NCBI RefSeq assembly: GCF_030128825.1
Contig: NZ_CP119127.1
Span: 788,001-852,000 of the forward strand
Length of the DNA stretch: 64,000 nt
Direction: 5' to 3'
Source of the DNA: Sphingobium sp. WTD-1
GTDB lineage: Bacteria > Pseudomonadota > Alphaproteobacteria > Sphingomonadales > Sphingomonadaceae
The first letter of the stretch is position 1; every line of letters starts with the position of its first letter. Both the position numbers and the translations under genes were made by a program. Below are positions 1 to 64,000 of this stretch, piece after piece. The notes beneath the pieces were generated by a model. That model ran no database searches, was not told where the DNA came from, and was given only the letters and a program-made list of their open reading frames with translations.

Positions 1-803
1 TCCAGCAGGAAGCTGGAGCGGCGAGCGATCGCCGGGCCGACCATGCCGCCGATCAGATGACCGACCAGGCTGGAGCCGATGCGCGGATCGAAGATGACCG
101 GCATGACGCCGCTGTCAACCTTGCCGGGATTGAGCCGGGCGACCGCGCGCTGGCCGGCGCGCAGGCCGACCGCTTCGGCATCGTCCAGATCCTTGAGATG
201 GCGGCTGGCATGGCTGGCATGGTCGCGCTGCATGTCGGCGCCGCTGCCCGCGAGCACGCTGGCCCAGGTCGAATGATTGGTCGCGGCATAGGCGCCGGCA
301 AAGCCATGGCTGGTGGCGAGCGCGACCTGGCTGCGGCCGCTGGCGGCGCCGCCGCCTTCGCTGTTGGTGATGCCGGGGATGCTGCGCGCCGCTTCTTCCG
401 CGATCAGCGCGCGTTCGCGCAGCGCGGCGGGTTCGGGCTCTTCCTCGTCGACCAGGTCGAGCGACGGCGCGCGCTTCCTGAGCAGGCGATCCTCCGGCGC
501 CAGGCCGGCATAGGGATCTTCCGGAGCCTCGCGCGCCATGGCGATGCTGCGATCGATCAGGGTGGCGAGCGTCGCCGGGTTCATGTCCGACGCGGAAATG
601 CTGGCCGAGCGCTGGCCGATGAAGACGCGCAGGCCGATCTCCTCACCCTCGGACCGTTCGACATCCTCCAGCGCCCCAAGCCGCACCGCCACCGTGGTCG
701 AGGCATTGCAGGCATAGATGGCGTCGGCCGCGTCTGCCCCCGCCTTGCGCGCCGCCGTCACCAGATCCTGCGCGCGCGACTGGGCTTCTTCGAGGCTGAG
801 CAT
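1..803 (-). CDS. pmbA: TldE/PmbA-family metalloprotease, N-terminal part (truncated by window edge)
   Basis: The reading frame starts at ATG 803-801 on the minus strand and stays open to base 1, so the C-terminal part lies outside the window. The translation begins MLSLEEAQSRAQDLV and contains IYACNASTTVAVRLGALEDV, RVFIGQRSASISASDM and MAREAPEDPYAGLAPED, the typical N-terminal domain of TldE/PmbA proteins. With TldD this family forms a cytosolic metalloprotease that processes small peptides such as modified-peptide precursors and CcdA antitoxin; in TldD/E pairs it is usually TldD that carries the metal site. The family assignment is secure; no partner or substrate can be read from this fragment. 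nudC lies just upstream in the same direction, separated by about 40 bp. Confidence 0.88.
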   Translation of the reverse strand, partial: MLSLEEAQSRAQDLVTAARKAGADAADAIYACNASTTVAVRLGALEDVERSEGEEIGLRVFIGQRSASISASDMNPATLATLIDRSIAMAREAPEDPYAGLAPEDRLLRKRAPSLDLVDEEEPEPAALRERALIAEEAARSIPGITNSEGGGAASGRSQVALATSHGFAGAYAATNHSTWASVLAGSGADMQRDHASHASRHLKDLDDAEAVGLRAGQRAVARLNPGKVDSGVMPVIFDPRIGSSLVGHLIGGMVGPAIARRSSFLL

Positions 804-843
804 AAGGGGAGGTCGATCCTGTAGTGAAGAGGAAGCCCGCGCC

Positions 844-1764
844 TTACGCCCTTGCGTCGGACGGGGCAACCGCGCCGCGCAGCCAATGGTCGAGCAGGTG
901 CCAGGCAACCGCCATGCGCGGCGGCGCGAGGAAGGGCGCGTCGGGATCGCCCGCCAGCGCGGCGGCGACGCCATCGGCATCGCACCAGAAGGCATGTTCG
1001 ATCTCGGTCTCGTCCAGGATCAGCGCGGGATCGTCGCACTGGGCGACGCAGGCGATCATCAGCGAGGACGGAAAGGGCCAGGGCTGGCTCATCACATAGC
1101 GGACGGAGTGAACGGTAATGCCCGCTTCCTCCTTCAGTTCGCGCGCGACCGCTTCCTCGACCGTCTCGCCCGGCTCGATGAAGCCGGCGAGCGCGGAATA
1201 GCGGCCGGGCGGCCAGCTATGCTGGCGGCCGAGCAGAACACGGCCCTGATGTTCGGCGAGCATGATCGAAACCGGATCGACGCGCGGAAAATGTTCGGAG
1301 CCGCAGGCTTCGCAGCGGCGTGCCCAGCCGGCCTTGTGCGCATGGGTCGGCGCACCGCAGACCGAACAGAAGCGATGCCGGGCATGCCAGAAGACGAGGC
1401 TGCGCGCAGTGCCGTAGAGCGCGACATCGGACGCGGAGACGAGATCGGCGAGGCCGCGCGACCGCGGCGTCGCATTGGGGCCTTGCTCCAGCGTCTCGAC
1501 CAGATGGGCGAAGATCGGCCGGTCCTGCAGATCGACACCCAGCAATACATGTTCCTCGATCCGGGCGTCGGGGCCAAGCGGCGCCAGGGCCAGGCCATGA
1601 TCGTCCGTCACCGGTTCGAGACCTTCGAGGATCAGCAACCGGGCATTGGGCGAGGCAAAGACCTGCGCATGGAGTGCGGGGTTGCTGCGGATATGATCGA
1701 CCCGGTCGAGCGTGCCGCCGACGAAACCGGGCAGGCCGTGCGCTTGGGGGTCAGTTCCGTGCAT
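844..1764 (-). CDS. nudC: NAD(H) pyrophosphatase / RNA decapping hydrolase NudC
   Basis: 306 residues. A zinc ribbon (CSVCG and CEACG, about residues 133-156) precedes a complete Nudix box (GFIEPGETVEEAVAREL, then KEEAGI) and the NudC-specific SQPWPFPSSLM motif, which separates this subfamily from other Nudix hydrolases. The family cleaves NADH to NMNH and AMP and removes NAD caps from RNA in the cytoplasm. The start codon overlaps the end of mutY by 14 bp, so both are probably made from one mRNA as a pair that cleans up damaged or non-canonical nucleotides. Length is normal for the family and no key residue is missing. Confidence 0.95.
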   Translation of the reverse strand: MHGTDPQAHGLPGFVGGTLDRVDHIRSNPALHAQVFASPNARLLILEGLEPVTDDHGLALAPLGPDARIEEHVLLGVDLQDRPIFAHLVETLEQGPNATPRSRGLADLVSASDVALYGTARSLVFWHARHRFCSVCGAPTHAHKAGWARRCEACGSEHFPRVDPVSIMLAEHQGRVLLGRQHSWPPGRYSALAGFIEPGETVEEAVARELKEEAGITVHSVRYVMSQPWPFPSSLMIACVAQCDDPALILDETEIEHAFWCDADGVAAALAGDPDAPFLAPPRMAVAWHLLDHWLRGAVAPSDARA

Positions 1765-2821
1765 CGTCCGTCATCTCCTTCATCGCCGCATCGGCCGCCC
1801 GCGCAAACAGGGTGGGCAGCCCCGCCTCGCCGATCCCGGCGCGCGGCCACCATTCGCCCGCGCCCGCCGGCACATGGTCCAGCCCCACATGGGTAGTGTG
1901 GACGCTGAGCGCCAGCGAGAAATGGGTGAAGACATGGGCGACCGGCGGATCGATGGTCTGCCACGGCGCGGCGAAGGGCGGCGTGGCGTCGGGCGCCGCA
2001 TTCCAGTCGGAACTGGGCAGCGCGCGCATGCCGCCCAGCAATCCCTTGTCCGGGCGTCGCACCAGCCAGACATGACCGTCGCTGCGTTCGATCCACCAGG
2101 CATGGCCCAGGCGATGGGGCTTGGCCTTTTTCGGCGCCTTGACCGGGAAGGCGGCGGGATCGGCAGTGCGCACCGCCGCGCAATCCTGACGCAGCGGGCA
2201 AATGCCGCAGGCGGGGTTGCGCGCCGTGCAGATGGTGGCGCCCAGGTCCATCATCGCCTGGGCAAAATCGCCGGCGCGCAGGTCCGGCGTGATGCTGTCG
2301 GCCGCGGCGCGGATGTCCGGCCGGGCCGCGGGCAGCGGCGTCGCAATCGCGAACAAACGGGCGACCACCCGCTCGACATTGGCATCGACCACGACGGCGC
2401 GCCGCCCGAAGGCGATCGCGGCGACGGCGGCGGCTGTATAGGCGCCCAGGCCCGGCAGGGCGCGCAATGCCTCTTCGGTGTCGGGGAAGCGGCCGCCATG
2501 ATCGGCCACCACGGCGCGGGCGCAGGCCAGCAGGTTGCGGGCGCGGGCATAATAGCCCAGCCCCGCCCAGGCGGCCATCAGGTCGGCGTCGGCGCTGGCG
2601 GCCAGATCCTCCACCGTCGGCCAGCGGACCGTGAATTTCTCGAAATAAGGCCCGACCGCCGCGACCGTGGTCTGTTGCAGCATCACTTCGGACAGCCAGA
2701 CATGATAGGGATCGGCCGCATTGGCGCCCGGCGGCGCGCGCCAGGGCAGGCGCCGGGCATGGACGTCATAATGGGCCAACAGATCCCGTGCGATTTTTGA
2801 ACCCGACATCTCGACGCGCAT
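1751..2821 (-). CDS. mutY: Adenine DNA glycosylase MutY
   Basis: 356 residues. MutY removes adenine mispaired with 8-oxoguanine, starting base-excision repair. Visible: the N-terminal WRAPP...DPYHVWLSEVMLQQT region with the catalytic Glu, the helix-hairpin-helix LPGLGAYTAAAVAAIAFG followed by the catalytic Asp (VDANVERV), the four-cysteine iron-sulfur loop CTARNPACGICPLRQDC, and a C-terminal Nudix-like 8-oxoG recognition domain (about residues 230-345). Transcribed divergently from dciA with only 26 bp between start codons, so the two promoters must overlap each other or the genes. nudC follows with overlap. An ATG a few codons in (MSGSKIARD) is an alternative start. Confidence 0.96.
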   Translation of the reverse strand: MRVEMSGSKIARDLLAHYDVHARRLPWRAPPGANAADPYHVWLSEVMLQQTTVAAVGPYFEKFTVRWPTVEDLAASADADLMAAWAGLGYYARARNLLACARAVVADHGGRFPDTEEALRALPGLGAYTAAAVAAIAFGRRAVVVDANVERVVARLFAIATPLPAARPDIRAAADSITPDLRAGDFAQAMMDLGATICTARNPACGICPLRQDCAAVRTADPAAFPVKAPKKAKPHRLGHAWWIERSDGHVWLVRRPDKGLLGGMRALPSSDWNAAPDATPPFAAPWQTIDPPVAHVFTHFSLALSVHTTHVGLDHVPAGAGEWWPRAGIGEAGLPTLFARAADAAMKEMTDDARN

Positions 2822-2847
2822 GGCGGCCCTATGCCATGTAGCGCGCC

Positions 2848-3390
2848 ATGACGGAACGCCCCCCGACCGCGAAAAAGACGAGCCGCGCCGCGCCGCCGGC
2901 CGAGCGCCCCCGCGTGGGTGCGCCGCGCGCGATCGCCGACCTGATGCCGGAGATTGGCCGTACCGCCTTTCGCAAGTTCGGTTTCGTCCAGTCGAGCATC
3001 GTCACCCGCTGGAACGATATCGTCGGTGCCGACTATGCCGCGATCACCGCGCCCGAGTCGATCCGCTTCCCGGTCGGCCAGAAATCGGGCGGCACGCTGC
3101 AACTCACCGTGATGAGCGGCCATGCGCCGATGATCCAGCATGCGCTGCCCGACATCATCGAGCGGGTGAACCGTTTCTTCGGCTATGCCGCCGTCGCCAA
3201 GGTGGCGATGAAGCAGGGCATGGTCGGCCCCGCGCCGGTCGAGCGGCGCCCGCCGCCCCGCAACCTCAAACCCATTCCGGTCGAGCTGGGGGATTCCCTG
3301 CGCGACATCGGTGATCCGGAATTGCGCAAAGTCCTCGAATCGCTGGCACAGGGGCTTGCGAATTCGAATGGCCTGCCCAAGATCGGTTGA
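2848..3390 (+). CDS. dciA: DciA-like DUF721 protein (probable replicative helicase loader)
   Basis: 180 residues. The central part (about 30-115: PEIGRTAFRKFGFVQSSIVTRWNDIVG and LQLTVMSGHAPMIQHALPDIIERVN) matches the DUF721/DciA domain, a KH-like fold. DciA is the ancestral loader of the DnaB helicase in bacteria that lack phage-derived DnaC or DnaI. The N-terminus is basic and proline-rich and the C-terminus looks disordered. Divergent from mutY with a 26-bp gap. The family is clear; the function rests on family knowledge. Confidence 0.8.
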   Translation: MTERPPTAKKTSRAAPPAERPRVGAPRAIADLMPEIGRTAFRKFGFVQSSIVTRWNDIVGADYAAITAPESIRFPVGQKSGGTLQLTVMSGHAPMIQHALPDIIERVNRFFGYAAVAKVAMKQGMVGPAPVERRPPPRNLKPIPVELGDSLRDIGDPELRKVLESLAQGLANSNGLPKIG

Positions 3391-3398
3391 TGCAACCC

Positions 3399-3412
3399 GC
3401 CCCGTCCGGGGC
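3399..3412. terminator. Small GC hairpin between dciA and the first dsbA-like gene
   Basis: Perfect 6-bp stem GCCCCG / CGGGGC with a 2-nt loop just after the dciA stop codon. There is no T-run, so it may be an mRNA-stabilising hairpin or weak terminator rather than an intrinsic terminator. Confidence 0.3.
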
Positions 3413-3431
3413 GATGCCTTAGGACTGCCCC

Positions 3432-4100
3432 ATGACCAAGTTCCGCCTTTCCCTGCTTGCCCTGATCGCCGTTCCCGCCATCGCCGTCGCCGCCGCGCCC
3501 AACTGGGTCGCGCAGGTGGTGCGTTCGCCGATCGGCGGCCATGTCATGGGCAACCCGGCCGCGCCGACCAAGCTGGTCGAATATGTGAGCTATACCTGCA
3601 GCCACTGCGCCCATTTCGTGAATGATGCGAGTGCATCGCTGAAGGCCGATTATGTGAAGGGTGGCAAGGTCAGCGCCGAGGTGCGCAACGCGGTGCGCGA
3701 CAAATATGACCTTACCGCCGCGCTGCTGGCCCGTTGCGGCGGCGCCAAGCGCTTCATGGGCAATCATGAGGCGCTGTTCGCCAACCAGGATGCCTGGATG
3801 GAGCAGATCATGGCGTACGACAAGGGCGCGGCCAAGCCGACCGAGCAGAAGGCGGCGCTGCGCGACATCGGCCAGAAGACCGGCCTGTATGCGCTGATGA
3901 ACAAGCGCGGCTTCACCAATGCGCAGCTCGACGCCTGCATCGCCGACCCGGCTTCGGAAAAGGCGATCCTGGCGATGACCGACGAGGCGTGGAACAAGGT
4001 CAAGATCACCGGCACGCCCGGCTTCGTCGTCAACGGCACACTGGTCCAGGGATCGACCTGGGAGTTGCTCAAGGCCGCATTGCCCGCAGCCGCCCGCTGA
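3432..4100 (+). CDS. DsbA-family thiol:disulfide oxidoreductase (periplasmic)
   Basis: 222 residues. A Sec signal peptide (KFRLSLLALIAVPAIAVAAA) is followed by a DsbA-like thioredoxin fold: active site YTCSHCAHF near residue 58 and the cis-proline loop ITGTPGFVVNG near the C-terminus. Such proteins oxidise or isomerise cysteines in exported proteins. A second DsbA-like gene follows 44 bp later with the same CSHC active site but a lipoprotein signal, so this is a tandem duplication with different membrane attachment. The 'Thioredoxin_4' type of DsbA is common in alphaproteobacteria. The substrate is unknown. Confidence 0.88.
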   Translation: MTKFRLSLLALIAVPAIAVAAAPNWVAQVVRSPIGGHVMGNPAAPTKLVEYVSYTCSHCAHFVNDASASLKADYVKGGKVSAEVRNAVRDKYDLTAALLARCGGAKRFMGNHEALFANQDAWMEQIMAYDKGAAKPTEQKAALRDIGQKTGLYALMNKRGFTNAQLDACIADPASEKAILAMTDEAWNKVKITGTPGFVVNGTLVQGSTWELLKAALPAAAR

Positions 4101-4144
4101 TCTAAACCGTCCCCAACTATCCATAATTCGGAGCGTCGCCCGTC

Positions 4145-4879
4145 GTGAAAGTCCTGTCCGGCCTTGCCCTTATCGCCCTGTCCCTGACGCTTGCCGGTTG
4201 CGGCAAGAAGGATGAGGGCAATGCAACCTCCGCCGCACCGATCGCCGCCGTGGCCGCGCCCGCCGGCACCAGCTGGTCGGAAACCGTCGCCGAAACGCCC
4301 GAGGGCAATTTCGTGATGGGCAATCCCAATGCCAAGCTGAAGCTGGTCGAATATGGCTCCTTCACCTGCAGCCACTGCCGCGACTTCGCCCATGAATCGT
4401 CGGAAGAACTGAAGGCGATGGTCGATAGCGGCAAGATCAGCTACGAATTCCGCGTCTATGTCCGCGACCCGATCGACATCACGACGGCGCTGCTGGCCCG
4501 TTGCGGCGGCAAGGACATCTATTATCCGCTGTCGGAACAGTTCTTCGCCAACCAGAGCGCGATGTTCGAAAAGGCGCAGGGCCTGGGCGACGCCCCCTAT
4601 CAGGCGATGGTGTCGGCGCCGCCGGCGCAGCGTTTCGGCCAGCTGGCCAACGCGCTGGGCCTCATCGACTATGCCAAGCAGCGCGGCATTGCCGAGGATC
4701 AGGCCAAGCAGTGCCTGGCCGACACGGCAACTGCCGAGAAGCTGGCCAAGGGCGTCGAAGCGGCCAATGCCCAATATAATATCTCCGGCACGCCGACCTT
4801 CCTGATGAACGGCGTGGTGGTCGAGAATGCCTCGTCCTGGCCGGTGCTGAAGAACAAGCTCAAGGAAGCGGGTATCTGA
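4145..4879 (+). CDS. DsbA-family oxidoreductase, lipoprotein form
   Basis: 244 residues from a GTG start (4145). The N-terminus KVLSGLALIALSLTLAGCGKK is a lipoprotein signal with lipobox LAGC, followed by a low-complexity Ala/Thr linker and a DsbA-like domain with FTCSHCRDF and the cis-proline loop ISGTPTFLMNG. It should therefore sit on the periplasmic face of a membrane by a lipid anchor, unlike its soluble paralogue upstream. Both share the block NP(N)AxxKLVEY before the active site, showing common descent. smc starts 77 bp downstream. Confidence 0.88.
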   Translation: MKVLSGLALIALSLTLAGCGKKDEGNATSAAPIAAVAAPAGTSWSETVAETPEGNFVMGNPNAKLKLVEYGSFTCSHCRDFAHESSEELKAMVDSGKISYEFRVYVRDPIDITTALLARCGGKDIYYPLSEQFFANQSAMFEKAQGLGDAPYQAMVSAPPAQRFGQLANALGLIDYAKQRGIAEDQAKQCLADTATAEKLAKGVEAANAQYNISGTPTFLMNGVVVENASSWPVLKNKLKEAGI

Positions 4880-4925
4880 TTGGCGCAAGGGGGGGCGACA
4901 TCTGAAGGCCTGAGGCCCAAGGAGA

Positions 4926-4947
4926 CCGGGGCGGCACCCTGCCCCGG
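4926..4947. terminator. Hairpin immediately upstream of smc
   Basis: 7-bp stem CCGGGGC / GCCCCGG with an 8-nt loop in the 77-bp gap between the second dsbA-like gene and smc. It is followed by CGTTTCCCC and then the smc ATG, without a clean T-run. It may limit read-through into smc or be part of the smc leader, which has no obvious Shine-Dalgarno sequence. Confidence 0.3.
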
Positions 4948-4956
4948 CGTTTCCCC

Positions 4957-7900
4957 ATGCAGATAAAGCGGCTCAAGCTTTCGGGCTTCAAGAGCTTCGT
5001 CGATGCGACCGAATTGCGCATCGAGCCGGGCCTGACCGGCATCGTCGGCCCCAATGGCTGCGGCAAGTCCAACCTGCTGGAAGCGATCCGCTGGGTGATG
5101 GGCGAATCCAGCGCCAAGTCGATGCGCGGCGGCGGCATGGAGGATGTGATCTTCGCCGGCACCACCAGCCGGCCGCAGCGCGACTTTGCCGAAGTGTCGC
5201 TGCTGACCGTCCAGGAACAGGGCGAGCTGTTCAGCGCGGTCGATGTCGGCGCCGATGGCGAGCTGGAGGTCACGCGCCGGATCGAGCGCGGCGCGGGCAG
5301 CGCCTATCGCGCCAATGGCAAGGATGTGCGCGCCAAGGATGTGGCGCTGATCTTCGCCGATGCCGCCACCGGCGCGCACAGCCCGGCGCTAGTCAGCCAG
5401 GGACGGATCGCCGCCGTCATCGCCGCCCGGCCACAGGAACGGCGCGCCATGCTGGAAGAGGCGGCGGGGATCGCCGGCCTGCATGTCCGGCGCAAGGATG
5501 CCGAGCAGAAATTGCGCGCGGCCGAGGGCAATCTGGCCCGGCTGGACGAGATATTGGCCGACATGGACAGCCGTGCCGGCAATTTGCGGCGCCAGGCGCG
5601 CGCGGCGGAACGCTATATCCGCCTGTCCGAACAGATCCGCATTGGCGAGGGCCGGGTGATCTTCGCCCGCTGGCGCGAGGCCAATGCGAGTGCCGAGGCG
5701 GCGCGGGCCGAGGCGAAGCTGGCCGAGGCAACCGTGGGCGCGGCGCAGGAGGCGCTGACCGCGGCCAATGTCCATAGCGGCGCGGCCGTGACCGCGCTGG
5801 CCGAGCGGCGGGCCGAGGCATTGGCGACGCGCGATGCCGCCAGCGAATCCGGCCACCAGCTCAACACGCTGAAGGCCGAGCGCGACGGGGTCGTCCGGCG
5901 GCTGCATGACCTGGCGCAGCAGGCGGCGCGGCTGGACGAGGATCGCGAGCGCGAGGGGACGCTGGCCAATGACGCGGCCGAGGCGATCGCGCGGCTGACG
6001 GCCGAGGTTGCGAGCCTGAAGGCCCGGATCGCCGAGACCGAGGCAATGCGTCCCGATTTCGCCGCGCGTATCGCCCGCGCCGAGGATGGCGCGCGCGATG
6101 CCGAGCTGGAGCTGGCCAGGGCGATGGCCAAGCAGGCGGGCGAGCAGGCCGAGCTGCGCGTCGCGGAGGCGGCGCTGGCGGCGGCGCGCGACCGGCTGGG
6201 CCGGGCGGAACAGGCGATGCGGCGGCTGGAGGGGGAGGCGGCGGCCTTGCCCGATGCCGCGCCGCTGGAAGCGAAGCGCGACGAGGCGGCGGCAGCGCAG
6301 ATAAGCGCCAATGACGATCGCGAGGCGGCGGAGGTGGCGATCGCGACGGCCGAGACGGAGCGGCAGGTGGCGAGCGAGGCGAGGGCGGCAGCGGAGGCCG
6401 CGCTGGCATCGGCGCGGGCGGCGCTGGCGGCGCTGGACAGCGAGGCGACGGCACTGCGCAAGGCGATCGATGCCGGGGGTAGCGGCCGGGCGCGGGCGCT
6501 TGACCAGTTGAAGGCGGCGCCGGGCTATGAGCGGGCGCTGGCGGCCGCGCTGGGCGACGATCTGGAGGCGCCGATCGGGGCGGAAGGGCCACGTCGCTGG
6601 GCGGGCGCTGAGGCGTTGAAGGATGATCCCGGCTTGCCCGACGGCGCCAGCCCGCTGGCCGCGCATGTGACCGCGCCCGCGGCGCTGGCGCGGCGGCTGG
6701 CGCAGGTGGCGGTGGTGGAGAAGGATAGCGGCCAGGCGCTGCAGGTCGGCCAGCGGCTGGTGACGCTGAATGGGCAATTGCGGCGCTGGGACGGCTATGT
6801 CGCGGTCGAGGGCGGTGCGGCGGCCGCCGAACGGCTGATCCGCATCAACCGGCTGGAGGCGATCGATGCTGCGCGTCCGGCAGCGGCGCAGGCGGTCGAG
6901 ACGGCACAGGCAGAACAGACCGAGGCTGGCGCGCGCGAGAAGGCGGCGGTGGATGCGCTGGCGGCTGGGCGCACCAAACTGAGCGATGCGGAGCAGCGGC
7001 TGCGCGCGGCGCTGCGCGCGGCGGATGAGGCGGCCGGCGCGCTGGAGCGGCTGAGCGGCAAGCGCGAGGCGATCGAGGAACGGCTGGCCGAGGCGCGGCG
7101 CGACCAGCAAGCGGCGCAGGCCGAGCATGACAAAGCATCGGCCACGCGGGCCGCCCTGCCCGATGGCGCGGAGACGCGCGCGCAGGTGACGGCGCTGTCG
7201 CAGGCGAGCGAGAAGGCGCGCATGGCCGTCAGCCAGTTGCAGGCCGACCAGGCGCTGGCCGACCGCGCACTGTCGAGCGACCGCGAACGCATGGCGGCGG
7301 CCGATGCCGAGGCCAAGGGATGGAACACGCGTGCGGGCGAAGCGGCCAAGCGCATCGCCGCCATGGCATCGCGCGGCGAGACGGTGGTGCAGGAGCGCGC
7401 CGCGATCGAGGGCCAGCCCGAGGCGCTGGGCGCCACGATCGCCACGCTGACCGAGGAGCGTGAGGCGCAGGTCGAGCGCGCCGAGCAGGCCCACCGCGCC
7501 GAGATCGAGGCCGAGGCGACGCTGAAAGCGGCCGAGAGGCGTGCGGCCGATGCCGGCGAGGCGCTGGCCGGCGCGCGCGAGGCGCGGGCGACGGCGGTGG
7601 CGCGGGCGGAGGCGGCGGACGAGCGGCGGATCGAGACCAATCGCCTGTCGGGCGAGCGCTTCGAATGCCCGCCGCCGGTGCTGCCGGAGAAACTGGGCTT
7701 TCCCAGCGCCGACATCCGCATCGCCCAGAGCGAGCAGGCCGAGCATGACCGCCTCTCGGCCGAGCGCGAGCGGATCGGCCCGGTCAATCTGGTCGCGGCG
7801 CAGGAGCTGGAGGAGCTGGAAACCATCCAGGCGACCAGCCGGTCGGAAAGCGCGGAACTGACCCAGGCGATCAACCAGCTGCGCGGATCGATCGGCAGCC

Positions 7901-8400
7901 TCAACCGCGAGGGGCGGCAGCGGCTGCTGGCCGCGTTCGAGGCGGTGGACGGCCATTTCCGTCGGCTCTTCACCACCCTGTTCAATGGCGGCCAGGCGCA
8001 TCTGGAACTGATCGACAGCGACGATCCGCTGGAGGCGGGGCTGGAGATCATGGCCCAGCCGCCGGGCAAGAAGCTGGCGGCGCTGACCCTGTTGTCGGGC
8101 GGCGAACAGGCGCTAACCGCGGTAGCGCTGATCTTCGGCCTGTTCCTCACCAATCCGGCGCCGATCTGCGTGCTGGACGAAGTCGACGCGCCGCTGGACG
8201 ATGCCAATGTCGAGCGCTTCTGCGACCTGCTCGACGCGATGGTCGCCCAGACCCGGACCCGCTACCTGATCGTCACCCATAATGCGGTGTCGATGGCGCG
8301 CATGCATCGGCTGTTCGGCGTCACCATGGTGGAGCGCGGCGTCAGCCGGCTGGTATCAGTCAACCTGCACGGCGCCGAGGCGCTGCTGGCGGCGCAATAG
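4957..8400 (+). CDS. smc: Chromosome segregation ATPase SMC
   Basis: 1147 residues, full length. The N-terminal head starts MQIKRLKLSGFKSFVD and carries Walker A GIVGPNGCGKSN (about residues 29-39). Two long Ala/Glu/Arg-rich coiled coils flank a globular hinge (about 510-630). The C-terminal head holds the ABC signature LLSGGEQAL and Walker B ICVLDEVDAPLDD. SMC dimers with ScpA/ScpB compact and organise newly replicated origins; scpAB are not in this window. The very Ala/Glu/Arg-rich coiled coil creates long spurious open frames on the opposite strand. The start is fixed by the conserved N-terminus although no good ribosome-binding site precedes it. Confidence 0.97.
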   Translation: MQIKRLKLSGFKSFVDATELRIEPGLTGIVGPNGCGKSNLLEAIRWVMGESSAKSMRGGGMEDVIFAGTTSRPQRDFAEVSLLTVQEQGELFSAVDVGADGELEVTRRIERGAGSAYRANGKDVRAKDVALIFADAATGAHSPALVSQGRIAAVIAARPQERRAMLEEAAGIAGLHVRRKDAEQKLRAAEGNLARLDEILADMDSRAGNLRRQARAAERYIRLSEQIRIGEGRVIFARWREANASAEAARAEAKLAEATVGAAQEALTAANVHSGAAVTALAERRAEALATRDAASESGHQLNTLKAERDGVVRRLHDLAQQAARLDEDREREGTLANDAAEAIARLTAEVASLKARIAETEAMRPDFAARIARAEDGARDAELELARAMAKQAGEQAELRVAEAALAAARDRLGRAEQAMRRLEGEAAALPDAAPLEAKRDEAAAAQISANDDREAAEVAIATAETERQVASEARAAAEAALASARAALAALDSEATALRKAIDAGGSGRARALDQLKAAPGYERALAAALGDDLEAPIGAEGPRRWAGAEALKDDPGLPDGASPLAAHVTAPAALARRLAQVAVVEKDSGQALQVGQRLVTLNGQLRRWDGYVAVEGGAAAAERLIRINRLEAIDAARPAAAQAVETAQAEQTEAGAREKAAVDALAAGRTKLSDAEQRLRAALRAADEAAGALERLSGKREAIEERLAEARRDQQAAQAEHDKASATRAALPDGAETRAQVTALSQASEKARMAVSQLQADQALADRALSSDRERMAAADAEAKGWNTRAGEAAKRIAAMASRGETVVQERAAIEGQPEALGATIATLTEEREAQVERAEQAHRAEIEAEATLKAAERRAADAGEALAGAREARATAVARAEAADERRIETNRLSGERFECPPPVLPEKLGFPSADIRIAQSEQAEHDRLSAERERIGPVNLVAAQELEELETIQATSRSESAELTQAINQLRGSIGSLNREGRQRLLAAFEAVDGHFRRLFTTLFNGGQAHLELIDSDDPLEAGLEIMAQPPGKKLAALTLLSGGEQALTAVALIFGLFLTNPAPICVLDEVDAPLDDANVERFCDLLDAMVAQTRTRYLIVTHNAVSMARMHRLFGVTMVERGVSRLVSVNLHGAEALLAAQ

Positions 8401-8476
8401 GGCCAGCGCCGCGCAACCGGTCCTTGCTCCCGCGCGGCGGCTGGCGAAGCTGACGGCCTGATCACGGAGTTGTGCC

Positions 8477-9583
8477 ATGGACCTGCCGCCCTTTGCCCTC
8501 GACCATTGGCTGTCGACCTATGATTTCGCGACGCCGCCGATCGCCTATAATCTGGCGTCGAGCACCGGGCCGCGCTGGAGCGTGGCGGAGATTTGCGCGC
8601 TGGGCGACACGCCGCTGGCAATCGACGATGTGGTGCTAAGCTATGCCCCGCCGGAGGGAAGCGCGGCGTTGCGCGCGGCGATCGCCGCCTTTCATGACAG
8701 CGAAGCTGACAGGGTGGTGGTGACCACCGGATCGTCGGAGGCACTGTCGATCTTCTTCTGCCTCGCGGCGCGACCGGGCGCGCATATGCTGATGCCTGAT
8801 CCAGGCTATCCGGCCTATAAGGCGGTGGCGCAGGCCTGGGGGCTGGGGACGCGGCACTATGCGCTGACCCGCGAAACCGGCTTTGCGCAGGATGTGGATG
8901 CGATCCTGGTGCTGGTCGATGGCGACACCGCCGGGGTGGTGGTCAACACGCCGCACAATCCCAGCGGATCGGTGATGCCGCGCGCGGAGATCGCACGGCT
9001 GGCGGCGGCGCTGGCCGAGCGCGGCGTGCCGCTGCTGGTCGATGAGGTCTATCATCCGCTCTATTTCGGCGCGCCGCAGCAATCGGCCGCCGGCATCCCC
9101 AACGCCTATGTCACCAGCGACATGTCGAAGGCGCTGTCACTGCCCGGCCTGCGGATGGGCTGGATCATCGCGCCCGACGACGCCCAGCGCGCCCGGATCA
9201 TCGACGCGCGCAGTTATTTCACGATCAGCAGTTCGCCCCTGCTGGAGCGGCTGGCGACCCATGCGCTGGAGCATAGCGCGGCCATCACCGATCGGTTGAA
9301 GGCCGTTGCGACTGTCAACATCGCTGTCCTCGACCAACTGATCGACGAGGCCGAGGGCAGGCTGCAATGGGTGCGGCCACAGGGCGGCACCACCGCCTTC
9401 CCCTGGCTGGGCGACGGGCGCGACAGCCGGCCGCTGTGCGAGGCGCTGGCAGCGCAGGGCGTGCTGCTGGCGCCGGGTGATTGTTTCGGCCAACCGGATC
9501 ATATGCGGCTGGGCTTCGCGCAGCAGGCCGACGGCTTCGCGATTGCGGCGGAGCGGATCGCGACTGCCCTCGCCCTATTTTAG
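8477..9583 (+). CDS. PLP-dependent class I/II aminotransferase
   Basis: 368 residues; ribosome-binding GGAG ten bases before ATG 8477. Fold-type I aminotransferase signatures: YAPPEGSAALRAAIAAF (substrate/PLP region), TTGSSEALSIFF, NTPHNPSGSVMP, the PLP-binding aspartate in LLVDEVYHPLYF, and the Schiff-base lysine in TSDMSKALSLPGLRMGW, plus a C-terminal arginine in DHMRLGF. The substrate cannot be told from sequence. It ends tail-to-tail, overlapping by 4 bp with the convergent phospholipase-D gene, so antisense interaction of the 3' ends is possible. Confidence 0.88.
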   Translation: MDLPPFALDHWLSTYDFATPPIAYNLASSTGPRWSVAEICALGDTPLAIDDVVLSYAPPEGSAALRAAIAAFHDSEADRVVVTTGSSEALSIFFCLAARPGAHMLMPDPGYPAYKAVAQAWGLGTRHYALTRETGFAQDVDAILVLVDGDTAGVVVNTPHNPSGSVMPRAEIARLAAALAERGVPLLVDEVYHPLYFGAPQQSAAGIPNAYVTSDMSKALSLPGLRMGWIIAPDDAQRARIIDARSYFTISSSPLLERLATHALEHSAAITDRLKAVATVNIAVLDQLIDEAEGRLQWVRPQGGTTAFPWLGDGRDSRPLCEALAAQGVLLAPGDCFGQPDHMRLGFAQQADGFAIAAERIATALALF

Positions 9584-11046
9584 CTGCGGCCGAACCAGCC
9601 CTTCATCCGGCGGAACAGGCCGCGCTCGCTGACCGCCTCGAACATCTCGTCCGGCCCTTCGGGGTCGAGCACCTCATTGTCGGCGAGCCAGGCCTGGACA
9701 TCGGCGAGGTCCGGCACCTCATAGGGGCGCAGGGTGCGGCCCGGCTTGGTGCGCAATTCCTCGATCGCGGCGATCAGGCCACGCTGGGCGATCACCGCCG
9801 ACACACGCTCCCGCGGCAAATCGAGATGCTCGGCGATCAGGTCGTCGCGAATGGCCAGGATCGCATCCTGCCGGCCGTCATTGCCGGGCAGCGCGGTGTC
9901 GATCACCACGTCGCATTCGGTATCGAGCCGCATCGAGCGGTTGTTCATGTTGGACGAGCCGACGCGGATCAACCGATCGTCGACGATCAATATCTTGGCA
10001 TGGACATAGATGGGGGCGCCGCGCGTGGTGAAGGGGTGATAGATGCGCAGCTTGCCATGCGGGTCGCGCTCCTTGAGCGCCTCGAACAGGCGGGCGCGGG
10101 CGGTATCCATCGCCTGCTGTTCCAGCCAGCCATCGGCCTGGAGCGGGTTGATGATGACGATGTCCGGTCCATCCGGATCGCCGAGCCGCTTGGCGATCGC
10201 CTCGGCAATGCGGCGCGAGGCGAAATATTGGCTTTCGGCATAGATGCAGTGCCGGGCAGCCGCGATCTGGTGGAGATAGAGCTGCTCGATCTCGATCAGC
10301 TCCTCCTGATCGTCCATCTTCGGCGCGGAGCGGGCGATGGCGACGTCGACATGCTCGAAATGGACCGGCAGCGCGTCGGGCCAGCAATCATATTCGCCCT
10401 CGACCGGGGCCAGTTCATCGCCGCCGGCGCCGACCCAGCGGGCACGGGCATGATCGCCCAGCGCCATCGCCACCGGCCCCTGCAAGGCGGTCGTCGCATC
10501 ATGCCAGGGGCCATAAGGAGAGCCGTCGGGATGGCGACGGGCAGGATCCTCGTCGCGATGATGGCGCGTGTCCCAGCGGTCGCCGGTCATGTCGATGCCG
10601 CCGCAAAAGGCGAAGCAATCGTCGATCACCACGATCTTCTGGTGATGCGAGGCGGCGGGGGGATGATGGCCGTCCAGCTTCACCGTGACGCGCGGATGGG
10701 CCATCCATTTGAGCGTGGTGAAGAGGTTGGTCGGCCGGACCATCGACTTCATCGCGCCCATGTCCCAGCGCAGCAGATCGATTTCCAGGTCCGGCGTGCG
10801 TTCCACCAGCCAGCTGATGAAGTCGCCGATCACCACCGGCGCGCCATCATCGGCCTGGTCCTCGCGGATCAGGCTGATCGCGGCGTCGAAATCCCAGCCG
10901 ATCAGCATGATCCGCTTCTTCGCCTTCAGCATCGCGGCGCGGGCATGGCGGAAATAGGCGTCGGCATCGACGATCACGCTGGCGCGCACCGCCTGTTCGA
11001 TGCGCCAGCAATCCTCGCCGGGGGTGGGCAGACCGGTCATGCTCAT
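9580..11046 (-). CDS. Phospholipase D-family protein (two HKD motifs)
   Basis: 488 residues. Two catalytic HKD motifs are present: HHQKIVVIDDCFAFCGGID (about residue 150) and HAKILIVDDRLIRVGSSNMN (about 365), as in cardiolipin synthases and bacterial phospholipase D. No signal peptide or membrane segment is evident, which argues against a classical membrane-embedded cardiolipin synthase; it may be a soluble or peripheral phosphatidyltransferase/phospholipase. Its start overlaps the end of ubiA by 4 bp (ATGA), so it is translated with ubiA, a membrane prenyltransferase. The enzyme class is secure, the substrate is not. Confidence 0.87.
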   Translation of the reverse strand: MSMTGLPTPGEDCWRIEQAVRASVIVDADAYFRHARAAMLKAKKRIMLIGWDFDAAISLIREDQADDGAPVVIGDFISWLVERTPDLEIDLLRWDMGAMKSMVRPTNLFTTLKWMAHPRVTVKLDGHHPPAASHHQKIVVIDDCFAFCGGIDMTGDRWDTRHHRDEDPARRHPDGSPYGPWHDATTALQGPVAMALGDHARARWVGAGGDELAPVEGEYDCWPDALPVHFEHVDVAIARSAPKMDDQEELIEIEQLYLHQIAAARHCIYAESQYFASRRIAEAIAKRLGDPDGPDIVIINPLQADGWLEQQAMDTARARLFEALKERDPHGKLRIYHPFTTRGAPIYVHAKILIVDDRLIRVGSSNMNNRSMRLDTECDVVIDTALPGNDGRQDAILAIRDDLIAEHLDLPRERVSAVIAQRGLIAAIEELRTKPGRTLRPYEVPDLADVQAWLADNEVLDPEGPDEMFEAVSERGLFRRMKGWFGRS

Positions 11047-11951
11047 GCGCCGGCACTCCCGACGACCAGACAGGCAAGGAACATCAGCAATCCTGCAAAA
11101 CGGTTGGACCGGAATTTGACGAGCGGATCGGTGCCGTCTTCCTTCAGCGTGCCGACCTGCCAGAGCAGATGGGCGGCCATCGGCGCCAGCGCGACGAGCG
11201 CCAGAAGCTGCGGCCGGACCTGCCAGATGGCACTGGCCCAGAGCGCGAGCGCGACGAGATAGCAGAGCGTCACCCCGCCCCGGACATGGCGGCCCATCGA
11301 CAGGGCGCTGGAGCCGATGCCGATCAGCGCGTCATCCTCCCGGTCCTGCAGCGCATAGATGGTGTCATAGCCCAGCACCCAGAAGATACAGCCGGCATAG
11401 AGGCACAGGCCCGGCAGGGTCAGCGCGCCGGCAATCTCGCTCCAGCCGACCAGCGCCGCCCAGGAAAAGACGATGCCGAGCCAGACCTGCGGCCATCCCG
11501 TGATCCGCTTCATGAAGGGATAGGCGGCGACCAGCGCCAGCGAGCCGAGCGCCACGACCTGGGCATAGCCGCTGAGCTGGAACAGCACGATCAGGCCGAT
11601 CAGGCAGAGCGCGAGCAGCCCGGCCCAGGCGGTCTTGACCGACATCGCGCCGCTGGCGAGCGGCCGGGCGGCGGTGCGCGCGACCCGCGCGTCGAGATCG
11701 CGATCGACGATGTCGTTGAAGACGCAGCCCGCGCCGCGCATCGCGATGCTGCCGAGCAGCAGCCACAGGATCAGCGGCCAGCGGACAAAGGCACCGCCCG
11801 CCAGTGCCACCGCCCAGGCGCCCGGCCAGAACAGCAGCCACCAGCCGATCGGCCGGTCGAGTCGGGCCAGCGAGGCCAGGATTCGCGGGGTTTCCGGCAG
11901 GCGCGCGAGCAGGCCGCGCGCTTCGCTGTCGGGGACGATCGACTGATTCAC
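11043..11951 (-). CDS. ubiA: 4-hydroxybenzoate polyprenyltransferase UbiA
   Basis: 302 residues, polytopic membrane protein. The two Asp-rich prenyl diphosphate/Mg2+ motifs are visible: GAGCVFNDIVDRDLDARV (about residues 74-91) and YDTIYALQDREDDALIG (about 195-211). The N-terminus has the typical LARLDRPIGWWLLFWP. The family attaches the polyprenyl tail to 4-hydroxybenzoate in ubiquinone synthesis at the inner membrane. Divergent from rsmE with about 95 bp between starts; overlaps the downstream phospholipase-D gene by 4 bp. Confidence 0.94.
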   Translation of the reverse strand: MNQSIVPDSEARGLLARLPETPRILASLARLDRPIGWWLLFWPGAWAVALAGGAFVRWPLILWLLLGSIAMRGAGCVFNDIVDRDLDARVARTAARPLASGAMSVKTAWAGLLALCLIGLIVLFQLSGYAQVVALGSLALVAAYPFMKRITGWPQVWLGIVFSWAALVGWSEIAGALTLPGLCLYAGCIFWVLGYDTIYALQDREDDALIGIGSSALSMGRHVRGGVTLCYLVALALWASAIWQVRPQLLALVALAPMAAHLLWQVGTLKEDGTDPLVKFRSNRFAGLLMFLACLVVGSAGA

Positions 11952-12046
11952 TGCAACTCCGTTCGTCCCGCGCTTGTCGGGAACGCGCTTTCCTCTTTAG
12001 GGAAGAACGGGCCGACGACAAGCGCGGCCGGAATGGACGAGACAAA

Positions 12047-12793
12047 ATGACCGCTACCCCCGCCTGGCCGCCGCAGAGCGCCCCGCGCCTGCATGTCGAA
12101 ACGCTGCTGGGCGAAGGGGTCGCCGTGCCGGTCGACGGCAATGGCGCCCATTACCTCATCAGCGTGATGCGGGTGAAGCCGGACGATATCGTGCTGCTGT
12201 TCGACGGCAAGTCGGGCGAGTGGGCGGCACGGGCGCGCGACATTCGCAAACGCGACCTGGTGCTGGAATGCGTGCAGCAAACCAAGCCGCCGGAGGTGGT
12301 GCCCGATTTCTGGCTGTGCTGCGCGCCGATCAAGAAGGGGCGGATCGACCTGATCGCGGAAAAGGCGTGCGAGCTGGGCGTCGCGCGACTGCAGCCGGTG
12401 CTGACCCGGCGGGCGGTGGTCGACAAGCTCAATCTCGACCGGCTGCACGCCCATCTGGTCGAGGCGGCCGAACAATGCGGGCGTACCGCGCTGCCGGAGC
12501 TGACCGAAATGGTGAAGCTCGACGCGTTGCTGAAGGGCTGGTCGGCCGAGCGGCACCTGTTCTTCGCCGACGAGACCGGCGGGGCATCGCTGGACGAAAC
12601 CTTGCGCGCCCATCCCGGCCCGGCGGCCTTCCTGGTCGGGCCGGAGGGCGGATTCGACCCCGCCGAGCGCGACGCGATCCGGGCGACGCCGGGCGCAGTG
12701 CCGGTGTCGCTGGGCCCGCGAATCCTGCGCGCGGAGACGGCCGCAATCGCCGCCACGTCGGCCTGGATGATGGTGAATGGCGACTGGGGCTAA
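12047..12793 (+). CDS. rsmE: 16S rRNA (uracil1498-N3)-methyltransferase RsmE
   Basis: 248 residues from ATG 12047, chosen because the conserved domain begins soon after (PRLHVETLLGEG) and GGACGA precedes it; the open frame extends upstream but without family similarity. SPOUT-class methyltransferase features are present: LCCAPIKKGRIDLIAEKACELG, LVGPEGGFDPAE and the C-terminal knot LGPRILRAETAAIAATS. It methylates U1498 of 16S rRNA using S-adenosylmethionine. gshA follows about 100 bp downstream. Confidence 0.93.
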   Translation: MTATPAWPPQSAPRLHVETLLGEGVAVPVDGNGAHYLISVMRVKPDDIVLLFDGKSGEWAARARDIRKRDLVLECVQQTKPPEVVPDFWLCCAPIKKGRIDLIAEKACELGVARLQPVLTRRAVVDKLNLDRLHAHLVEAAEQCGRTALPELTEMVKLDALLKGWSAERHLFFADETGGASLDETLRAHPGPAAFLVGPEGGFDPAERDAIRATPGAVPVSLGPRILRAETAAIAATSAWMMVNGDWG

Positions 12794-12894
12794 TGGTTTT
12801 CTTCCGCAACCAATTGAAGCGGACATAGGCCTGCCTTATCTGTCGCATTCGCGCCTCGATTTGACGCGCAAAGGGGAAAGATTAAGGGCGGGGC

Positions 12895-14268
12895 ATGAGC
12901 ACCAGAACAGACTCGGGCGGACATGATCCCGTCATCGAAAGCCGCGACCAGCTGATCGCGGCCTTTGCCAAGGGCGCCAAGCCCAAGGATCGCTGGCGGA
13001 TCGGCACCGAACACGAGAAATTCGTCTATTCGACGAAGGACCATCACGCCCCGGCCTATGAGGAAAAGGGCGGCATCCACACGCTGCTGATCGGCCTGAC
13101 CCGCTATGGCTGGAGCCCGGTGTTCGAGGGCGAGAATATCATCGCCCTATCCGGCGCCGACGGCACGATCAGCCTGGAGCCGGCGGGCCAGCTGGAACTG
13201 AGCGGTGCGCCGCTCGACAATCTGCACCAGACCTGCGCCGAGACCGGCCGCCATCTGGAACAGGTCAAATATGTCGGCGACATGCTGGGGTTGGGCTTCC
13301 TGGGCCTTGGCATGTGGCCGGACAAGACCCGCGCCGAGCTGCCGATCATGCCCAAGGGCCGGTACGACATCATGCTGCGGCACATGCCGCGCGTGGGATC
13401 GATGGGTCTGGACATGATGCTGCGCACCTGCACCATCCAGACCAACCTCGACTATGGCAGCGAGGCGGACATGGTGCAGAAGTTCCGCGTCTCGCTGGCG
13501 CTGCAGCCGCTCGGCACCGCGCTGTTCGCCAATTCGCCCTTCACCGAGGGCAAACCCAACGGCTTCCTGTCCTATCGCAGCCATATCTGGTCGGACACCG
13601 ACCCGCAGCGCACCGGCATGCTGCCCTTCGTGTTCGAGGATGGCTTCGGATACGAGCGCTATGCCGACTATGCGCTCGATGTGCCGATGTATTTCGTCTA
13701 CCGCGACGGCAAATATATCGATGCGGCGGGGCTTTCGTTCCGCGACTTCCTCGACGGCAAGCTGTCGGTGCTGCCGGGCGAGAAGCCGACCGAGAAGGAT
13801 TGGGAGGATCATCTCTCCACCGCCTTCCCCGAAGTCCGCCTCAAGAGCTTCCTGGAAATGCGCGGGTCCGATGGCGGGCCGTGGAATCGCATCTGCGCGC
13901 TGCCGGCTTTGTGGGTCGGCCTGCTCTATGACCAGGGTGCGCTCGACGCCGCCTGGGATCTGGTCAAGGACTGGAGCATGGAGGAGCGGCAGGTGCTGCG
14001 CGATTCCGTGCCGAAGCTGGGCCTCGACGCGCCGGTGTCGGGCGGGCGCACGCTGCGCGACATCGCGCCGCAGGTGCTGGATATCGCCCGCTCAGGTCTG
14101 GCCGCGCGCCAGCGGTTCAACGCTGCAGGCGACAATGAGACCGGCTATCTGTCGGCGCTCGACGAAGTGATCGCCACCGGCAAGACCCCGGCCGAGCGGC
14201 TGCTCGACCGCTATCATGGCGAATGGGGCGGCGATGTCAGCCGCGTCTATGCCGAGGAAAGCTTCTGA
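12895..14268 (+). CDS. gshA: Glutamate-cysteine ligase
   Basis: 457 residues, the first and rate-setting enzyme of glutathione synthesis. It belongs to the plant/alphaproteobacterial class rather than the E. coli class: RIGTEHEKFVYST near the N-terminus, TISLEPAGQLELSG, TIQTNLDYGSEADM, and PALWVGLLYD towards the C-terminus. Glutathione made here would feed the gloA-gloB glyoxalase pair located 8 kb away. The gene ends at a strong hairpin shared with the convergent membrane protein gene. Confidence 0.95.
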   Translation: MSTRTDSGGHDPVIESRDQLIAAFAKGAKPKDRWRIGTEHEKFVYSTKDHHAPAYEEKGGIHTLLIGLTRYGWSPVFEGENIIALSGADGTISLEPAGQLELSGAPLDNLHQTCAETGRHLEQVKYVGDMLGLGFLGLGMWPDKTRAELPIMPKGRYDIMLRHMPRVGSMGLDMMLRTCTIQTNLDYGSEADMVQKFRVSLALQPLGTALFANSPFTEGKPNGFLSYRSHIWSDTDPQRTGMLPFVFEDGFGYERYADYALDVPMYFVYRDGKYIDAAGLSFRDFLDGKLSVLPGEKPTEKDWEDHLSTAFPEVRLKSFLEMRGSDGGPWNRICALPALWVGLLYDQGALDAAWDLVKDWSMEERQVLRDSVPKLGLDAPVSGGRTLRDIAPQVLDIARSGLAARQRFNAAGDNETGYLSALDEVIATGKTPAERLLDRYHGEWGGDVSRVYAEESF

Positions 14269-14273
14269 TCCTA

Positions 14274-14303
14274 CCCAGCCCGCCGGTCATTCGGCGGGCT
14301 GGG
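14274..14303. terminator. Bidirectional terminator between gshA and the convergent membrane gene
   Basis: Perfect 12-bp stem CCCAGCCCGCCG / CGGCGGGCTGGG with a 6-nt loop (14286-14291). The stop codon of the minus-strand gene (14287-14289) lies inside the loop, so one hairpin serves both genes. The plus-side 3' flank is TTTCCC; there is no long T-run. Confidence 0.7.
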
Positions 14304-15588
14304 TTTCCCGCGGTGCATCCGGCTTGCGGCCGACGACCCAGGCGAAGAAGCGCGGCACCGGCGCATTGCGCGCCATCCAGTCGCTATAGGCCTGATAGGC
14401 GGGATCGGCGGACAGATGCTGCTCCTCCGTCTTGGCCCGCCAATAATAGACAGCGTTGGTGACACCCAGCAGCGCGCAATTGCGCACCATGTCGGTCAGG
14501 CTGCCCGTGGTGGTGAGGAAGGGCAGCGACGAGAACCACCAGAAGAGATTCTTGGTCAGATAGGCCGGGTGGCGGGTCCAGCGATAGGGCCCATGGGTCA
14601 ATATGCCGCGATGGGTGAGGTTGGAGAAGCGGATGCCGAAGGCGACCGTCGCCCAGGCATAGATGGCGGTCAGCAGCACCAGCAAGGCACCCAGCCCCCA
14701 TTGCAGCGCCGGCATGCCCTGCGTCCAGACATCCCATTCGGCGCCGCCGCCATGATAGTCGAACGGCCCGCCCGCCCCCATCATGACGAAGGGCGGATAG
14801 CAGAGCAAAGCCGCGAGCCAGCCGCCCAGATAGGGATTGGCGGTGCGGATATGGGAATCCAGCGGCTTCATCGTCAGCAGATAGCCGACCGTCGCCATGC
14901 AGACGTCGATCATGAACATGATGCCGATCAGGAAACCGGTCAGCGCGACCGGATTGTGCAGCAGGTCCTCGAGCCGCCAGTCGATGACGCTGGAAAAATT
15001 GCCCGGCACGATGCTGATCATGAAGGCAGTGAAAAAGCCCTTCACCGCCCAGGCGCGGGCATGGTTGGCGACCTGCGCCATGTCCGCCTTGCCGGCCGCG
15101 CCGCCAATGACCCATTGGCCGAAGGCGAAACAGGCATCGCGCGGTTCGACCAGCCGGCGGTCGAGCCAGATAACATAGGGAATGGACAGCAACAGCAGCC
15201 AGGGCGCCGCCGCCATCAGCAGGTCCATGGCGAAGCGATAGCTGCCAGTCCAATACCAGCGGCCGATGCAGTAGCAGACGGCAATGGCCAGCCATGTCGC
15301 CCACAGGCCCGCAATCTTCACCAGACTGACGTCGAGCATGCTGCGGACCGAACGGGCCGGCGCGTTCCAGTCGACGCCGGTGCTGGGGTTGCGATGCACC
15401 TTGTCCACCAGCAGCGACCAGAGCACCATCGGTATGCCGCAGGCGACCACCGCGGCCAGACCCGCATTCGGCCCGTTCATGCCATAATGGCGCGCCACCA
15501 GGGTCCAGAGGCCGAGGCCGACGAGGCCGGCAATGCCGACACCATGGCTGACGGCGGATTTGGGGCAGGGATCGACGCTCTTGCTCAT
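14287..15588 (-). CDS. Polytopic membrane protein with ICMT/PEMT-like C-terminal domain
   Basis: 433 residues from ATG 15588 (MSKSVDPCPK); the open frame continues upstream but without plausible protein. About ten hydrophobic segments are visible. The last 130 residues contain RGILTHGPYRWTRHPAYLTKN and YYWRAKTEEQHLSADPAYQAY, the pattern of isoprenylcysteine carboxyl methyltransferase / phospholipid methyltransferase membrane enzymes (GPY..RHP..Y and E.....DP.Y). The N-terminal membrane region of about 270 residues is not one I recognise. A SAM-dependent methyltransferase of a lipid or membrane substrate is an inference. A DUF1345 membrane protein gene lies 50 bp upstream on the same strand and is probably cotranscribed. 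Confidence 0.7.
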   Translation of the reverse strand: MSKSVDPCPKSAVSHGVGIAGLVGLGLWTLVARHYGMNGPNAGLAAVVACGIPMVLWSLLVDKVHRNPSTGVDWNAPARSVRSMLDVSLVKIAGLWATWLAIAVCYCIGRWYWTGSYRFAMDLLMAAAPWLLLLSIPYVIWLDRRLVEPRDACFAFGQWVIGGAAGKADMAQVANHARAWAVKGFFTAFMISIVPGNFSSVIDWRLEDLLHNPVALTGFLIGIMFMIDVCMATVGYLLTMKPLDSHIRTANPYLGGWLAALLCYPPFVMMGAGGPFDYHGGGAEWDVWTQGMPALQWGLGALLVLLTAIYAWATVAFGIRFSNLTHRGILTHGPYRWTRHPAYLTKNLFWWFSSLPFLTTTGSLTDMVRNCALLGVTNAVYYWRAKTEEQHLSADPAYQAYSDWMARNAPVPRFFAWVVGRKPDAPRETQPAE

Positions 15589-15638
15589 GGGATCGGGCTT
15601 ATAGCCGATATTGGTAAGCAAGCCATGAAGCCATCGCC

Positions 15639-16274
15639 TCAGCCGCCCAGTACGTTGATGGTGAAGGCGAGGATGCCGAGGTTGAAGACGAAGGCGGCGA
15701 GGCAATGGAGCGTCACCGTGCGGCGCATCCCGGTCGAGGTGATCGACACGTCGGATGTCTGGAAGGTCATGCCCAGGGTGAAGCCGAAATAGAGGAAGTC
15801 CCAATAGACCGGCTCGTCCGTGTCCGGGAAATCCAGGCCGCCCGCATCCTTGCCCTTGTCGTCGGCGAGGTAGAAGGCATGGGCATAGTGCATCGCATAA
15901 ACGAGGTTGGAAAAGAGCCAGGCGATGACGAGCGTGGCCAGCAGCAGCACGACGCTTTCCGCACCGGGATGGCCCGGCGCGCTGGCGGCGACGCCGACCG
16001 CGACCAGGATGACGATGCACACTACCCCGGTCAGCAGCAGCATCAGTTGCCGGTTCACGTCGTTGAGCACGGCCTTGCGCCGCATCTGGGCCGGATCGGA
16101 ATCGATGAGCGGCACGGCGGCGAGGCAGAAGGCGATGGCGGCAAGGTCGAACCCGCCCATCACCGCCTCATGCCAGGGCAGCCACAGCATCAATGGCGCG
16201 ATCGACAATAGCAGCATGAGGAACATGCCATAGCGCCAGGGGAAGAGGGTGGATCGCTTCTGCGTCTTGGCCAT
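15639..16274 (-). CDS. DUF1345 membrane protein
   Basis: 211 residues with five or six predicted membrane segments. The family-specific region YAMHYAHAFYLADD ... YWDFLYFGFTLGMTFQTSD places it in DUF1345, inner-membrane proteins of unknown function widespread in bacteria. The N-terminus KTQKRSTLFPWRYG is basic (cytoplasmic side). It precedes the ICMT-like membrane protein by 50 bp in the same direction, suggesting a two-gene operon. I cannot assign a function. Confidence 0.78.
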   Translation of the reverse strand: MAKTQKRSTLFPWRYGMFLMLLLSIAPLMLWLPWHEAVMGGFDLAAIAFCLAAVPLIDSDPAQMRRKAVLNDVNRQLMLLLTGVVCIVILVAVGVAASAPGHPGAESVVLLLATLVIAWLFSNLVYAMHYAHAFYLADDKGKDAGGLDFPDTDEPVYWDFLYFGFTLGMTFQTSDVSITSTGMRRTVTLHCLAAFVFNLGILAFTINVLGG

Positions 16275-16312
16275 GGTGCATCAAAGGCCTGAAAATGCCG
16301 CCGCGCAAGCGT

Positions 16313-16888
16313 TTAGAGTACGGTCGCCACGAGGCCGAGCGCGGCCGCCTCATTGGCTTCCAGATACCAGTTTTCCGGCGCGCGCTGCAGCACCTCCTCC
16401 ATCGTCACCTGCGACCCCAGGATGAGATTGGCAAAGCCCTCATTCTGGATCGCGATCGATGCCTCGATCTCGTGGAGCGAGGCCTTGAGCGTAGCGATGC
16501 AGGTGGAGAGCGGCCCTTCGAGATGGATATTCTTGGTGATGAGCCGCTCATGGATCATCAGCCGGGTGCCGCGCGTCAGGTAGCGGTTTTCGGTGGCGAA
16601 GAAGCTCATGAAGGTGGCGCCGGCGGAATAGACCGCGGTCTTGCCGAGGAAGACCAGCCGCCGTTCGGGATAGAGGTCCGAATGGAAGCGGATATCCTCC
16701 CCCATCATCCGCGCGATCTCCGGATCGCCACCCAGGGTGGAGATTTCCACTACCACCAGCCCCTGCTGCGGCGCGGTGGACAGGCAATTCTTGAAATGCA
16801 GATACATGCCATGATCGACCACGCCCGACAGCATGATCGCGGGAAATTCGAAATCCTTGGGGGTCAGCATCGGCGCGGTCATCAGCAT
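16313..16888 (-). CDS. ClpP/crotonase-fold serine peptidase-like protein
   Basis: 191 residues from ATG 16888 (MLMTAPMLTPKDFEF); ATG 16882 and 16870 are alternatives. The pattern matches the S14/ClpP family: STLGGDPEIARMM (the Gly-Gly turn), KTAVYSAGATFMSFFA with a candidate nucleophile Ser, and RLMIHERLI with the candidate His. At the place where ClpP has the catalytic Asp (DTxRD) this protein reads RAPENWYLEA, so the acid residue appears to be missing. There is no signal peptide or membrane anchor. It could be a ClpP-like regulator or use another acid. Divergent from ruvA (141 bp between starts); no Clp ATPase is nearby. Confidence 0.72.
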   Translation of the reverse strand: MLMTAPMLTPKDFEFPAIMLSGVVDHGMYLHFKNCLSTAPQQGLVVVEISTLGGDPEIARMMGEDIRFHSDLYPERRLVFLGKTAVYSAGATFMSFFATENRYLTRGTRLMIHERLITKNIHLEGPLSTCIATLKASLHEIEASIAIQNEGFANLILGSQVTMEEVLQRAPENWYLEANEAAALGLVATVL

Positions 16889-17029
16889 CGTCTCTTGGTC
16901 CTCTGGCGGATGGCAATCGACCGGCATTACGCACGGGCCGCCATTTGGTGCCCGAGCGGCCATGCGCTTTTGTCTGGCGCGGGGCGCAAGAGGCTGTAAA
17001 GAACAGATCATGACCATGGGGCAATGGCG

Positions 17030-17635
17030 ATGATCGCGAAACTCAAAGGACGGCTGGACAGCACGGGCATCGACCATGCCATCATCGATGTCGGCGGGGT
17101 CGGCTATCTGGTCGGCGCATCGTCGCGGACGCTGGCGGCGCTCGGCCCGGTGGGCGAGGCGGTGACCATCCATACCGAGATGCTGGTGGCCGAGGATTCG
17201 ATCCGGCTGGTCGGCTTTGCCCGAGCGGAGGAGCGCGACTGGTATCGGCTGCTGACCCATGTGCAGGGCGTGGGATCGCGCGTGGCGCTGGCGATATTGT
17301 CGGCGCTGGAACCGCTGGAGCTGCATCGCGCGATCATGATGGGCGACAAGGCGATGATCGCGCGCGCCAACGGTGTCGGCCCCAAGCTGGCCCAGCGCAT
17401 CGTCAATGAGCTGAAGGACAAGATCGGCGCCGCCCCGGCCGGTGCGCCCGGCATGCCGGGCGTGGTCGCGCTGCCGACCGGCAGCTTTGCCGCCGACGCG
17501 CTGTCGGCGTTGCAGAATCTGGGCTTCAAGCCGGCCGAGGCGAGCGGCGCGGTGGCCGCCGCCGAAGAGGAACTGGGCGACGGCGCCAGCCTTGACGCGC
17601 TGGTCCGCCTGGCGCTGCGGAAGGCGGCGAAGTGA
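17030..17635 (+). CDS. ruvA: Holliday junction branch migration protein RuvA
   Basis: 201 residues. RuvA binds four-way junctions and recruits the RuvB motor. ATG 17030 ([10 protein letters not shown]) is preferred over ATG 17024 because family members start MIAKL and GGGG lies at a better distance. Features: N-terminal OB-fold, tandem helix-hairpin-helix ([17 protein letters not shown] and [23 protein letters not shown]), and a C-terminal RuvB-binding helix domain ([17 protein letters not shown]). The usual neighbour ruvB is separated by a foreign-looking GIY-YIG cassette, and ruvC is not upstream. Confidence 0.96.
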
Positions 17636-17652
17636 CGGCCTTCCGCCAAGGC

Positions 17653-17681
17653 CGTCATGCTGAACTTGTTTCAGCATCCAT
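17653..17681 (+). repeat. Left 29-bp inverted repeat of the GIY-YIG cassette (REP-like hairpin)
   Basis: Starts CGTCATGCTGAA and ends TTCAGCATCCAT; identical over all 29 bases to the reverse complement of 18027-18055. Within it ATGCTGAA and TTCAGCAT are an 8-bp stem around a 5-nt loop (CTTGT), so each end can fold into a hairpin. It lies 17 bp after the ruvA stop. Read as protein it gives MLNLFQHP one way and MLKQVQHD the other, peptides I have seen in spurious ORF calls from sphingomonad genomes. Confidence 0.9.
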
Positions 17682-17710
17682 GGCGCCGGCTGCACCGAAC
17701 GGAGGCATCA

Positions 17711-18016
17711 ATGAAGCAGCCGTGCGTCTATATTCTGGCAAGCCAGCCATATGGCACGCTCTACATCGGCGTGACCTCCAACTTGCTGGGCCGGATGATG
17801 CAGCATCGCGCAAGCAGGATGCCGAGCTTTACCGCTCGATATGCCGTGCATCGGCTTGTCCGTTACGAAGCCTGCGATACGATGGAACAGGCCATCCTTC
17901 GCGAAAAGCAGCTGAAACGGTGGCATCGCCAATGGAAAATCAATCTCATCGAAGCCGACAATCCGCAATGGAGCGATCTGGCGATGGAATTGGGATTGCC
18001 CCCCTTAAGTCCGTGA
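17711..18016 (+). CDS. Single-domain GIY-YIG nuclease
   Basis: 101 residues from ATG 17711, which has an ideal GGAGG five bases upstream; an earlier in-frame ATG at 17657 lies inside the repeat and is rejected. The domain is complete: CVYILAS...GTLYIGVTSNLLGRMMQH (the GIY-YIG core with Arg), then FTARYAVHRLVRYEACDTMEQAILREKQLKRW with the metal-binding Glu region, ending INLIEADNPQWSDLAMEL. This is the small UvrC-N/YhbQ-like type; family members cut DNA with one divalent metal, but a cellular role is unsettled. Flanked on both sides by the same 29-bp repeat in opposite orientation. Confidence 0.88.
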   Translation: MKQPCVYILASQPYGTLYIGVTSNLLGRMMQHRASRMPSFTARYAVHRLVRYEACDTMEQAILREKQLKRWHRQWKINLIEADNPQWSDLAMELGLPPLSP

Positions 18017-18026
18017 CGGGGGCAGG

Positions 18027-18055
18027 ATGGATGCTGAAACAAGTTCAGCATGACG
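18027..18055 (-). repeat. Right 29-bp inverted repeat of the GIY-YIG cassette
   Basis: Exact reverse complement of 17653-17681 and able to form the same 8-bp stem. It begins 11 bp after the nuclease stop codon and ends 20 bp before the ruvB ATG, so it now lies in the ruvB leader where a hairpin could affect ruvB translation or block read-through from ruvA. Confidence 0.9.
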
Positions 18056-18074
18056 AAATGAGTGATATCCGCTG

Positions 18075-19097
18075 ATGAGCGAAGAGGATCGCCTGATCAC
18101 CCCGGCCCGTCGTGCCGAGGATGTCGATGCGGCGCTGCGGCCCAAGTCGCTCGACGAATTTGTCGGGCAGCAGGCGGCGCGCGAGAATCTGCGTATCTTC
18201 ATCCAGGCGGCGCGCACCCGTGGCGAGGCGCTGGACCATGTGCTGTTCTTCGGCCCGCCGGGCCTGGGCAAGACGACGCTGGCACAGATCGTCGCCAAGG
18301 AAATGGGCGTGGGTTTCCGCGCCACGTCCGGCCCGGTGATCGCCAAGTCGGGCGACCTGGCCGCCCTGCTCACCAATCTGGACGAGGGCGATGTCCTGTT
18401 CGTCGACGAGATTCACCGGCTCAATCCGGCGGTCGAGGAAGTGCTCTATCCCGCGATGGAGGACCGGGCGCTCGACCTGATGATCGGCGAGGGACCGTCG
18501 GCCCGCTCGGTGCGGATCGACCTGCCGCGCTTCACCCTGGTCGGCGCAACAACGCGCCAGGGGTTGCTGACGACGCCGCTGCGCGACCGGTTCGGCATTC
18601 CGGTGCGCCTGCAATTCTATACCGTCGAGGAACTGGAACTGGTGGTGCGGCGCGCGGCGCGGCTGCTGGACCTGGCGATCACGTCGGACGGCGCGATCGA
18701 GATTGCCCGCCGGTCGCGCGGGACGCCGCGCATCGCCGGGCGACTGCTGCGCCGGGTGCGCGACTTTGCAAATGTCGCCGGCGCCCCGACCGTCGATGCC
18801 AAGGTGGCGGATGCGGCGCTGCAACGGCTGGAGGTCGATCATCTCGGCCTCGACCTGATGGACCGGCGCTATCTCCACATGATCGCCGACATCTATCGTG
18901 GCGGGCCGGTGGGGGTCGAAACGCTGGCGGCCGGTCTGTCCGAAGCGCGCGACACGATCGAGGAAGTGGTCGAGCCTTATCTGATCCAATTGGGACTGAT
19001 CGCCCGCACCGCGCGGGGCCGTTGCCTCAACGGGCCGGGCTGGAAGCATCTGGGCCTCAATCCCCCGGCCGGGTCGCAGGACGGGCTGTTCGACTGA
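18075..19097 (+). CDS. ruvB: Holliday junction branch migration ATPase RuvB
   Basis: 340 residues. Features of the hexameric AAA+ motor: [18 protein letters not shown], Walker [16 protein letters not shown] (about residues 57-71), Walker [16 protein letters not shown], sensor 1 [11 protein letters not shown], arginine-finger region [11 protein letters not shown], and a winged-helix C-terminus [22 protein letters not shown]. It drives branch migration with RuvA. No clear ribosome-binding site precedes ATG 18075; a five-codon mini-ORF (18058-18075) ends in TGATG overlapping the start and could couple translation. Confidence 0.97.
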
Positions 19098-19274
19098 TCC
19101 CATTGGCGCTTGCGCCATTCGGCCAGCCTTTCTAGAGCGCGCGCTTTCCCGATTCGACGCAGCGATATGCGCCGAAACCCGTTATTGTGCATGGCCGTTA
19201 CGGCAAGGCCGGGCTATAGCCAGCTGGCGCTGCAGGCGCGCGGCAGACGCGCCGATGTAAGAGGAGTTGAGCCT

Positions 19275-21053
19275 GTGAGGGCGATCGAACGTTTCCCCAA
19301 TCTGGTCACCATGTTCTTTGCCCGCGCCAAGGAAAAGGGCGACGCCCCCTTCCTGTGGCGCAAGACGCAGGGGACATGGCAATCGCTGAGCTGGGCCGAA
19401 GTGGCGCGCCAGGTGGCAGCGATGGCGGCCGGGCTGAAGGCGGAAGGGCTGAAGCCCGGCGACCCGGTGATGCTGGTCAGCGAAAATCGCCCGGAATTCT
19501 GCATCGCCGATCTGGCGATCATGGCAGCCGGCTGTATCACCGTGCCGACCTACACCACCAATACGACGCGCGACCATCAGCATATCCTGACCGACAGCGG
19601 CGCACGCGCGGTAATCGTGTCGACCGCCAAGCTGGCGACGACGCTGATGCCCGCCGTGCTGCGATCGCAGGTCAGCCTGGTCATTCCGATGGAGCCGATC
19701 CGCGGTGCGCAGGGCAATTATACCTGCCGTCTGTGGTCCGATTTGATCGCCGCCCATCCGGCCGATGTCGATGCCTGTGCGCTGGCGCAGACGGCGGCGC
19801 GCAGCGACCAGGCGTGCATCATCTATACCAGCGGCACCGGCGGCGCCCCGCGCGGCGTGATGCAGCATCATGGCGCGATCCTGGCCAATGTCGAAGGCGC
19901 GGGACAGGTGGTGCTAGAGGATTTCGGCTGGGGCGACGAGGTTTTCCTGTCCTTCCTGCCCCTGAGCCACGCCTATGAGCATAGCGGCGGCCAGTTCCTG
20001 CCGATGCTGCTGGGCGGGCAGATCTATTATGCCGAAGGGCTGGAGAAGCTGGCCAGCAATATCGAGGAAGCCCGGCCGACCATCATGGTCGTGGTGCCGC
20101 GCCTGTTCGAGGTGCTGCGCACCCGCATCATCAAGTCGATCGAGAAGCAGGGCAAATTCCCCACCTATCTGCTCAACCAGGCACTGCGCATCGCCGCCAA
20201 GGAGCAGCAGGGCAAGTCGTCGATCGTCGACCTGCCGATGAAGGCGCTGCTGTCGCGCACCCTGATCCCCAAGATTCGTGCCCGTTTCGGCGGGCGGATG
20301 AAGGCGCTGGTGTCGGGCGGCGCGCCGCTGAACCCGGATGTCGGCCTGTTCTTCGAGGCGATGGGGCTGATGCTGCTGCAGGGCTACGGCCAGACCGAGG
20401 CCGGCCCGGTGATCAGTTGCAACCGCCCCGCCGCCGGCATCGCGATGGACACGGTCGGCCCGCCGCTGGACGGGGTCGAGGTCAAGATCGCCGAGGATGG
20501 CGAGATATTGGTGCGCGGCGAGCTGGTGATGCACGGCTATTGGCGCAACCCGGCCGAGACCGAGAAGGTGCTGAAGGATGGCTGGCTGCACACCGGTGAC
20601 ATTGGCGAGATCGACGATCGCGGCCGCATCCGTATCACCGACCGCAAGAAGGATCTGATCGTCAACGACAAGGGCGACAATGTGTCGCCGCAGAAGGTCG
20701 AGGGCATGCTGACGCTGCAGCCTGAGATCGGCCAGGCGATGGTCTATGGCGATCGTCGCCCGCATCTGGTCGGCCTGCTTGTGCCGGATTCGGAATGGAC
20801 GATGGAATGGGCGGCGGCCAATGGCCGGCCGATCAAGGGCATCACCGATGATCCGACCTATCTGGCGGCGCTGCGTGCGGCGGTCGACCGGGTCAATGAC
20901 GATCTGTCGGTGATCGAGCGGGTGCGCCGCTTCATCCTGGCGGATGAGCCGTTCGCGATCGAGAATGAGGAACTGACGCCGTCGATGAAGATCCGGCGCC
21001 ATGTCATCCGCAAACGCTATCAGGATCGGCTGGACGCGCTCTACAAGGGATAA
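19275..21053 (+). CDS. Long-chain acyl-CoA synthetase (AMP-forming)
   Basis: 592 residues from GTG 19275, chosen because GAGGAG lies eight bases before it and the conserved domain starts at RAIERFPNLVTMFFARA; an ATG at 19191 would add 28 residues of unlikely sequence. ANL-superfamily motifs: ATP-binding loop IIYTSGTGGAPRGVMQHH (the usual second Thr of TSGTTG is Gly, and the usual Lys is Arg), YGQTEAGPVISCN, and GWLHTGDIGEIDDRGRI followed by TDRKKDLI. An SMKIRRHVI segment near the end carries a candidate catalytic Lys. It activates fatty acids for degradation or lipid synthesis at the membrane. Confidence 0.88.
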   Translation: MRAIERFPNLVTMFFARAKEKGDAPFLWRKTQGTWQSLSWAEVARQVAAMAAGLKAEGLKPGDPVMLVSENRPEFCIADLAIMAAGCITVPTYTTNTTRDHQHILTDSGARAVIVSTAKLATTLMPAVLRSQVSLVIPMEPIRGAQGNYTCRLWSDLIAAHPADVDACALAQTAARSDQACIIYTSGTGGAPRGVMQHHGAILANVEGAGQVVLEDFGWGDEVFLSFLPLSHAYEHSGGQFLPMLLGGQIYYAEGLEKLASNIEEARPTIMVVVPRLFEVLRTRIIKSIEKQGKFPTYLLNQALRIAAKEQQGKSSIVDLPMKALLSRTLIPKIRARFGGRMKALVSGGAPLNPDVGLFFEAMGLMLLQGYGQTEAGPVISCNRPAAGIAMDTVGPPLDGVEVKIAEDGEILVRGELVMHGYWRNPAETEKVLKDGWLHTGDIGEIDDRGRIRITDRKKDLIVNDKGDNVSPQKVEGMLTLQPEIGQAMVYGDRRPHLVGLLVPDSEWTMEWAAANGRPIKGITDDPTYLAALRAAVDRVNDDLSVIERVRRFILADEPFAIENEELTPSMKIRRHVIRKRYQDRLDALYKG

Positions 21054-21069
21054 GCGCGTCCAATCGGAC

Positions 21070-21471
21070 TTACGGAGCCGGCGGACGATAGGGAATGAAA
21101 TCGCCCAGCGCGCAATTGCCGGTCGGAATGCCGATCGTCAGATCCGCGCTGCTCGTGATGTCACCCCGGCAATATTGCGAACCGAAGGTGCGCACGATCA
21201 TCGTGTCGCCGCGGGCCAGGCCATTGCAGCTACCGATCAGTTCGTTCTTGTAGATCAGCTTCTTGCTGACCCGATAGAGCAGCGTATTGCCGCTGATGAC
21301 GGTGAAATTGGTCTGCGGCTCGCGATTGACGCAGGTCACCTTCTCGCCCGGCACCAGTCCGGCCAGCGCCTTGTCCATCTTAGCCGCCTGCTTCTCGGTC
21401 AGCGGCGTCGGCTCATAAGTGCCGCTGCAGGCCGCCAGCGCCAGCGGGGCCAGACATATCCATGCGCGCAT
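21070..21471 (-). CDS. Small lipoprotein of unknown function
   Basis: 133 residues from ATG 21471, preceded by GGAGAGAGG; a longer frame to 21510 lacks support. The N-terminus RAWICLAPLALAACSGTYEP is a lipoprotein signal with lipobox LAAC. The mature part has three further cysteines (VTCVNREP, GSCNGLARGD, QYCRGDI) and a fourth near the end (GNCALGDF), possibly two disulfides. The segment CNGLARGDTMIVRTFGSQYCRGD is moderately conserved-looking but I do not recognise a family. Convergent with the acyl-CoA synthetase gene, 16 bp apart. Confidence 0.75.
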   Translation of the reverse strand: MRAWICLAPLALAACSGTYEPTPLTEKQAAKMDKALAGLVPGEKVTCVNREPQTNFTVISGNTLLYRVSKKLIYKNELIGSCNGLARGDTMIVRTFGSQYCRGDITSSADLTIGIPTGNCALGDFIPYRPPAP

Positions 21472-21539
21472 CGCCTCTCTCCATCCATGTCCTTGCAAAC
21501 AGGACGCCATGATAACGCGGAATCCGTCGAGGACCGCGC

Positions 21540-22262
21540 CTAAAATGCGTCCTTGCCGGCGCGCCGCTCCGCCAGTTGGGCGACGTCCTGTGCGCGCATG
21601 AAGATGTTGGTGTCGCGTTCCAGCGCGATGGTGGTGGGCACGGTTGGTTCGCCCCGCGCACGGGCAGCAAGGACATCCACCATGCGCACCTGAAGCGCGG
21701 CATTGTCCGGCTCAACCGTCAGCGCGAAGCGGCCGTTGCTCTCCGTATATTCATGGGCGCAATAGACGATGGTGTCGCCCGGCAACGCCTTGAACCGCTG
21801 CATATTGGCGAACATCTGCGCCGCCGTCCCTTCGAACAGGCGGCCGCAGCCCATGGCGAAAAGCGTGTCGCCGGCGAAGAGGATCGCGTCATCGGCCAGA
21901 TGATAGGCGATATGGCCGGCGGTATGGGCGGGAACGGCCATCACCATGGCGACATGATCGCCGATGCGGACGCTGTCCCCCTCCCCCACCTGTCGATCGA
22001 GCGTGTCGATCTTTGCCGCTTCGGCCGCCGGGCCGGTGATGATGCAGCCAGTCGCAGCCTTGATGCCGGCATTGCCGCCGACATGATCGGGGTGCCAATG
22101 GGTGTTCCAGATCTGGTCGATGGTCCAGCCGCGTTCCGCAGCCGCAGCCAGCACGGGCTCGGCGACCGACGGGTCGACCGCGACCGTCTGGCCGCTGGCA
22201 TCATCATGCAACAGCCAGACATAATTGTCCGAGAGGACGGGGACGCGGACGACCTGCAGCAT
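21540..22262 (-). CDS. gloB: Hydroxyacylglutathione hydrolase (glyoxalase II)
   Basis: 240 residues. Metallo-beta-lactamase fold with the binuclear metal motif THWHPDHVGG (about residues 54-63), VPAHTAGHIAYH, the bridging Asp in FAGDTLFAMGCGRLFEG, and CAHEYTESN. It hydrolyses S-D-lactoylglutathione to D-lactate and glutathione, the second step of methylglyoxal detoxification. The gene starts 4 bp after gloA ends, giving a complete two-enzyme operon. Start MLQVVRVPVLSDNY fits the family; the frame extends upstream into gloA without meaning. Confidence 0.95.
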   Translation of the reverse strand: MLQVVRVPVLSDNYVWLLHDDASGQTVAVDPSVAEPVLAAAAERGWTIDQIWNTHWHPDHVGGNAGIKAATGCIITGPAAEAAKIDTLDRQVGEGDSVRIGDHVAMVMAVPAHTAGHIAYHLADDAILFAGDTLFAMGCGRLFEGTAAQMFANMQRFKALPGDTIVYCAHEYTESNGRFALTVEPDNAALQVRMVDVLAARARGEPTVPTTIALERDTNIFMRAQDVAQLAERRAGKDAF

Positions 22263-22266
22263 CGGC

Positions 22267-22701
22267 TTACCAGGCCCCGATATTGGGCATCGACACCCAG
22301 GGTTCGGCCGGGTCGAGCCGGCCATCCTGCAGCAGTTCGACCGAGATATTGTCGGGGGTGCGGATGAAGGCCATGTGGCCATCGCGCGGCGGGCGGTTGA
22401 TGGTGATGCCGGCGTCCATCAGCCGCTGGCAGGTCTCGTAGATATTGTCGACCTGATAGGCGAGGTGGCCGAAATTGCGGCCGCCATCATAGATTTCCGC
22501 CGGGCTGCCATCCTGCGGCGGCCAGTTATAGGTCAGTTCCACCTGCGCGTCCTCGTCGCCCGGCGCGGCCAGATAGACGAGGGTGAAGCGGCCCGCCTCG
22601 CTGTCGAAGCGCTTGACCTCCCGGAGGCCGAGCAGCTCGAAAAAGCCGATAGTCTTGTCGAGATCCGTGACGCGGATCATCGTGTGCAGATATTTGAGCA
22701 A
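22267..22701 (-). CDS. gloA: Lactoylglutathione lyase (glyoxalase I)
   Basis: 144 residues, first step of methylglyoxal detoxification with glutathione as cofactor. Metal ligands in a two-module vicinal-oxygen-chelate fold are visible: His in MLKYLHTMIRV, Glu in AQVELTYNW, His in NFGHLAYQV, Glu in NISVELLQDG. The pair gloA-gloB is tightly linked (4-bp gap). Divergent from a SIMPL-domain gene; about 100 bp between the starts should contain both promoters. Confidence 0.95.
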   Translation of the reverse strand: MLKYLHTMIRVTDLDKTIGFFELLGLREVKRFDSEAGRFTLVYLAAPGDEDAQVELTYNWPPQDGSPAEIYDGGRNFGHLAYQVDNIYETCQRLMDAGITINRPPRDGHMAFIRTPDNISVELLQDGRLDPAEPWVSMPNIGAW

Positions 22702-22803
22702 GGCTTTCTCCGTTCGTCGCCATAAAGCAACGGTTCATCGGTAGATTGGCAGATAGCTCCCTAGATAGGACCGGGATCGGTCTGGCGGAAGAGGAAAGCG
22801 ATC

Positions 22804-23511
22804 ATGGCTCTGGAAATGCGGGACAAGGTGCTTCTGGGTTCGGCGGCCCTATTGGCGGTTGGGGTGGTCGCGGGCGGCTATCTGCTGGGCGACGGCCTCA
22901 AGCGCGCAAGGGCGGCCGACCGGTCGGTCACGGTGCGGGGCCTGGCCGAGAAGGACGTGACCGCCGACCTTGCCACCTGGTCGATCAGCTATTCGGCGAC
23001 CGGCACCGACCTGCCGACGGTGCGCGCAGAGATCGACGCCAATACCCAGGAACTGAAAGCCTATTTCGCCAGCCTTGGCTTCAAGCCCGATGCGCTGACC
23101 CCGGTCGGCGCGGGGGTGAACCAATATCTCAACAATGGCATCAACAATATCACCATCACCCAGCGCATGCTGCTGCGCACGACCGACATTGCTCGCGCCC
23201 AGCGTGCCGTCGCGCAACAGTTCGACCTGGTCCGGCGCGGCGTGACGCTGCAGGAAGGATCGGGGATGCGCTACAGCTTCACCAGGCTCAACGACCTCAA
23301 ACCCCCGATGGTGGCGGCGGCGACACGCGATGCGCGCGCAGCGGCCGAGCAGTTCGCCAAGGACTCAGGCGCGGGCGTCGGCGGCATCAAGAGCGCGACC
23401 CAGGGCTATTTCTCGATTGATCCGCGCGACGGCGAGGGCGGCGACGGATCGAGCGATACGCCCTACAAGAAGGTGCGCGTCGTCACGACCGTGGATTTCT
23501 ATCTGAAATAG
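22804..23511 (+). CDS. SIMPL-domain (DUF541) membrane-anchored periplasmic protein
   Basis: 235 residues; GAGGAAAG precedes the ATG. An N-terminal membrane helix (LLGSAALLAVGVVAGGYLLG) is followed by the SIMPL domain: RSVTVRGLAEKDVTADLATWSISYSATG near residue 40, helical repeats, and a strongly conserved C-terminal DTPYKKVRVVTTVDFYL. Family members (Brucella BP26-like, mammalian SIMPL-like) sit in the periplasm or envelope and assemble into oligomers; the biochemical role is not established. Convergent with the TPR gene, 4 bp apart. Confidence 0.82.
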   Translation: MALEMRDKVLLGSAALLAVGVVAGGYLLGDGLKRARAADRSVTVRGLAEKDVTADLATWSISYSATGTDLPTVRAEIDANTQELKAYFASLGFKPDALTPVGAGVNQYLNNGINNITITQRMLLRTTDIARAQRAVAQQFDLVRRGVTLQEGSGMRYSFTRLNDLKPPMVAAATRDARAAAEQFAKDSGAGVGGIKSATQGYFSIDPRDGEGGDGSSDTPYKKVRVVTTVDFYLK

Positions 23512-23515
23512 CAGC

Positions 23516-24409
23516 TCACTTCGCCGGAGGTGATGCCGGCGCCGGCAGTCGGCCCAGATTGTCGGCCGCTGCCTTGCCGGCCGGTGCATCCGGGGCCAGC
23601 TTCACCGCCCGCTGCCAGGCCGAGCGGGCGATATCCGCATGATCGGTCAGGACGGCAATATTGCCCTCCTCCAGCGCGACCGAGGCATCATCGGGCGACA
23701 ATTGCACGGCGCGGGCGATATGCGCCTGGGCCAGTGACAGTTCGCCGGTGCGGCGCGCCAGCGTGGCCGACAGCAGCCAGGCAAGCGGATCCTTGGGCGC
23801 CTGGGTCAGCGCGGTGTCGAGCGAACCGCGCGCGCCATCGACATCCCCGAGCGCCACCAGCGCGCGGGCGCGGTCGAGATGCAGTTCGCCCTTTTCCATG
23901 CCGTCGGGCAGGCCGCGTGCCAGTGCCGCGTCGAAATCTTCCCGCGCCTTCTTCGCGTCGCCGCTGGCAAGGGCGGCATTGCCGGCCTGGCCCCAGAGGC
24001 GTGCGCTCTGGACGATCTCGCCGCCGCGCTCGGCTTCCTCGGCTGCCTGTTCGAAGGCGACGATCGCCGGCCCCCATCGTTCGGCCCGCGACAGGGCAAA
24101 GCCCATGCAGTGGCGGGCGTAGAAGCTGCCGCCGTCGATCCGCCAATTCTGCGCGAAGGTGATTGCCTTGTCCGGCGATTCCAGCGCCTGGTCGAGACAG
24201 GCCTGGAACGGTCCGGCAAATTTGGCCGGAACCGGGATGCGCCCGTCAGCGTCCGGCGCCGATCGCGCGGCAGCGGCCTGTTGGACTGACGCTGCGGAGG
24301 CGGCCGCCGCTGCGGCATCCTCCTTCTTCTTGCGGCTGTTGCGCATCACCGCCTCGATCTCGGGATCATAGGCCTGCATGAACATCAGGAGGGGGAGGAT
24401 GACGGGCAT
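23516..24409 (-). CDS. Tetratricopeptide-repeat protein (probably periplasmic)
   Basis: 297 residues. A short hydrophobic N-terminus (MPVILPLLMFMQAYDPEIEAV) may be a signal or anchor, followed by a charged and Ala-rich linker. About five TPR-like helical pairs are visible from residue 95 (WGPAIVAFEQAAEEAERGG, LWGQAGNAALASGDAKKAREDF, LALGDVDGARGSLDTAL-type repeats, LARRTGELSLAQAHIARAVQLSP). TPRs bind protein partners. Its ATG overlaps the stop of the upstream hydrolase by one base (TGATG), implying coupled translation. No specific function can be named. Confidence 0.75.
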   Translation of the reverse strand: MPVILPLLMFMQAYDPEIEAVMRNSRKKKEDAAAAAASAASVQQAAAARSAPDADGRIPVPAKFAGPFQACLDQALESPDKAITFAQNWRIDGGSFYARHCMGFALSRAERWGPAIVAFEQAAEEAERGGEIVQSARLWGQAGNAALASGDAKKAREDFDAALARGLPDGMEKGELHLDRARALVALGDVDGARGSLDTALTQAPKDPLAWLLSATLARRTGELSLAQAHIARAVQLSPDDASVALEEGNIAVLTDHADIARSAWQRAVKLAPDAPAGKAAADNLGRLPAPASPPAK

Positions 24410-25161
24410 CAGCGATTGTCCAGAAGAGCGGCGACGGTGCGGATCAGCAGGGCGATGTCGCCGTCGCGGGAAAGGCGATGGTCGCCATCCTTAATGAGCA
24501 GCGTCTGCACATCGGATGAACGCAGCCGATCAGCCGCGCGCAACGCGATTTCCCAGGGGACATCCGTATCGCACTGGCCCTGGAGCAGCCGGACCGGGCA
24601 GTCGATCGCGATTGTGTCGTCCAGCAGCCTATGCGCCTGGCCAGACTGCCAGAAGGCCAGCGTCGTCACATAGGGATGGTCGCCATAGGGCGTGGGTTCC
24701 TCGATCCGCCCCTCGGTCGCCAGCAGCGCCTTGTCGGCGTCGGTAAAGCCCCACTCGGTGAAGTCGGGCGCGGCGGCGATGCCGACCAGCCCCATGATCC
24801 GGTCCGGGCGGGCCAGCGCGATCAGCAGTGCCAGCCAGCCGCCCATCGACGATCCGACCAGCAGCAGCGGCCCCTGCGTCAATCCGTCGATCAGGGCCAG
24901 CGCATCGTCACGCCAGCTGGCGAGCGTGCCATCCTCGAACCGACCCTCGCTGGCGCCGCAACCGGCATAGTCGAGCCGCAGCATCGCCCTGCCCTGCTCG
25001 GCGGCCCAGGCGTCGAGCGCGAGCGCCTTGCTGCCCTCCATGTCGGACATGTAGCCCGGCAGGAAGATGATGGTCGGCCCCTGCCCCGGACGATGGCGAT
25101 AGGCGAGGCGCAGCCCGTCGGCACGCGCAAGAAATTGGGGGGAAGATTCGGGCGCGTTCAA
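24409..25161 (-). CDS. Alpha/beta hydrolase (ABHD10-like)
   Basis: 250 residues. Alpha/beta-hydrolase landmarks: oxyanion region IIFLPGYMSDMEGSKA, RLDYAGCGASEGRF, nucleophile elbow LLVGSSMGGWLAL (Ser about residue 104), acid in LLQGQCDTDVPW and catalytic His in IKDGDHRLSRD. The arrangement resembles mitochondrial ABHD10-type acyl-protein thioesterases/esterases. No signal peptide, so cytoplasmic. Upstream of and coupled to the TPR gene. The substrate is unknown. Confidence 0.82.
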   Translation of the reverse strand: MNAPESSPQFLARADGLRLAYRHRPGQGPTIIFLPGYMSDMEGSKALALDAWAAEQGRAMLRLDYAGCGASEGRFEDGTLASWRDDALALIDGLTQGPLLLVGSSMGGWLALLIALARPDRIMGLVGIAAAPDFTEWGFTDADKALLATEGRIEEPTPYGDHPYVTTLAFWQSGQAHRLLDDTIAIDCPVRLLQGQCDTDVPWEIALRAADRLRSSDVQTLLIKDGDHRLSRDGDIALLIRTVAALLDNR

Positions 25162-25274
25162 GTTTCAAAGGCTCCATCGCTGTGGACCGGGGCACGGCAT
25201 GGCCCCGGATTGCCATGTTTTGACGGCAAAAATAGCCCTTTCCCGTGAAAGTTCAAAAAAAACGCATTGCCGCG

Positions 25275-25303
25275 TTGACAGGTCTGGAGGCCGCCGTTAG
25301 AGG
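25275..25303 (+). promoter_or_regulatory. Promoter of tRNA-Leu
   Basis: A perfect -35 TTGACA (25275-25280), 17-bp spacer and weaker -10 TAGAGG (25298-25303) end 16 bp before the tRNA. Spacing and position fit a housekeeping sigma-70 promoter of a stable RNA gene. Confidence 0.65.
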
Positions 25304-25319
25304 CGCACTCCTACCCCGT

Positions 25320-25406
25320 GCCCAGATGGCGGAATTGGTAGACGCACCAGCTTCAGGTGCTGGCGATCGCAAGGTCGTGGAGGTTCGAGTCCTCTTCTGG
25401 GCACCA
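25320..25406 (+). tRNA. tRNA-Leu (anticodon CAG)
   Basis: 87 nt including encoded CCA. Acceptor stem GCCCAGA pairs with TCTGGGC; D-arm GGCGGAATTGGTAGACGC; anticodon stem CCAGC/GCTGG with loop TTCAGGT, anticodon CAG at 25354-25356; a long variable arm typical of class II tRNAs; T-arm with GGTTCGAGTCC. It decodes CUG, by far the commonest Leu codon in this window. Confidence 0.97.
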
Positions 25407-25430
25407 TTTTCCTTCGGTGAGGAAGGAAGC

Positions 25431-25458
25431 AAAAACCGCCGGAAACGGCGGTTTTTTT
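25431..25458 (+). terminator. Intrinsic terminator after tRNA-Leu
   Basis: Stem ACCGCCG / CGGCGGT with GAAA tetraloop, flanked by five A on the left and seven T on the right, so it can work in both directions. It terminates the tRNA transcript. Confidence 0.9.
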
Positions 25459-25511
25459 GTGCCTGTCGCAGGTCGAACCGCTGTCGATCCGATGGTCAGG
25501 TCATGCCGTCC

Positions 25512-25549
25512 AAAAAAACGCCGCCCGGTCCATGATGGACAGGACGGCG
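25512..25549 (-). terminator. Intrinsic terminator of bamE
   Basis: On the minus strand CGCCGTCC pairs with GGGCGGCG, with an inner GTCC/GGAC stem, followed by seven T. It sits 27 bp beyond the bamE stop codon. Confidence 0.8.
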
Positions 25550-25575
25550 CCTATATCTTTGCGATGCAGCCAGCC

Positions 25576-26088
25576 TCAGCTGCCGTTCGGGCCGCCGCCT
25601 GGACCGGCGCCACCGGCGGAGCCGGCGCCCATGGCCCCCACGGCACCGATATTGCCGAAAATCTCGTCGAACAGGCTGCGATGGCGGCCCAGCGTCGGGG
25701 TCTTGTCGCCGGTCGGCGAGATGTGCGCGACCTGCTCCAGGCCCATGCGATCGACCGCGACGACATTGCCGGCCGGGTCGAACCGGACATGCAGGACGGT
25801 CTGCGACACCGGCTTGGGATTGGAGAAGGCGAGCGAGCGCATGTCGCGCGACACATAATACCAGTCCTGTTCGCCGAACTGGGCGACGAAGCTGGGACGG
25901 CCCAGCGTGCCTTCGACCGAGGCACGGTTGTCGATGCCGGGCTGGACGGAGTCCACCAGCAGCTTGTCGACCTGATAGCCCTGATGCGTGCGGATGCGGG
26001 TACAGCCCGATGCGCTGATCACGATCGCGCCGAGGCCCAGAGCCAGCAGGAAACGCCCGCGGCGGGACTGGCGGCTAAACTTGCGCAT
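25576..26088 (-). CDS. bamE: Outer membrane assembly lipoprotein BamE (SmpA/OmlA)
   Basis: 170 residues from ATG 26088 with AGGAGAAG upstream. The lipoprotein signal ends in SASGC (about residue 29). The SmpA/OmlA domain follows: VQPGIDNRASVEGTLGRPSFVAQFGEQDWYYVS and LHVRFDPAGNVVAVDRM. BamE is part of the BAM machine that folds porins such as the FadL-type protein at 55 kb. The C-terminal 30 residues are Gly/Ala/Pro-rich and probably disordered. Divergent from the cytochrome bc1 chaperone gene. Confidence 0.92.
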   Translation of the reverse strand: MRKFSRQSRRGRFLLALGLGAIVISASGCTRIRTHQGYQVDKLLVDSVQPGIDNRASVEGTLGRPSFVAQFGEQDWYYVSRDMRSLAFSNPKPVSQTVLHVRFDPAGNVVAVDRMGLEQVAHISPTGDKTPTLGRHRSLFDEIFGNIGAVGAMGAGSAGGAGPGGGPNGS

Positions 26089-26250
26089 GGTCTTCTCCTG
26101 CGGGGACGGGCCCGCGAACCCAAGAAACAGAAAGCCGCCATTGCATCGGGCGGCCCAGCGATCAATATGGAAATGCGCAGGCCCCGGCAAGGGGCGCACG
26201 CGCCCGCGAAGCCCGCTGGCCCACATTCCATCACGAAAAGACGGCAACCC

Positions 26251-26778
26251 ATGTCCCAATCCCGTCCTTCCTTCCTCCAGCGCCTGCTGGGCCGCGATGA
26301 TCCGAAGGCGGGCCTGATGCCGCTTTATCATGCGGTGGTGGCCGAAGGGCGGCAGCCGCACTGGTATCTGCAAGGCGGTGTGCCCGATACGCTGGACGGC
26401 CGTTTCGACATGATCGTCGCGATATTGGCGCAGGTGCTGATCCGGCTGGAAGCGCTGGGCGCGAAGCAGGACAGCGTGTGGCTGACCGAGCTGTTCGTCG
26501 ACGATATGGACGGCCAGCTGCGCCAGGAAGGGATTGGCGATGTCGTCGTGGGCAAGCATATCGGCCGGATGATGAGCGCGCTGGGCGGGCGACTGGCGGC
26601 CTATCGTGCGGCCTTGACGGCGGAGGGTGATCTGGAGGATGCGCTGCGCCGAAACCTGTATCGCGGTGATGCCCCGTCCGCAGATGCCCTGGCCCATGTC
26701 GAGGGCGCGCTGCGCGCGCGCTGGACAAGGCTGGCCTGCCTGACCCGCGACGCCTTGCTGGCTGGAGACCTTGGATGA
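26251..26778 (+). CDS. Ubiquinol-cytochrome c chaperone family protein (CBP3-like)
   Basis: 175 residues. The conserved core LYHAVVAEGRQPHWYLQGGVPDTLDGRFDMI and WLTELFVDDMDGQLRQEGIGDVVVGKHIGRMM is characteristic of the ubiquinol-cytochrome c chaperone family, which in mitochondria (Cbp3) helps make cytochrome b for the bc1 complex. A cytoplasmic assembly role in an alphaproteobacterium is inferred from this family. Overlaps the next gene by 4 bp (ATGA). Confidence 0.87.
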   Translation: MSQSRPSFLQRLLGRDDPKAGLMPLYHAVVAEGRQPHWYLQGGVPDTLDGRFDMIVAILAQVLIRLEALGAKQDSVWLTELFVDDMDGQLRQEGIGDVVVGKHIGRMMSALGGRLAAYRAALTAEGDLEDALRRNLYRGDAPSADALAHVEGALRARWTRLACLTRDALLAGDLG

Positions 26779-27320
26779 GCGACATGATCGAATTTTCGCG
26801 CCCCGTGCGCGCCGACCAGCTGGGCAAGCTGGGTGACAGCCTGGTGACCATCAGCGCCGATGAGGGCGAGCGCGCCGCGCTGATGCGCCGTTTTGCGCTG
26901 CTGGCGCTCGACCGGCTGGAGGCGGATTATCGGCTGAGCGCGGAGGGCAGCACGATCCTGGCACGCGGCCGGGTCCGCGCCGCCCTGGCCCAGCCCTGCG
27001 TCGCTACCGGCCTGCCGGTGCCCGAGACGATCGACACCGATTTCCTGCTGCGCTTCGTGCCCGAGAGTGGCGACCTGCCCGAGGGCGAGGAGCTGGAGCT
27101 GGACGCGGAGGATTGCGACACGATCGGCTATGACGGCAATGTCATCGACATGGGCGAGGCGGTGGCCGAGACGGTGGCGCTGGCGATGGAGCCCTATCCG
27201 CGCGCGCCGGAGGCCGACAGCTATCTGCGCGAGGCCGGGGTGCTGACCGAGGATCAGGCCAGCCCCTTTGCCGCGCTGCTGGCCATGGCCAAGGATGAAA
27301 AGGGCAAGAAAAAGGGCTGA
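26775..27320 (+). CDS. YceD-like DUF177 protein
   Basis: 181 residues. DUF177/YceD features: an N-terminal EFSRPVRADQL, ARGRVRAALAQPCVATGLPVPETIDTDFLLRFVP, an acidic stretch, then VIDMGEAVAETVALAMEPYPRAP. YceD proteins are linked to 23S rRNA metabolism and normally sit upstream of rpmF and plsX; here the next gene is dinB instead, so the usual context is broken. The C-terminus ends in a Lys-rich tail. Confidence 0.85.
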   Translation: MSDMIEFSRPVRADQLGKLGDSLVTISADEGERAALMRRFALLALDRLEADYRLSAEGSTILARGRVRAALAQPCVATGLPVPETIDTDFLLRFVPESGDLPEGEELELDAEDCDTIGYDGNVIDMGEAVAETVALAMEPYPRAPEADSYLREAGVLTEDQASPFAALLAMAKDEKGKKKG

Positions 27321-27368
27321 CACGCCCGACTGTTTCCCTTTCGTTCCCATGGTGGCATAAGGCCGGCC

Positions 27369-28466
27369 ATGGACGCCCCGCCGCCCGCGCTGCGCAAGAT
27401 CATCCATATCGACATGGACGCCTTTTATGCGTCGGTCGAACAGCGTGACGATCCCGGCCTGCGCGGCAAGGCGATCGCCGTGGGTGGTGGCGGTCCGCGC
27501 GGCGTGGTCGCCACCTGCAGCTATGAAGCGCGCAAGTTCGGCGTGCGATCGGCGATGCCGGGTGCAAGAGCGCGGCGATTATGCCCCGAGCTGCTGTTCG
27601 TGAAGCCGCGGTTCGAGGTCTATCGCAGCGTATCTGCCCAGATCCGCGCGATCTTCGCGCGCTTCACCGACATGATCCAACCGCTCTCGCTCGATGAGGC
27701 CTATCTGGACGTGACGCAGAACAAGCCGGGCATCGCGTCGGCGACGCAGGTGGCGCAGGAAATCCGGCGGCTGATCCAGGAGGAAACGGGCCTCACCGCA
27801 TCGGCGGGCGTGTCCTATAACAAGCTGATCGCCAAGCTGGCGTCGGACCAGAACAAGCCCGACGGGCTGTGCGTGGTGCGGCCGGCGGAAGGCGCCGACT
27901 TCATGGCGCGCATGCCGGTGCGGCGGATTCACGGCATCGGCCCGGTTACCGCCGAACGGATGCACAAATTGGGGATCGAGACCGGCGCCGACCTGCGCGA
28001 TCGCGACTTGCCCTTCCTCCAGACCCATTTCGGCAGCAGCGCGCTCTTCTATTATCGCGCCGCGCGGGGTGAGGACGACCGGCCGGTGTATGAGCGACAG
28101 GAGCGCAAGTCGGTCAGCGTCGAGGATACCTTCTTCGAGGATCTTCTCGCCGAGGAGGCGCTGCTGCACGAGATCGAGCGGATCGCGCAAAGCCTGTGGG
28201 CCCGGATCGAGAAGGCGCAGGCCTATGGCCGGACCGTTGTGCTGAAGGTGAAGTTCGCCGATTTCCGCATCATCACCCGGTCGCGCAGCTTTGCCGCGCC
28301 GGTCCGGTCGGTCGAACAATTGGTGGACGCTGGCCGTGCGCTGCTGAAGGCGCAATTGCCGCTGCGCATGGGGGCCCGGCTGCTGGGCCTGGGCGTCCAT
28401 AATCTGGAAGGCGAGGGGGAAGCGGGGGAGAGCGACGGCGAGGGCGCCCAGCTCTCCCTGCTATGA
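27369..28466 (+). CDS. dinB: DNA polymerase IV (translesion, Y-family)
   Basis: 365 residues. Palm catalytic motifs: IIHIDMDAFYASVEQRDDP at the N-terminus and LSLDEAYLDVT with the SLDE acids (about residue 105). ASAGVSYNKLIAKLASDQNKPDG, a helix-hairpin-helix thumb (RRIHGIGPVTAERMHKLG) and a little-finger domain follow. It bypasses DNA lesions with low fidelity. The C-terminus lacks a clear QxxLxLF clamp motif but ends GAQLSLL, a plausible beta-clamp binding peptide. I see no obvious LexA box in the 48-bp upstream gap. Confidence 0.94.
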   Translation: MDAPPPALRKIIHIDMDAFYASVEQRDDPGLRGKAIAVGGGGPRGVVATCSYEARKFGVRSAMPGARARRLCPELLFVKPRFEVYRSVSAQIRAIFARFTDMIQPLSLDEAYLDVTQNKPGIASATQVAQEIRRLIQEETGLTASAGVSYNKLIAKLASDQNKPDGLCVVRPAEGADFMARMPVRRIHGIGPVTAERMHKLGIETGADLRDRDLPFLQTHFGSSALFYYRAARGEDDRPVYERQERKSVSVEDTFFEDLLAEEALLHEIERIAQSLWARIEKAQAYGRTVVLKVKFADFRIITRSRSFAAPVRSVEQLVDAGRALLKAQLPLRMGARLLGLGVHNLEGEGEAGESDGEGAQLSLL

Positions 28467-28469
28467 CCG

Positions 28470-29273
28470 TCAGAAGGGCAGCCAGGTCCGCTTTTCGCTG
28501 AACTTCATATAGCCGGCATTGACACCGAGGCGGTAACCGACGCCCAGGCGGATCGGGATCAGCACCACGCTGCCCCAGCGCAGATAGCTGGCGGTGAAAC
28601 CACCGACCAGATAGGCGGTGCCTTCGGCCGCCGGAAAGCGATGGTAGAGATCCTGGCTGTCATAAAGATTATAGACCAGGACGAAGGTGTTGGCGGCATT
28701 GCCGCCGACGTCGAAGCCGATCGACGGGCCGGTCCAATAGACTTCGCGCTTGCCCTCGATCTTGTGATTGAGCGTGCCCGAACCATAGCGCAGGCCGACC
28801 ACGAAGGCGCCCGACGCCTCGCGCCCGGAAATATAGGCATTGGGCTGGCCCTGGTCCTTGAGGATCTTCTCGATGATGCCGGCCAGGCCCTCGGCCCCCT
28901 TGCCGAACACGCCTTCGGCGGCGCCGATCAGATCATCTTCCTGATAGGATTCGCCCGGGGCCATCGCGGCCGGCGGCGAATTGGACGTTACGGGCGCGCC
29001 GGTGGCGGTGGCACCGCCGACAGCGGGGGCGGCATTATAAGTGCCGGAATCGGTCGAGGTGGCTGGCGGCGGCAGGCTGGAGTCGACGCCGGGATCGGTC
29101 GGCGTGCTGTTCTGGACTGGCGGCGGCGCAAGATCGGAATCGATCGCCGTGTTGGGATCGACCGTGCGAATCTGCGCGCTGGCGACCGGCGCCAGCAGGA
29201 GCCCGCCGAGTGCCGCCATCAGGGCACCCACCCGTGCGAAGCGGGCGCCCGTGCGCCCCATGCTGCCGATCAT
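28470..29273 (-). CDS. eipA: EipA family (DUF1134) periplasmic envelope protein
   Basis: 267 residues from ATG 29273, preceded by GGGGAG; an extra 54 residues upstream are not convincing. Signal peptide GALMAALGGLLLAPVASAQ, a long Pro/Ser/Thr-rich linker (about 40-120), then the DUF1134 domain with NAYISGREASGAFVVGLRYGSGTL, GPSIGFDVGGNAANTFVLVYNL and SYLRWGSVVLIPIRLGVGYRLG. In Brucella EipA is a conserved periplasmic beta-barrel-like protein needed for envelope integrity. Convergent with dinB, 3 bp apart. No terminator is visible between them. Confidence 0.88.
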   Translation of the reverse strand: MIGSMGRTGARFARVGALMAALGGLLLAPVASAQIRTVDPNTAIDSDLAPPPVQNSTPTDPGVDSSLPPPATSTDSGTYNAAPAVGGATATGAPVTSNSPPAAMAPGESYQEDDLIGAAEGVFGKGAEGLAGIIEKILKDQGQPNAYISGREASGAFVVGLRYGSGTLNHKIEGKREVYWTGPSIGFDVGGNAANTFVLVYNLYDSQDLYHRFPAAEGTAYLVGGFTASYLRWGSVVLIPIRLGVGYRLGVNAGYMKFSEKRTWLPF

Positions 29274-29428
29274 TACCCGATACTCCCCGAAGCCCGCGCT
29301 TGAAAACATTGGACAGATTATCCGTCGCCAAGCTGAAACGACAATGAACGAACGCCCACCGGAGTCGATTCTAAGCCAGATTGAATCCGATTGTGCAAAT
29401 CGGCATGAAAAATCGCGCATTTGGACCG

Positions 29429-29457
29429 TTGCCATGGATCAAAGCCGTCGCTATAGC
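29429..29457 (+). promoter_or_regulatory. Probable promoter of tRNA-Ser
   Basis: -35 TTGCCA (29429-29434), 17-bp spacer, -10 TATAGC (29452-29457), about 47 bp before the tRNA 5' end. Confidence 0.55.
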
Positions 29458-29504
29458 CCGTCGCCTAGCCACTGCCTCCCGGTTTCCGGTAGGCAAATTC
29501 GTGC

Positions 29505-29596
29505 GGAGACGTGGGTGAGTGGCTGAAACCAGCGGTTTGCTAAACCGTCGTAGCCTTAAGGGGCTACCGAGGGTTCGAATCCCTCCGTCTCCGCCA
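29505..29596 (+). tRNA. tRNA-Ser (anticodon GCT)
   Basis: 92 nt with encoded CCA. Acceptor GGAGACG / CGTCTCC; anticodon stem GCGGT/ACCGT with loop TTGCTAA, anticodon GCT at 29539-29541; long variable arm (GTAGCCTTAAGGGGCTAC); T-arm GAGGGTTCGAATCCCTC. It decodes AGC/AGU. I see no duplicated tRNA 3' end downstream, so no sign that it is used as an integration site here. Confidence 0.97.
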
Positions 29597-29795
29597 CCTT
29601 TCCCTTGATGATGATCCGGCCGCTCAGGCCGCAACATCGGCCTTCGAACGGCCGGTTGGCATCGTCGCATGCACAAAGCGTCGAAAACGCCCCATTAACC
29701 GCACTTTTAAGCGCAATCGGACGCTTGGGGGCGATGGACCTTGGCTTTCGTGCCAGCTATGCAATGCGCGCCAACAACAAAGGAAAGTCTATTCC

Positions 29796-30071
29796 ATGAA
29801 CAACAGCGACCTCGCCGACAGCCTGGCTTCGGCCAACAACATCACCAAGGCCGATGCTCGCAAGCTGGTCGATGGCGTGTTCGCCGCGATCGCCGATGCT
29901 GCCGCGAAGGGCGAAGAAGTTTCGCTCAACGGCTTCGGCAAGTTCAAGGTCAAGGACACGCCCGCCCGCGAAGGCCGCAACCCTTCGACCGGTGCGACCA
30001 TCCAGATCGCTGCCGCCAAGAAGCTGACCTTCACCCCCGCCAAGGCGGTCAAGGACAAGCTGAACGGCTGA
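29796..30071 (+). CDS. Histone-like DNA-binding protein HU
   Basis: 91 residues; AAAGGAAAG precedes the ATG. Typical HU: N-terminal helices (NNSDLADSLASANNITKADARKLVDGVF), VSLNGFGKFKVKDTPAREGRNPSTGATIQI spanning the DNA-binding beta-arm, and a C-terminal helix AAAKKLTFTPAKAVKDKL. It bends and compacts DNA. Single gene with its own terminator. Confidence 0.96.
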   Translation: MNNSDLADSLASANNITKADARKLVDGVFAAIADAAAKGEEVSLNGFGKFKVKDTPAREGRNPSTGATIQIAAAKKLTFTPAKAVKDKLNG

Positions 30072-30078
30072 GGAACTG

Positions 30079-30117
30079 GCCCGGTGCCCGCCTGATGGCG
30101 CGGCGCCGGGCTTATTC
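30079..30117 (+). terminator. Terminator of the HU gene
   Basis: 10-bp stem GCCCGGTGCC / GGCGCCGGGC (one T-G pair), starting 8 bp after the stop codon and followed by TTATTCT. Confidence 0.7.
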
Positions 30118-30181
30118 TGCCGGCATCCTCCGGTCCCGCACGGATGGATCGCCCCAACCCCCATTATCCTTGGGCGAAAAA

Positions 30182-31693
30182 CTAAAGGGTTACGCCGCGC
30201 TTCCAGATGCCGATGGCGCGTTCGTCATTCACCTCGTTCCGGGCCGGCGCACCGCTGGCAATCGCGACGATATGCGCCAGCAGCGCATCGGCCGCGGCAT
30301 CCATCCCTTCCTGCAGGACGCGTCCGGCGTCGAAATCGATCCAGCCCGGCTTGCGATCGGCCAGCGCGCTGTTCGACGCGATCTTGACCGTCGGCACCGG
30401 ACTGCCAAGCGGCGTGCCCCGACCGGTCGAGAACAAGGTCAGGGTTGCGCCAGCCGCCGCCAGCGCTGTCGTCGACACGGCATCATTGCCAGGGCCTTCC
30501 AATATGGTGAGGCCGGTGCGGCTGATCCGGTCGCCATAGTCGATCACGTCCGTGACGATGGCGATCCCGCCCTTCTGCACCGCGCCCAGCGATTTTTCCT
30601 CCAGCGTGGTGATGCCGCCGGCAATATTGCCGGGACTGGGATTTTCCGACACCGGCTCGCCATGGTCGAGGAAATAGCGCTTGAAGCGATTGACCACCTG
30701 CGTCAGCCGATCGAACACCGCCTCATTCTCGGCACGCTGCATCAACAGTGTCTCGGCACCAAAAATCTCCGGGATTTCGGTCAGGATCGCGCAGCCTTGC
30801 GCCTGGGCCACGGCATCGGCCATGCGACCGATCAGCGGATTGGCGGTGAGGCCGCTCATCGCATCGGAGCCACCGCATTTCACCCCCAGGCGCAACGCCG
30901 AAAGCGGCACATCCTGTCGCTGATCCGCGCTGGCGAGATCGATCAGTTCGGCGAGCGCCGTCATGCCAGCCTCGAACTCATCACTTTCGCTCTGTGCGCG
31001 GACGGTGCGCAGCCGATCACGGCGATCGGGTGGAATGCGCGACAGCAGCGCATCAAGCTGGTTGGATTCGCAGCCCAGCCCGAGCAGCAACACCCCGCCG
31101 GCATTGGGATTGAGCGCCAGAGAGGCGAGGATCGCGGCCGTGCCATCCAGATCGGCGCCGAGTTGCGAGCAACCAAAGGGGTGATTGAAGGCATGGACGC
31201 CATCGATGCGCCCCTCCGCCAGCGCCGCCCCCTTCATCGCCAGCCGCTCACCCAGCCGGCCGACACAGCCCACGGTCGGGAGAATCCAGATCTCGTTGCG
31301 CGTGCCGACACTGCCGTCGGGACGGACATAGCCGCGGAAATGCGGGACGGGTCGGTCCGTCGGGGATAGCGGCTGCGGCTGCGCGCCGGTGAAGCGATAG
31401 GCCAGCTCGCCCGAAAGCGCGGTGTGGAGATTATGGCTGTGGACATGCTCGCCGGCCAGGATCGCCCGCGTCGCCAGGCCGATCGGCGCGCGATAGCGGC
31501 GGACCGGCGCGCCGGCCGGAATCTCATGAAGCGCGAACTTGTGCCCGGCCGGGACCGCATCGCGCAACGGCACATCGACCATGCCGACCCGCACGGTCTG
31601 CCCTGCCTCCAGCGGGTGTAGCGCGACGGCGACATCATCTTCGGGCGCGACCTGAAGGGCCAGCAGCGGGGCGGTTTCGGCAAGGATCGACAT
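30182..31693 (-). CDS. uxaA: Altronate dehydratase UxaA
   Basis: 503 residues from ATG 31693 (MSILAETAPL); ATG 31711 would add six residues and neither has a clear Shine-Dalgarno. The small N-terminal SAF-type domain (LHPLEAGQTVRVG ... HNLHTALSG) is followed by the large D-galactarate/altronate dehydratase domain with GYVRPDGSVGTRNEIWILPTVGC, HAFNHPFGCSQLG, LGLGCESNQ, GVKCGGSDAMSGLTANP and IPEIFGAE. It converts D-altronate to 2-keto-3-deoxygluconate in galacturonate use. Divergent from uxaC. Confidence 0.93.
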   Translation of the reverse strand: MSILAETAPLLALQVAPEDDVAVALHPLEAGQTVRVGMVDVPLRDAVPAGHKFALHEIPAGAPVRRYRAPIGLATRAILAGEHVHSHNLHTALSGELAYRFTGAQPQPLSPTDRPVPHFRGYVRPDGSVGTRNEIWILPTVGCVGRLGERLAMKGAALAEGRIDGVHAFNHPFGCSQLGADLDGTAAILASLALNPNAGGVLLLGLGCESNQLDALLSRIPPDRRDRLRTVRAQSESDEFEAGMTALAELIDLASADQRQDVPLSALRLGVKCGGSDAMSGLTANPLIGRMADAVAQAQGCAILTEIPEIFGAETLLMQRAENEAVFDRLTQVVNRFKRYFLDHGEPVSENPSPGNIAGGITTLEEKSLGAVQKGGIAIVTDVIDYGDRISRTGLTILEGPGNDAVSTTALAAAGATLTLFSTGRGTPLGSPVPTVKIASNSALADRKPGWIDFDAGRVLQEGMDAAADALLAHIVAIASGAPARNEVNDERAIGIWKRGVTL

Positions 31694-31757
31694 GGGTTTG
31701 GAATAGGCCATTGCCAGCGTTGGCACAAGGCGGTAACCGGCGGACAAGGAGATCGCC
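31694..31757. promoter_or_regulatory. Divergent uxaA/uxaC control region with candidate LacI-type operator
   Basis: Only 64 bp separate the two starts. It contains the near-palindrome TGCCAGCGTTGGCA (31712-31725, arms TGCCA/TGGCA) and CGGTAACCG (31731-31739). Either could be the site of the LacI-family regulator encoded 1.5 kb away; the assignment is an inference. Confidence 0.4.
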
Positions 31758-33167
31758 ATGCATCCGCTTACCCTGTCGCCCGACCGCCTGTTCCCCGCCG
31801 ATCCCACGACCCGTTCGATCGCCCGCGCGCTCTATGCCGAGATCGCCAACCTGCCGATCATCAGCCCGCATGGCCATACCGACCCGGCCTGGTTCGCCAC
31901 CAATGCCCCCTGGTCCAACCCGACCGAACTGCTGCTGGCGCCCGACCATTATCTGTTCCGCATGCTCTATTCGCAGGGCATCGCGCTGGACGATCTGGGC
32001 GTGCCGCATCGTGGCGGCCTGCCCGATACCGATCCGCGCGCGGCATGGCGCCTGTTCGCCAGCCATTATCATCTGTTCCGGGGCACCCCGTCGAGCATGT
32101 GGCTGGACCATGTCTTTGCCGAAGTGTTCGGGCTGGACATGGCGCTGGACGCACAAAGCGCCGACCAGGTCTATGATGCGATCAATGCGGCACTGGCCAC
32201 CGACGCCTTCCGTCCGCGCGCGCTGTTCGAACGATTCAATATCGAATTGCTGGCGACGACCGAAGGCGCGGACGACGATCTGCGCCATCATCAGGCGATC
32301 CGGGAATCCGGCTGGCAGGGTCGGGTGGTCACCACCTATCGCCCGGATTCGGTGATCGATCCCGAGCATGAGGAATTTCGCGACGCGCTGGTCCGCTTCG
32401 GCAACATGACCGGCGAGGATGTCGAAAGCTGGAAGGGTTATCTGGCGGCCCATGCCAAGCGGCGCGCCGATTTCCGCGCCATGGGGGCGACCGCGACCGA
32501 CCATGGCTTTGCGACGCCGCGCACCGCCAATCTGTCGACCGTGGAATGCGAGACGCTGTTCGCGAAGATCGTCGGCGGCACGGCCGATGCCGACGATGCC
32601 GAGCTGTTCCGCGCCCAGATGCTGACCGAAATGGCCAAGATGAGCCAGGCGGACGGCATGGTGATGCAGATCCATCCCGGTTCCTGCCGCAACCATAATG
32701 CCGCGCTGTTCCACAGCCATGGTCGCGACAAGGGCGCCGACATCCCGATGCGCACCGACTATGTCGGTGCCCTCAAGCCGATGCTGGACGTGGTCGGCAA
32801 TGACGCCAACCTGACCATCATCCTCTTCACCCTGGACGAGACCACCTATGCCCGCGAACTGGCGCCGCTGGCGGGCCATTATCCCTGCCTGCGGCTGGGC
32901 CCGGCCTGGTGGTTCCATGACAGCCCGGAAGGGATGCGCCGCTTCCGCGAGATGACGACGGAGACCGCCGGATTCTACAATACGGTTGGGTTCAACGACG
33001 ACACCCGTGCCTTCCTGTCGATCCCGGCGCGGCATGATGTCGCCCGCCGCATCGATTGCGCCTTCCTGGCGCGACTGGTCGCCGAACATCGGCTGGCCGA
33101 CTGGGAAGCGGCCGAGCTGGTGCAGGAACTGACCGTCGGGCTGGTGCGCCGCGCCTATCGGGTCTGA
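31758..33167 (+). CDS. uxaC: Uronate isomerase UxaC
   Basis: 469 residues, AAGGAGATCGCC directly before the ATG. Amidohydrolase-like fold with the metal motif ISPHGHTDPAWFATN near residue 35, FNIELLATTEGADDDLRHH, GMVMQIHPGSCRNHN and a C-terminal NTVGFNDDTRAFLSIPARHDVARR. It isomerises galacturonate to tagaturonate (or glucuronate to fructuronate), the entry step of hexuronate breakdown. The reductase step (uxaB/uxuB) is not in this window. Convergent with the LacI gene, 4 bp apart. Confidence 0.95.
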   Translation: MHPLTLSPDRLFPADPTTRSIARALYAEIANLPIISPHGHTDPAWFATNAPWSNPTELLLAPDHYLFRMLYSQGIALDDLGVPHRGGLPDTDPRAAWRLFASHYHLFRGTPSSMWLDHVFAEVFGLDMALDAQSADQVYDAINAALATDAFRPRALFERFNIELLATTEGADDDLRHHQAIRESGWQGRVVTTYRPDSVIDPEHEEFRDALVRFGNMTGEDVESWKGYLAAHAKRRADFRAMGATATDHGFATPRTANLSTVECETLFAKIVGGTADADDAELFRAQMLTEMAKMSQADGMVMQIHPGSCRNHNAALFHSHGRDKGADIPMRTDYVGALKPMLDVVGNDANLTIILFTLDETTYARELAPLAGHYPCLRLGPAWWFHDSPEGMRRFREMTTETAGFYNTVGFNDDTRAFLSIPARHDVARRIDCAFLARLVAEHRLADWEAAELVQELTVGLVRRAYRV

Positions 33168-33171
33168 TCGG

Positions 33172-34206
33172 TCAGGCTGGGGCGGGACCGCTCGATTCCG
33201 CCTCCACCAGGCGCAGCGGCGGGGGCAGTTCGGCGGTCACGGCCTGCCCCTCGATCCGGTCGATCAGCTGCTGGGTCGCGATCCGCGCCATATCGCCAAA
33301 GGGGCGCCAGATGGTGGTGAGCGCCGGCGACACGACATGCGACAACAGGCTGCCGTCGAAGCCGACGACGGACAGCGACTGCGGAACGGCAACGCCCTTG
33401 ATTCCCGCGCATTTGAGGACGCCGGCAGCCATGACGTCATTGGCGGCGAAGATCGCCGTGGGCACAGTTGGCAGCGACAGGAAGCGCTCGGCGGCGGCAA
33501 GGCCCGACTGGAAGCCATAATCGCCCTCCGCCTCGTCCAGCAAAGTGACACCGGCGGCGGCGAGCGCCTCGACAAAGCCCGCCCGGCGCTCCTGCGCGGA
33601 AATGGCGTCGGCCGGGCCGCCGACCATCGCGATGCGGCGATGGCCAAGATCGAGGAGATAGCGCGCCACCTGTGCGGCCGCCTCGCGCTCGGGCGACAGG
33701 ATCACATCGGCATAGCCGCTGATCGGCAGGGCCGACAGGGCAACGGCGGGAATATGCTCGCGTGCCAGCGCTTCGGGCAGGCCGGCAATGCCCGATACCG
33801 GCGGCAGCACCACCAGACCGTCGGTGCGCGAGCGACGGACGAATTGCAGCACATCCTCGACCGAGGCAGCGGCATCCATCGGCGTGGGATGGACCACCAG
33901 TTCATAGCCGCGCCGGCCCGCTTCGCCGACGATGCCGCGCTGCACGGCGTCGAGCACCAGCGCGTTGCGATCATTATGGACCATGCCGATCAGGAAGGAG
34001 CGGCCCATGGCGAAGGCGCGGGCGCGCATGGAAGGACGGAAATTGAGCGCCGCAATCGCCTGCTGGACGCGCTCGCGAGTTTCCGCATTGACCTTGGACG
34101 ACTGATTGAGAACCCGTGATACCGTTCGGATCGAGACGCCCACCGCAGCGGCGACATCGGCAATGGTGGAATCGCTTCCCTGCGGGCTGTCCTTTGTTGA
34201 TCGCAT
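33172..34206 (-). CDS. LacI-family transcriptional regulator (probable hexuronate regulator)
   Basis: 344 residues. N-terminal helix-turn-helix TIADVAAAVGVSIRTVSRVLNQSSKVNAETRERV (residues 14-47) and hinge FRPSMRARAFAMGRS, then a periplasmic-binding-protein-like sugar domain (LIGMVHNDRNALVLDAVQRGI, DGLVVLPPV, RRIAMVGGPADAISAQERRAGF, AIFAANDVMAAGVL, VVGFDGSLLS). Its position beside uxaC suggests it represses uxaA/uxaC and is released by an uronate or derivative; the ligand is an inference. Confidence 0.9.
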   Translation of the reverse strand: MRSTKDSPQGSDSTIADVAAAVGVSIRTVSRVLNQSSKVNAETRERVQQAIAALNFRPSMRARAFAMGRSFLIGMVHNDRNALVLDAVQRGIVGEAGRRGYELVVHPTPMDAAASVEDVLQFVRRSRTDGLVVLPPVSGIAGLPEALAREHIPAVALSALPISGYADVILSPEREAAAQVARYLLDLGHRRIAMVGGPADAISAQERRAGFVEALAAAGVTLLDEAEGDYGFQSGLAAAERFLSLPTVPTAIFAANDVMAAGVLKCAGIKGVAVPQSLSVVGFDGSLLSHVVSPALTTIWRPFGDMARIATQQLIDRIEGQAVTAELPPPLRLVEAESSGPAPA

Positions 34207-34297
34207 CTTTGCGGCTAGCCACAGGGGGAGGGAAATCGCAACCTGTTTGGGCTAACGCCCTTCCAATGGATTCCCTTCTCCCCATCGGCACCGTCGC

Positions 34298-34849
34298 ATG
34301 ATCAACGCACGTTTCGGCACATTTCGAGGTCTGGTGCGTCTGGTCCTGTCCTATCCGCAGCTCGCGCTGGGGCGATCGGCCACGCGGCGCCCCGACCCGG
34401 CCGAAGTGCGTCGGCTGGTCTTCGTCTGCCAGGGCAATATCTGTCGCAGCGCCTTTGCCGATGTGGTGGCCCGCAAGGCCGGCGCCCGCACGGCCTCCTT
34501 CGGCCTGTCGACCACCACCGGACGACCCGCGCATGATCCGGCAATCGCGGCGGCGCAGGCCCTGGGCCACGACCTGTCCGCCCACAAGGCGCTCGACAGG
34601 ACGGATTATCAGCCACAGCCGGGCGACCTGCTGCTGGCGATGGAAGTGCGCCAACTGCATCGGCTGGCTGCCGATTCGCGCCTGTCGCACCTGCCGCGCC
34701 AGTTGCTCGGCACATGGACACAACCGATGATGCCGCATCTGCACGATCCCTATGGCCTGGACGATCGCTACATGGCGCATTGCCTGCAGCGGATCGAGCA
34801 GGCGGTGACGGCGCTGGTCAGGACTTATCCCGGCGCAACGCCTTCCTGA
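34298..34849 (+). CDS. Low-molecular-weight protein-tyrosine phosphatase-like protein
   Basis: 183 residues. The signature loop VFVCQGNICRSAFADV (CX5R, Cys about residue 44) and the general-acid loop PHLHDPYGLDD (Asp about 150) are both intact, so it should be catalytically active. About 40 extra N-terminal residues precede the domain. In other bacteria such enzymes dephosphorylate tyrosine kinases of polysaccharide export. It overlaps the convergent ATP-grasp gene by 32 bp, an unusually deep tail-to-tail overlap. No tyrosine kinase gene lies nearby. Confidence 0.85.
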   Translation: MINARFGTFRGLVRLVLSYPQLALGRSATRRPDPAEVRRLVFVCQGNICRSAFADVVARKAGARTASFGLSTTTGRPAHDPAIAAAQALGHDLSAHKALDRTDYQPQPGDLLLAMEVRQLHRLAADSRLSHLPRQLLGTWTQPMMPHLHDPYGLDDRYMAHCLQRIEQAVTALVRTYPGATPS

Positions 34850-36026
34850 CGATCTGCCCCAGATCGCGCAGCAACGGCCGGGGATCGCTGAAGCTGAAGA
34901 CATAATAGCGCATGCGCGGGTCGAGGAATCCGAGCAGGTAGGTCGCGAGGTCTCGCCATGGGCTGGCCCGGAAGAAGGGATCGGCGCTCTTGCCGCCCAT
35001 CAGCAATCGCAGCAGGCGCTTCGTCTCCGGCACCATGTAGCGGGCGCGCAGCGTATCGCGGGGCAGGGGCGCCGCATCCGTTTCACCCAGCACCGCCCGG
35101 CGATAGGCTTCCCAGGCGAAATGGGCATGGCAATGGCCGGCCAGCGGCAGGCTACCCCAGAAACGGCCGTTCACCTCCATCAGCCAATAATGACCGCTGC
35201 CTGCATCATAGCGATATTCGACCATGGCCGGCCCCTGCCAGCCAAGCGCGCGCAGCAATTGTTCGGACAATGCCATCTGTTGCCCATGGCGATCGCGCGG
35301 TTCGGCACGGCACAGGGTCGATACGCCCCCTTCGGGCGGCCATTCGTGCAGGCGGCGATGCTGGAAATGCAGGGTCGCATCACCATCGGCCATGAACAGC
35401 ATCTGCCCGAGGCCAACACCGCTGCAATATTGCTGAATCATCGGCCAGATGCCGACCGGACGATAGCGGGCGAGCAATGCCTGCAACGCATCCGGCGTCC
35501 GCACATATTCCGCCTTGATCCATTCCAGCCCGGCCCGTTCGAGCAACGGCATGACCGCCGGCGGATTGGCCCATTTGGCGACCAGCGGATAGGGCATGGA
35601 TGCGGCATGGGCCTGGAAATCGTCACCCGCCATCGGCTGCCAGGTTTGCGGTATCAACAGGCCCTGCGCCGCCGCGGCCGCCAGGGTGCGGCGCTTGTCG
35701 ATCACCTGGTTGAGCGCTTCGGCGCGCGGAACCAATATATGGCAATCGCCGATCATCGGCGGCAGCAGCGCCAGATCGAGCAGATCGGTCTCCGAAATGG
35801 CGAAGACGGCGCGGGCCCCGGTCCGGGCGATCAGGTCGGGCAGCCAATCGGCCGCTGCGCCTGACGGCCGATCGGTGCTGTCCGTGCAATAGCGCGATGC
35901 CGCCGCGATCCCGCTTGCCGGCCCGACGCCATGGACCGGCACGCCATGGCGGCCGAGTTCCCGGACGATGGTCAGGCTGATCGCATTTTCCAGGCCGATG
36001 ACGATCGCGCAGGGCAGGCGGCTCAC
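34818..36026 (-). CDS. ATP-grasp family ligase-like protein
   Basis: 402 residues from GTG 36026, which overlaps the stop of the deacetylase gene (GTGA); the longer frame to 36209 adds unlikely Arg/Pro-rich sequence. N-terminal pre-ATP domain (CAIVIGLENAISLTIVREL, HGVPVHGVG), central lid (DKRRTLAAAAAQGLLIPQTW) and ATP-grasp core (MPYPLVAKWAN, MVEYRYDAGSGHYWLMEVN, RFWGSLPLA). Related proteins join a carboxylate to an amine or amino acid. The C-terminus is basic and may lie at the membrane. Cotranscribed with the polysaccharide deacetylase, it may modify a surface polymer; this is an inference. Confidence 0.8.
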   Translation of the reverse strand: MSRLPCAIVIGLENAISLTIVRELGRHGVPVHGVGPASGIAAASRYCTDSTDRPSGAAADWLPDLIARTGARAVFAISETDLLDLALLPPMIGDCHILVPRAEALNQVIDKRRTLAAAAAQGLLIPQTWQPMAGDDFQAHAASMPYPLVAKWANPPAVMPLLERAGLEWIKAEYVRTPDALQALLARYRPVGIWPMIQQYCSGVGLGQMLFMADGDATLHFQHRRLHEWPPEGGVSTLCRAEPRDRHGQQMALSEQLLRALGWQGPAMVEYRYDAGSGHYWLMEVNGRFWGSLPLAGHCHAHFAWEAYRRAVLGETDAAPLPRDTLRARYMVPETKRLLRLLMGGKSADPFFRASPWRDLATYLLGFLDPRMRYYVFSFSDPRPLLRDLGQIVRKALRRDKS

Positions 36027-37003
36027 GCAGGCACCAGCCGATGTTCGTAGCGCCAGGTCGCCCAGGCCTGTTGCGCGATACGCAGGCCGGTGCGCAGCCG
36101 GCTGGGCGGCACGCGGGTCAGGGCGCGCGCCGGGGCATCGGCCAGGGTCGTGGAAAGATCGTGAAAGCCGGCAGGGTGTATATCCGGCGTCGCGGCGGCA
36201 GTCCGGCACAATTGCTCGAACCGGCGCATCACCGTGCGGTTCGGGCGCATCCGGTCGCGCGAGAGCATTTCGAAACTATGGGTGACGATGACGAAGGCAT
36301 CATGACATTCCTGCGCGGCGTGACGCATGCCGGCGCGCATTTCGGCGGCCGACATGGCGCAGATCTGTGCCGGGCGGAAATGGCCGGGGCGGTCAGCGAT
36401 CCCCGACACGGGCAGTTCGACCAGCCCCTGGGCGCGAACCGCGCCGATCTGGCCGGCGTCCATGCTGATGCCGCATCCCTGGCCGAGATAGGCCGGATTG
36501 ACGCTGCTGTCCCAGCCGATGCCGATCGCCGCCAGCGCCCGCAACGTGTCATCATTGGCGCCGAAATTGCCGGCCCGGAACGCGCTGATCCGCGGGGCGC
36601 CCGCCTGTTCCAGCAGGTCGCGGCCAAGGTCGAGGAGGGTGATCTGGTCAGCCAGGCTGAAATCGCCGATATTGCGGCCCTGCCGCCCTTCGATCGGCGA
36701 ATCTTTGACCCAGGCCAGCCATTCGCTGTGCAGATGGAGTTGCACTTCATGCCCGCGCCCGACAATGGCCGCGACGATGGGCTGGAGAAAGGCGGGACCG
36801 TGGATCAATGCGGGCAGGGGATCGAGGAAGAAGACGCCCTTGAGGCCATGGCGGTCCATCAGGTCCATCTGCCAGCCGATGCCGAAAGCACCGACCGCCG
36901 TCTCGCCCCAGATCGACTGGCGCAGATTCTGCTCAAGACCGACGCCGCGCTGGTGCAACGCTGCCGACAATTCGGTGTCGATGGTGATGAGCAGCGCAGT
37001 CAT
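36023..37003 (-). CDS. Polysaccharide deacetylase family protein
   Basis: 326 residues. NodB-fold features: an N-terminal strand with acidic residues (LLITIDTELSAAL), the metal-binding HxxxH-type segment GHEVQLHLHSEWL near residue 85, SAFRAGNFGANDDTLRALAAIGIGWDSSVNP, and a C-terminal VIVTHSFEML. No signal peptide, so it acts in the cytoplasm or on lipid-linked intermediates. The ATP-grasp gene downstream overlaps its stop by 4 bp, a coupled pair. The substrate (an N- or O-acetylated sugar) is unknown. Confidence 0.8.
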   Translation of the reverse strand: MTALLITIDTELSAALHQRGVGLEQNLRQSIWGETAVGAFGIGWQMDLMDRHGLKGVFFLDPLPALIHGPAFLQPIVAAIVGRGHEVQLHLHSEWLAWVKDSPIEGRQGRNIGDFSLADQITLLDLGRDLLEQAGAPRISAFRAGNFGANDDTLRALAAIGIGWDSSVNPAYLGQGCGISMDAGQIGAVRAQGLVELPVSGIADRPGHFRPAQICAMSAAEMRAGMRHAAQECHDAFVIVTHSFEMLSRDRMRPNRTVMRRFEQLCRTAAATPDIHPAGFHDLSTTLADAPARALTRVPPSRLRTGLRIAQQAWATWRYEHRLVPA

Positions 37004-37160
37004 GATCAGTCCGATGCGGAATGGGGACGATGATAGACGGCAGACGTTAAGGAGCCGTGATGTTTCTGACCCATATATGGATCATTACGGCCTTTTAACG
37101 AGCTTTACCCCTTTTTTCTTGCCCTCTTGCCCGATCAGACGGCGTCGCGCCGCCTGTTCC

Positions 37161-37658
37161 TCATGCGAGCAGGGAAAATTCGCCATAATTGCCCTGGAAG
37201 AACAGCAGCGGCCGGTCGGGCCGTTCCACTTCCAGCGCGACCACTTCGCCCAGCACGATATAATGATCGCCGGCCTCATGCACGGCATGCAGGCTGCAAT
37301 CGATCCAGGCGACGACATTGTCGATGATGGGCGATCCATTGTCGGATACGCGGTGCGACACGCCGGCGAACTTGTCGGGACCTGGTGCGGCCAGCTGGCG
37401 GCAGAGCGGCTGCTGATCGCTGGCGAGGACATTGACGCAGAAGCGGCCAATCTGCTGGATGCGCGGCCAGCTGCCCGAGCTTTTGGCGGGGAAGAAGGCG
37501 ACCAGCGGCGGATCGAGCGACACCGAGGTGAAGGAGCCGACCACCATGCCGACCGGGGCGCCATCCTCGCCCGACGCGGTAACGACGCACACGCCGGTCG
37601 GATAATGGCCCAGGACGCGGCGGAAGGTGGCACTGTCGATCATGGTTGCGCTGTTCAT
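37161..37658 (-). CDS. Flavin reductase (HpaC/FMN_red-like domain)
   Basis: 165 residues from ATG 37658 (MNSATMIDS). The flavin-reductase-like split barrel is clear: FRRVLGHYPTGVCVVTA, VGSFTSVSLDPPLVAFFPAKSS, FCVNVLASDQQ, and CSLHAVHEAGDHYIVLGEV. Such proteins supply reduced FMN/FAD to a partner monooxygenase using NAD(P)H. No monooxygenase is encoded next to it, so the partner is elsewhere. Confidence 0.88.
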   Translation of the reverse strand: MNSATMIDSATFRRVLGHYPTGVCVVTASGEDGAPVGMVVGSFTSVSLDPPLVAFFPAKSSGSWPRIQQIGRFCVNVLASDQQPLCRQLAAPGPDKFAGVSHRVSDNGSPIIDNVVAWIDCSLHAVHEAGDHYIVLGEVVALEVERPDRPLLFFQGNYGEFSLLA

Positions 37659-37732
37659 GCCATGGTCTTCCAGCAGACGATGGCGCAAGGCAAGCGAAAC
37701 CGGTCAGAAACCAACCGGTCGTAGCGGATAGG

Positions 37733-37752
37733 GGCGGGGCTGGTGCCCCGCC
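37733..37752 (-). terminator. Candidate terminator downstream of the malic enzyme gene
   Basis: 8-bp stem GGCGGGGC / GCCCCGCC with TGGT loop, just past the minus-strand stop at 37760. There is no T-run, so it may be Rho-dependent or simply stabilising. Confidence 0.4.
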
Positions 37753-37759
37753 ACGATCA

Positions 37760-40021
37760 TCAGAGCGCGATGCCGCCGGCGGCCAGCACGGCCAGCGTCA
37801 GCAGTTCGGACGCATTGGACGACATGGTCGCGATCTGCACCGACTTTTCCATGCCGACCAGCACTGGCCCGATCATCGACGTGCCGCCCAGTTCGCGCAG
37901 CAGCTTGGCCGAGATGTTGGCCGACTGCAGCCCCGGCATGACCAGCACATTGGCCGGGCCGGACAGACGGCTGAACGGATAATTCTTCATCACGGTCGGA
38001 TTGAGCGCCGCATCCGGCGTCATTTCGCCTTCATATTCGAAATCGACGTCGCGCTGGTCGAGCAGCTTCACCGCGTCGCGCACATTGTCGAGGAAGGCCC
38101 CGGGTGGATTGCCGAAATTGGAATAGGAGAGGAAAGCGACGCGCGGGTCATGGCCCATGCGGCGCGCAACCGCGACCGTCCCCTCGGCAATGTCGGCCAG
38201 TTCGGACGCCGAAGGCCGTTCATGGACGGTGGTATCGGCCAGGAAGACGGTCTTGTCCTTGGTCACCATGACATGGATGCCGAAGGGCGTGCAGCCCGCA
38301 GCCGGATCCATCACCCGCTTCACCTCGCGCAGGGTCTGGCCATAGGGCCGGGTGACGCCGCTGATCATCGCATCGGCCACGCCCATCTTCACCAGCAGCG
38401 ATCCGAAGATGTTGCGATCGCGGTTGACCATCCGCTCGCAGTCGCGACGCAGATAGCCGCGCCGCTGCAACCGGGCATAGAGAAGATCGACCATTTCGGG
38501 CACCAGCGGCGAATTGACGCTGTTGTGCAGTTCGAAGCTGTCGGGATCCCGGACGCCCAGTTCCTTGAGCTTGTCGCGCACATGGTCGCGGCCGACCAGC
38601 ACGGGAATACCATAGCCCAGTTCGCGGAACTGGATCGCGGCGCGCAGCACCACTTCCTCTTCCGCCTCGGCAAAGACGACCCGCTTGGGATTGGCCTTGG
38701 CGAGTTCATAGGCGCTGGTGAGAACCGAGGTGGTCGGGTTGAGCCGCGCCTTGAGCGAGTCGCGATAGGCGGCCATGTCGGCGATCGGCTTCTGTGCGAC
38801 GCCGGTATCCATCGCCGCCTGGGCGACGGCGGCCGGAACCACTTCCATCAGGCGCGGATCGAACGGCGCAGGGATGATATAGTCCGGGCCGAAGCTGTGC
38901 GAACGGCCATAGGCCTTGGCCACTTCCTCTGGCACCTGTTCACGCGCCAGATCGGCAATCGCCTTGGCGGCGGCCAGCTTCATCGCCTCGTTGATGCCGG
39001 TCGCCCGCACGTCGAGCGCACCGCGGAAGATGAAGGGGAAGCCCAGGACATTGTTGACCTGGTTGGGGAAGTCCGACCGGCCGGTGGCGACGATCGCGTC
39101 GGGGCGAACCGCATGGGCGTCAGGCGGCAGGATTTCCGGATCGGGATTGGCCATGGCGAAGATGATCGGATTGGCCGCCATCGACTTGACCATATCCTGC
39201 GACATGGCGCCGGCGACCGAAAGGCCCAGGAACACGTCGGCGCCCTTGACCGCTTCAGTGAGGGTCCGCGCGTCGGTCTTCACCGCATGGGCCGACTTCC
39301 ACTGGTTCATGCCCTCGGCGCGGCCCTGATAGATGACGCCCTTGCTGTCGCACATGATGACGTTTTCGTTCGGGACGCCCAGCGCCTTGATCAACTCGGT
39401 GCAGGAAATGGAGGCGGCACCCGCGCCATTCACCACCACCTTCATGTCCTTCATGTCGCGACCGGTCAGCAGCGCGGCATTGATGACGCCGGCTGCCGCG
39501 ATGATCGCGGTGCCATGCTGGTCGTCATGGAAGACCGGAATGTTCATCCGCTCCTTGAGCGTCGTTTCGATGACGAAGCATTCGGGCGCCTTGATGTCTT
39601 CCAAGTTGATGCCGCCGAAGCTCGGCTCCATCAGTTCGACCGCGTCGATGAAGCGATCGACATCCTCGGTCTTCAGCTCGATGTCGATGGAATCGACATC
39701 GGCGAAGCGCTTGAAGAGGACGGCCTTGCCCTCCATCACCGGCTTGGACGCAAGCGCGCCGAGATTTCCCAAGCCCAGGATCGCCGTGCCGTTGGAGATG
39801 ACCGCGACCAGATTGCCCTTGGCGGTATAATCATAGGCGGTCGCCGGATCTTCAGCGATCGCGCGCACCGGCACCGCGACGCCGGGCGAATAAGCGAGCG
39901 AGAGATCGCGCTGCGTCGCCATCGGCTTCGACGCGATGATCTCGATCTTGCCGGGGCGGCCGGTCGCGTGGAAGAACAGCGCCTCGCGCTCGGAAAATTC
40001 CACATTTGACTTTTCGGTCAT
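37760..40021 (-). CDS. maeB: NADP-dependent malic enzyme, MaeB type with phosphotransacetylase-like domain
   Basis: 753 residues from ATG 40021 (MTEKSNVEF). N-terminal malic enzyme (about 1-430): LAYSPGVAVPVRAIAEDP, GNGTAILGLGNLG-type region, catalytic VFHDDQHGTAIIAAAG, and VVNGAGAASISC for NADP. The C-terminal 300 residues form a PTA-like domain (VGRDHVRDKL, VADAMISGVTRPYGQTLREV, NVLVMPGLQSANISAK) that is regulatory rather than catalytic in this family. It makes pyruvate and NADPH from malate, linking the TCA cycle to gluconeogenesis. Divergent from mutS. Confidence 0.95.
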   Translation of the reverse strand: MTEKSNVEFSEREALFFHATGRPGKIEIIASKPMATQRDLSLAYSPGVAVPVRAIAEDPATAYDYTAKGNLVAVISNGTAILGLGNLGALASKPVMEGKAVLFKRFADVDSIDIELKTEDVDRFIDAVELMEPSFGGINLEDIKAPECFVIETTLKERMNIPVFHDDQHGTAIIAAAGVINAALLTGRDMKDMKVVVNGAGAASISCTELIKALGVPNENVIMCDSKGVIYQGRAEGMNQWKSAHAVKTDARTLTEAVKGADVFLGLSVAGAMSQDMVKSMAANPIIFAMANPDPEILPPDAHAVRPDAIVATGRSDFPNQVNNVLGFPFIFRGALDVRATGINEAMKLAAAKAIADLAREQVPEEVAKAYGRSHSFGPDYIIPAPFDPRLMEVVPAAVAQAAMDTGVAQKPIADMAAYRDSLKARLNPTTSVLTSAYELAKANPKRVVFAEAEEEVVLRAAIQFRELGYGIPVLVGRDHVRDKLKELGVRDPDSFELHNSVNSPLVPEMVDLLYARLQRRGYLRRDCERMVNRDRNIFGSLLVKMGVADAMISGVTRPYGQTLREVKRVMDPAAGCTPFGIHVMVTKDKTVFLADTTVHERPSASELADIAEGTVAVARRMGHDPRVAFLSYSNFGNPPGAFLDNVRDAVKLLDQRDVDFEYEGEMTPDAALNPTVMKNYPFSRLSGPANVLVMPGLQSANISAKLLRELGGTSMIGPVLVGMEKSVQIATMSSNASELLTLAVLAAGGIAL

Positions 40022-40158
40022 CGCGACACCCACATAATGGAACAATAGCGCCGCCCTAGCGGTAAGATTATCTTGTGGGCAAGTGCGAGAAGCGCAATTT
40101 TCCTGCCCTTTGGCGAAGCTCTGGTTTCAGCCGAGCGATCAGGCTATCCGCTTGCCCC

Positions 40159-42801
40159 ATGGCCAATTCGACCTCCACCACCACCCAGCCTACCCCCATG
40201 ATGGCACAATATTTCACCCTCAAGGCAGAGGCGCAGGATTGCCTGCTCTTCTACCGCATGGGCGATTTCTTCGAACTCTTCTTCGATGACGCCAAGATGG
40301 CGGCCGCGACGCTCGACATTGCGCTCACCAGCCGTGGCGAACATGCCGGGCAGCCGATCCCGATGTGCGGCGTGCCGGTGCATAGCGCCGAATCCTACCT
40401 GGCCCGACTGATCAAGGGCGGCCATCGCGTCGCCATTGCCGAGCAGACCGAGACGCCGGCCGAAGCCAAGGCACGGGGCGGCAAGGCGCTCGTGGCACGC
40501 GCGATCGTCCGCTACGTCACCGCCGGCACGCTGACCGAGGAAACCCTGCTCGACAGCCGGCGCGACAATATGCTGGTGGCGCTCGCGCAGACAGGCGGGG
40601 AAGGTGATCTGGGCCTGGCCGCCGCCGACATCTCAACCGGCCGGTTCGAGACGATGACGGTGCGCGCCGACGACCTGCCCGCCGAACTCGCCCGCTTGCG
40701 GCCGAGTGAAGTGGTGATTGCCGAAGGGTCGACATTGGAGGTCGCCAACAGCCATCCGTTCGACAAGGCGGCCTTTTCCAGCACCCGCGCGGAAGAAGCG
40801 CTCAAGCGCCTGTTCGCGGTCGCGACGCTGGATGGTTTCGGCCAGTTCAGCCGCGCCGAACTGGCAGCGATGGGCGGTCTGATTGCCTATCTCGATCATG
40901 CGGGGAAGGGCACGCTGCCCTTCCTGGCGCCCCCGCTCCGCAAGACCAGCGGCGCCCATGTCGCCATCGACGCGGCGACGCGCGAGAGCCTGGAAATCGT
41001 CGCGACCACTGGCGGCACGCGGGCGGGCAGCCTGTTGGGCGCGGTCGACCGGACCGTCACCGGGGCCGGCGCCCGGCTGCTGGCACAGGATCTGTCGGCG
41101 CCGCTGATGGATGCGCCGCTGATCGACGCGCGGCTGGGCCTGGTGCAGTTGTTCCATGATGACGCGACGCTGCGCAGTCAGTTGCGGGCAGCACTGCGCG
41201 CGTTGCCCGACATCGGCCGTGCGCTCGGCCGTGTCGCCGTGGGGCGGGGCAGCCCGCGTGACCTCGGCCAATTGCGCGACGGCCTGGGCGAAGCGCGATT
41301 GCTGCGCGAGCGGTTGGGGCGCCTGGCCGATCAGCCGCTGTTGCTGACGCAATTGCTGCCGGCGCTCGACGGTCATGGCGCGCTGGTCGATGCGCTGGCG
41401 CGCGCATTGGTGCCCAGTCCGCCGACCGAGACCAATAATGGCGGCTATATCGCCGACGGCTTCGATCCCGCGTTGGATGAGCTGCGCCGCCTGGCTGGCG
41501 ACGGCCGCCGCGCGATCGCCGCGCTGGAGGCGCAATATCGCGAGCAGACCGGGATCAGCGCGCTCAAGATCCGTCATAATGGCGTGCTGGGCTATCATGT
41601 CGAGGTGCCGGCCCGCGCCGCCGACCAGCTGATGCAGCCCGAAAGCGGCTTCACCCATCGCCAGACGCTGGCCGGGGTCGTGCGCTTCAACTCGATCGAC
41701 CTGCACGAACAGGCCGGACGCGTGGCGCAGGCCGGCGCCCATGCGCTGGTGGCGGAAGCTGCCCATCTCGAAACGCTGATCGAGGCGGTGCTGGACCGCA
41801 AGGCCGACATCGCCCGCGCTGCCGATGCGCTGGCGCGGCTGGATGTTGCCGCCGCGCTGGCCGAGCGGGCGGCCGAAGGCGGCTGGCAACGCCCCCATTT
41901 CGTGATCGAGGACGGGGTTGGCCCCTGCCTCGACATTGTCGGCGGCCGCCACCCTGTGGTCGAGGATGCGCTGCGCGCGCAGGGCCAGCCCTTCGTCGCC
42001 AATGATTGCCGGCTGGTCGCGACCGACCGGTTGTGGCTGGTTACCGGCCCGAACATGGGCGGTAAATCGACCTTCCTGCGGCAGAACGCACTGGTCGTCA
42101 TCCTGGCCCAGGCCGGTGCCTTCGTACCGGCGGAATCGGCGACGCTGACCCTGGTCGACCGCCTGTTCAGCCGCGTCGGCGCCTCCGACAATCTGGCGCG
42201 CGGCCGGTCGACCTTCATGGTCGAGATGGTCGAGACCGCGGCGATCCTGGCGCAGGCGACCGAACATAGTTTCGTCATCCTGGACGAGGTCGGGCGCGGT
42301 ACATCCACCTATGATGGCCTCGCGCTCGCCTGGGCGGTGGTCGAGGCGGTGCATGAGGTCAATCGCTGCCGCTGCCTGTTCGCCACCCATTATCATGAAC
42401 TGACGCGCCTGTCTGAAACGCTCGATGCGCTGTCGCTGCATCATGTGCGGGCGCGCGAATGGAAGGGCGATCTGGTGCTTCTGCACGAACTGGCCGAAGG
42501 GCCGGCCGATCGCAGCTATGGCCTGGCGGTGGCGCGGCTTGCCGGCTTGCCGCCCCTGGTGCTCAAGCGCGCCAAGGATGTGCTGGGCCGGCTGGAGGCA
42601 GGCAAGGCGAAGACCGGCGGCATTGCCGCGGGGCTGGACGACCTGCCGCTGTTCGCCAGCGTCGCGACCCAAGCCGAAGAGGTGGTCGATCCGCTGCGCA
42701 ACGCACTGGATGACATCGATGCCGACGCTCTGTCCCCGCGTGAGGCACTCGATCACATATATCGGTTGAAACAACTGGCCGCCGCCAGTCACCACGAGTA
42801 G
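40159..42801 (+). CDS. mutS: DNA mismatch repair protein MutS
   Basis: 880 residues from ATG 40159. Mismatch-recognition domain with the Phe-x-Glu motif (FYRMGDFFELFFDDA, about residues 30-45), connector and lever domains, clamp, then the ABC-type ATPase: Walker A VTGPNMGGKSTFLRQ, DNLARGRSTFMVEM, Walker B FVILDEVGRGTSTYDG, and LFATHYHELTRL. The C-terminal helix-turn-helix and tetramer region follow. It recognises mispairs. mutL is not here. glnD follows 9 bp downstream, so the two may share a transcript. Confidence 0.97.
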   Translation: MANSTSTTTQPTPMMAQYFTLKAEAQDCLLFYRMGDFFELFFDDAKMAAATLDIALTSRGEHAGQPIPMCGVPVHSAESYLARLIKGGHRVAIAEQTETPAEAKARGGKALVARAIVRYVTAGTLTEETLLDSRRDNMLVALAQTGGEGDLGLAAADISTGRFETMTVRADDLPAELARLRPSEVVIAEGSTLEVANSHPFDKAAFSSTRAEEALKRLFAVATLDGFGQFSRAELAAMGGLIAYLDHAGKGTLPFLAPPLRKTSGAHVAIDAATRESLEIVATTGGTRAGSLLGAVDRTVTGAGARLLAQDLSAPLMDAPLIDARLGLVQLFHDDATLRSQLRAALRALPDIGRALGRVAVGRGSPRDLGQLRDGLGEARLLRERLGRLADQPLLLTQLLPALDGHGALVDALARALVPSPPTETNNGGYIADGFDPALDELRRLAGDGRRAIAALEAQYREQTGISALKIRHNGVLGYHVEVPARAADQLMQPESGFTHRQTLAGVVRFNSIDLHEQAGRVAQAGAHALVAEAAHLETLIEAVLDRKADIARAADALARLDVAAALAERAAEGGWQRPHFVIEDGVGPCLDIVGGRHPVVEDALRAQGQPFVANDCRLVATDRLWLVTGPNMGGKSTFLRQNALVVILAQAGAFVPAESATLTLVDRLFSRVGASDNLARGRSTFMVEMVETAAILAQATEHSFVILDEVGRGTSTYDGLALAWAVVEAVHEVNRCRCLFATHYHELTRLSETLDALSLHHVRAREWKGDLVLLHELAEGPADRSYGLAVARLAGLPPLVLKRAKDVLGRLEAGKAKTGGIAAGLDDLPLFASVATQAEEVVDPLRNALDDIDADALSPREALDHIYRLKQLAAASHHE

Positions 42802-42810
42802 ACGAGAGCC

Positions 42811-45573
42811 ATGGTCATGCAGTTCCCCAGCCTGGGGTCGCGCCGCGCGATCATTGACCGGCGCGCGATTTCCGACAGCATCAACGCCCTGGCGCAGGAG
42901 CACCGGGGCGATCCGATCAAGCTGCGCGGGCTGATCGTCAAGGAACTGAAGGCGGCTTTGGAGCATGGCCGCGCGGATGTCGCGCGCCGGTTGGAGGCCA
43001 AGCCGACTCGCGGGCGCGAGGCAGTCAAGGCCTTCGCTTTCCTGATCGACCAGATATTGCGGCTGCTCTACGACGCCACCACCCACCATCTCTATCCGGC
43101 CAGCAATCGCAGCACTGGCGAACGGATCGTGCTGATCGCCGTCGGCGGCTATGGCCGGGGCGAGATGGCGCCGCACAGCGATGTCGACATCGGCTTCATC
43201 ACCCCATGGAAGCCGACCGGCTGGACCGAACAGATCATCGAATCCATGCTCTATTCGCTGTGGGATCTGGGGCTGAAGGTCGGCCATAGCAGCCGTTCGA
43301 TCGACGAGACGATGCGAATGGCCAAGGCCGACCTCACCGTGCGCACCGCCCTGCTGGAAGCGCGCTATGTGTGGGGCGATCGAGCGCTTTACGAGGAAGT
43401 GGCCGCCCGCTTCGACAGCGAGATCATGCAGGGCACCGCCCGCACCTTCGTCACCGAGAAGCTGGAGGAACGCGACGAGCGCCACCGCCGAATGGGCGAC
43501 AGCCGCTATGTTGTCGAGCCCAATGTCAAGGAGGGCAAGGGCGGCCTGCGCGACCTGCACACACTCTTCTGGATCGGCAAATATGTGAACCGGGTGAAAT
43601 CGGTCGCCGAACTGGTCGATGTCGGACTGCTGACCGAAACCGAGCTGCGCCAGTTTCAGAAGGCCGAGGATTTCCTGTGGGCGGTGCGGTGCCACCTGCA
43701 CACCATCACTGGCCGGGCCGAGGATCGGCTCACCTTCGACCTGCAGCTGGAAACCGCGACGCGGATGCACTTCACCGCGCGCGCCGGACGATCCGGGGTC
43801 GAGCGCTTCATGCGCTATTATTTCCTCAACGCGAAGGCGGTCGGCGACCTGACCGCGGTGTTCCTGGCACATCTGGACGACCAGCTGGCCGAACGCGGAC
43901 GCCGCTATATTCCGTCCATCTTTCGCCGGCCCAAGAAACTGGATGGTTTCGTGCTGGATCGCGGGCGGCTGGCGCTGCCGAGCGACGATTTCTTCCAGGC
44001 CGATCCAGTTCGCCTGGTCGAGATATTCGCGGTGGCCGACAGGCATGGGCTGCAGATTCATCCGAGCGCGATGCGCGCGGCCAGCCGCGACGCCGGCCTG
44101 ATCACCGCCAAGGTGCGCAAGGACGCACGCGCCAACGCCGCCTTCATGGATGTGCTGACCAGCCCGCGCGACCCGGAAACGGTGCTGCGCTGGATGAACG
44201 AGTCCACCGTGTTCGGTCGGTTCATCCCCGATTTCCGTCGCGTCGTGGCGCAGATGCAGTTCGACATGTACCATCATTATACGGTGGACGAGCATACCAT
44301 CCGCGCGGTCGGGCTGCTGGCCCGAATCGAGAAGGGCGAACTGGCCACCGACCATCCGCTGGCGACCGAGCTGATGGGCAAGATATTGTCGCGCCGGGTG
44401 CTCTATGTCGCGGTGCTGCTGCATGACATCGCCAAGGGGCGCGGCGGCGACCACAGCATATTGGGCGCGGAAGTGGCAGAACATCTCTGCCCGCGCCTGG
44501 GCCTGACCGCCGCCGAGACCGAGACCGTCGCCTGGCTGGTGCGTTACCACCTGCTGACGTCGGCCACCGCCTTCAAGCGCGACCTGGCCGACTACAAGAC
44601 GATCCTCGATTTCGTCGAAGTCGTGCAGAGCCCCGAGCGGCTGCGCCTGCTGCTATGCCTGACCGTGGTCGATATCCGCGCGGTGGGGCCGGGCGTCTGG
44701 AACAGCTGGAAGCGGCAGTTGCTGGGCGACCTCTATGATGCGGCCGAGGAAGTGCTGCGCCTGGGCCACAAGCAGAAGGGCCGCAGCGAGCGCGTTGCCG
44801 CCAAGCAGGAGGCGCTGCGCCAGGCGCTGGGCATGGATGAGGCGACCTTCGCCGCCTTTAGCGGCCGCATGCCCGAAAGCTACTGGATCGCCGAACCGGA
44901 CGATATCCTGGTCCATAATGCGCGGCATATATTGGAAGCGGGCGACTCCTCGCTGTCGATTGCCGCGCAATATTATCCACAACGTGGTGCCACGCTGGTC
45001 ACTGTCTATGCGACCGACCATCCGGGCCTGTTCTACCGCATTGCCGGCGCGATTCACCTGGCTGGCGGCAACATCATCGACGCGCGCATCCATACGACGC
45101 GCGATGGCGTCGCGATCGACAATTTCCTGGTGCAGGATCCGCTGGGCGGCGCCTTCCACAGTCCCGAGCAGCTGGCGCGGATCAAGGCGGCGATCGAGGA
45201 CTCCCTGTCGAACCGCCACCGCATGATCACCAAGCTGGAAGCGCGCCCGCTGCCCCGCACCCGCGCCGAAGCCTTCCGCATCGAGCCCAATGTGTTGATC
45301 GACAACAAGGCGTCGAACCGCTTCACCGTGATCGAGGTGAATGCCCGCGATCGGCCGGCGCTGCTGTTCAGCCTGGCCAATGCGCTGTTCCAGTCGAAGG
45401 TGACGGTCCACAGCGCCCATGTCGCCACCTATGGCGAGCGCGCGGTCGACACCTTCTATGTCACCGACCTGCTGGGCGGGAAGATCGAGAGCAAGGCGCG
45501 GTTGCAGACGCTGGAACGGCGGCTGCTGGAGGCGGCCGGCGGCGAAGTGGGCGAGGCACTGGAGCGCGCCTGA
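42811..45573 (+). CDS. glnD: PII uridylyltransferase/uridylyl-removing enzyme GlnD
   Basis: 920 residues. Nucleotidyltransferase domain with AVGGYGRGEMAPHSDVDIGF (about residue 110), a KEGKGGLRDLHTLFW helix region, HD phosphohydrolase VLLHDIAKGRGGDHS (about 545), and two C-terminal ACT domains (LVTVYATDHPGLFYRIAGA and VIEVNARDRPALLFSLANA) that sense glutamine. It uridylylates PII under nitrogen limitation and reverses this under nitrogen excess. All four modules are present. glnB and glnA are not in the window. Confidence 0.97.
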   Translation: MVMQFPSLGSRRAIIDRRAISDSINALAQEHRGDPIKLRGLIVKELKAALEHGRADVARRLEAKPTRGREAVKAFAFLIDQILRLLYDATTHHLYPASNRSTGERIVLIAVGGYGRGEMAPHSDVDIGFITPWKPTGWTEQIIESMLYSLWDLGLKVGHSSRSIDETMRMAKADLTVRTALLEARYVWGDRALYEEVAARFDSEIMQGTARTFVTEKLEERDERHRRMGDSRYVVEPNVKEGKGGLRDLHTLFWIGKYVNRVKSVAELVDVGLLTETELRQFQKAEDFLWAVRCHLHTITGRAEDRLTFDLQLETATRMHFTARAGRSGVERFMRYYFLNAKAVGDLTAVFLAHLDDQLAERGRRYIPSIFRRPKKLDGFVLDRGRLALPSDDFFQADPVRLVEIFAVADRHGLQIHPSAMRAASRDAGLITAKVRKDARANAAFMDVLTSPRDPETVLRWMNESTVFGRFIPDFRRVVAQMQFDMYHHYTVDEHTIRAVGLLARIEKGELATDHPLATELMGKILSRRVLYVAVLLHDIAKGRGGDHSILGAEVAEHLCPRLGLTAAETETVAWLVRYHLLTSATAFKRDLADYKTILDFVEVVQSPERLRLLLCLTVVDIRAVGPGVWNSWKRQLLGDLYDAAEEVLRLGHKQKGRSERVAAKQEALRQALGMDEATFAAFSGRMPESYWIAEPDDILVHNARHILEAGDSSLSIAAQYYPQRGATLVTVYATDHPGLFYRIAGAIHLAGGNIIDARIHTTRDGVAIDNFLVQDPLGGAFHSPEQLARIKAAIEDSLSNRHRMITKLEARPLPRTRAEAFRIEPNVLIDNKASNRFTVIEVNARDRPALLFSLANALFQSKVTVHSAHVATYGERAVDTFYVTDLLGGKIESKARLQTLERRLLEAAGGEVGEALERA

Positions 45574-45580
45574 TTGCTAC

Positions 45581-46081
45581 TCAGGCAATGGTCATGACGT
45601 CGCCGGGTGACAGCAATGGCAACAGGCGCAGCATGTCGTCGCGGTCGACCGCGACGCAGCCGGCGGTCGGACGTCCTTCGGACAGATGGAAGAAGATAGC
45701 GCTGCCCATGCCCGGCACCGGCGGCGCATCATTATGGCCCAGGATGACGATCACGTCATAGGCATCGTCGCTGCGCTGCAGGCTTTCGGTCGAGAAGGGC
45801 CGGGGCAGGCGCACGGGACGGTTATAGGCGGGATCGGCCGGATCGTCCGACCAACCATCCCCCGCATGGATCCAGCGCCAGGGCAGGGCGATGCCGGTGG
45901 TGGAGACCTTGCCGGGGCGCAGCAGCACCGCACGGATCGGCCAATTGCCCAAGGGGGTGCAGCCATCGCCTTCGCGCTTTTCGGCGGCCGCGCAGGCGCC
46001 GCTGCGGCCGATGGTGCAGGCCATGTCGAGATCGCCGAAGCGCAGTCGCCCGGTGGCGACATCGACATGGATGACGCTCAT
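45581..46081 (-). CDS. L,D-transpeptidase (YkuD domain)
   Basis: 166 residues. The YkuD catalytic region [20 protein letters not shown] then [18 protein letters not shown] has the two His and the nucleophilic Cys in ST-x-GC order (Cys about residue 141). No signal peptide is visible, unusual for a peptidoglycan cross-linking enzyme, so export or an atypical substrate is open. It overlaps ribA by 4 bp (ATGA) and is last in the xth-ribA-ykuD run. Confidence 0.82.
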
Positions 46082-47139
46082 AGCTGGTGGCCGGTCCGGT
46101 CGCGCTTGGTGGCGAGATAGCGTTCATTGTGCGGGTTGGCCGGCAGGATGATCGGCAATCGTTCGACCACCTCGATCCCTGCCGCCTGCAACCCGGCCAC
46201 CTTCTGCGGATTGTTGGTGAGCAGCCGCACCCCGCCAATGCCGAGCAGGTCGAGCATCCGCGCCGCGACCGAGAAGTCGCGCGCGTCGATCGCGAAGCCC
46301 AGCCGCACATTGGCGTCGACCGTGTCGAAGCCCTGATCCTGCAGCGCATAGGCGCGCAGCTTGTTGACGAGGCCGATACCCCGGCCCTCCTGACGCAGGT
46401 AGAGCAGCACGCCCCATTGCGCATCGGCGATCTGATGCAGCGCCTGATGCAATTGCGGGCCGCAATCGCATTTCAGGCTGCCGAACACGTCACCGGTCAG
46501 GCATTCGCTGTGGATGCGGATGACCGGGGGCGATGCATCGCGCTTGCCGACCACCAGCGCGACATGTTCGCGCGGCTCGTCGGGGCTGCGGAAGGCGATG
46601 ATCTCCGCGCTCTCGCTTGCCGATACCGGCAGGCGGGCACGGGTCGCGATGGCGAGGTGGATGGCATCGTCATAATCGCCGACATCATCGGCGCTGACGT
46701 CCGCCTCGACCGGGCCGTCGCCTTCGAGCAGGAAATAGGCGGGCAGGATACCGGCCAGCCGGGCCAGGCGCAGGGCGGCCTTGGCCGCCTGGGGCGCCGG
46801 CAAGGCCCGCGCACGGAACGGCCCCTTGAGCGGCGAGGCGAGGTCCAGCACCGGATCGGAAATCGAGGTCGCGACATCCGCGTCGATCCACGGCGCTCGT
46901 TCGATCAGTACCGGCAGGTCGGGATCGGCCGCCGCCAGCTGGTTGGCGAGCTTCAGCGTCTCGGCGCGGGCGGCAGAAATCAGGATATCGGCCTGCCCCT
47001 GCGGATCGAAATCGGCCAGCGTCACCGCATCCGCACCCTCGATCGCCATCAGCCGGATCGCGCCATCGGGCGCGGTCAGGCGGATCGCCCAGCCGCGACG
47101 CAGCGCATCGATGGCGCGGGCAGCGTCCCGCCCGTTCAT
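46078..47139 (-). CDS. ribA: GTP cyclohydrolase II with extra N-terminal domain
   Basis: 353 residues from ATG 47139. The C-terminal 200 residues are a complete Rib[20 protein letters not shown] with the three zinc Cys, [34 protein letters not shown] and [19 protein letters not shown]. It opens GTP to begin riboflavin synthesis. About 150 residues in front are an extra domain not needed for the reaction, similar in size to an inactive RibB/DHBP synthase half. The start shares one base with the stop of xth (TGATG), and ykuD overlaps the end. Confidence 0.9.
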
Positions 47140-47936
47140 CAGAAGGCGAACTCGGTGATGATCGGGATATGATCGGACGGCTTTTCCCAGCTGCGCGCGG
47201 GTTCGACGACACGGTGAGCGACCGCCTTGTTGGCGATATCCTTGGTCATCCACATATGGTCGAGGCGACGGCCGCGATCCGACGCCGCCCAATCCTTCGC
47301 GCGATAGCTCCACCAGGTGTAGAGACGCGCCGGGGCAGGGTGGAAATGGCGGCCGATATCGACCCAGTCGTTCGACGCCTGCAACCGGCCCAGCAGTTCG
47401 CATTCTTGAGGCGTATGGCTGACCACGTCGAGCAGCTGCTTGTGGCTCCAGACGTCGCATTCCAGCGGCGCGATGTTGAAGTCGCCGGTCAGGATGGTCG
47501 GCTTGTTGTCGAGCGCGCCGGACCATTCGATCATCCGCTCGATAAAGTCGAGCTTCTGGCCGAATTTGGGATTGACCGTGCGGTCGGCGACATCGCCGCC
47601 GGCGGGAACATAGACATTCTCGATCCGCACACCATTGTCGAGGCGGATGCCGACATGGCGGGCTTCGCCATTGGCCTGCCAGTCAAACCGGTCATCCTCA
47701 TGGATCGGCACCTTGCTCATGATCGCAACACCATGATGCATGCGCTGACCGTTCAGCACCTGATGGACATAGCCCAGGCGCTTGAACATGTCGGTGGGGA
47801 AAATCTCGTTCACCACCTTGGTTTCCTGCAGGCAGAGAATGTCGGGCGCTTCTTCGGTCAGGAAGCGTTCGACGATGTCGATCCGGGCGCGGACGCTGTT
47901 GATGTTCCAGGATGCAATCGAAAGGGTATCGGCCAT
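47139..47936 (-). CDS. xthA: Exodeoxyribonuclease III / AP endonuclease
   Basis: 265 residues from ATG 47936; a GTG three codons upstream is less likely. EEP nuclease motifs: [46 protein letters not shown], and RRLDHMWMT with the final [11 protein letters not shown] catalytic His. It incises abasic sites in base-excision repair, complementing mutY. First gene of a tightly overlapped run with ribA and the YkuD gene. Confidence 0.95.
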
Positions 47937-47986
47937 GAAAAGCACCTAGGGTGCCGCGCGCCCGCGCGCAAGCGCCGGACAAAGTA

Positions 47987-48020
47987 AGACCCCCGCTCCG
48001 GGGGCGTGGAACGGGGGTCT
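47987..48020 (-). terminator. Hairpin between lolA and xth
   Basis: 9-bp perfect stem AGACCCCCG / CGGGGGTCT with a 16-nt loop; on the minus strand it is followed by TACTTTG, a weak T-rich tail. Probably terminates lolA. From here to 48183 (about 160 bp) I see no gene; it should hold the xth promoter. Confidence 0.55.
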
Positions 48021-48183
48021 CGATCGCGCCCTTGAAGCGCTTTGCGACGGGAGCGGTGTGCCGGGTAACAGGGGGGAAATCCCGGTCTGCGTCTCTCGCC
48101 GTGATCTCTATCTAGGCGATCCGATATGAGCGGCAGATGAACGATGGCAGAAAGTTTTCAGCCCATCGTTCCTGCGGCCCGCC

Positions 48184-48822
48184 CTAGCCGTTCGGACGGC
48201 CGCGCGGACGCGGATCGGTCCAGCGGAAGGCGGAATCAGCAACCGGCACGCCATATTGCTGGTTCGACAGACGCACCGCCGTGCGATTATTCTGCGCGTC
48301 GAGCGCGACCCAGCCATACAGCTCCAGCCCGGCCGGCGACGCAGGCTTGCGCTTGAAGATCATGGTGATGGTGCCGAATTCGGGCCGCTTGGGGTCTTTC
48401 GCCTGCACGCTCAGCACGGTCGGGTCGCCGGTGGGCACGACGGTGCCGAATTTCGACAGATCCTTGGTCGGGTCGATCAGCGCGGCCAGCGGCGAATTGC
48501 CGATCGGCCAGCGCTGCACCTGGCGCACCTCATAGTCGATCAGGGTCAGCGCCTTGCCATCACCCACGATCAGCAGCGGCACGCCCTTTTCATATTGGAA
48601 GCGGATCTTGCCCGGCTGCTTCAGGGTCAGCTTGCCGGTCAGCACCTGGCCATTGCGGTCGGTCTGGCTGAAATCGGCGGTCAGGGTGGTGACGGCGCGG
48701 ATATAGGCGTTGACCTGATTGAGGTCGGACGGTGCCGCCTGCTGGGCAAGGGCATAGCCCGCCGGCACCGCAACCAGCGCGGTGGCGAGGGACAGGGCGA
48801 CAGGCGCGAGGATGCGCTTCAT
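48184..48822 (-). CDS. lolA: Outer-membrane lipoprotein carrier LolA
   Basis: 212 residues from ATG 48822 with GGAG 8 bases upstream. Signal peptide KRILAPVALSLATALVAVPAGYALAQ, then the LolA/B half-barrel: VNAYIRAVTTLTADFSQTDRNGQVLTGKLTLKQPGKIRFQYEKG and LLIVGDGKALTLIDYEVRQVQRWPI. It ferries lipoproteins (for example BamE) across the periplasm. Located between ftsK and xth. An sRNA-like element lies upstream (49068-49170). Confidence 0.92.
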   Translation of the reverse strand: MKRILAPVALSLATALVAVPAGYALAQQAAPSDLNQVNAYIRAVTTLTADFSQTDRNGQVLTGKLTLKQPGKIRFQYEKGVPLLIVGDGKALTLIDYEVRQVQRWPIGNSPLAALIDPTKDLSKFGTVVPTGDPTVLSVQAKDPKRPEFGTITMIFKRKPASPAGLELYGWVALDAQNNRTAVRLSNQQYGVPVADSAFRWTDPRPRGRPNG

Positions 48823-49067
48823 GCAATCATCTCCGGGTTGTTCGGAAAAGGGGGCATAGGAGGTGGGGCTTGAACCCGCTGTGAACCTTGCTGTTCCATC
48901 GAAGGGAAAGGATCGATCGGAAAGACCAGACGGGGGAGAGCGGCCGTGAAATGGCTGGCTCGATCCCCCGTGCTCCCGCCTCGCCATGCCGGTCTTACCG
49001 GCGGCACCGCTCCAATTATGTTTATCGGCGCGGCAGCAGCGACGCCTGCCTAGACCGATTCGCAGAT
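48823..49067. other. lolA leader and promoter region
   Basis: About 245 bp between the lolA start and the sRNA terminator. It should contain the lolA promoter; I see no convincing gene, and short frames on either strand look like chance. Confidence 0.4.
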
Positions 49068-49170
49068 AAAAAAAAGGCTGATCCGAAGACCAGCCTGAAA
49101 AGTTTTTAGGAGAGGATGCCTGAAAGGCCTGTTCCTAATGGCTCAAAGCCTATGCTCCGACAAATGCGAA
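49068..49170 (-). ncRNA. Candidate small RNA, copy A
   Basis: On the minus strand: a conserved block TTCGCATTTG (49170-49161), a mini-hairpin GGCTTTGAGCC (49151-49141), the core GCCTTTCAGGC then ATCCTCTCCTAAAA (49128-49104), and an intrinsic terminator (49095-49076): an 8-bp stem closed by a UUCG tetraloop and followed by eight T. The 25-bp core is identical in copy B at 56176-56200, and the block TTCGCATTTG sits at the same 33-bp spacing in both, so the two are homologous. The CU-rich stretch resembles an anti-Shine-Dalgarno seed. Ends are estimated. Confidence 0.7.
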
Positions 49171-49229
49171 GGCCGCAAGCATGGTTGCACGGAACGCAAT
49201 CGCCCAAGAAAATCAGGCATTTCGTAACG

Positions 49230-51554
49230 TCAGAGCGGATTTCCATTCTCGTCACGCAGCACTTCGCGGCGGCCGACATGGTTGGGCGGGCCGACCAGCC
49301 CTTCTTCCTCCATCCGTTCGATCAGGCGTGCGGCGCTGTTGTAGCCGACTCGCAGCTGGCGCTGCAGCCAGCTGGTGGAGGCCTTCTGATTCTCGAACAC
49401 CAGCTGGCAGGCCTTGCGGAACAGCTGCGCGTCCGGGCTGTCATCGCCCAGGTCAACGCCGTCGAGCGCGAAGCTGCCTTCTTCGGGTTCTTCCGTGACC
49501 GCCTGGATATAATCGGGCGATCCCTGCGCGCGCCAATGATCGGCGACCACGCGCACTTCATCGTCCGAAACGAAAGGACCATGGACGCGCATCAGGCCCT
49601 TGCCGCCATGCATGTAGAGCATGTCGCCCTTGCCCAGCAGCTGTTCGGCGCCTTGTTCGCCCAGGATGGTGCGGCTATCGATCTTGCTGGTCACGAAGAA
49701 GCTGATACGGGTCGGCAGGTTCGCCTTGATGACGCCGGTGATGACGTCGACCGAAGGCCGCTGGGTCGCGAGGATCAGGTGGATGCCTGCAGCACGCGCC
49801 TTCTGCGCCAGACGCTGGATCAGGAATTCGACTTCCTTGCCCGCCGTCATCATCAGGTCGGCCAGCTCGTCGACCACCACCACGATCTGTGGCAGCGGTT
49901 GGAAATCCAGCTGCTCTTCCTCATAGATCGGCTTGCCGCTCTCGGGGTCATAACCGGTCTGGACACGGCGGCCGAGCGGCTTGCCCTTGGCCTTCGCGGC
50001 GCGAACCTTCTCGTTGTAATTGGCGAGGTTGCGGACCGAGATCGACGCCATCATACGATAGCGATCCTCCATCTGCTCCACCGCCCATTTGAGCGCGCGG
50101 ATCGCCTTGCTCGGCTCGGTCACGACCGGGGCGAGCAGATGCGGGATGTCGTCATAGGTCGACAGTTCCAGCATCTTGGGATCGATCATGATCAGGCGCA
50201 GCTGGTCCGGCGTCATGCGGTAGAGCAGCGACAGGATCATGGCGTTGAGGCCGACCGACTTACCCGAACCGGTGGTACCCGCGATCAGCAGATGCGGCAT
50301 CGGCGCCAGATCGGCGATGATCGGCTCACCCGAGATATTCTTGCCCAGGATGATCGGCAGGGTCGCTTCCGCACCGAACTGCTCGCTGGTGATGAGTTCG
50401 CGGAAGGACACGCCCTCGCGATTGGTGTTGGGCAGCTCGATGCCGATGACGGTGCGGCCGGGAATGGTGGCGACGCGCGCCGACAGCGCCGACATGTTGC
50501 GGGCGATATCGTCGGCCAGCGCGATCACGCGGCTCGCCTTGATGCCCGGTGCCGGCTCCAGCTCATACATGGTGACGACGGGACCGGGGCGAACCTCGAC
50601 GATATTGCCTTTCACATGGAAGTCGTCGAGAACGCTCTCCAGCAGGCGGGCGTTGCGTTCCAGCGCCGCCTTGTCGATCTTCTGGCCCTGATTGGCGGGG
50701 ATGGGGTTGAGCAGGTCGGCCGACGGCAGCGAGCTGTGGCCGAACAGATCATCCTGCGACACCGGCGCGGTCGAGCGCTGCACCGGGGCGGGCTTGGGCG
50801 CCTGGATGGTAATCGGCGGCTTGGGCTCGTTCGACACCTGCTTGCGCGGCGCGATCACCCGTTCGACCGGGCCGTCATCATCCTCGCCCAGATCGACCGC
50901 TCCTCCCTGTCCCGCAAAGGCGAGCGAGGGGCGCGGCAGGCTGAGCCGGGGCAGGGTCGGGCGGCGGATGGTGAAGATCGGCTTTTCCAGCGCCAGGCTG
51001 CGATACCAGACGAACAGGCCGGTCAGCATGGTCAGGACCACCAATATGCCGATGATCCAGCCCTGCGCAGCCGGCGCCTGGGCGGTCAGGCTCATCACCC
51101 CCTTGGCGGTGACAAGGCCGATCATGCCGCCCCAGCCGGAGGGCAGGCCGACCAGCGGATCGGGCTGGAACAGGGCCAGAGCGATGCCGATCAGGATAAT
51201 GCCGACCAGGCATTTGCCGAACTGCGCCTTCCATCCGATGATTTCATGATCGCCCCACAAGCGACGGGCAGTAATCCCCATCAGCGGCAGCAGCAGCGCT
51301 ATCGGTACGCCGAACAGCAACAGCAGCATGTCGGCCACCATGGCGCCGGGCGCGCGCATGATATTGGCAACATGATCGCCCGCCACCGTGTTCATCGACG
51401 GGTCGCTGGGCTGATAGCTCAGCAGCGCCAGCGCCAGGAACAGGGTCGCCAGAAACAGCGAGATCGCCCCGATCAGCGCGCCGCTGCGCACGATGCTGCG
51501 CTTGAGCATTTCGCGCCATTCCGGCGCGCGCTTGGCTCCGCGGCTGACAGCCAT
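49230..51554 (-). CDS. ftsK: DNA translocase FtsK
   Basis: 774 residues from ATG 51554 (MAVSRGAKRAPEWREM); the frame runs on upstream without support. Four N-terminal membrane segments (about 25-190) anchor it at the division septum, a Pro-rich linker follows, then the motor: Walker A HLLIAGTTGSGKSVGLNAM and Walker B IVVVVDELADLMMTAGKE, and a gamma domain ASTSWLQRQLRVGYNSAARLIERMEEEGLV that reads KOPS polarity and activates XerCD. It clears chromosomes during division and coordinates with SMC and MipZ also found here. Confidence 0.96.
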   Translation of the reverse strand: MAVSRGAKRAPEWREMLKRSIVRSGALIGAISLFLATLFLALALLSYQPSDPSMNTVAGDHVANIMRAPGAMVADMLLLLFGVPIALLLPLMGITARRLWGDHEIIGWKAQFGKCLVGIILIGIALALFQPDPLVGLPSGWGGMIGLVTAKGVMSLTAQAPAAQGWIIGILVVLTMLTGLFVWYRSLALEKPIFTIRRPTLPRLSLPRPSLAFAGQGGAVDLGEDDDGPVERVIAPRKQVSNEPKPPITIQAPKPAPVQRSTAPVSQDDLFGHSSLPSADLLNPIPANQGQKIDKAALERNARLLESVLDDFHVKGNIVEVRPGPVVTMYELEPAPGIKASRVIALADDIARNMSALSARVATIPGRTVIGIELPNTNREGVSFRELITSEQFGAEATLPIILGKNISGEPIIADLAPMPHLLIAGTTGSGKSVGLNAMILSLLYRMTPDQLRLIMIDPKMLELSTYDDIPHLLAPVVTEPSKAIRALKWAVEQMEDRYRMMASISVRNLANYNEKVRAAKAKGKPLGRRVQTGYDPESGKPIYEEEQLDFQPLPQIVVVVDELADLMMTAGKEVEFLIQRLAQKARAAGIHLILATQRPSVDVITGVIKANLPTRISFFVTSKIDSRTILGEQGAEQLLGKGDMLYMHGGKGLMRVHGPFVSDDEVRVVADHWRAQGSPDYIQAVTEEPEEGSFALDGVDLGDDSPDAQLFRKACQLVFENQKASTSWLQRQLRVGYNSAARLIERMEEEGLVGPPNHVGRREVLRDENGNPL

Positions 51555-51715
51555 GGTCAAATGTCCCCCAAATGTTCCGTTCCGGCACAATGCGCCGAGC
51601 CAGGAGTCCTCGTCAAGCCTGCGGCCCATCGGCTCGTCCCGCCCCATCCGCAACATTGCGTATGTCGCGGGCCTGGGGCGCAGGCGCAAAATGGGCGGCG
51701 AAAGGAGATGTCGTC

Positions 51716-51817
51716 ATGTTCGCCTCTTTCTATCCCGCCTTTGTCGTGATTGCCCTGAGCAGCTTTGCGATCGTGCTGCTGGGTGTCAGCCTGCAGGATG
51801 CGATGCGAGGACGCTGA
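51716..51817 (+). CDS. Very small single-pass membrane peptide (33 aa)
   Basis: MFASFYPAFVVIALSSFAIV then LLGVSLQDAMRGR: one hydrophobic helix and a short basic tail. An AAAGGAG ribosome-binding site lies 8 bases before ATG 51716, which is optimal. It overlaps the 3' end of the convergent acetyltransferase gene by 32 bp, and it may lack homologues, so I keep this moderate. No function known. Confidence 0.5.
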   Translation: MFASFYPAFVVIALSSFAIVLLGVSLQDAMRGR

Positions 51818-52277
51818 GCGCGTCGCCATCGACGCGCTGCACGGTCCACTCGTCCATCGGCCGGGCGCCGATCGCCCGGTAGAAGGCGATGGCCGGCGCA
51901 TTCCAGTCCAGCACCGACCATTCGAGCCGGGCGCAGTCGCGCGCGATCGCCAATCGGGCGAGGCGGGCGAGCAACGCCTTGCCGGCGCCGAGGCCCCGCG
52001 CTTCGGGCAGGACGAACAGATCCTCCAGATAGAGGCCGGGACGCCCCTCGAAGGTCGAGAAATTGTGGAAGAAGAGGGCAAAGCCGATCGGCGCGCCATC
52101 ATGCTCGGCGATCAGCACTTCCGCCATCGGCCGGGGTCCGAACAGATAGCGGGCCAGCGTCTCGCGGTCCGCCTTCACTTCATGGGCCAGCTTCTCATAG
52201 TCGGCGAGCGCCAGGATGAAATTTGCGATCGCATCGATATCCGTCGATTGCGCGTCCCTGATGATGACCTTGCTCAT
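51786..52277 (-). CDS. GNAT-family N-acetyltransferase
   Basis: 163 residues. GNAT fold: IRDAQSTDIDAIANFILALADYEK, the acetyl-CoA loop LYLEDLFVLPEARGLGAGKALLARLARLAI with the Q/RxxGxG/A core (ARGLGAG), and FYRAIGARPMDEWTVQRVDG. The substrate is unknown (spermidine, amino acid or protein acetylation are possible). Its start overlaps the transporter gene stop by 4 bp. Confidence 0.87.
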   Translation of the reverse strand: MSKVIIRDAQSTDIDAIANFILALADYEKLAHEVKADRETLARYLFGPRPMAEVLIAEHDGAPIGFALFFHNFSTFEGRPGLYLEDLFVLPEARGLGAGKALLARLARLAIARDCARLEWSVLDWNAPAIAFYRAIGARPMDEWTVQRVDGDALSVLASHPAG

Positions 52278-53191
52278 GCCGCTCCCGCTTCCACATGGGC
52301 GATATCCGCCCGTTTCGTGCGCGCGGCGATAAGGCAGCCGGCGACGATCAACAAGGCACCGGCAAGAGTGGTGAGCGTCAGCTGCTCGCCAAAGGCCAGC
52401 CAGCCGAAGATCGCGGCCCAGACGAAGGCGGTATATTCGACCGGGATCAGCCGCTGGGCCTCTGCACGCGCATAGGCCCAGGCGAGCGCGGCGAGAGAGG
52501 TGAAGGCCAGAACGGCAGCCAACAGCACCAGCGGCACCGCCGTTCCGGTCGGTACGATCGCCCAGGCCGGCGCGCCGATCGCGAACACGCCCAGCATGAC
52601 CAGATGCTGGAAGAAGGCGACCTCGATCGGCGAGGCAAGCTGGGCCTGCTGGCGCTGGAGGATCAGGTTCCAGGCGAACAGCATCGCCGAGAGCAGCACC
52701 GCGCCGGCGCCCATCAGCGCGTCGCCATCATAGTCGCCGCGCATCCGCCCCGACAGGATGATGCCCACCCCGACCAGACCAAGCAGCGAGGCGCCGATCG
52801 CCTGCCGACCGATCCGTTCCTTGAGCAGCAGCGCTGCCAAATAGAGCGCGATCAGCGGCGCGATGAAGGAGAGGGCGATGGCTTCGGCGAGCGGCAGACG
52901 CATGATCGCCCAGAAGAAGAAGCTGGCCATCAGCGCGACCACCACACCGCGCAGCAGATGCAGGCGCAGCACGGAGCGGTTGGGCCAGCGCTGGCGGGTG
53001 GCGAGCATCAGCACCAGCCCCAGCAGGCTGCCGGTAATCGCGCGCCAGAGCAGCGCGTTATAAAGGCCGATCGAGAGGCTGAGCCCCTTCATCGCCGCGT
53101 CCATCACCGAAAAGAGCGCGACGCCAAGGCAGCAGATGAGGAAGGGCAGCAGCACGGACGGGCTGCGGGGAGAAGAAAGCGGACGATCCAT
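52274..53191 (-). CDS. DMT-superfamily (EamA/RhaT) transporter
   Basis: 305 residues with ten predicted membrane helices in two EamA repeats. Typical features: FSVMDAAMKGLSL and ASFFFWAIMRLPLAEAIALSFIAPLIALYLAALLLKERIG. The pattern fits small drug/metabolite exporters. The product cannot be named. Cotranscribed with the GNAT protein downstream and probably with the 76-residue gene upstream (15 bp away). Confidence 0.88.
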   Translation of the reverse strand: MDRPLSSPRSPSVLLPFLICCLGVALFSVMDAAMKGLSLSIGLYNALLWRAITGSLLGLVLMLATRQRWPNRSVLRLHLLRGVVVALMASFFFWAIMRLPLAEAIALSFIAPLIALYLAALLLKERIGRQAIGASLLGLVGVGIILSGRMRGDYDGDALMGAGAVLLSAMLFAWNLILQRQQAQLASPIEVAFFQHLVMLGVFAIGAPAWAIVPTGTAVPLVLLAAVLAFTSLAALAWAYARAEAQRLIPVEYTAFVWAAIFGWLAFGEQLTLTTLAGALLIVAGCLIAARTKRADIAHVEAGAA

Positions 53192-53206
53192 CGATGGATA
53201 ACGGGA

Positions 53207-53437
53207 TCAATCGCGACCGGGGCCGACGATCCTGCCGATATGCAATTCGTCGATATGAAGCCGGGTAATCTGCGCCTTGCCGATGCGCAGCCGACCGATG
53301 GCCAAGGCGCCAACCGCTATTGCCCCCAATGCGATCGCGCCCAGGGCCAATGTCCCAAGGACGGACGCGCCGACCGCCTGCGCACCCGTGGCGCTTGCGC
53401 CATGGGCGATGGCGGACCGGTCGGCGCTGTCCGTCAT
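53207..53437 (-). CDS. Small Ala/Gly repeat protein with short-period solenoid pattern
   Basis: 76 residues. After a polar start the sequence repeats [21 protein letters not shown] and then [20 protein letters not shown], a regular A/G-[IL]-x-x period of about five residues like pentapeptide or left-handed-helix solenoids. I do not recognise a family. Its ATG overlaps the ispG stop by 4 bp (ATGA), which supports it as real and coupled to ispG. It may be a structural or membrane-associated peptide. Confidence 0.6.
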
Positions 53438-54579
53438 TCGGCTGCCTGGACCTGTCCCGCGTCGCTCGCCGCCGCCTCGATCTCGGCCGCCTTGGCCTCG
53501 ACCAGCCTGACGATATGGTCGACCATGTCGGCGTCCTGGATCGTGTGATCGGTGACGCCCGACAGATAGACCATGTGCTTGCCATTGCCGCCGCCGGTCA
53601 GGCCGATATCGGTCTCACGCGCTTCGCCCGGACCGTTGACGACGCAGCCCAGCACCGAGAGCGAGAGCGGCGTGTTGATATGCTGCAACCGTTCTTCCAG
53701 CGCCTGGACGGTACGGATCACGTCGAAGCCCTGCCGTGCGCAGCTGGGGCAGGAGATGACCTTGACGCCGCGGGTGCGGATGCCGAGCGTCTTGAGCATC
53801 TCATAGCCGACCCGCACTTCCTCTTCCGGTTCGGCCGAGAGCGAGACGCGGATCGTGTCGCCAATGCCGGCCCAGAGCAGGTTGCCGATGCCGATCGCGC
53901 TCTTGACCGTGCCGCCGATCAGGCCGCCGGCTTCGGTGATGCCCAGATGCAGCGGGCAATCGACCGCATCGGCCAGCTGCATATAGGCCGCGACCGCCAG
54001 GAACACGTCGCTCGCCTTCACGGCGACCTTATATTCGTGGAAATCCTGGTCCTGCAGCAGCTTGATATGGTCGAGTGCGCTTTCGACCAGCGCTTCCGGG
54101 CAAGGCTCGCCATATTTTTCGAGCAGGTCGCGTTCCAGGCTGCCGGCGTTGACGCCGATGCGGATCGAGCAATTATTGGCCTTGGCGGCGTCCACCACTT
54201 CCTTCACCCGCGCGGCCGAACCGATATTGCCGGGATTGATGCGCAGGCAGGCAGCACCGGCATCGGCGGCTTCCAGCGCGCGCTTATAGTGGAAATGGAT
54301 GTCGCCGACGATCGGCACGCGTGCGGCGCGGACGATCTGTTTCAGCGCCGCGGTCGATTCCTCGTCGGGGCAGGACACGCGGATGATGTCGACGCCGGCA
54401 TCCTCGCAGCGACGGATCTGATCGATCGTCGCCTTGACGTCATGGGTCAGCGTGTTGGTCATGGTCTGCACCGTGACCGGCGCGCCGCCGCCCACGGGGA
54501 CGTTGCCGACCATGATCTGCCGCGACTGCCGTCGGGCAATGTCGCGCCAGGGGCGCAGGCCGGGATTATGTTCGGACAT
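53434..54579 (-). CDS. ispG: 4-hydroxy-3-methylbut-2-enyl-diphosphate synthase IspG
   Basis: 381 residues from ATG 54579 ([14 protein letters not shown]). Features: [62 protein letters not shown], and the [4Fe-4S] cysteines in [10 protein letters not shown] and [13 protein letters not shown]. It makes HMBPP in the MEP isoprenoid pathway and also feeds ubiquinone side chains (compare ubiA). A hairpin lies immediately before the start. Confidence 0.95.
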
Positions 54580-54584
54580 GAAAA

Positions 54585-54608
54585 GGGGCTCCAGATCTCT
54601 GGAGCCCC
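54585..54608 (-). terminator. Hairpin serving as fadL-like gene terminator and ispG leader element
   Basis: 11-bp perfect stem GGGGCTCCAGA / TCTGGAGCCCC with a 2-nt loop. On the minus strand it is followed by TTTTC and, within five bases, by the ispG ATG. The only Shine-Dalgarno-like GGAG for ispG lies inside the 3' arm of the stem. Confidence 0.75.
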
Positions 54609-54630
54609 CTATAAGCATTAAAGCGGCTTT

Positions 54631-55932
54631 TTAGAAGCGCGCGGTCAGCGATGCGGCAACCTGGTCCGCATTGCCGCTGGTCTGTGCCAGGGTCGTGGCG
54701 GTGACGGTGGCCGGCGACGGGTAATAGCTGTCGGGGCGGATGATGTTCGCCTTTTCCACCCAGGTATGGGCGTAGGCGACGTTCAGCGCGAAGGCCGGCG
54801 AGATATTCCAGGTCGCGCCGCCGGTCAGCCACACGCGGTCGCCATCGGGCACGCGGGTGGTCAGATGCTGCGGATTGGTCGGCGAACGGTCGAACATGGT
54901 GCCAGCGCGCAACGTGAAGGCGGGGCTGAAATCATATTCGCCGCCCAGGCTGACGCTGTAGCTGTCCTTGTAATCCAGTTCCTTGTTGGTGGTGCCGGTG
55001 GCCGAGGTGACCGCGATCCCCTTGAAGCTGGACCAGCCATACCATTTGCCGGTGATCATCGCGCGCAGGTTCGGCGTCAGCTTGTGCATGAAGGACACGG
55101 TGACGATATCGGGCAGGTCCAGCGGTGCCGAGGCATCGAACTCGCCATTGGCGGCGCTGAGCGGCGTCACCAGACCGGAAATGGTCTGGGTGCCTTTGAG
55201 CTTGTGGTTGATGCCCGACCGATAGTGGACGCCGACATTGGTGGTGCCGTTGGTGTAGAACAGGCCGGCGTTCCAGCCGACGGTCCAGTCATCACCCTTC
55301 AGCTTGGTGAAGCCGTCGGTGGTGACCAGCGGCGACACCTGCGGCAGCGCGTTGGTCAGGTTCGCCTTCACATATTGCACGTCGACGCCGCCGCCGATCG
55401 AGAAATTGTCGTTCAGCTTGAACGCGGCCGACGGCTGGATGTTGTAGGTCTTGAGATCGGTGTAGATCGAGTCATAGCGACCGAAGAAACCGTCATCATA
55501 TTCCAGCTTCAGGCCGAAGGGCGCGTTGACGCCGAGGCCCAGCCACAGCCGGTCGGTGACCTGCGCCGAGGCGTAGAAATTGGGGACCGGGATGACGCTT
55601 TCGAACGGCTGGCCACCGTCATTGCCGGTGACCGGCACGCGGGCGGTCGAACCGGGGATCGAGCGGTAGCTGCCACGGTTGGTCTGGTGGGCGGAAGCCA
55701 TCAGCGCGTTGACGCCGGCCGAAACCTGGACGCCCGACAGCTGGGTCATGGCGGCGGGGTTGAAATAGATGGTCGAGGGATCGTCACCTGCAGCGGCGCC
55801 GCCAGCCATGGCGCGGCCGGTTTCCACCGGCGACTGTTCCTGAAGATAGAAGCCACCGGCCAGCGCCGGCATCGGTGCGACGATCGCGCCGGTCAGCAGG
55901 ATGGTGGGAAGAATGCGACGGCGAAGGGACAT
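54631..55932 (-). CDS. FadL/OmpP1-family outer-membrane channel
   Basis: 433 residues. Signal peptide (SLRRRILPTILLTGAIVAPMPALAG), then the FadL hatch motif GFYLQEQSPVETGRAMAGGAAAGDDPSTIYFNPAAMTQLSG, alternating beta-strands, and a C-terminal Phe (VAASLTARF) as BAM signal. The family imports hydrophobic compounds such as long-chain fatty acids or aromatics. Its leader GAGTTTTTAGCAGAGG just before the ATG is complementary to the core of the sRNA candidates. Confidence 0.92.
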   Translation of the reverse strand: MSLRRRILPTILLTGAIVAPMPALAGGFYLQEQSPVETGRAMAGGAAAGDDPSTIYFNPAAMTQLSGVQVSAGVNALMASAHQTNRGSYRSIPGSTARVPVTGNDGGQPFESVIPVPNFYASAQVTDRLWLGLGVNAPFGLKLEYDDGFFGRYDSIYTDLKTYNIQPSAAFKLNDNFSIGGGVDVQYVKANLTNALPQVSPLVTTDGFTKLKGDDWTVGWNAGLFYTNGTTNVGVHYRSGINHKLKGTQTISGLVTPLSAANGEFDASAPLDLPDIVTVSFMHKLTPNLRAMITGKWYGWSSFKGIAVTSATGTTNKELDYKDSYSVSLGGEYDFSPAFTLRAGTMFDRSPTNPQHLTTRVPDGDRVWLTGGATWNISPAFALNVAYAHTWVEKANIIRPDSYYPSPATVTATTLAQTSGNADQVAASLTARF

Positions 55933-56141
55933 GGCGTTTCCTCTGCTAAAAACTCATTTGGCCATTTGGTGCGGGCGCTTAAACGCCTCATGCGACTTAT
56001 GGAACCATGCGCATAACAGCTATTCCGACGATTTCTACAGGCGGGAATGACGGAATTCCGCGATTTTTCGTCCATCACCCCTGATTTCAAGCGGCTGGAC
56101 GCTACGGCAACTATGTCGTTGTTGCGCGAACATCACAGGTC
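55933..56141. other. Leader and promoter region of the FadL-type gene
   Basis: About 210 bp between the fadL-like start and the copy-B sRNA terminator. The first 16 bases upstream include an SD (GAGG) within a stretch complementary to the sRNA core. Beyond that I find no gene; a promoter is expected. Confidence 0.5.
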
Positions 56142-56242
56142 AAAAAAAAAGCCGCCCCGAGGGACGGCTATGAAGTTTTAGGAGAGGATGCCTGAAAGGC
56201 GAGTTCCTTTTGCGGCCAGGCGGCATTCGTCGCAAATGCGAA
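56142..56242 (-). ncRNA. Candidate small RNA, copy B
   Basis: Same architecture as copy A: TTCGCATTTG (56242-56233), a variable middle, the identical 25-bp core (56200-56176) and a terminator with an 8-bp stem, CTCG loop and nine T (56170-56142). The stem sequence differs from copy A while a wobble pair is kept at the same position in the stem, indicating selection on structure. It lies upstream of the FadL-type gene and downstream of the phosphomannomutase gene. Upstream to 56354 I see no gene. Confidence 0.7.
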
Positions 56243-56354
56243 ACATGATGGCGCGATTGCATTTCATGCAACCGGTGTCACAAGGCCATGTTTCCCTAAG
56301 GGAAATCCCGCATGAAATAATGATAGCGATATCAATTTTTCGCGTTGCGGCAGG

Positions 56355-57737
56355 CTATTTTGCTGCTTGCAATCGCTGATCGATGCCCGAATCACGCAAA
56401 TGGGATTCGATTTCGGCCAGAAGACGCGCCAATCCCGCGGCATCCGATGCCTCCGCCCGTGCGGTCAGCGCATTCTGGGTGTTGGACGCGCGCAGCAGCC
56501 ACCAGCCATCGATGGTGCGGACGCGGGCGCCATCGATCGATTCCACGATTGTGCCGGATGCAATCAGGCGGTCGCGCAGTTCCTCGATGATCGCGAACTT
56601 GCGGTCTTCGGGCACGGCGATGCGGATTTCCGGCGTGTTGACCATTTCGGCCATGTCGCCGCGCAGGTCGGTGACGGTGCGGCGCAACCGGGCCGCGGCG
56701 CGGATCAGGCGAACGGCGGCATAGAGTCCATCATCAAAACCGTAAAAATCGTCGGCAAACATGATGTGGCCGGTCATCTCGCCGCCCAGCGGACTGCCAA
56801 TCTGCTTCATTTTGGACTTGATATGGCTGTGCCCGGTCTTCCACAGCACCGGCTCACCGCCCAACCGTTCAATCTCGTCGAACAGGGCCTGGCTGGCCTT
56901 CACATCCGCGACGATCGGGGCGCCGGGCCGATCCTTCAGCACCACCTGCGCGAACAGGCCGAGCAGCTGGTCACCCCAGATGATCCGGCCGAGGCCGTCG
57001 ACCACGCCGATCCGGTCGCCATCGCCATCGAAAGCCACGCCGAAATCGAGCTTCCTGGAGAGGACAAGGGAACGAAGATCGGCCAGATTCGCTTCTTCGG
57101 TGGGATCAGGATGATGGTTGGGAAAATTGCCGTCTACATTGGTGAAGAGCAGATGATGCTCACCCGGCAGGAGTTGCACCAGCTTCTCCACGACCGGTCC
57201 TGCGGCGCCATTTCCCGCGTCCCAGCCGATCCGCCAGGCGGCGCCGTCGAAATCGCGCACCAGCCGTTCGACATAGGCCGGCATGATATCGACATCGCGC
57301 ACCCGGCCTTCGCCCGTCAGCCAGTCGCCGGCCGCCGCCATGGCGCCGAGCTGCTGGATCGCCTCGCCATGAAAGGGCGCATGATCCAGGACCAGCTTGA
57401 AACCATTCTGATCTGCGGGATTATGGCTGCCGGTCACCTGGATAGCGCCCGCCACGTCCAGTTCGGCCTCGGCATAATAGAGCATCGGCGTGGGCCCCAG
57501 GCCAACGCGCAGCACATCGACGCCGCTGTCGGTGAGGCCGCGCACCAGCGCCCCCTCCAGCATGGGCGAACTCAGCCGCCCGTCATAGCCGACCGCGACC
57601 GCTGATCCGCCGGCGCGCCGCACCCAGGTCGCGAAGCTGCGCCCCAGCGCATAGCCGTCCGCTTCCCCGAGCATCGGGCCGACAACGCCGCGCATATCAT
57701 ATTCGCGCAGCAGGGTCGGGTGGAAGCGGTGGGCCAT
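56355..57737 (-). CDS. Phosphomannomutase/phosphoglucomutase
   Basis: 460 residues from ATG 57737 (MAHRFHPTLLREYDMRGVVG), AAAGGAC upstream. Alpha-D-phosphohexomutase motifs: phosphoserine loop VTGSHNPADQNGFKL, metal loop FDGDGDRIGVVD, sugar-binding loop GGEMTGHIMF and C-terminal RASNTQNALTARAEA. It interconverts sugar 1- and 6-phosphates for lipopolysaccharide, exopolysaccharide and nucleotide sugars. The shape matches AlgC-like PMM/PGM. Follows the J-domain gene closely. Confidence 0.94.
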   Translation of the reverse strand: MAHRFHPTLLREYDMRGVVGPMLGEADGYALGRSFATWVRRAGGSAVAVGYDGRLSSPMLEGALVRGLTDSGVDVLRVGLGPTPMLYYAEAELDVAGAIQVTGSHNPADQNGFKLVLDHAPFHGEAIQQLGAMAAAGDWLTGEGRVRDVDIMPAYVERLVRDFDGAAWRIGWDAGNGAAGPVVEKLVQLLPGEHHLLFTNVDGNFPNHHPDPTEEANLADLRSLVLSRKLDFGVAFDGDGDRIGVVDGLGRIIWGDQLLGLFAQVVLKDRPGAPIVADVKASQALFDEIERLGGEPVLWKTGHSHIKSKMKQIGSPLGGEMTGHIMFADDFYGFDDGLYAAVRLIRAAARLRRTVTDLRGDMAEMVNTPEIRIAVPEDRKFAIIEELRDRLIASGTIVESIDGARVRTIDGWWLLRASNTQNALTARAEASDAAGLARLLAEIESHLRDSGIDQRLQAAK

Positions 57738-57756
57738 ATAGTCCTTTCTGGGGCAA

Positions 57757-58215
57757 TCAGCCGGCGGACGGACGATCCCGCTCGGCAAGGTCGGCAAGCA
57801 GCAGGTCGCGCGCGGCATTGATCTGGGCCGCCAGCGCTTCGGTTCCACCCTTGTCGGGATGGACCGAGGCGATGAGGCGGCGATGCGCGGCGCGGATATC
57901 GGTTGCGCGGGCGTCCGACGACAGGCCGAGCAGGGCGCGCGCGCCCTCCACGTCGGCCCTGTCAGTCTGCACCGGCGGCGCAGCCTTGCGTCTGGCGCGG
58001 TTAGCGCCCTTCTTCGCCTTGCCCTGCGACGCGAAGAAAAGGGCCGCGCCCAGCAGGATCGGCGCGCCGAGCGCCGGCTTGCCCTTGGCCGCCAGCACTG
58101 CGCCGACCAGCGCCGCCCCCAATGCCATGCCATCCTTGGTCGACATGCGCTGCAATCTCCCGGTCCAGATGAGCCAGCCCGCCAGGCCGATCAGCACCAG
58201 CGCGATCAGCCCCAT
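57757..58215 (-). CDS. Membrane-tethered DnaJ-domain protein
   Basis: 152 residues. Two N-terminal hydrophobic segments (LIALVLIGLAGWLIW and GMALGAALVGAVLAA... LGAALFF), a basic linker, and a C-terminal J domain (ALLGLSSDARATDIRAAHRRLIASVHPDKGG) with the HPD motif. This order (membrane first, J domain last) resembles mitochondrial TIM14/Pam18. It would recruit DnaK to the membrane. The start shares one base with the mipZ stop (TGATG). Confidence 0.88.
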   Translation of the reverse strand: MGLIALVLIGLAGWLIWTGRLQRMSTKDGMALGAALVGAVLAAKGKPALGAPILLGAALFFASQGKAKKGANRARRKAAPPVQTDRADVEGARALLGLSSDARATDIRAAHRRLIASVHPDKGGTEALAAQINAARDLLLADLAERDRPSAG

Positions 58216-59021
58216 CAGGCGGCGCCGAGCATGTCCACGGACGCGGCATGATCGCCGGTCGGCAAGGCCAATCCGGCCACCATCTCGCGCAGTTCCTGGC
58301 GCGCGGCGATGTGGCTGATGCCCAGGTCGCCCAGATGTCCCTTGTCGAGCAGGGTCAGGCCCGAGGGGAAGAGTTCGCGGAAGATGACGCGCTCCGACAA
58401 TCCGGGAATGACGCGGAAGCCGACCCGGCGCGACAATTCCATCAGCGCATCGCCGACGCGCTTCTTGTTGCGGGCATCATGATGCTGGACGCGGTTGCGC
58501 AGCACCACCCAGTCGATCGACACGCCATCGGCCTTGGCCCGCGACTTGCGCGCTTCGAAGATGAGTTCGGAATAGAAGGACAGGCGGCGCACCCGGAAGG
58601 TTTCGGCATCGACCTGGCCGATCAGGTCGAAGTCGACGAAACTGTCGTTCATCGGCGTGACCAGCGTGTTGGCGCGGGCCGCCATATGCCGGGCGAAATC
58701 ATCGTCGCGGCCGGGCGTGTCGACGATCAGGAAATCCTTGCCCTCCGCAACCGCCGCCGCCTGTTCGTCGAGCGCGGCGACATTGTCGCCCTGAAACACC
58801 GCAAAGTCGGGCGCCGACAGATCGATGCCGCGGCGGCGCGCGGTTTCGGCGCGGTTTTCCATATAGCGGGTGACGGTGCGCTGGCGCGGGTCGAGATCGA
58901 TCAGGCCGACGCTATGGCCGAGCGCGGTCAGCGCGATCGCCGTGTGGACGGCGGTCGTCGACTTGCCGGTTCCGCCCTTTTCATTGGCGAAGACGATGAG
59001 GTGCGTTTGCGCGTTCGCCAT
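58215..59021 (-). CDS. mipZ: Division-plane positioning ATPase MipZ
   Basis: 268 residues. ParA/MinD-like ATPase: deviant Walker A NEKGGTGKSTTAVHTAIAL (residues 13-31), LIDLDPRQRTVTRYMENR, LIVDTPGRDDDFAR. The long insertions and DLDPRQRT are typical of alphaproteobacterial MipZ, which forms a gradient from ParB at the origin and keeps FtsZ at mid-cell. Lies about 3.5 kb from the candidate origin. Coupled to the J-domain gene; divergent from panC. Confidence 0.92.
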   Translation of the reverse strand: MANAQTHLIVFANEKGGTGKSTTAVHTAIALTALGHSVGLIDLDPRQRTVTRYMENRAETARRRGIDLSAPDFAVFQGDNVAALDEQAAAVAEGKDFLIVDTPGRDDDFARHMAARANTLVTPMNDSFVDFDLIGQVDAETFRVRRLSFYSELIFEARKSRAKADGVSIDWVVLRNRVQHHDARNKKRVGDALMELSRRVGFRVIPGLSERVIFRELFPSGLTLLDKGHLGDLGISHIAARQELREMVAGLALPTGDHAASVDMLGAA

Positions 59022-59129
59022 CGGACCTTGATAACCCCGTGTTTGTCGCTCTAGATTCTTGACGGTCCCGTGGCGCGAAGCCTAGCAGGACGCCCCTGTG
59101 TCCCTGCCCTTATCGGAGCCCCTCGTCCC

Positions 59130-59975
59130 GTGCAAATTCTCCGTGACCTTTCCGCCCTGCGTGCCGCCGTCGCCGCGCTGAAGTCCGACGGAAAGAAACT
59201 GGCGCTGGTTCCCACCATGGGGGCGCTGCATGACGGGCATATGGCGCTGGTCGAGGAAGCGCGCCGCCATGGCCGCCATGTCGTGGTGTCGATCTTCGTC
59301 AATCCGCGCCAGTTCGGCCCGAACGAGGATCTGGACGCCTATCCCCGCCGCGAGGCGAAGGATGCGCAGCTGTTGCAGGCCGCCGGCGTCGACATCCTGT
59401 GGGCGCCAAGCGTGGAAGTCATGTATCCGGCCGGCTATGCCACCAATATCCGGGTGTCGGGGGTGAGCGAAGGGCTGGATGGCGCGGCGCGGCCGGGCCA
59501 TTTCGACGGCGTCGCCACCGTCGTCACCAAGCTGTTCAACCAGGTTGCGCCCGATGTCGCGATCTTTGGCGAGAAAGATTATCAGCAGCTCGCCGTGATC
59601 CGCCGCATGGTTGCCGACACCAATCTGGACATCGAGATCATCGGCATGCCGACCCAGCGGGCCGAGGATGGTTTGGCGCTGTCGTCGCGCAACGCCTATC
59701 TCAGTGAACAGGAGCGCAAGGATGCGCTGGCGCTGCCGCGCGCGCTGGGTGAGGCGAAGCGGCAGATCGAGAAGGGCGAACCGGTTGAGGCAGCACTGGC
59801 GAAGGCGATCGCCACGCTGGCGACCCATGGTTTCGCCCCGATCGACTATGTGACCCTGTGCGACGCAGACAGCCTGGAGCCGATCACGACGCTCGACCGT
59901 CCGGCACGGCTGCTGGGCGCGGCGAAGCTGGGCAAGACCCGGCTGATCGACAATATCGCGGTCGATCCGGCCTAA
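59130..59975 (+). CDS. panC: Pantothenate synthetase
   Basis: 281 residues from GTG 59130 (VQILRDLSALRAAV), preferred over ATG 59070 because the conserved domain starts here and the length is normal. Motifs: VPTMGALHDGHMALVEEA with the HIGH-like LHDGH, VVVSIFVNPRQFGPNEDLDAYPR, IFGEKDYQQLAVIRRM and LALSSRNAYLS. It joins pantoate and beta-alanine for coenzyme A. The only full-length plus-strand gene between the origin and 51 kb. Confidence 0.95.
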   Translation: MQILRDLSALRAAVAALKSDGKKLALVPTMGALHDGHMALVEEARRHGRHVVVSIFVNPRQFGPNEDLDAYPRREAKDAQLLQAAGVDILWAPSVEVMYPAGYATNIRVSGVSEGLDGAARPGHFDGVATVVTKLFNQVAPDVAIFGEKDYQQLAVIRRMVADTNLDIEIIGMPTQRAEDGLALSSRNAYLSEQERKDALALPRALGEAKRQIEKGEPVEAALAKAIATLATHGFAPIDYVTLCDADSLEPITTLDRPARLLGAAKLGKTRLIDNIAVDPA

Positions 59976-60106
59976 GCCGAAAGTCCGCGCTTGAGCAGGA
60001 CAGCGGCAAGGACGAGCAGGCCGACCACCGCCCAGCCCTCCCAGGTGCGGGGACCATAGCCCCAGCCGATACGCTTGGGGCCGAACCAGATGCGCGGGTC
60101 ATTCAT
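59972..60106 (-). CDS. Small membrane protein (44 aa)
   Basis: Reads MNDPRIWFGPKRIGWGYGPR then TWEGWAVVGLLVLAAVLLKRGLSA: a Gly/Trp/Arg-rich head followed by one transmembrane helix. GCGGAGACGCCC before ATG 60106 has a GGAG at ideal spacing. It overlaps panC tail-to-tail by a few bases. It has the shape of conserved sphingomonad membrane peptides, but I cannot name a family. Too short for routine gene calling. Confidence 0.7.
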   Translation of the reverse strand: MNDPRIWFGPKRIGWGYGPRTWEGWAVVGLLVLAAVLLKRGLSA

Positions 60107-60248
60107 GGGCGTCTCCGCTTAACTTCGCACATTTCCCGCACATTTTGACATTATGTTGCGCGGGGGCGATCCTATTCGCCTGTCACCCGATCGGCGACAC
60201 TCCCGCTATAGCATGGCCATGTCCGCGTAGGACAGCAGCCCGAGGGAC

Positions 60249-60264
60249 CGGGGCGAAGGCCCCG
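60249..60264 (-). terminator. Weak hairpin downstream of the 202-aa protein gene
   Basis: 6-bp stem CGGGGC / GCCCCG with GAAG loop; no T-run. Confidence 0.25.
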
Positions 60265-60278
60265 ATCCCCCCTGTCGA

Positions 60279-60887
60279 TCAGAGCGCGCCAGCGGCCGGA
60301 GCGGCGGTTCCTTCTGCCGGCGTTGCGGCAGGGGTCGCGGCGATCGGCGCCGGCGTCGCCGCCGCGCTGTCGACCGAGAAGGCCAGATCCTCGTCGAGGA
60401 AGGCGGGGATGATCGAGCCTGACGGGATGTTGGCGCTGGTGCCGGTGGTGAAGAAGCCGGCGACCGGGATCAGCGCGATCGCACCGACGACGCCGGCGGT
60501 GCCGGTCACGCCCTTGTCATTGAAGGTGCCGGTCAAGCGCACCTGCCGGCCCCCCAGCCGGACATAGAGCACGCGGCCCTCGATGAAGCCGGACTTGCCC
60601 CACATGCCCTTGTTCCGCACGCTGGTGATTTCCGCGATGCCGGGCGTGCCGGCGGGGATCACCACATTATTGCCGACCATCACGGCTTCGGCGGTCTCGA
60701 TATTGACGCGATCGCCGACCTTCACCGCCTTCTTCTTGGTGGTGAGTTCGACCAGCGTGCGAACGGGCACCTTGGCACCGGCGCGCAGGACATTGCCATC
60801 GACGGCAGGCGCGATGGTGACGGCAGGCTGCTGCGCAGCCGCCATCGGCGCGGCCAACGCAGCCGCGCAGAAAAACAGACGAATCAT
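60279..60887 (-). CDS. Secreted protein of unknown function
   Basis: 202 residues from ATG 60887 (MIRLFFCAAALAAPMAAAQ), a clear signal peptide. The domain (about 30-165) has VPVRTLVELTTKKKAVKVGDRVNIETAEAVMVGNNVVIPAGTPGIAEITSV and RVLYVRLGGRQVRLTGTFNDKG, a beta-rich pattern. It is followed by a Thr/Ala/Pro-rich C-terminal tail. VIPAGT-type strings occur in TrbI/VirB10 C-terminal domains, but the resemblance is weak. Not identifiable with confidence; probably periplasmic. Confidence 0.75.
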   Translation of the reverse strand: MIRLFFCAAALAAPMAAAQQPAVTIAPAVDGNVLRAGAKVPVRTLVELTTKKKAVKVGDRVNIETAEAVMVGNNVVIPAGTPGIAEITSVRNKGMWGKSGFIEGRVLYVRLGGRQVRLTGTFNDKGVTGTAGVVGAIALIPVAGFFTTGTSANIPSGSIIPAFLDEDLAFSVDSAAATPAPIAATPAATPAEGTAAPAAGAL

Positions 60888-60966
60888 GATACCCCCACAG
60901 AAAGTCCGCAGGATGCGGACCGGCGGAGGCAAAGCATAGTCCGAAGACTTGCGCCAGAGGCCAAGT

Positions 60967-60993
60967 AAAGCGCCCGATCTTTTCGGACGCTTT
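60967..60993 (-). terminator. Intrinsic terminator of the hemE-hemJ operon
   Basis: 11-bp stem (AAAGCGCCCGA / TCGGACGCTTT on the plus strand, one G-T pair) with a 5-nt loop, just 12 bp past the hemJ stop. The stem itself ends in TTT. Confidence 0.75.
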
Positions 60994-61005
60994 ACGCTAC
61001 GACCA

Positions 61006-61446
61006 TCAGAAGGGGCGGACGATCACCATGATGACGATCACCGCCGCGGCGATGCCGGGCACTTCGTTCAGCATGCGCAACTGCTTGTCGGCAAGGCTGC
61101 GCTGACCGCGTGCGAGCTTCTTCGCATAGCTGGCGATCCAGCCATGATAGCCCGACAGCGCCAGGACGAAGAGCAGCTTCAGGTGGAACCAGCCGAAATG
61201 CCAGGCGCCGATTTCCACCATCAGCATCAGGCCGAAGACCCAGGTAAGGATCAGCGACGGGTTGAGGATGATCTTGAGCAGGCGCGTCTCACGCTCGATC
61301 CAGCGCTGGTCCTCCGCCGAGCCCGGCACGGTTTCCTGATGATAGACGAAGAAGCGCGGCATCATGAACAGCCCCGCCATCAGGAAGATCACGAAGATGA
61401 CATGGGCGGCCTTCACCCACAGATAGGCAGCGCCGAGATAGGGCAT
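61006..61446 (-). CDS. hemJ: Protoporphyrinogen IX oxidase HemJ
   Basis: 146 residues, four membrane helices. HemJ/UPF0093 features: AYLWVKAAHVIFVIFLMAGLFMMPRFFVYH with the conserved His, and WHFGWFHLKLLFVLALSGYHGWIASY. It oxidises protoporphyrinogen IX in the inner membrane, a late step of haem synthesis. The start shares one base with the hemE stop (TGATG), so both haem genes are translationally coupled. Confidence 0.94.
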   Translation of the reverse strand: MPYLGAAYLWVKAAHVIFVIFLMAGLFMMPRFFVYHQETVPGSAEDQRWIERETRLLKIILNPSLILTWVFGLMLMVEIGAWHFGWFHLKLLFVLALSGYHGWIASYAKKLARGQRSLADKQLRMLNEVPGIAAAVIVIMVIVRPF

Positions 61447-62507
61447 CAGCGTGTCTCCGTTCCGCGGACATAGGCGATCAGCGCCTCGACATGGGCGATC
61501 GGCGTATCGGGCAATATGCCATGGCCCAGGTTGAAGATATGGGGCCGGCCGGCAAAGCCGGCGCGCAAGTTATCCACAGCCTGTTCCACCGCCTGACCGC
61601 CGGCAATCAGCGCCAGCGGATCGAGATTGCCCTGCACCGGAAGCCCGGCCGGCAGCGCCTGGTTGGCCCAATGCGGGTCGACCGTTTCATCCACACCCAC
61701 CGCATCGACGCCGGTGCCGATCGCATAGGCCGGCAGTTTCGCGCCGGCGCCCTTGGGAAAGCCGATCACCGGAATGTCGGGATGGAGCGCCTTCAATTTG
61801 CGCACGATCGCGGCATTGGGCTCTATCACCCAGCGTTCGAACTGGAGCGGGGCAAGGCTGCCGGCCCAACTGTCGAACAATTGCACCGCTTCCACGCCGG
61901 CTTCGATCTGGCCGGAGAGATAGATGACGGTTGCGTCGACGATCGCGTCGATCAGCGCGGCGAAGCGATCGGGCTGTTGATACGCCATGCGACGCGCGGC
62001 GCCCTGGTCCTTGCTGCCCTGTCCCGCGACCATATAGGTGGCGATCGTCCAGGGACTGCCTGCAAAGCCCAGGAAGGTCACAGACGGGTCCAGCGCGGCC
62101 TTCACCTGCCGCACCGTTTCATACACAGCCTCATATCGGCTGAAATCGGGTGTCAGCGCCGACAGGTCGGTCTCCGCCAGGATCGGGGCGAGACGCGGGC
62201 CTTCGCCGGCCTCGAACCAGAGATCCTGTCCCATCGCATAGGGGACGATCAATATGTCGGAAAAGAGGATGGCGCCGTCGAAGCCGAAGCGGCGCAGCGG
62301 CTGGAGCGTGACCTCTGCCGCGGCGGCGCTGTCATAGACCAGTTCGAGGAAGCCGCCCTTGTCGGCGCGAAGGGCGCGATATTCCGGCAGATAGCGGCCT
62401 GCCTGGCGCATGAGCCACATCGGCGGGACGGGCGGCACCGCGCCGCGCAATACGGAAAGGAGCGGCTTGGCGCTGACTGCGCCGGCGTGAGCGTCGGGAC
62501 CCGTCAT
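61446..62507 (-). CDS. hemE: Uroporphyrinogen decarboxylase HemE
   Basis: 353 residues. Signature PMWLMRQAGRYLPEYRALR at the N-terminus, FSDILIVPYAMGQDLWFEAGEGP, FAGSPWTIATYMV, and C-terminal GNLDPLALI and FNLGHGILPDTPIAHVEAL. It decarboxylates uroporphyrinogen III to coproporphyrinogen III. Its start lies next to the candidate replication origin, as in several alphaproteobacteria. A perfect DnaA box TTATCCACA lies within the coding region at 61570-61578. Confidence 0.96.
   Translation of the reverse strand: MTGPDAHAGAVSAKPLLSVLRGAVPPVPPMWLMRQAGRYLPEYRALRADKGGFLELVYDSAAAAEVTLQPLRRFGFDGAILFSDILIVPYAMGQDLWFEAGEGPRLAPILAETDLSALTPDFSRYEAVYETVRQVKAALDPSVTFLGFAGSPWTIATYMVAGQGSKDQGAARRMAYQQPDRFAALIDAIVDATVIYLSGQIEAGVEAVQLFDSWAGSLAPLQFERWVIEPNAAIVRKLKALHPDIPVIGFPKGAGAKLPAYAIGTGVDAVGVDETVDPHWANQALPAGLPVQGNLDPLALIAGGQAVEQAVDNLRAGFAGRPHIFNLGHGILPDTPIAHVEALIAYVRGTETR
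61570..61578 (+). promoter_or_regulatory. DnaA box inside hemE
   Basis: Perfect TTATCCACA, about 1.1 kb from the box cluster of the candidate origin. It may be an outlying DnaA-binding site. Confidence 0.6.
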
Positions 62508-62663
62508 GAACTCTCTACTTTATAAAGATATTTAAAAAGGAATGTTGAGGTTGTTGGGCTGTTGGTTCGGGGGTTTATGCGCTGTCCCCGCTTTTGCCAA
62601 CAGCTTGACTCCTGGAGTCACGCGATTCCGCGGCGAGTCATCTGAATCATCCCCATTACCCAC

Positions 62664-62683
62664 AGGCTGTGGATAAGATTCCG
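62664..62683 (+). repeat. 20-bp direct repeat with DnaA box, copy 1
   Basis: AGGCTGTGGATAAGATTCCG; identical copy 31 bp later at 62695-62714. Each contains a minus-oriented DnaA box directly followed by a GATTC methylation site, so box and CcrM site always travel together. Confidence 0.95.
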
Positions 62684-62694
62684 GCCCTGTTGAG

Positions 62695-62714
62695 AGGCTG
62701 TGGATAAGATTCCG
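62695..62714 (+). repeat. 20-bp direct repeat with DnaA box, copy 2
   Basis: Exact duplicate of 62664-62683. The 31-bp period is close to three helical turns, which would put both boxes on the same face of the DNA. Confidence 0.95.
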
Positions 62715-62792
62715 CTTTCTGGGGACGAAATGGGGCTGCAAAGTTATCCACAACTCTATCCCTTGCTTTATCCACAGGGGACTCACAGAGAT

Positions 62793-63626
62793 ATGCCTGT
62801 GTCACGTATCCATCTTCACCTGCTTTCGGACTCCACCGGCGAGACGCTGGAGAATATCGCCAAGGCGGCGATCGGCCTGTTCGAGAATGTCGAGGCGATC
62901 CGCCATTTCTGGCCGATGGTCCGATCCGAAGTGCATCTCGACCGGATCATGGAGGAGATATCCGCCCATCCCGGCCTGGTGCTGTTCACGCTTACCAACC
63001 ATGTGCTGCGACGGCGGCTGGAAACGCGCTGCCGCGCGCTCGGCCTGCCCCATGTCGCCGCGCTGGACAGCGTGGCCGATGCCCTGTCCAACATATTGGG
63101 GCAGGAAACCCGGACCCGGCCGGGCCGCAAGCATATCCTGGACGAAGCCTATTTCGCGCGGATCGAGGCGATCCAGTTCACCATCGCCCATGATGATGGC
63201 GTGGGACATGAGAATTGGGAGGAGGCCGATATCGTCCTGGCGGGGGTGTCGCGCGCGTCGAAGACGCCGACCTCCATCTATCTTGCCAATCGCGGCTACA
63301 AGACCGCCAATATCCCGCTGGTGCCGGAATCGCCGCCGCCGCGCAGCCTTTATGGCCTGAAGCATCCGATGGTGGTGGGGCTGACCATCAGTCCCGAGCG
63401 GTTGATCCAGATACGGCGCAACCGTTTGCTGTCGCTCAACCAGGCGCCAGAGACCGCCTATGTGGATAGCGACAAGGTGCAGGAGGAACTGGCCTTTGCC
63501 CGGCGCATGTTCGCCGACAATGGCTGGCCGGTGATCGACATGACCCGCCGGTCGATCGAGGAAGCGGCCGCCGCCATCATCAACCTGTTCAACGACCGCG
63601 AACTGGCGGAAGGAAATGAAGCATGA
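62793..63626 (+). CDS. ppsR: Pyruvate,phosphate dikinase / PEP synthase regulatory protein
   Basis: 277 residues. DUF299 family: IHLHLLSDSTGETLENIAKAAIG near the start, the P-loop-like GVSRASKTPTSIYLANRGYKTAN, PLVPESPPPRSLYGL, and DMTRRSIEEAAAAI. Members use ADP and phosphate to switch PEP synthase or pyruvate dikinase off and on by phosphorylation. Lies directly right of the candidate origin, with the last DnaA box only 17 bp before its start. Overlaps maf by 4 bp. Confidence 0.94.
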   Translation: MPVSRIHLHLLSDSTGETLENIAKAAIGLFENVEAIRHFWPMVRSEVHLDRIMEEISAHPGLVLFTLTNHVLRRRLETRCRALGLPHVAALDSVADALSNILGQETRTRPGRKHILDEAYFARIEAIQFTIAHDDGVGHENWEEADIVLAGVSRASKTPTSIYLANRGYKTANIPLVPESPPPRSLYGLKHPMVVGLTISPERLIQIRRNRLLSLNQAPETAYVDSDKVQEELAFARRMFADNGWPVIDMTRRSIEEAAAAIINLFNDRELAEGNEA

Positions 63627-64000
63627 TCGTCCTAGCCTCGCAGAGCGCCAGCCGGCGCGCCATGCTGAGCGCGGCCGGTGTGCCGTTCGAGGCGCTGTCG
63701 CCGGGTGTGGATGAAGAGGCCGCCAAGGAAGCGCTGCGCGCCGATGGCCATGATGGCCGCGCGCTGGCCGATGCGCTGGCGGAGCTGAAGGCGCTCAAGG
63801 TGTCGCGCCGCGTGCCGGGCGCGCTGGTGCTGGGCTGTGACCAGACCCTGACTCTCGACGACGGGACGATGATCGACAAGGCGATCGACAAGGCGGATGC
63901 CGCGCGCATCCTGCGCCTGCTGTCGGGCCGGGTCCATCATCTCCACAGCGCGGCGGTGATCGTGCTCAACAATGAGCCGATCTGGCGCCATGTCGAGCGG
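63623..64000 (+). CDS. maf: Maf-family nucleotide pyrophosphatase (truncated by window edge)
   Basis: First 126 residues; the gene runs off the window. IVLASQSASRRAMLSAAGVPFEALSPGVDE is the N-terminal Maf motif (S-x-S-x-RR), and LVLGCDQTLTLDDGTMIDKAIDKADA contains the catalytic Asp region. Maf proteins hydrolyse modified or canonical NTPs as house-cleaning enzymes. Translationally coupled to ppsR through ATGA. Confidence 0.92.
   Translation, partial: MIVLASQSASRRAMLSAAGVPFEALSPGVDEEAAKEALRADGHDGRALADALAELKALKVSRRVPGALVLGCDQTLTLDDGTMIDKAIDKADAARILRLLSGRVHHLHSAAVIVLNNEPIWRHVER

Follow-up and report, generated by a model that had tools for sequence, protein, structure and literature searches.

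A small GIY-YIG nuclease gene, bracketed by two inverted, hairpin-forming repeats, separates ruvA from ruvB in the window analysed here (the whole stretch of 64,000 nucleotides), and raises the question of what kind of repeats these are and whether the enzyme is their partner. REPs have been sorted into the GTAG and CGTC superfamilies (Di Nocera, De Gregorio and Rocco 2013, PMC3733652). In the parts of that paper that describe them, CGTC REPs have a stem of 8-9 bp starting with AT, a loop of 4-5 nt and a CCA tail, often occur as inverted dimers, and carry at one end the tag of the superfamily, an unpaired CGTC (or TGTC/CCTC). The same parts place them in five phyla, chiefly in alphaproteobacteria, name no enzyme for them, and state that they "apparently lack a dedicated transposase" (PMC3733652). 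The term GIY-YIG has zero occurrences in a word count of PMC3733652, and no link between GIY-YIG and REPs was found among the matches listed for the open-access literature, subscription journals and preprints (bioRxiv) being outside that scope.

In our judgement the locus probably represents a complete and seemingly autonomous copy of an element with two components, a small GIY-YIG nuclease and the two inverted CGTC REPs around it, for which we infer the route of binding, cleavage and mobilisation set out below. The GIY-YIG nuclease looks like the missing enzyme partner of the CGTC REPs. This reading is built on observations of the anatomy of the locus, the association of gene and repeats, their specificity, the exact ends of the unit, presence/absence and exchange at orthologous sites, and purifying selection.

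Anatomy of the locus

The features of the locus, in window coordinates, are the following.

17024..17635, + strand: ruvA, flanking gene (open reading frame)
17653..18055, + strand: proposed unit REP - nuclease - inverted REP, with the CGTC tags taken as its ends (from G026 dimer ends and ruvAB sites without the element)
17653..17681, + strand: upstream CGTC REP arm, perfect inverted repeat of 18027-18055 (DNA fold; conservation of 99.5% over 14 scored ruvAB orthologues)
Parts of the upstream arm: CGTC tag 17653-17656; stem 17657-17664 / 17670-17677; loop CTTGT 17665-17669; CCA tail 17678-17680
17701..17705, + strand: GGAGG ribosome-binding site of the nuclease gene (sequence reading)
17711..18016, + strand: GIY-YIG nuclease gene, 101 aa (Pfam PF01541, AF2 model, Foldseek, dN/dS)
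18027..18055, - strand: downstream CGTC REP arm, inverted, with its tag (GACG on the + strand) outermost at 18052-18055 (repeat match and DNA fold)
18075..19097, + strand: ruvB, flanking gene (open reading frame); its ATG start replaces the overlapping start of element-free sites

An earlier, sequence-only reading of this DNA had described perfect inverted ends of 29 nt, each with an 8-bp hairpin, and sequence comparison and DNA folding confirm both: 17653-17681 and 18027-18055 are perfect reverse complements over 29 nt, and each arm folds singly, the 4-nt tag (CGTC) being followed by a stem of 8 bp with a loop of 5 nt and then by the CCA tail, with energies of -6.7 and -7.1 kcal/mol that were equalled by 2/200 and 0/200 shuffles, respectively. 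With up to 3 mismatches allowed, the 19-nt core is confined to the two arms within the 64-kb window, and 100 shuffles gave none. The gene is, as also claimed, lower in GC than its neighbours (0.556 vs 0.696 for ruvA and 0.684 for ruvB) and has its own ribosome-binding site. The ruvAB pair had been called interrupted, which is correct in that the nuclease lies between the two genes, but these are separated by the element and neither is broken. No family was matched at the locus by Rfam at gathering thresholds; elsewhere in the window, two suhB/mmgR small RNA family matches (Rfam) lie on the minus strand at 49060-49135 and 56135-56207.

The repeats of the window are members of the CGTC REP superfamily. 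Unpaired CGTC tags stand at 17653-17656 and 18052-18055, the AT-starting 8-bp stem, the CTTGT loop and the CCA tail agree with the published description, dispersed inverted dimers occur in the window's own genome (G000) and in the relative G026, and the home is mainly alphaproteobacterial. The difference is that the CGTC REPs, in the parts of Di Nocera 2013 that treat them, have no dedicated transposase, whereas here a cognate nuclease lies between the arms. The absence of an associated transposase gene, which is not a structural criterion, is contradicted by a nuclease between two arms in 32/79 relatives (see below), for which the role of transposase is a candidate one.

The parallel with RAYTs, drawn in the sequence-only reading for what it called REP-like repeats, is apt as an analogy, but the superfamily is CGTC and not GTAG. 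RAYT (TnpA-REP)/REPIN systems share with the element a single enzyme gene with inverted REP flanks, gene-less dimers and a coupling of enzyme and REP types. RAYTs are HUH transposases of the Y1 kind that use a covalent tyrosine, and they go with the tag GTAG, whereas here a GIY-YIG hydrolase of another fold goes with the tag CGTC; the locus has neither a Y1 HUH partner nor a GTAG tag. The element would resemble RAYT-REPIN in its working but is no member of it, tag and enzyme both being different.

The nuclease and its relatives

The 101-aa open reading frame carries GIY-YIG alone. A profile match to Pfam PF01541 (E 2.2e-14) and the conserved Tyr, Tyr, Arg, Glu and Asn place it in the GIY-YIG superfamily; Y7, Y18, R28, E65 and N84, which we take to be the GIY-YIG active-site positions, are invariant in an alignment of 28 relatives. 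For its AF2 model (pLDDT 91, pTM 0.85) the closest solved folds in Foldseek are the UPF0213 protein BH0048, Slx1 and the UvrC N-terminal nuclease (best E 2.4e-3, probability 1.0), and BH0048 was also found by a profile search with the nuclease (E 2.8e-6). NCBIfam and PADLOC gave weak matches at most (best E 0.0014), the NCBIfam match being far below its cut-off. Among the best 80 of 554 confirmed relatives, the closest named matches are from Sphingobium.

UPF0213 / YhbQ-YazA GIY-YIG proteins (PDB 1zg2) equal the nuclease in fold and size, but the rows of our alphaproteobacterial sample that we take, by eye, to be YhbQ-like and Slx1-like are without CGTC REP arms. Free-standing GIY-YIG homing endonucleases of the Seg type are likewise small GIY-YIG enzymes tied to the movement of their own gene; we know of none with terminal hairpins, gene-less derivatives or a cognate repeat family. 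GIY-YIG also serves mobility in the GIY-YIG-bearing Penelope-like retroelements, although there it is joined to a reverse transcriptase and eukaryotic, while the nuclease studied here stands by itself.

A PF01541 profile search of the 5.67-Mb genome G000 led to six places, one of which, in a 665-aa frame, is presumably UvrC. Paralogues with repeat flanks had been proposed as a check in the sequence-only reading, and all five other GIY-YIG genes are indeed bracketed by inverted REP-type repeats (5/5), but by a different REP sequence at each. Four of the five are CGTC types (TGCTGAA-CTTGT, TTCCCGC-GAAG, TGCCGGA-CTTGT and TTGCGAGC..., the last with an imperfect stem that our strict detector overlooks), and the fifth copy, L012, is bracketed by CCTGAGCGAAGTCGAAGG. 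Copy L009 has an in-frame stop.

The genome-wide count of the repeat, also proposed earlier, gave 5 exact copies of the 19-nt core in G000, namely the two arms and three solitary sites (L003-L005), and the repeat is thus not confined to the ruvAB locus. All three solitary sites are dimers, spaced by about 45 bp, in which the second arm is a variant, and L006, with one mismatch, is likewise a dimer having a variant second arm. Longer stretches of similar sequence (left, GGTGGGAAGCGG...; right, ...TTTCTGGTCG) enclose several of the G000 dimers L003-L007, some of which may therefore be nested in a larger dispersed repeat. Similar outer sequence surrounds nucleases of the type found in G035, a genome in which four contig ends are consistent with two or more identical nuclease copies divided between contigs.

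Association of the nuclease with CGTC arms

A single scan of GTDB genomes supplied the relatives, the best 80 out of 554 that were confirmed (L070, with a short flank, was dropped, leaving 79). A detector with strict settings ([CT]GTCA; a stem of 7-10, no more than 1 mismatch; a loop of 3-6) was run on their 300-bp flanks, and control windows were shifted by 900-2300 bp. The best 80 are mostly from alphaproteobacteria, the others being labelled as gamma-, beta- and deltaproteobacteria, a planctomycete, Nitrospinae, Chlorobi (Pelodictyon) and Anaerolineae. Outward-tagged CGTC hairpins were present on both sides in 32/79 of these relatives, against 0/436 displaced and 0/400 shuffled, and any CGTC hairpin in the flanks in 60/79, against 22/436 displaced windows; such counts are not independent, given the common descent of the species and the retention of near-identical rows in some of them. 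Among the 32 both-sided loci are one on a planctomycete chromosome (L071) and two in MAGs, of Rifleibacterium (L084) and of a deltaproteobacterium (L091). An inverted-repeat score of at least 14 was reached by 52/79 of the relatives vs 4/294 displaced windows, and, since REP families recur from locus to locus, by 235/1500 flanks that had been mispaired across loci. Chance origin of the inverted repeat is ruled out by the shuffle test of the window together with the displaced-window counts in relatives.

With the strict detector no arm was found in 19/79 of the best-80 relatives or in 13/28 genes of the GTLY type defined below, nor any CGTC hairpin in the 300-bp flanks of the Anaerolineae locus L074; this detector overlooks imperfect REPs, which alignment or visual inspection reveals at several of the armless loci. 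The tags face inward at a few loci (L066, L072). In the genus set (48 loci, made of 29 best matches of their genomes, 4 own copies and 15 chosen by hand), an arm was found at 47. The 128-locus set used for the specificity comparisons joins the 80 best relatives, 29 genus loci, the 4 own copies and 15 of 20 further regions, and leaves out L130-L132 (the copy family of L129), L139 (truncated) and L141, a tandem locus (G059:C1:658500-663000) with three GIY-YIG copies at a 467-bp period.

A sample of 58 alphaproteobacterial genomes, from which ten matches that were fragmentary or not of UvrC length were left out, gave a CGTC hairpin at 15/52 small GIY-YIG genes vs 10/196 displaced windows, and hairpins on both sides at 6/52 vs 0/196. 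The UvrC genes of the same genomes had CGTC arms in 0/7 cases (8 regions taken, 7 scored). All the hairpins belonged to genes of the 'GTLYxGVT' (GTLY) type, 15/28 vs 0/24 of the other small GIY-YIG genes (Fisher 8.6e-6), the two types having been told apart by eye once the REP counts were known. That CGTC arms are a feature of UvrC or of all small GIY-YIG proteins is ruled out by the 0/7 and 0/24.

It could be argued that common intergenic REPs bracket the nuclease by chance, or through the action of another transposase such as a RAYT. Two CGTC REP types were indeed found in 43/61 and 48/61 genus genomes, and Y1 transposases in 17/61. Such hitchhiking is nevertheless very improbable given the complete lack of both-sided bracketing in the two sets of displaced windows and of CGTC arms at the UvrC and other small GIY-YIG genes. 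We also reject a RAYT as the mover, as Y1_Tnp (PF01797) has no match in G000 and the presence of Y1 does not predict REP number in the 61 genomes (medians 2 and 2, P 0.73).

Matching of nuclease and REP types

Dropping 25 of the 128 rows (no arm, or shorter than 75 aa) left 103 for the comparison of specificity. Nuclease distance and REP distance were correlated (Mantel rho 0.46, with 0/999 permutations as high), also after thinning to 54 sequences (rho 0.27, permutation maximum 0.13). The loop length class equalled that of the nearest relative of less than 75% identity in 92/103 rows, near-identical ones being kept, vs a mean of 53 and a maximum of 72 in shuffled data. Within genomes, where only paralogue pairs under 65% identity were compared, the REP was nearer to that of the closest foreign nuclease than to that of the paralogue at 9/9 loci in four genomes. 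A tree of 126 proteins, many forks of which are unresolved, needs 10 changes of loop class. In these sequence comparisons REP type follows nuclease type.

The same pattern has its strongest example at a single orthologous nuclease site, here called site M, in the intergenic position between what are, going by their translated sequences, presumably an aldehyde dehydrogenase and an acyl-CoA dehydrogenase. In G000 and G052 the nucleases are 83% alike and the arms are of the type TGCCGGA-CTTG(A/T). Another nuclease clade occupies the site in G018, G005 and G024 (82-95% identity within, 60-65% between clades), with T(G/C)CTG(A/G)C arms and 4-nt loops, one arm having an enlarged loop. G000 and G018 are close relatives with 100% identical RuvA. 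At this one site a difference in nuclease is thus accompanied by a difference in arms.

Unit ends, gene-less dimers and copy number

The relative G026 holds 48 exact 19-nt cores, and 17 of its gene-less dimers, with spacers of 40-44 bp and at unrelated sites, could be aligned (L377-L393). On the left, conservation is complete from the core to CGTC, on the right it is 0.88-1.0 through GACG, and it drops to background at the first base beyond CGTC/GACG. The nuclease copy of G026 has ends identical to those of its gene-less dimers, and the spacer ends of the dimers show a modest identity to the inner ends of that copy (0.56 and 0.52, vs 0.40 and 0.33 when shuffled). None of the 17 dimers has a perfect target-site duplication at k = 2 to 8, which rules out an insertion-sequence mode with target duplication for gene-less dimers in G026. 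Immediately outside these dimers, pyrimidines predominate before CGTC on the left and purines after GACG on the right, a possible target preference.

A cognate nuclease, set by an arbitrary cut at 70% or more identity to that of the window, is present in 23 of the 61 genus genomes. With two REPs subtracted per nuclease, the median number of extra exact cores is 6 in these 23 and 1 in the 38 others, and at least 2 extra cores are found in 22/23 vs 11/38 (Fisher 1.6e-7, the kinship of the genomes being ignored). Seven of the 38 negative genomes hold 4 to 15 cores; one of these seven, G054, does have nucleases that carry the REP of the window's copy, but at 63-64% identity they fall below the 70% cut. 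Our data suggest that the nuclease spreads or maintains the CGTC repeats. The proposal of the sequence-only reading, that a GIY-YIG enzyme is the mobilising or maintaining partner of such hairpins, is in this way strongly supported beyond the locus itself, by association, specificity, dimer ends and copy number. The interpretation as a whole is partly supported, since the modes of action that it named (a nick in the hairpin, homing together with it, solitary repeats as targets) are candidate ones.

History of the ruvAB copy and of other sites

The ruvAB survey covered 30 genus genomes chosen by hand, and the nuclease lies beside ruvA in 16/30, a figure that is no prevalence since 20 of the genomes were picked for holding a close nuclease. 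Empty sites, which the sequence-only reading had suggested looking for, exist: in 6/30 (G050, G019, G023, G037, G008, G034) the two genes overlap or directly adjoin each other, and no REP is present. Other inserts are present in G014, G006, G043 and G059, and a short REP-like scar in G046; ruvB was missed by motif in 3/30. Fifteen ruvAB copies form one clade in the tree (SH-aLRT 98), the 16th, a broken copy in G049, being too short for it, which is most simply explained by one old insertion with later losses. Judged by this tree, the ruvAB element is an old, vertically inherited insertion, and movement of that copy is therefore not seen; a recent insertion is ruled out by the 15/16 copies in one supported clade. 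Vertical inheritance without solitary repeats had been set, in the sequence-only reading, against its own proposal, and half of this is what we find: the ruvAB copy is vertical and old, but solitary REP dimers and element-free ruvAB sites exist.

The nuclease has a median dN/dS of 0.107 (63/66 pairs of 12 intact ruvAB genes, 3 pairs being saturated and 2 of 14 copies left out). Over 14/16 ruvAB copies the upstream 28-nt REP is conserved at 0.995, vs 0.64 in the 12 bases before and 0.66 in the 14 after it; the downstream arm was left unscored because the stop codon often falls within it. Both parts would accordingly be under selection, or the REP renewed by conversion. In the ruvAB orthologues of G001, G002, G009, G026, G028, G042, G051 and G057 the stop codon of the nuclease lies within the downstream REP stem, so that in these eight the REP encodes the C-terminus of the nuclease.

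Four solitary dimer sites were compared in six close relatives, two of them (C and D) being informative. At site C, G018 has the same dimer as G000, while different sequence occupies the site in G050, G029, G016 and G014. At site D the dimer is present in G000, G029 and G016 and absent from G050, and G018 has a dimer of another CGTC family. These sites bear on the possibility that the nuclease no longer moves DNA, its mobility being past, and now keeps REPs uniform, for example by cutting variants and thereby provoking gene conversion, or uses them as chromosomal processing sites. The strong purifying selection on the gene and the conserved REP at an old locus, whose copies form one supported clade, would fit such a role, but a dimer that some close species have and another lacks at site D, and the 48 exact cores of G026, including 17 pairs that proved on examination to be dimers with no gene, each at a site unrelated to the others, argue against it, and we regard pure maintenance as unlikely.

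Close species also differ at four nuclease sites (M, N, O and P). Site M has a left arm without nuclease in G050, G016 and G029; at site N the nuclease is present in G018 and G050, and a truncated REP in G029; at site P it is present in 6/7 genomes. At site O, G000, G029 and G050 have the nuclease, and G016, G018 and G014 have gene-less dimers of other CGTC families; this site (L354, L362, L363, L369, L372, L360) is a possible insertion hot spot. An arrangement of this kind, with other-family dimers in the intergenic site of the nuclease in related species, would fit a homing parasite. In that case the nuclease would be a GIY-YIG homing endonuclease of the free-standing kind, gene-less REP dimers being the DNA that it cuts and into which repair then copies it, and the REPs would spread by other means. 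Homing endonucleases of the GIY-YIG type are known, and the nuclease element shares its ends with gene-less dimers. The six element-free ruvAB sites, however, are without a REP dimer, a cognate nuclease goes with more REP copies and not fewer, and at site M the arms differ along with the nuclease, which makes homing unlikely.

Proposed mechanism

In the two-component element that we favour, the nuclease would recognise the hairpin of its own REP family by stem, loop and CGTC tag, probably bound as single-stranded or extruded DNA, and would cut at or near the CGTC tag, where the unit ends. The short REP dimers would be the gene-less, REPIN-like version of the unit and could be mobilised in trans, with the nuclease copy retained by selection. 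GIY-YIG enzymes hydrolyse DNA with no covalent intermediate, and rejoining or copying to a new site would therefore need host replication or repair. Beside the RAYT-REPIN arrangement, the pairing of nuclease and CGTC REP would then stand as a second solution, unrelated to the first. With a cognate nuclease the origin of CGTC REPs becomes directly testable, and the matched enzyme-hairpin pairs, of varied loops and stems and several per genome, offer a natural set for the study of DNA-structure recognition by small GIY-YIG proteins.

A second GIY-YIG subfamily

The GIY-YIG type of the G000 copy L012, here called 'CADG', was sought in 142 class genomes. A TGAGC...GTCGAA motif is present in the flanks of 10/17 'CADG' loci examined vs 4/66 displaced windows, the motif having been set after part of the loci had been seen and nine of the 17 overlapping the earlier sample. 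Two further loci have the variant CCTGAGGAGC...GTCTCGAAGG as inverted repeats. The REPs that often flank this subfamily (L255, L259, L260, L269, L288, L289, L318-L331) are of the type TGAGC...GTCGAAGG and not of the CGTC superfamily. A second GIY-YIG subfamily may thus pair with another REP superfamily, an association that, with a motif chosen post hoc, is a lead and not proof.

Taken more broadly, we lean slightly towards the view that GIY-YIG nucleases are the long-missing enzymes of RAYT-less REPs, and that at least two subfamilies have each built hairpin-ended mobile elements (GTLY with CGTC in several phyla, 'CADG' with TGAGC...GTCGAAGG in alphaproteobacteria), whose gene-less dimers would make up much of the intergenic repeat load and which would move by hydrolytic cutting and host repair. 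To our knowledge no bacterial transposon moves in that way.

At L012 itself (G000:C1:2566145-2566393, minus strand) the GIY-YIG reading frame continues in frame into a gene that we take to be RNA-methyltransferase-like, giving a fused open reading frame of 361 aa in which the downstream REP is translated as a linker.
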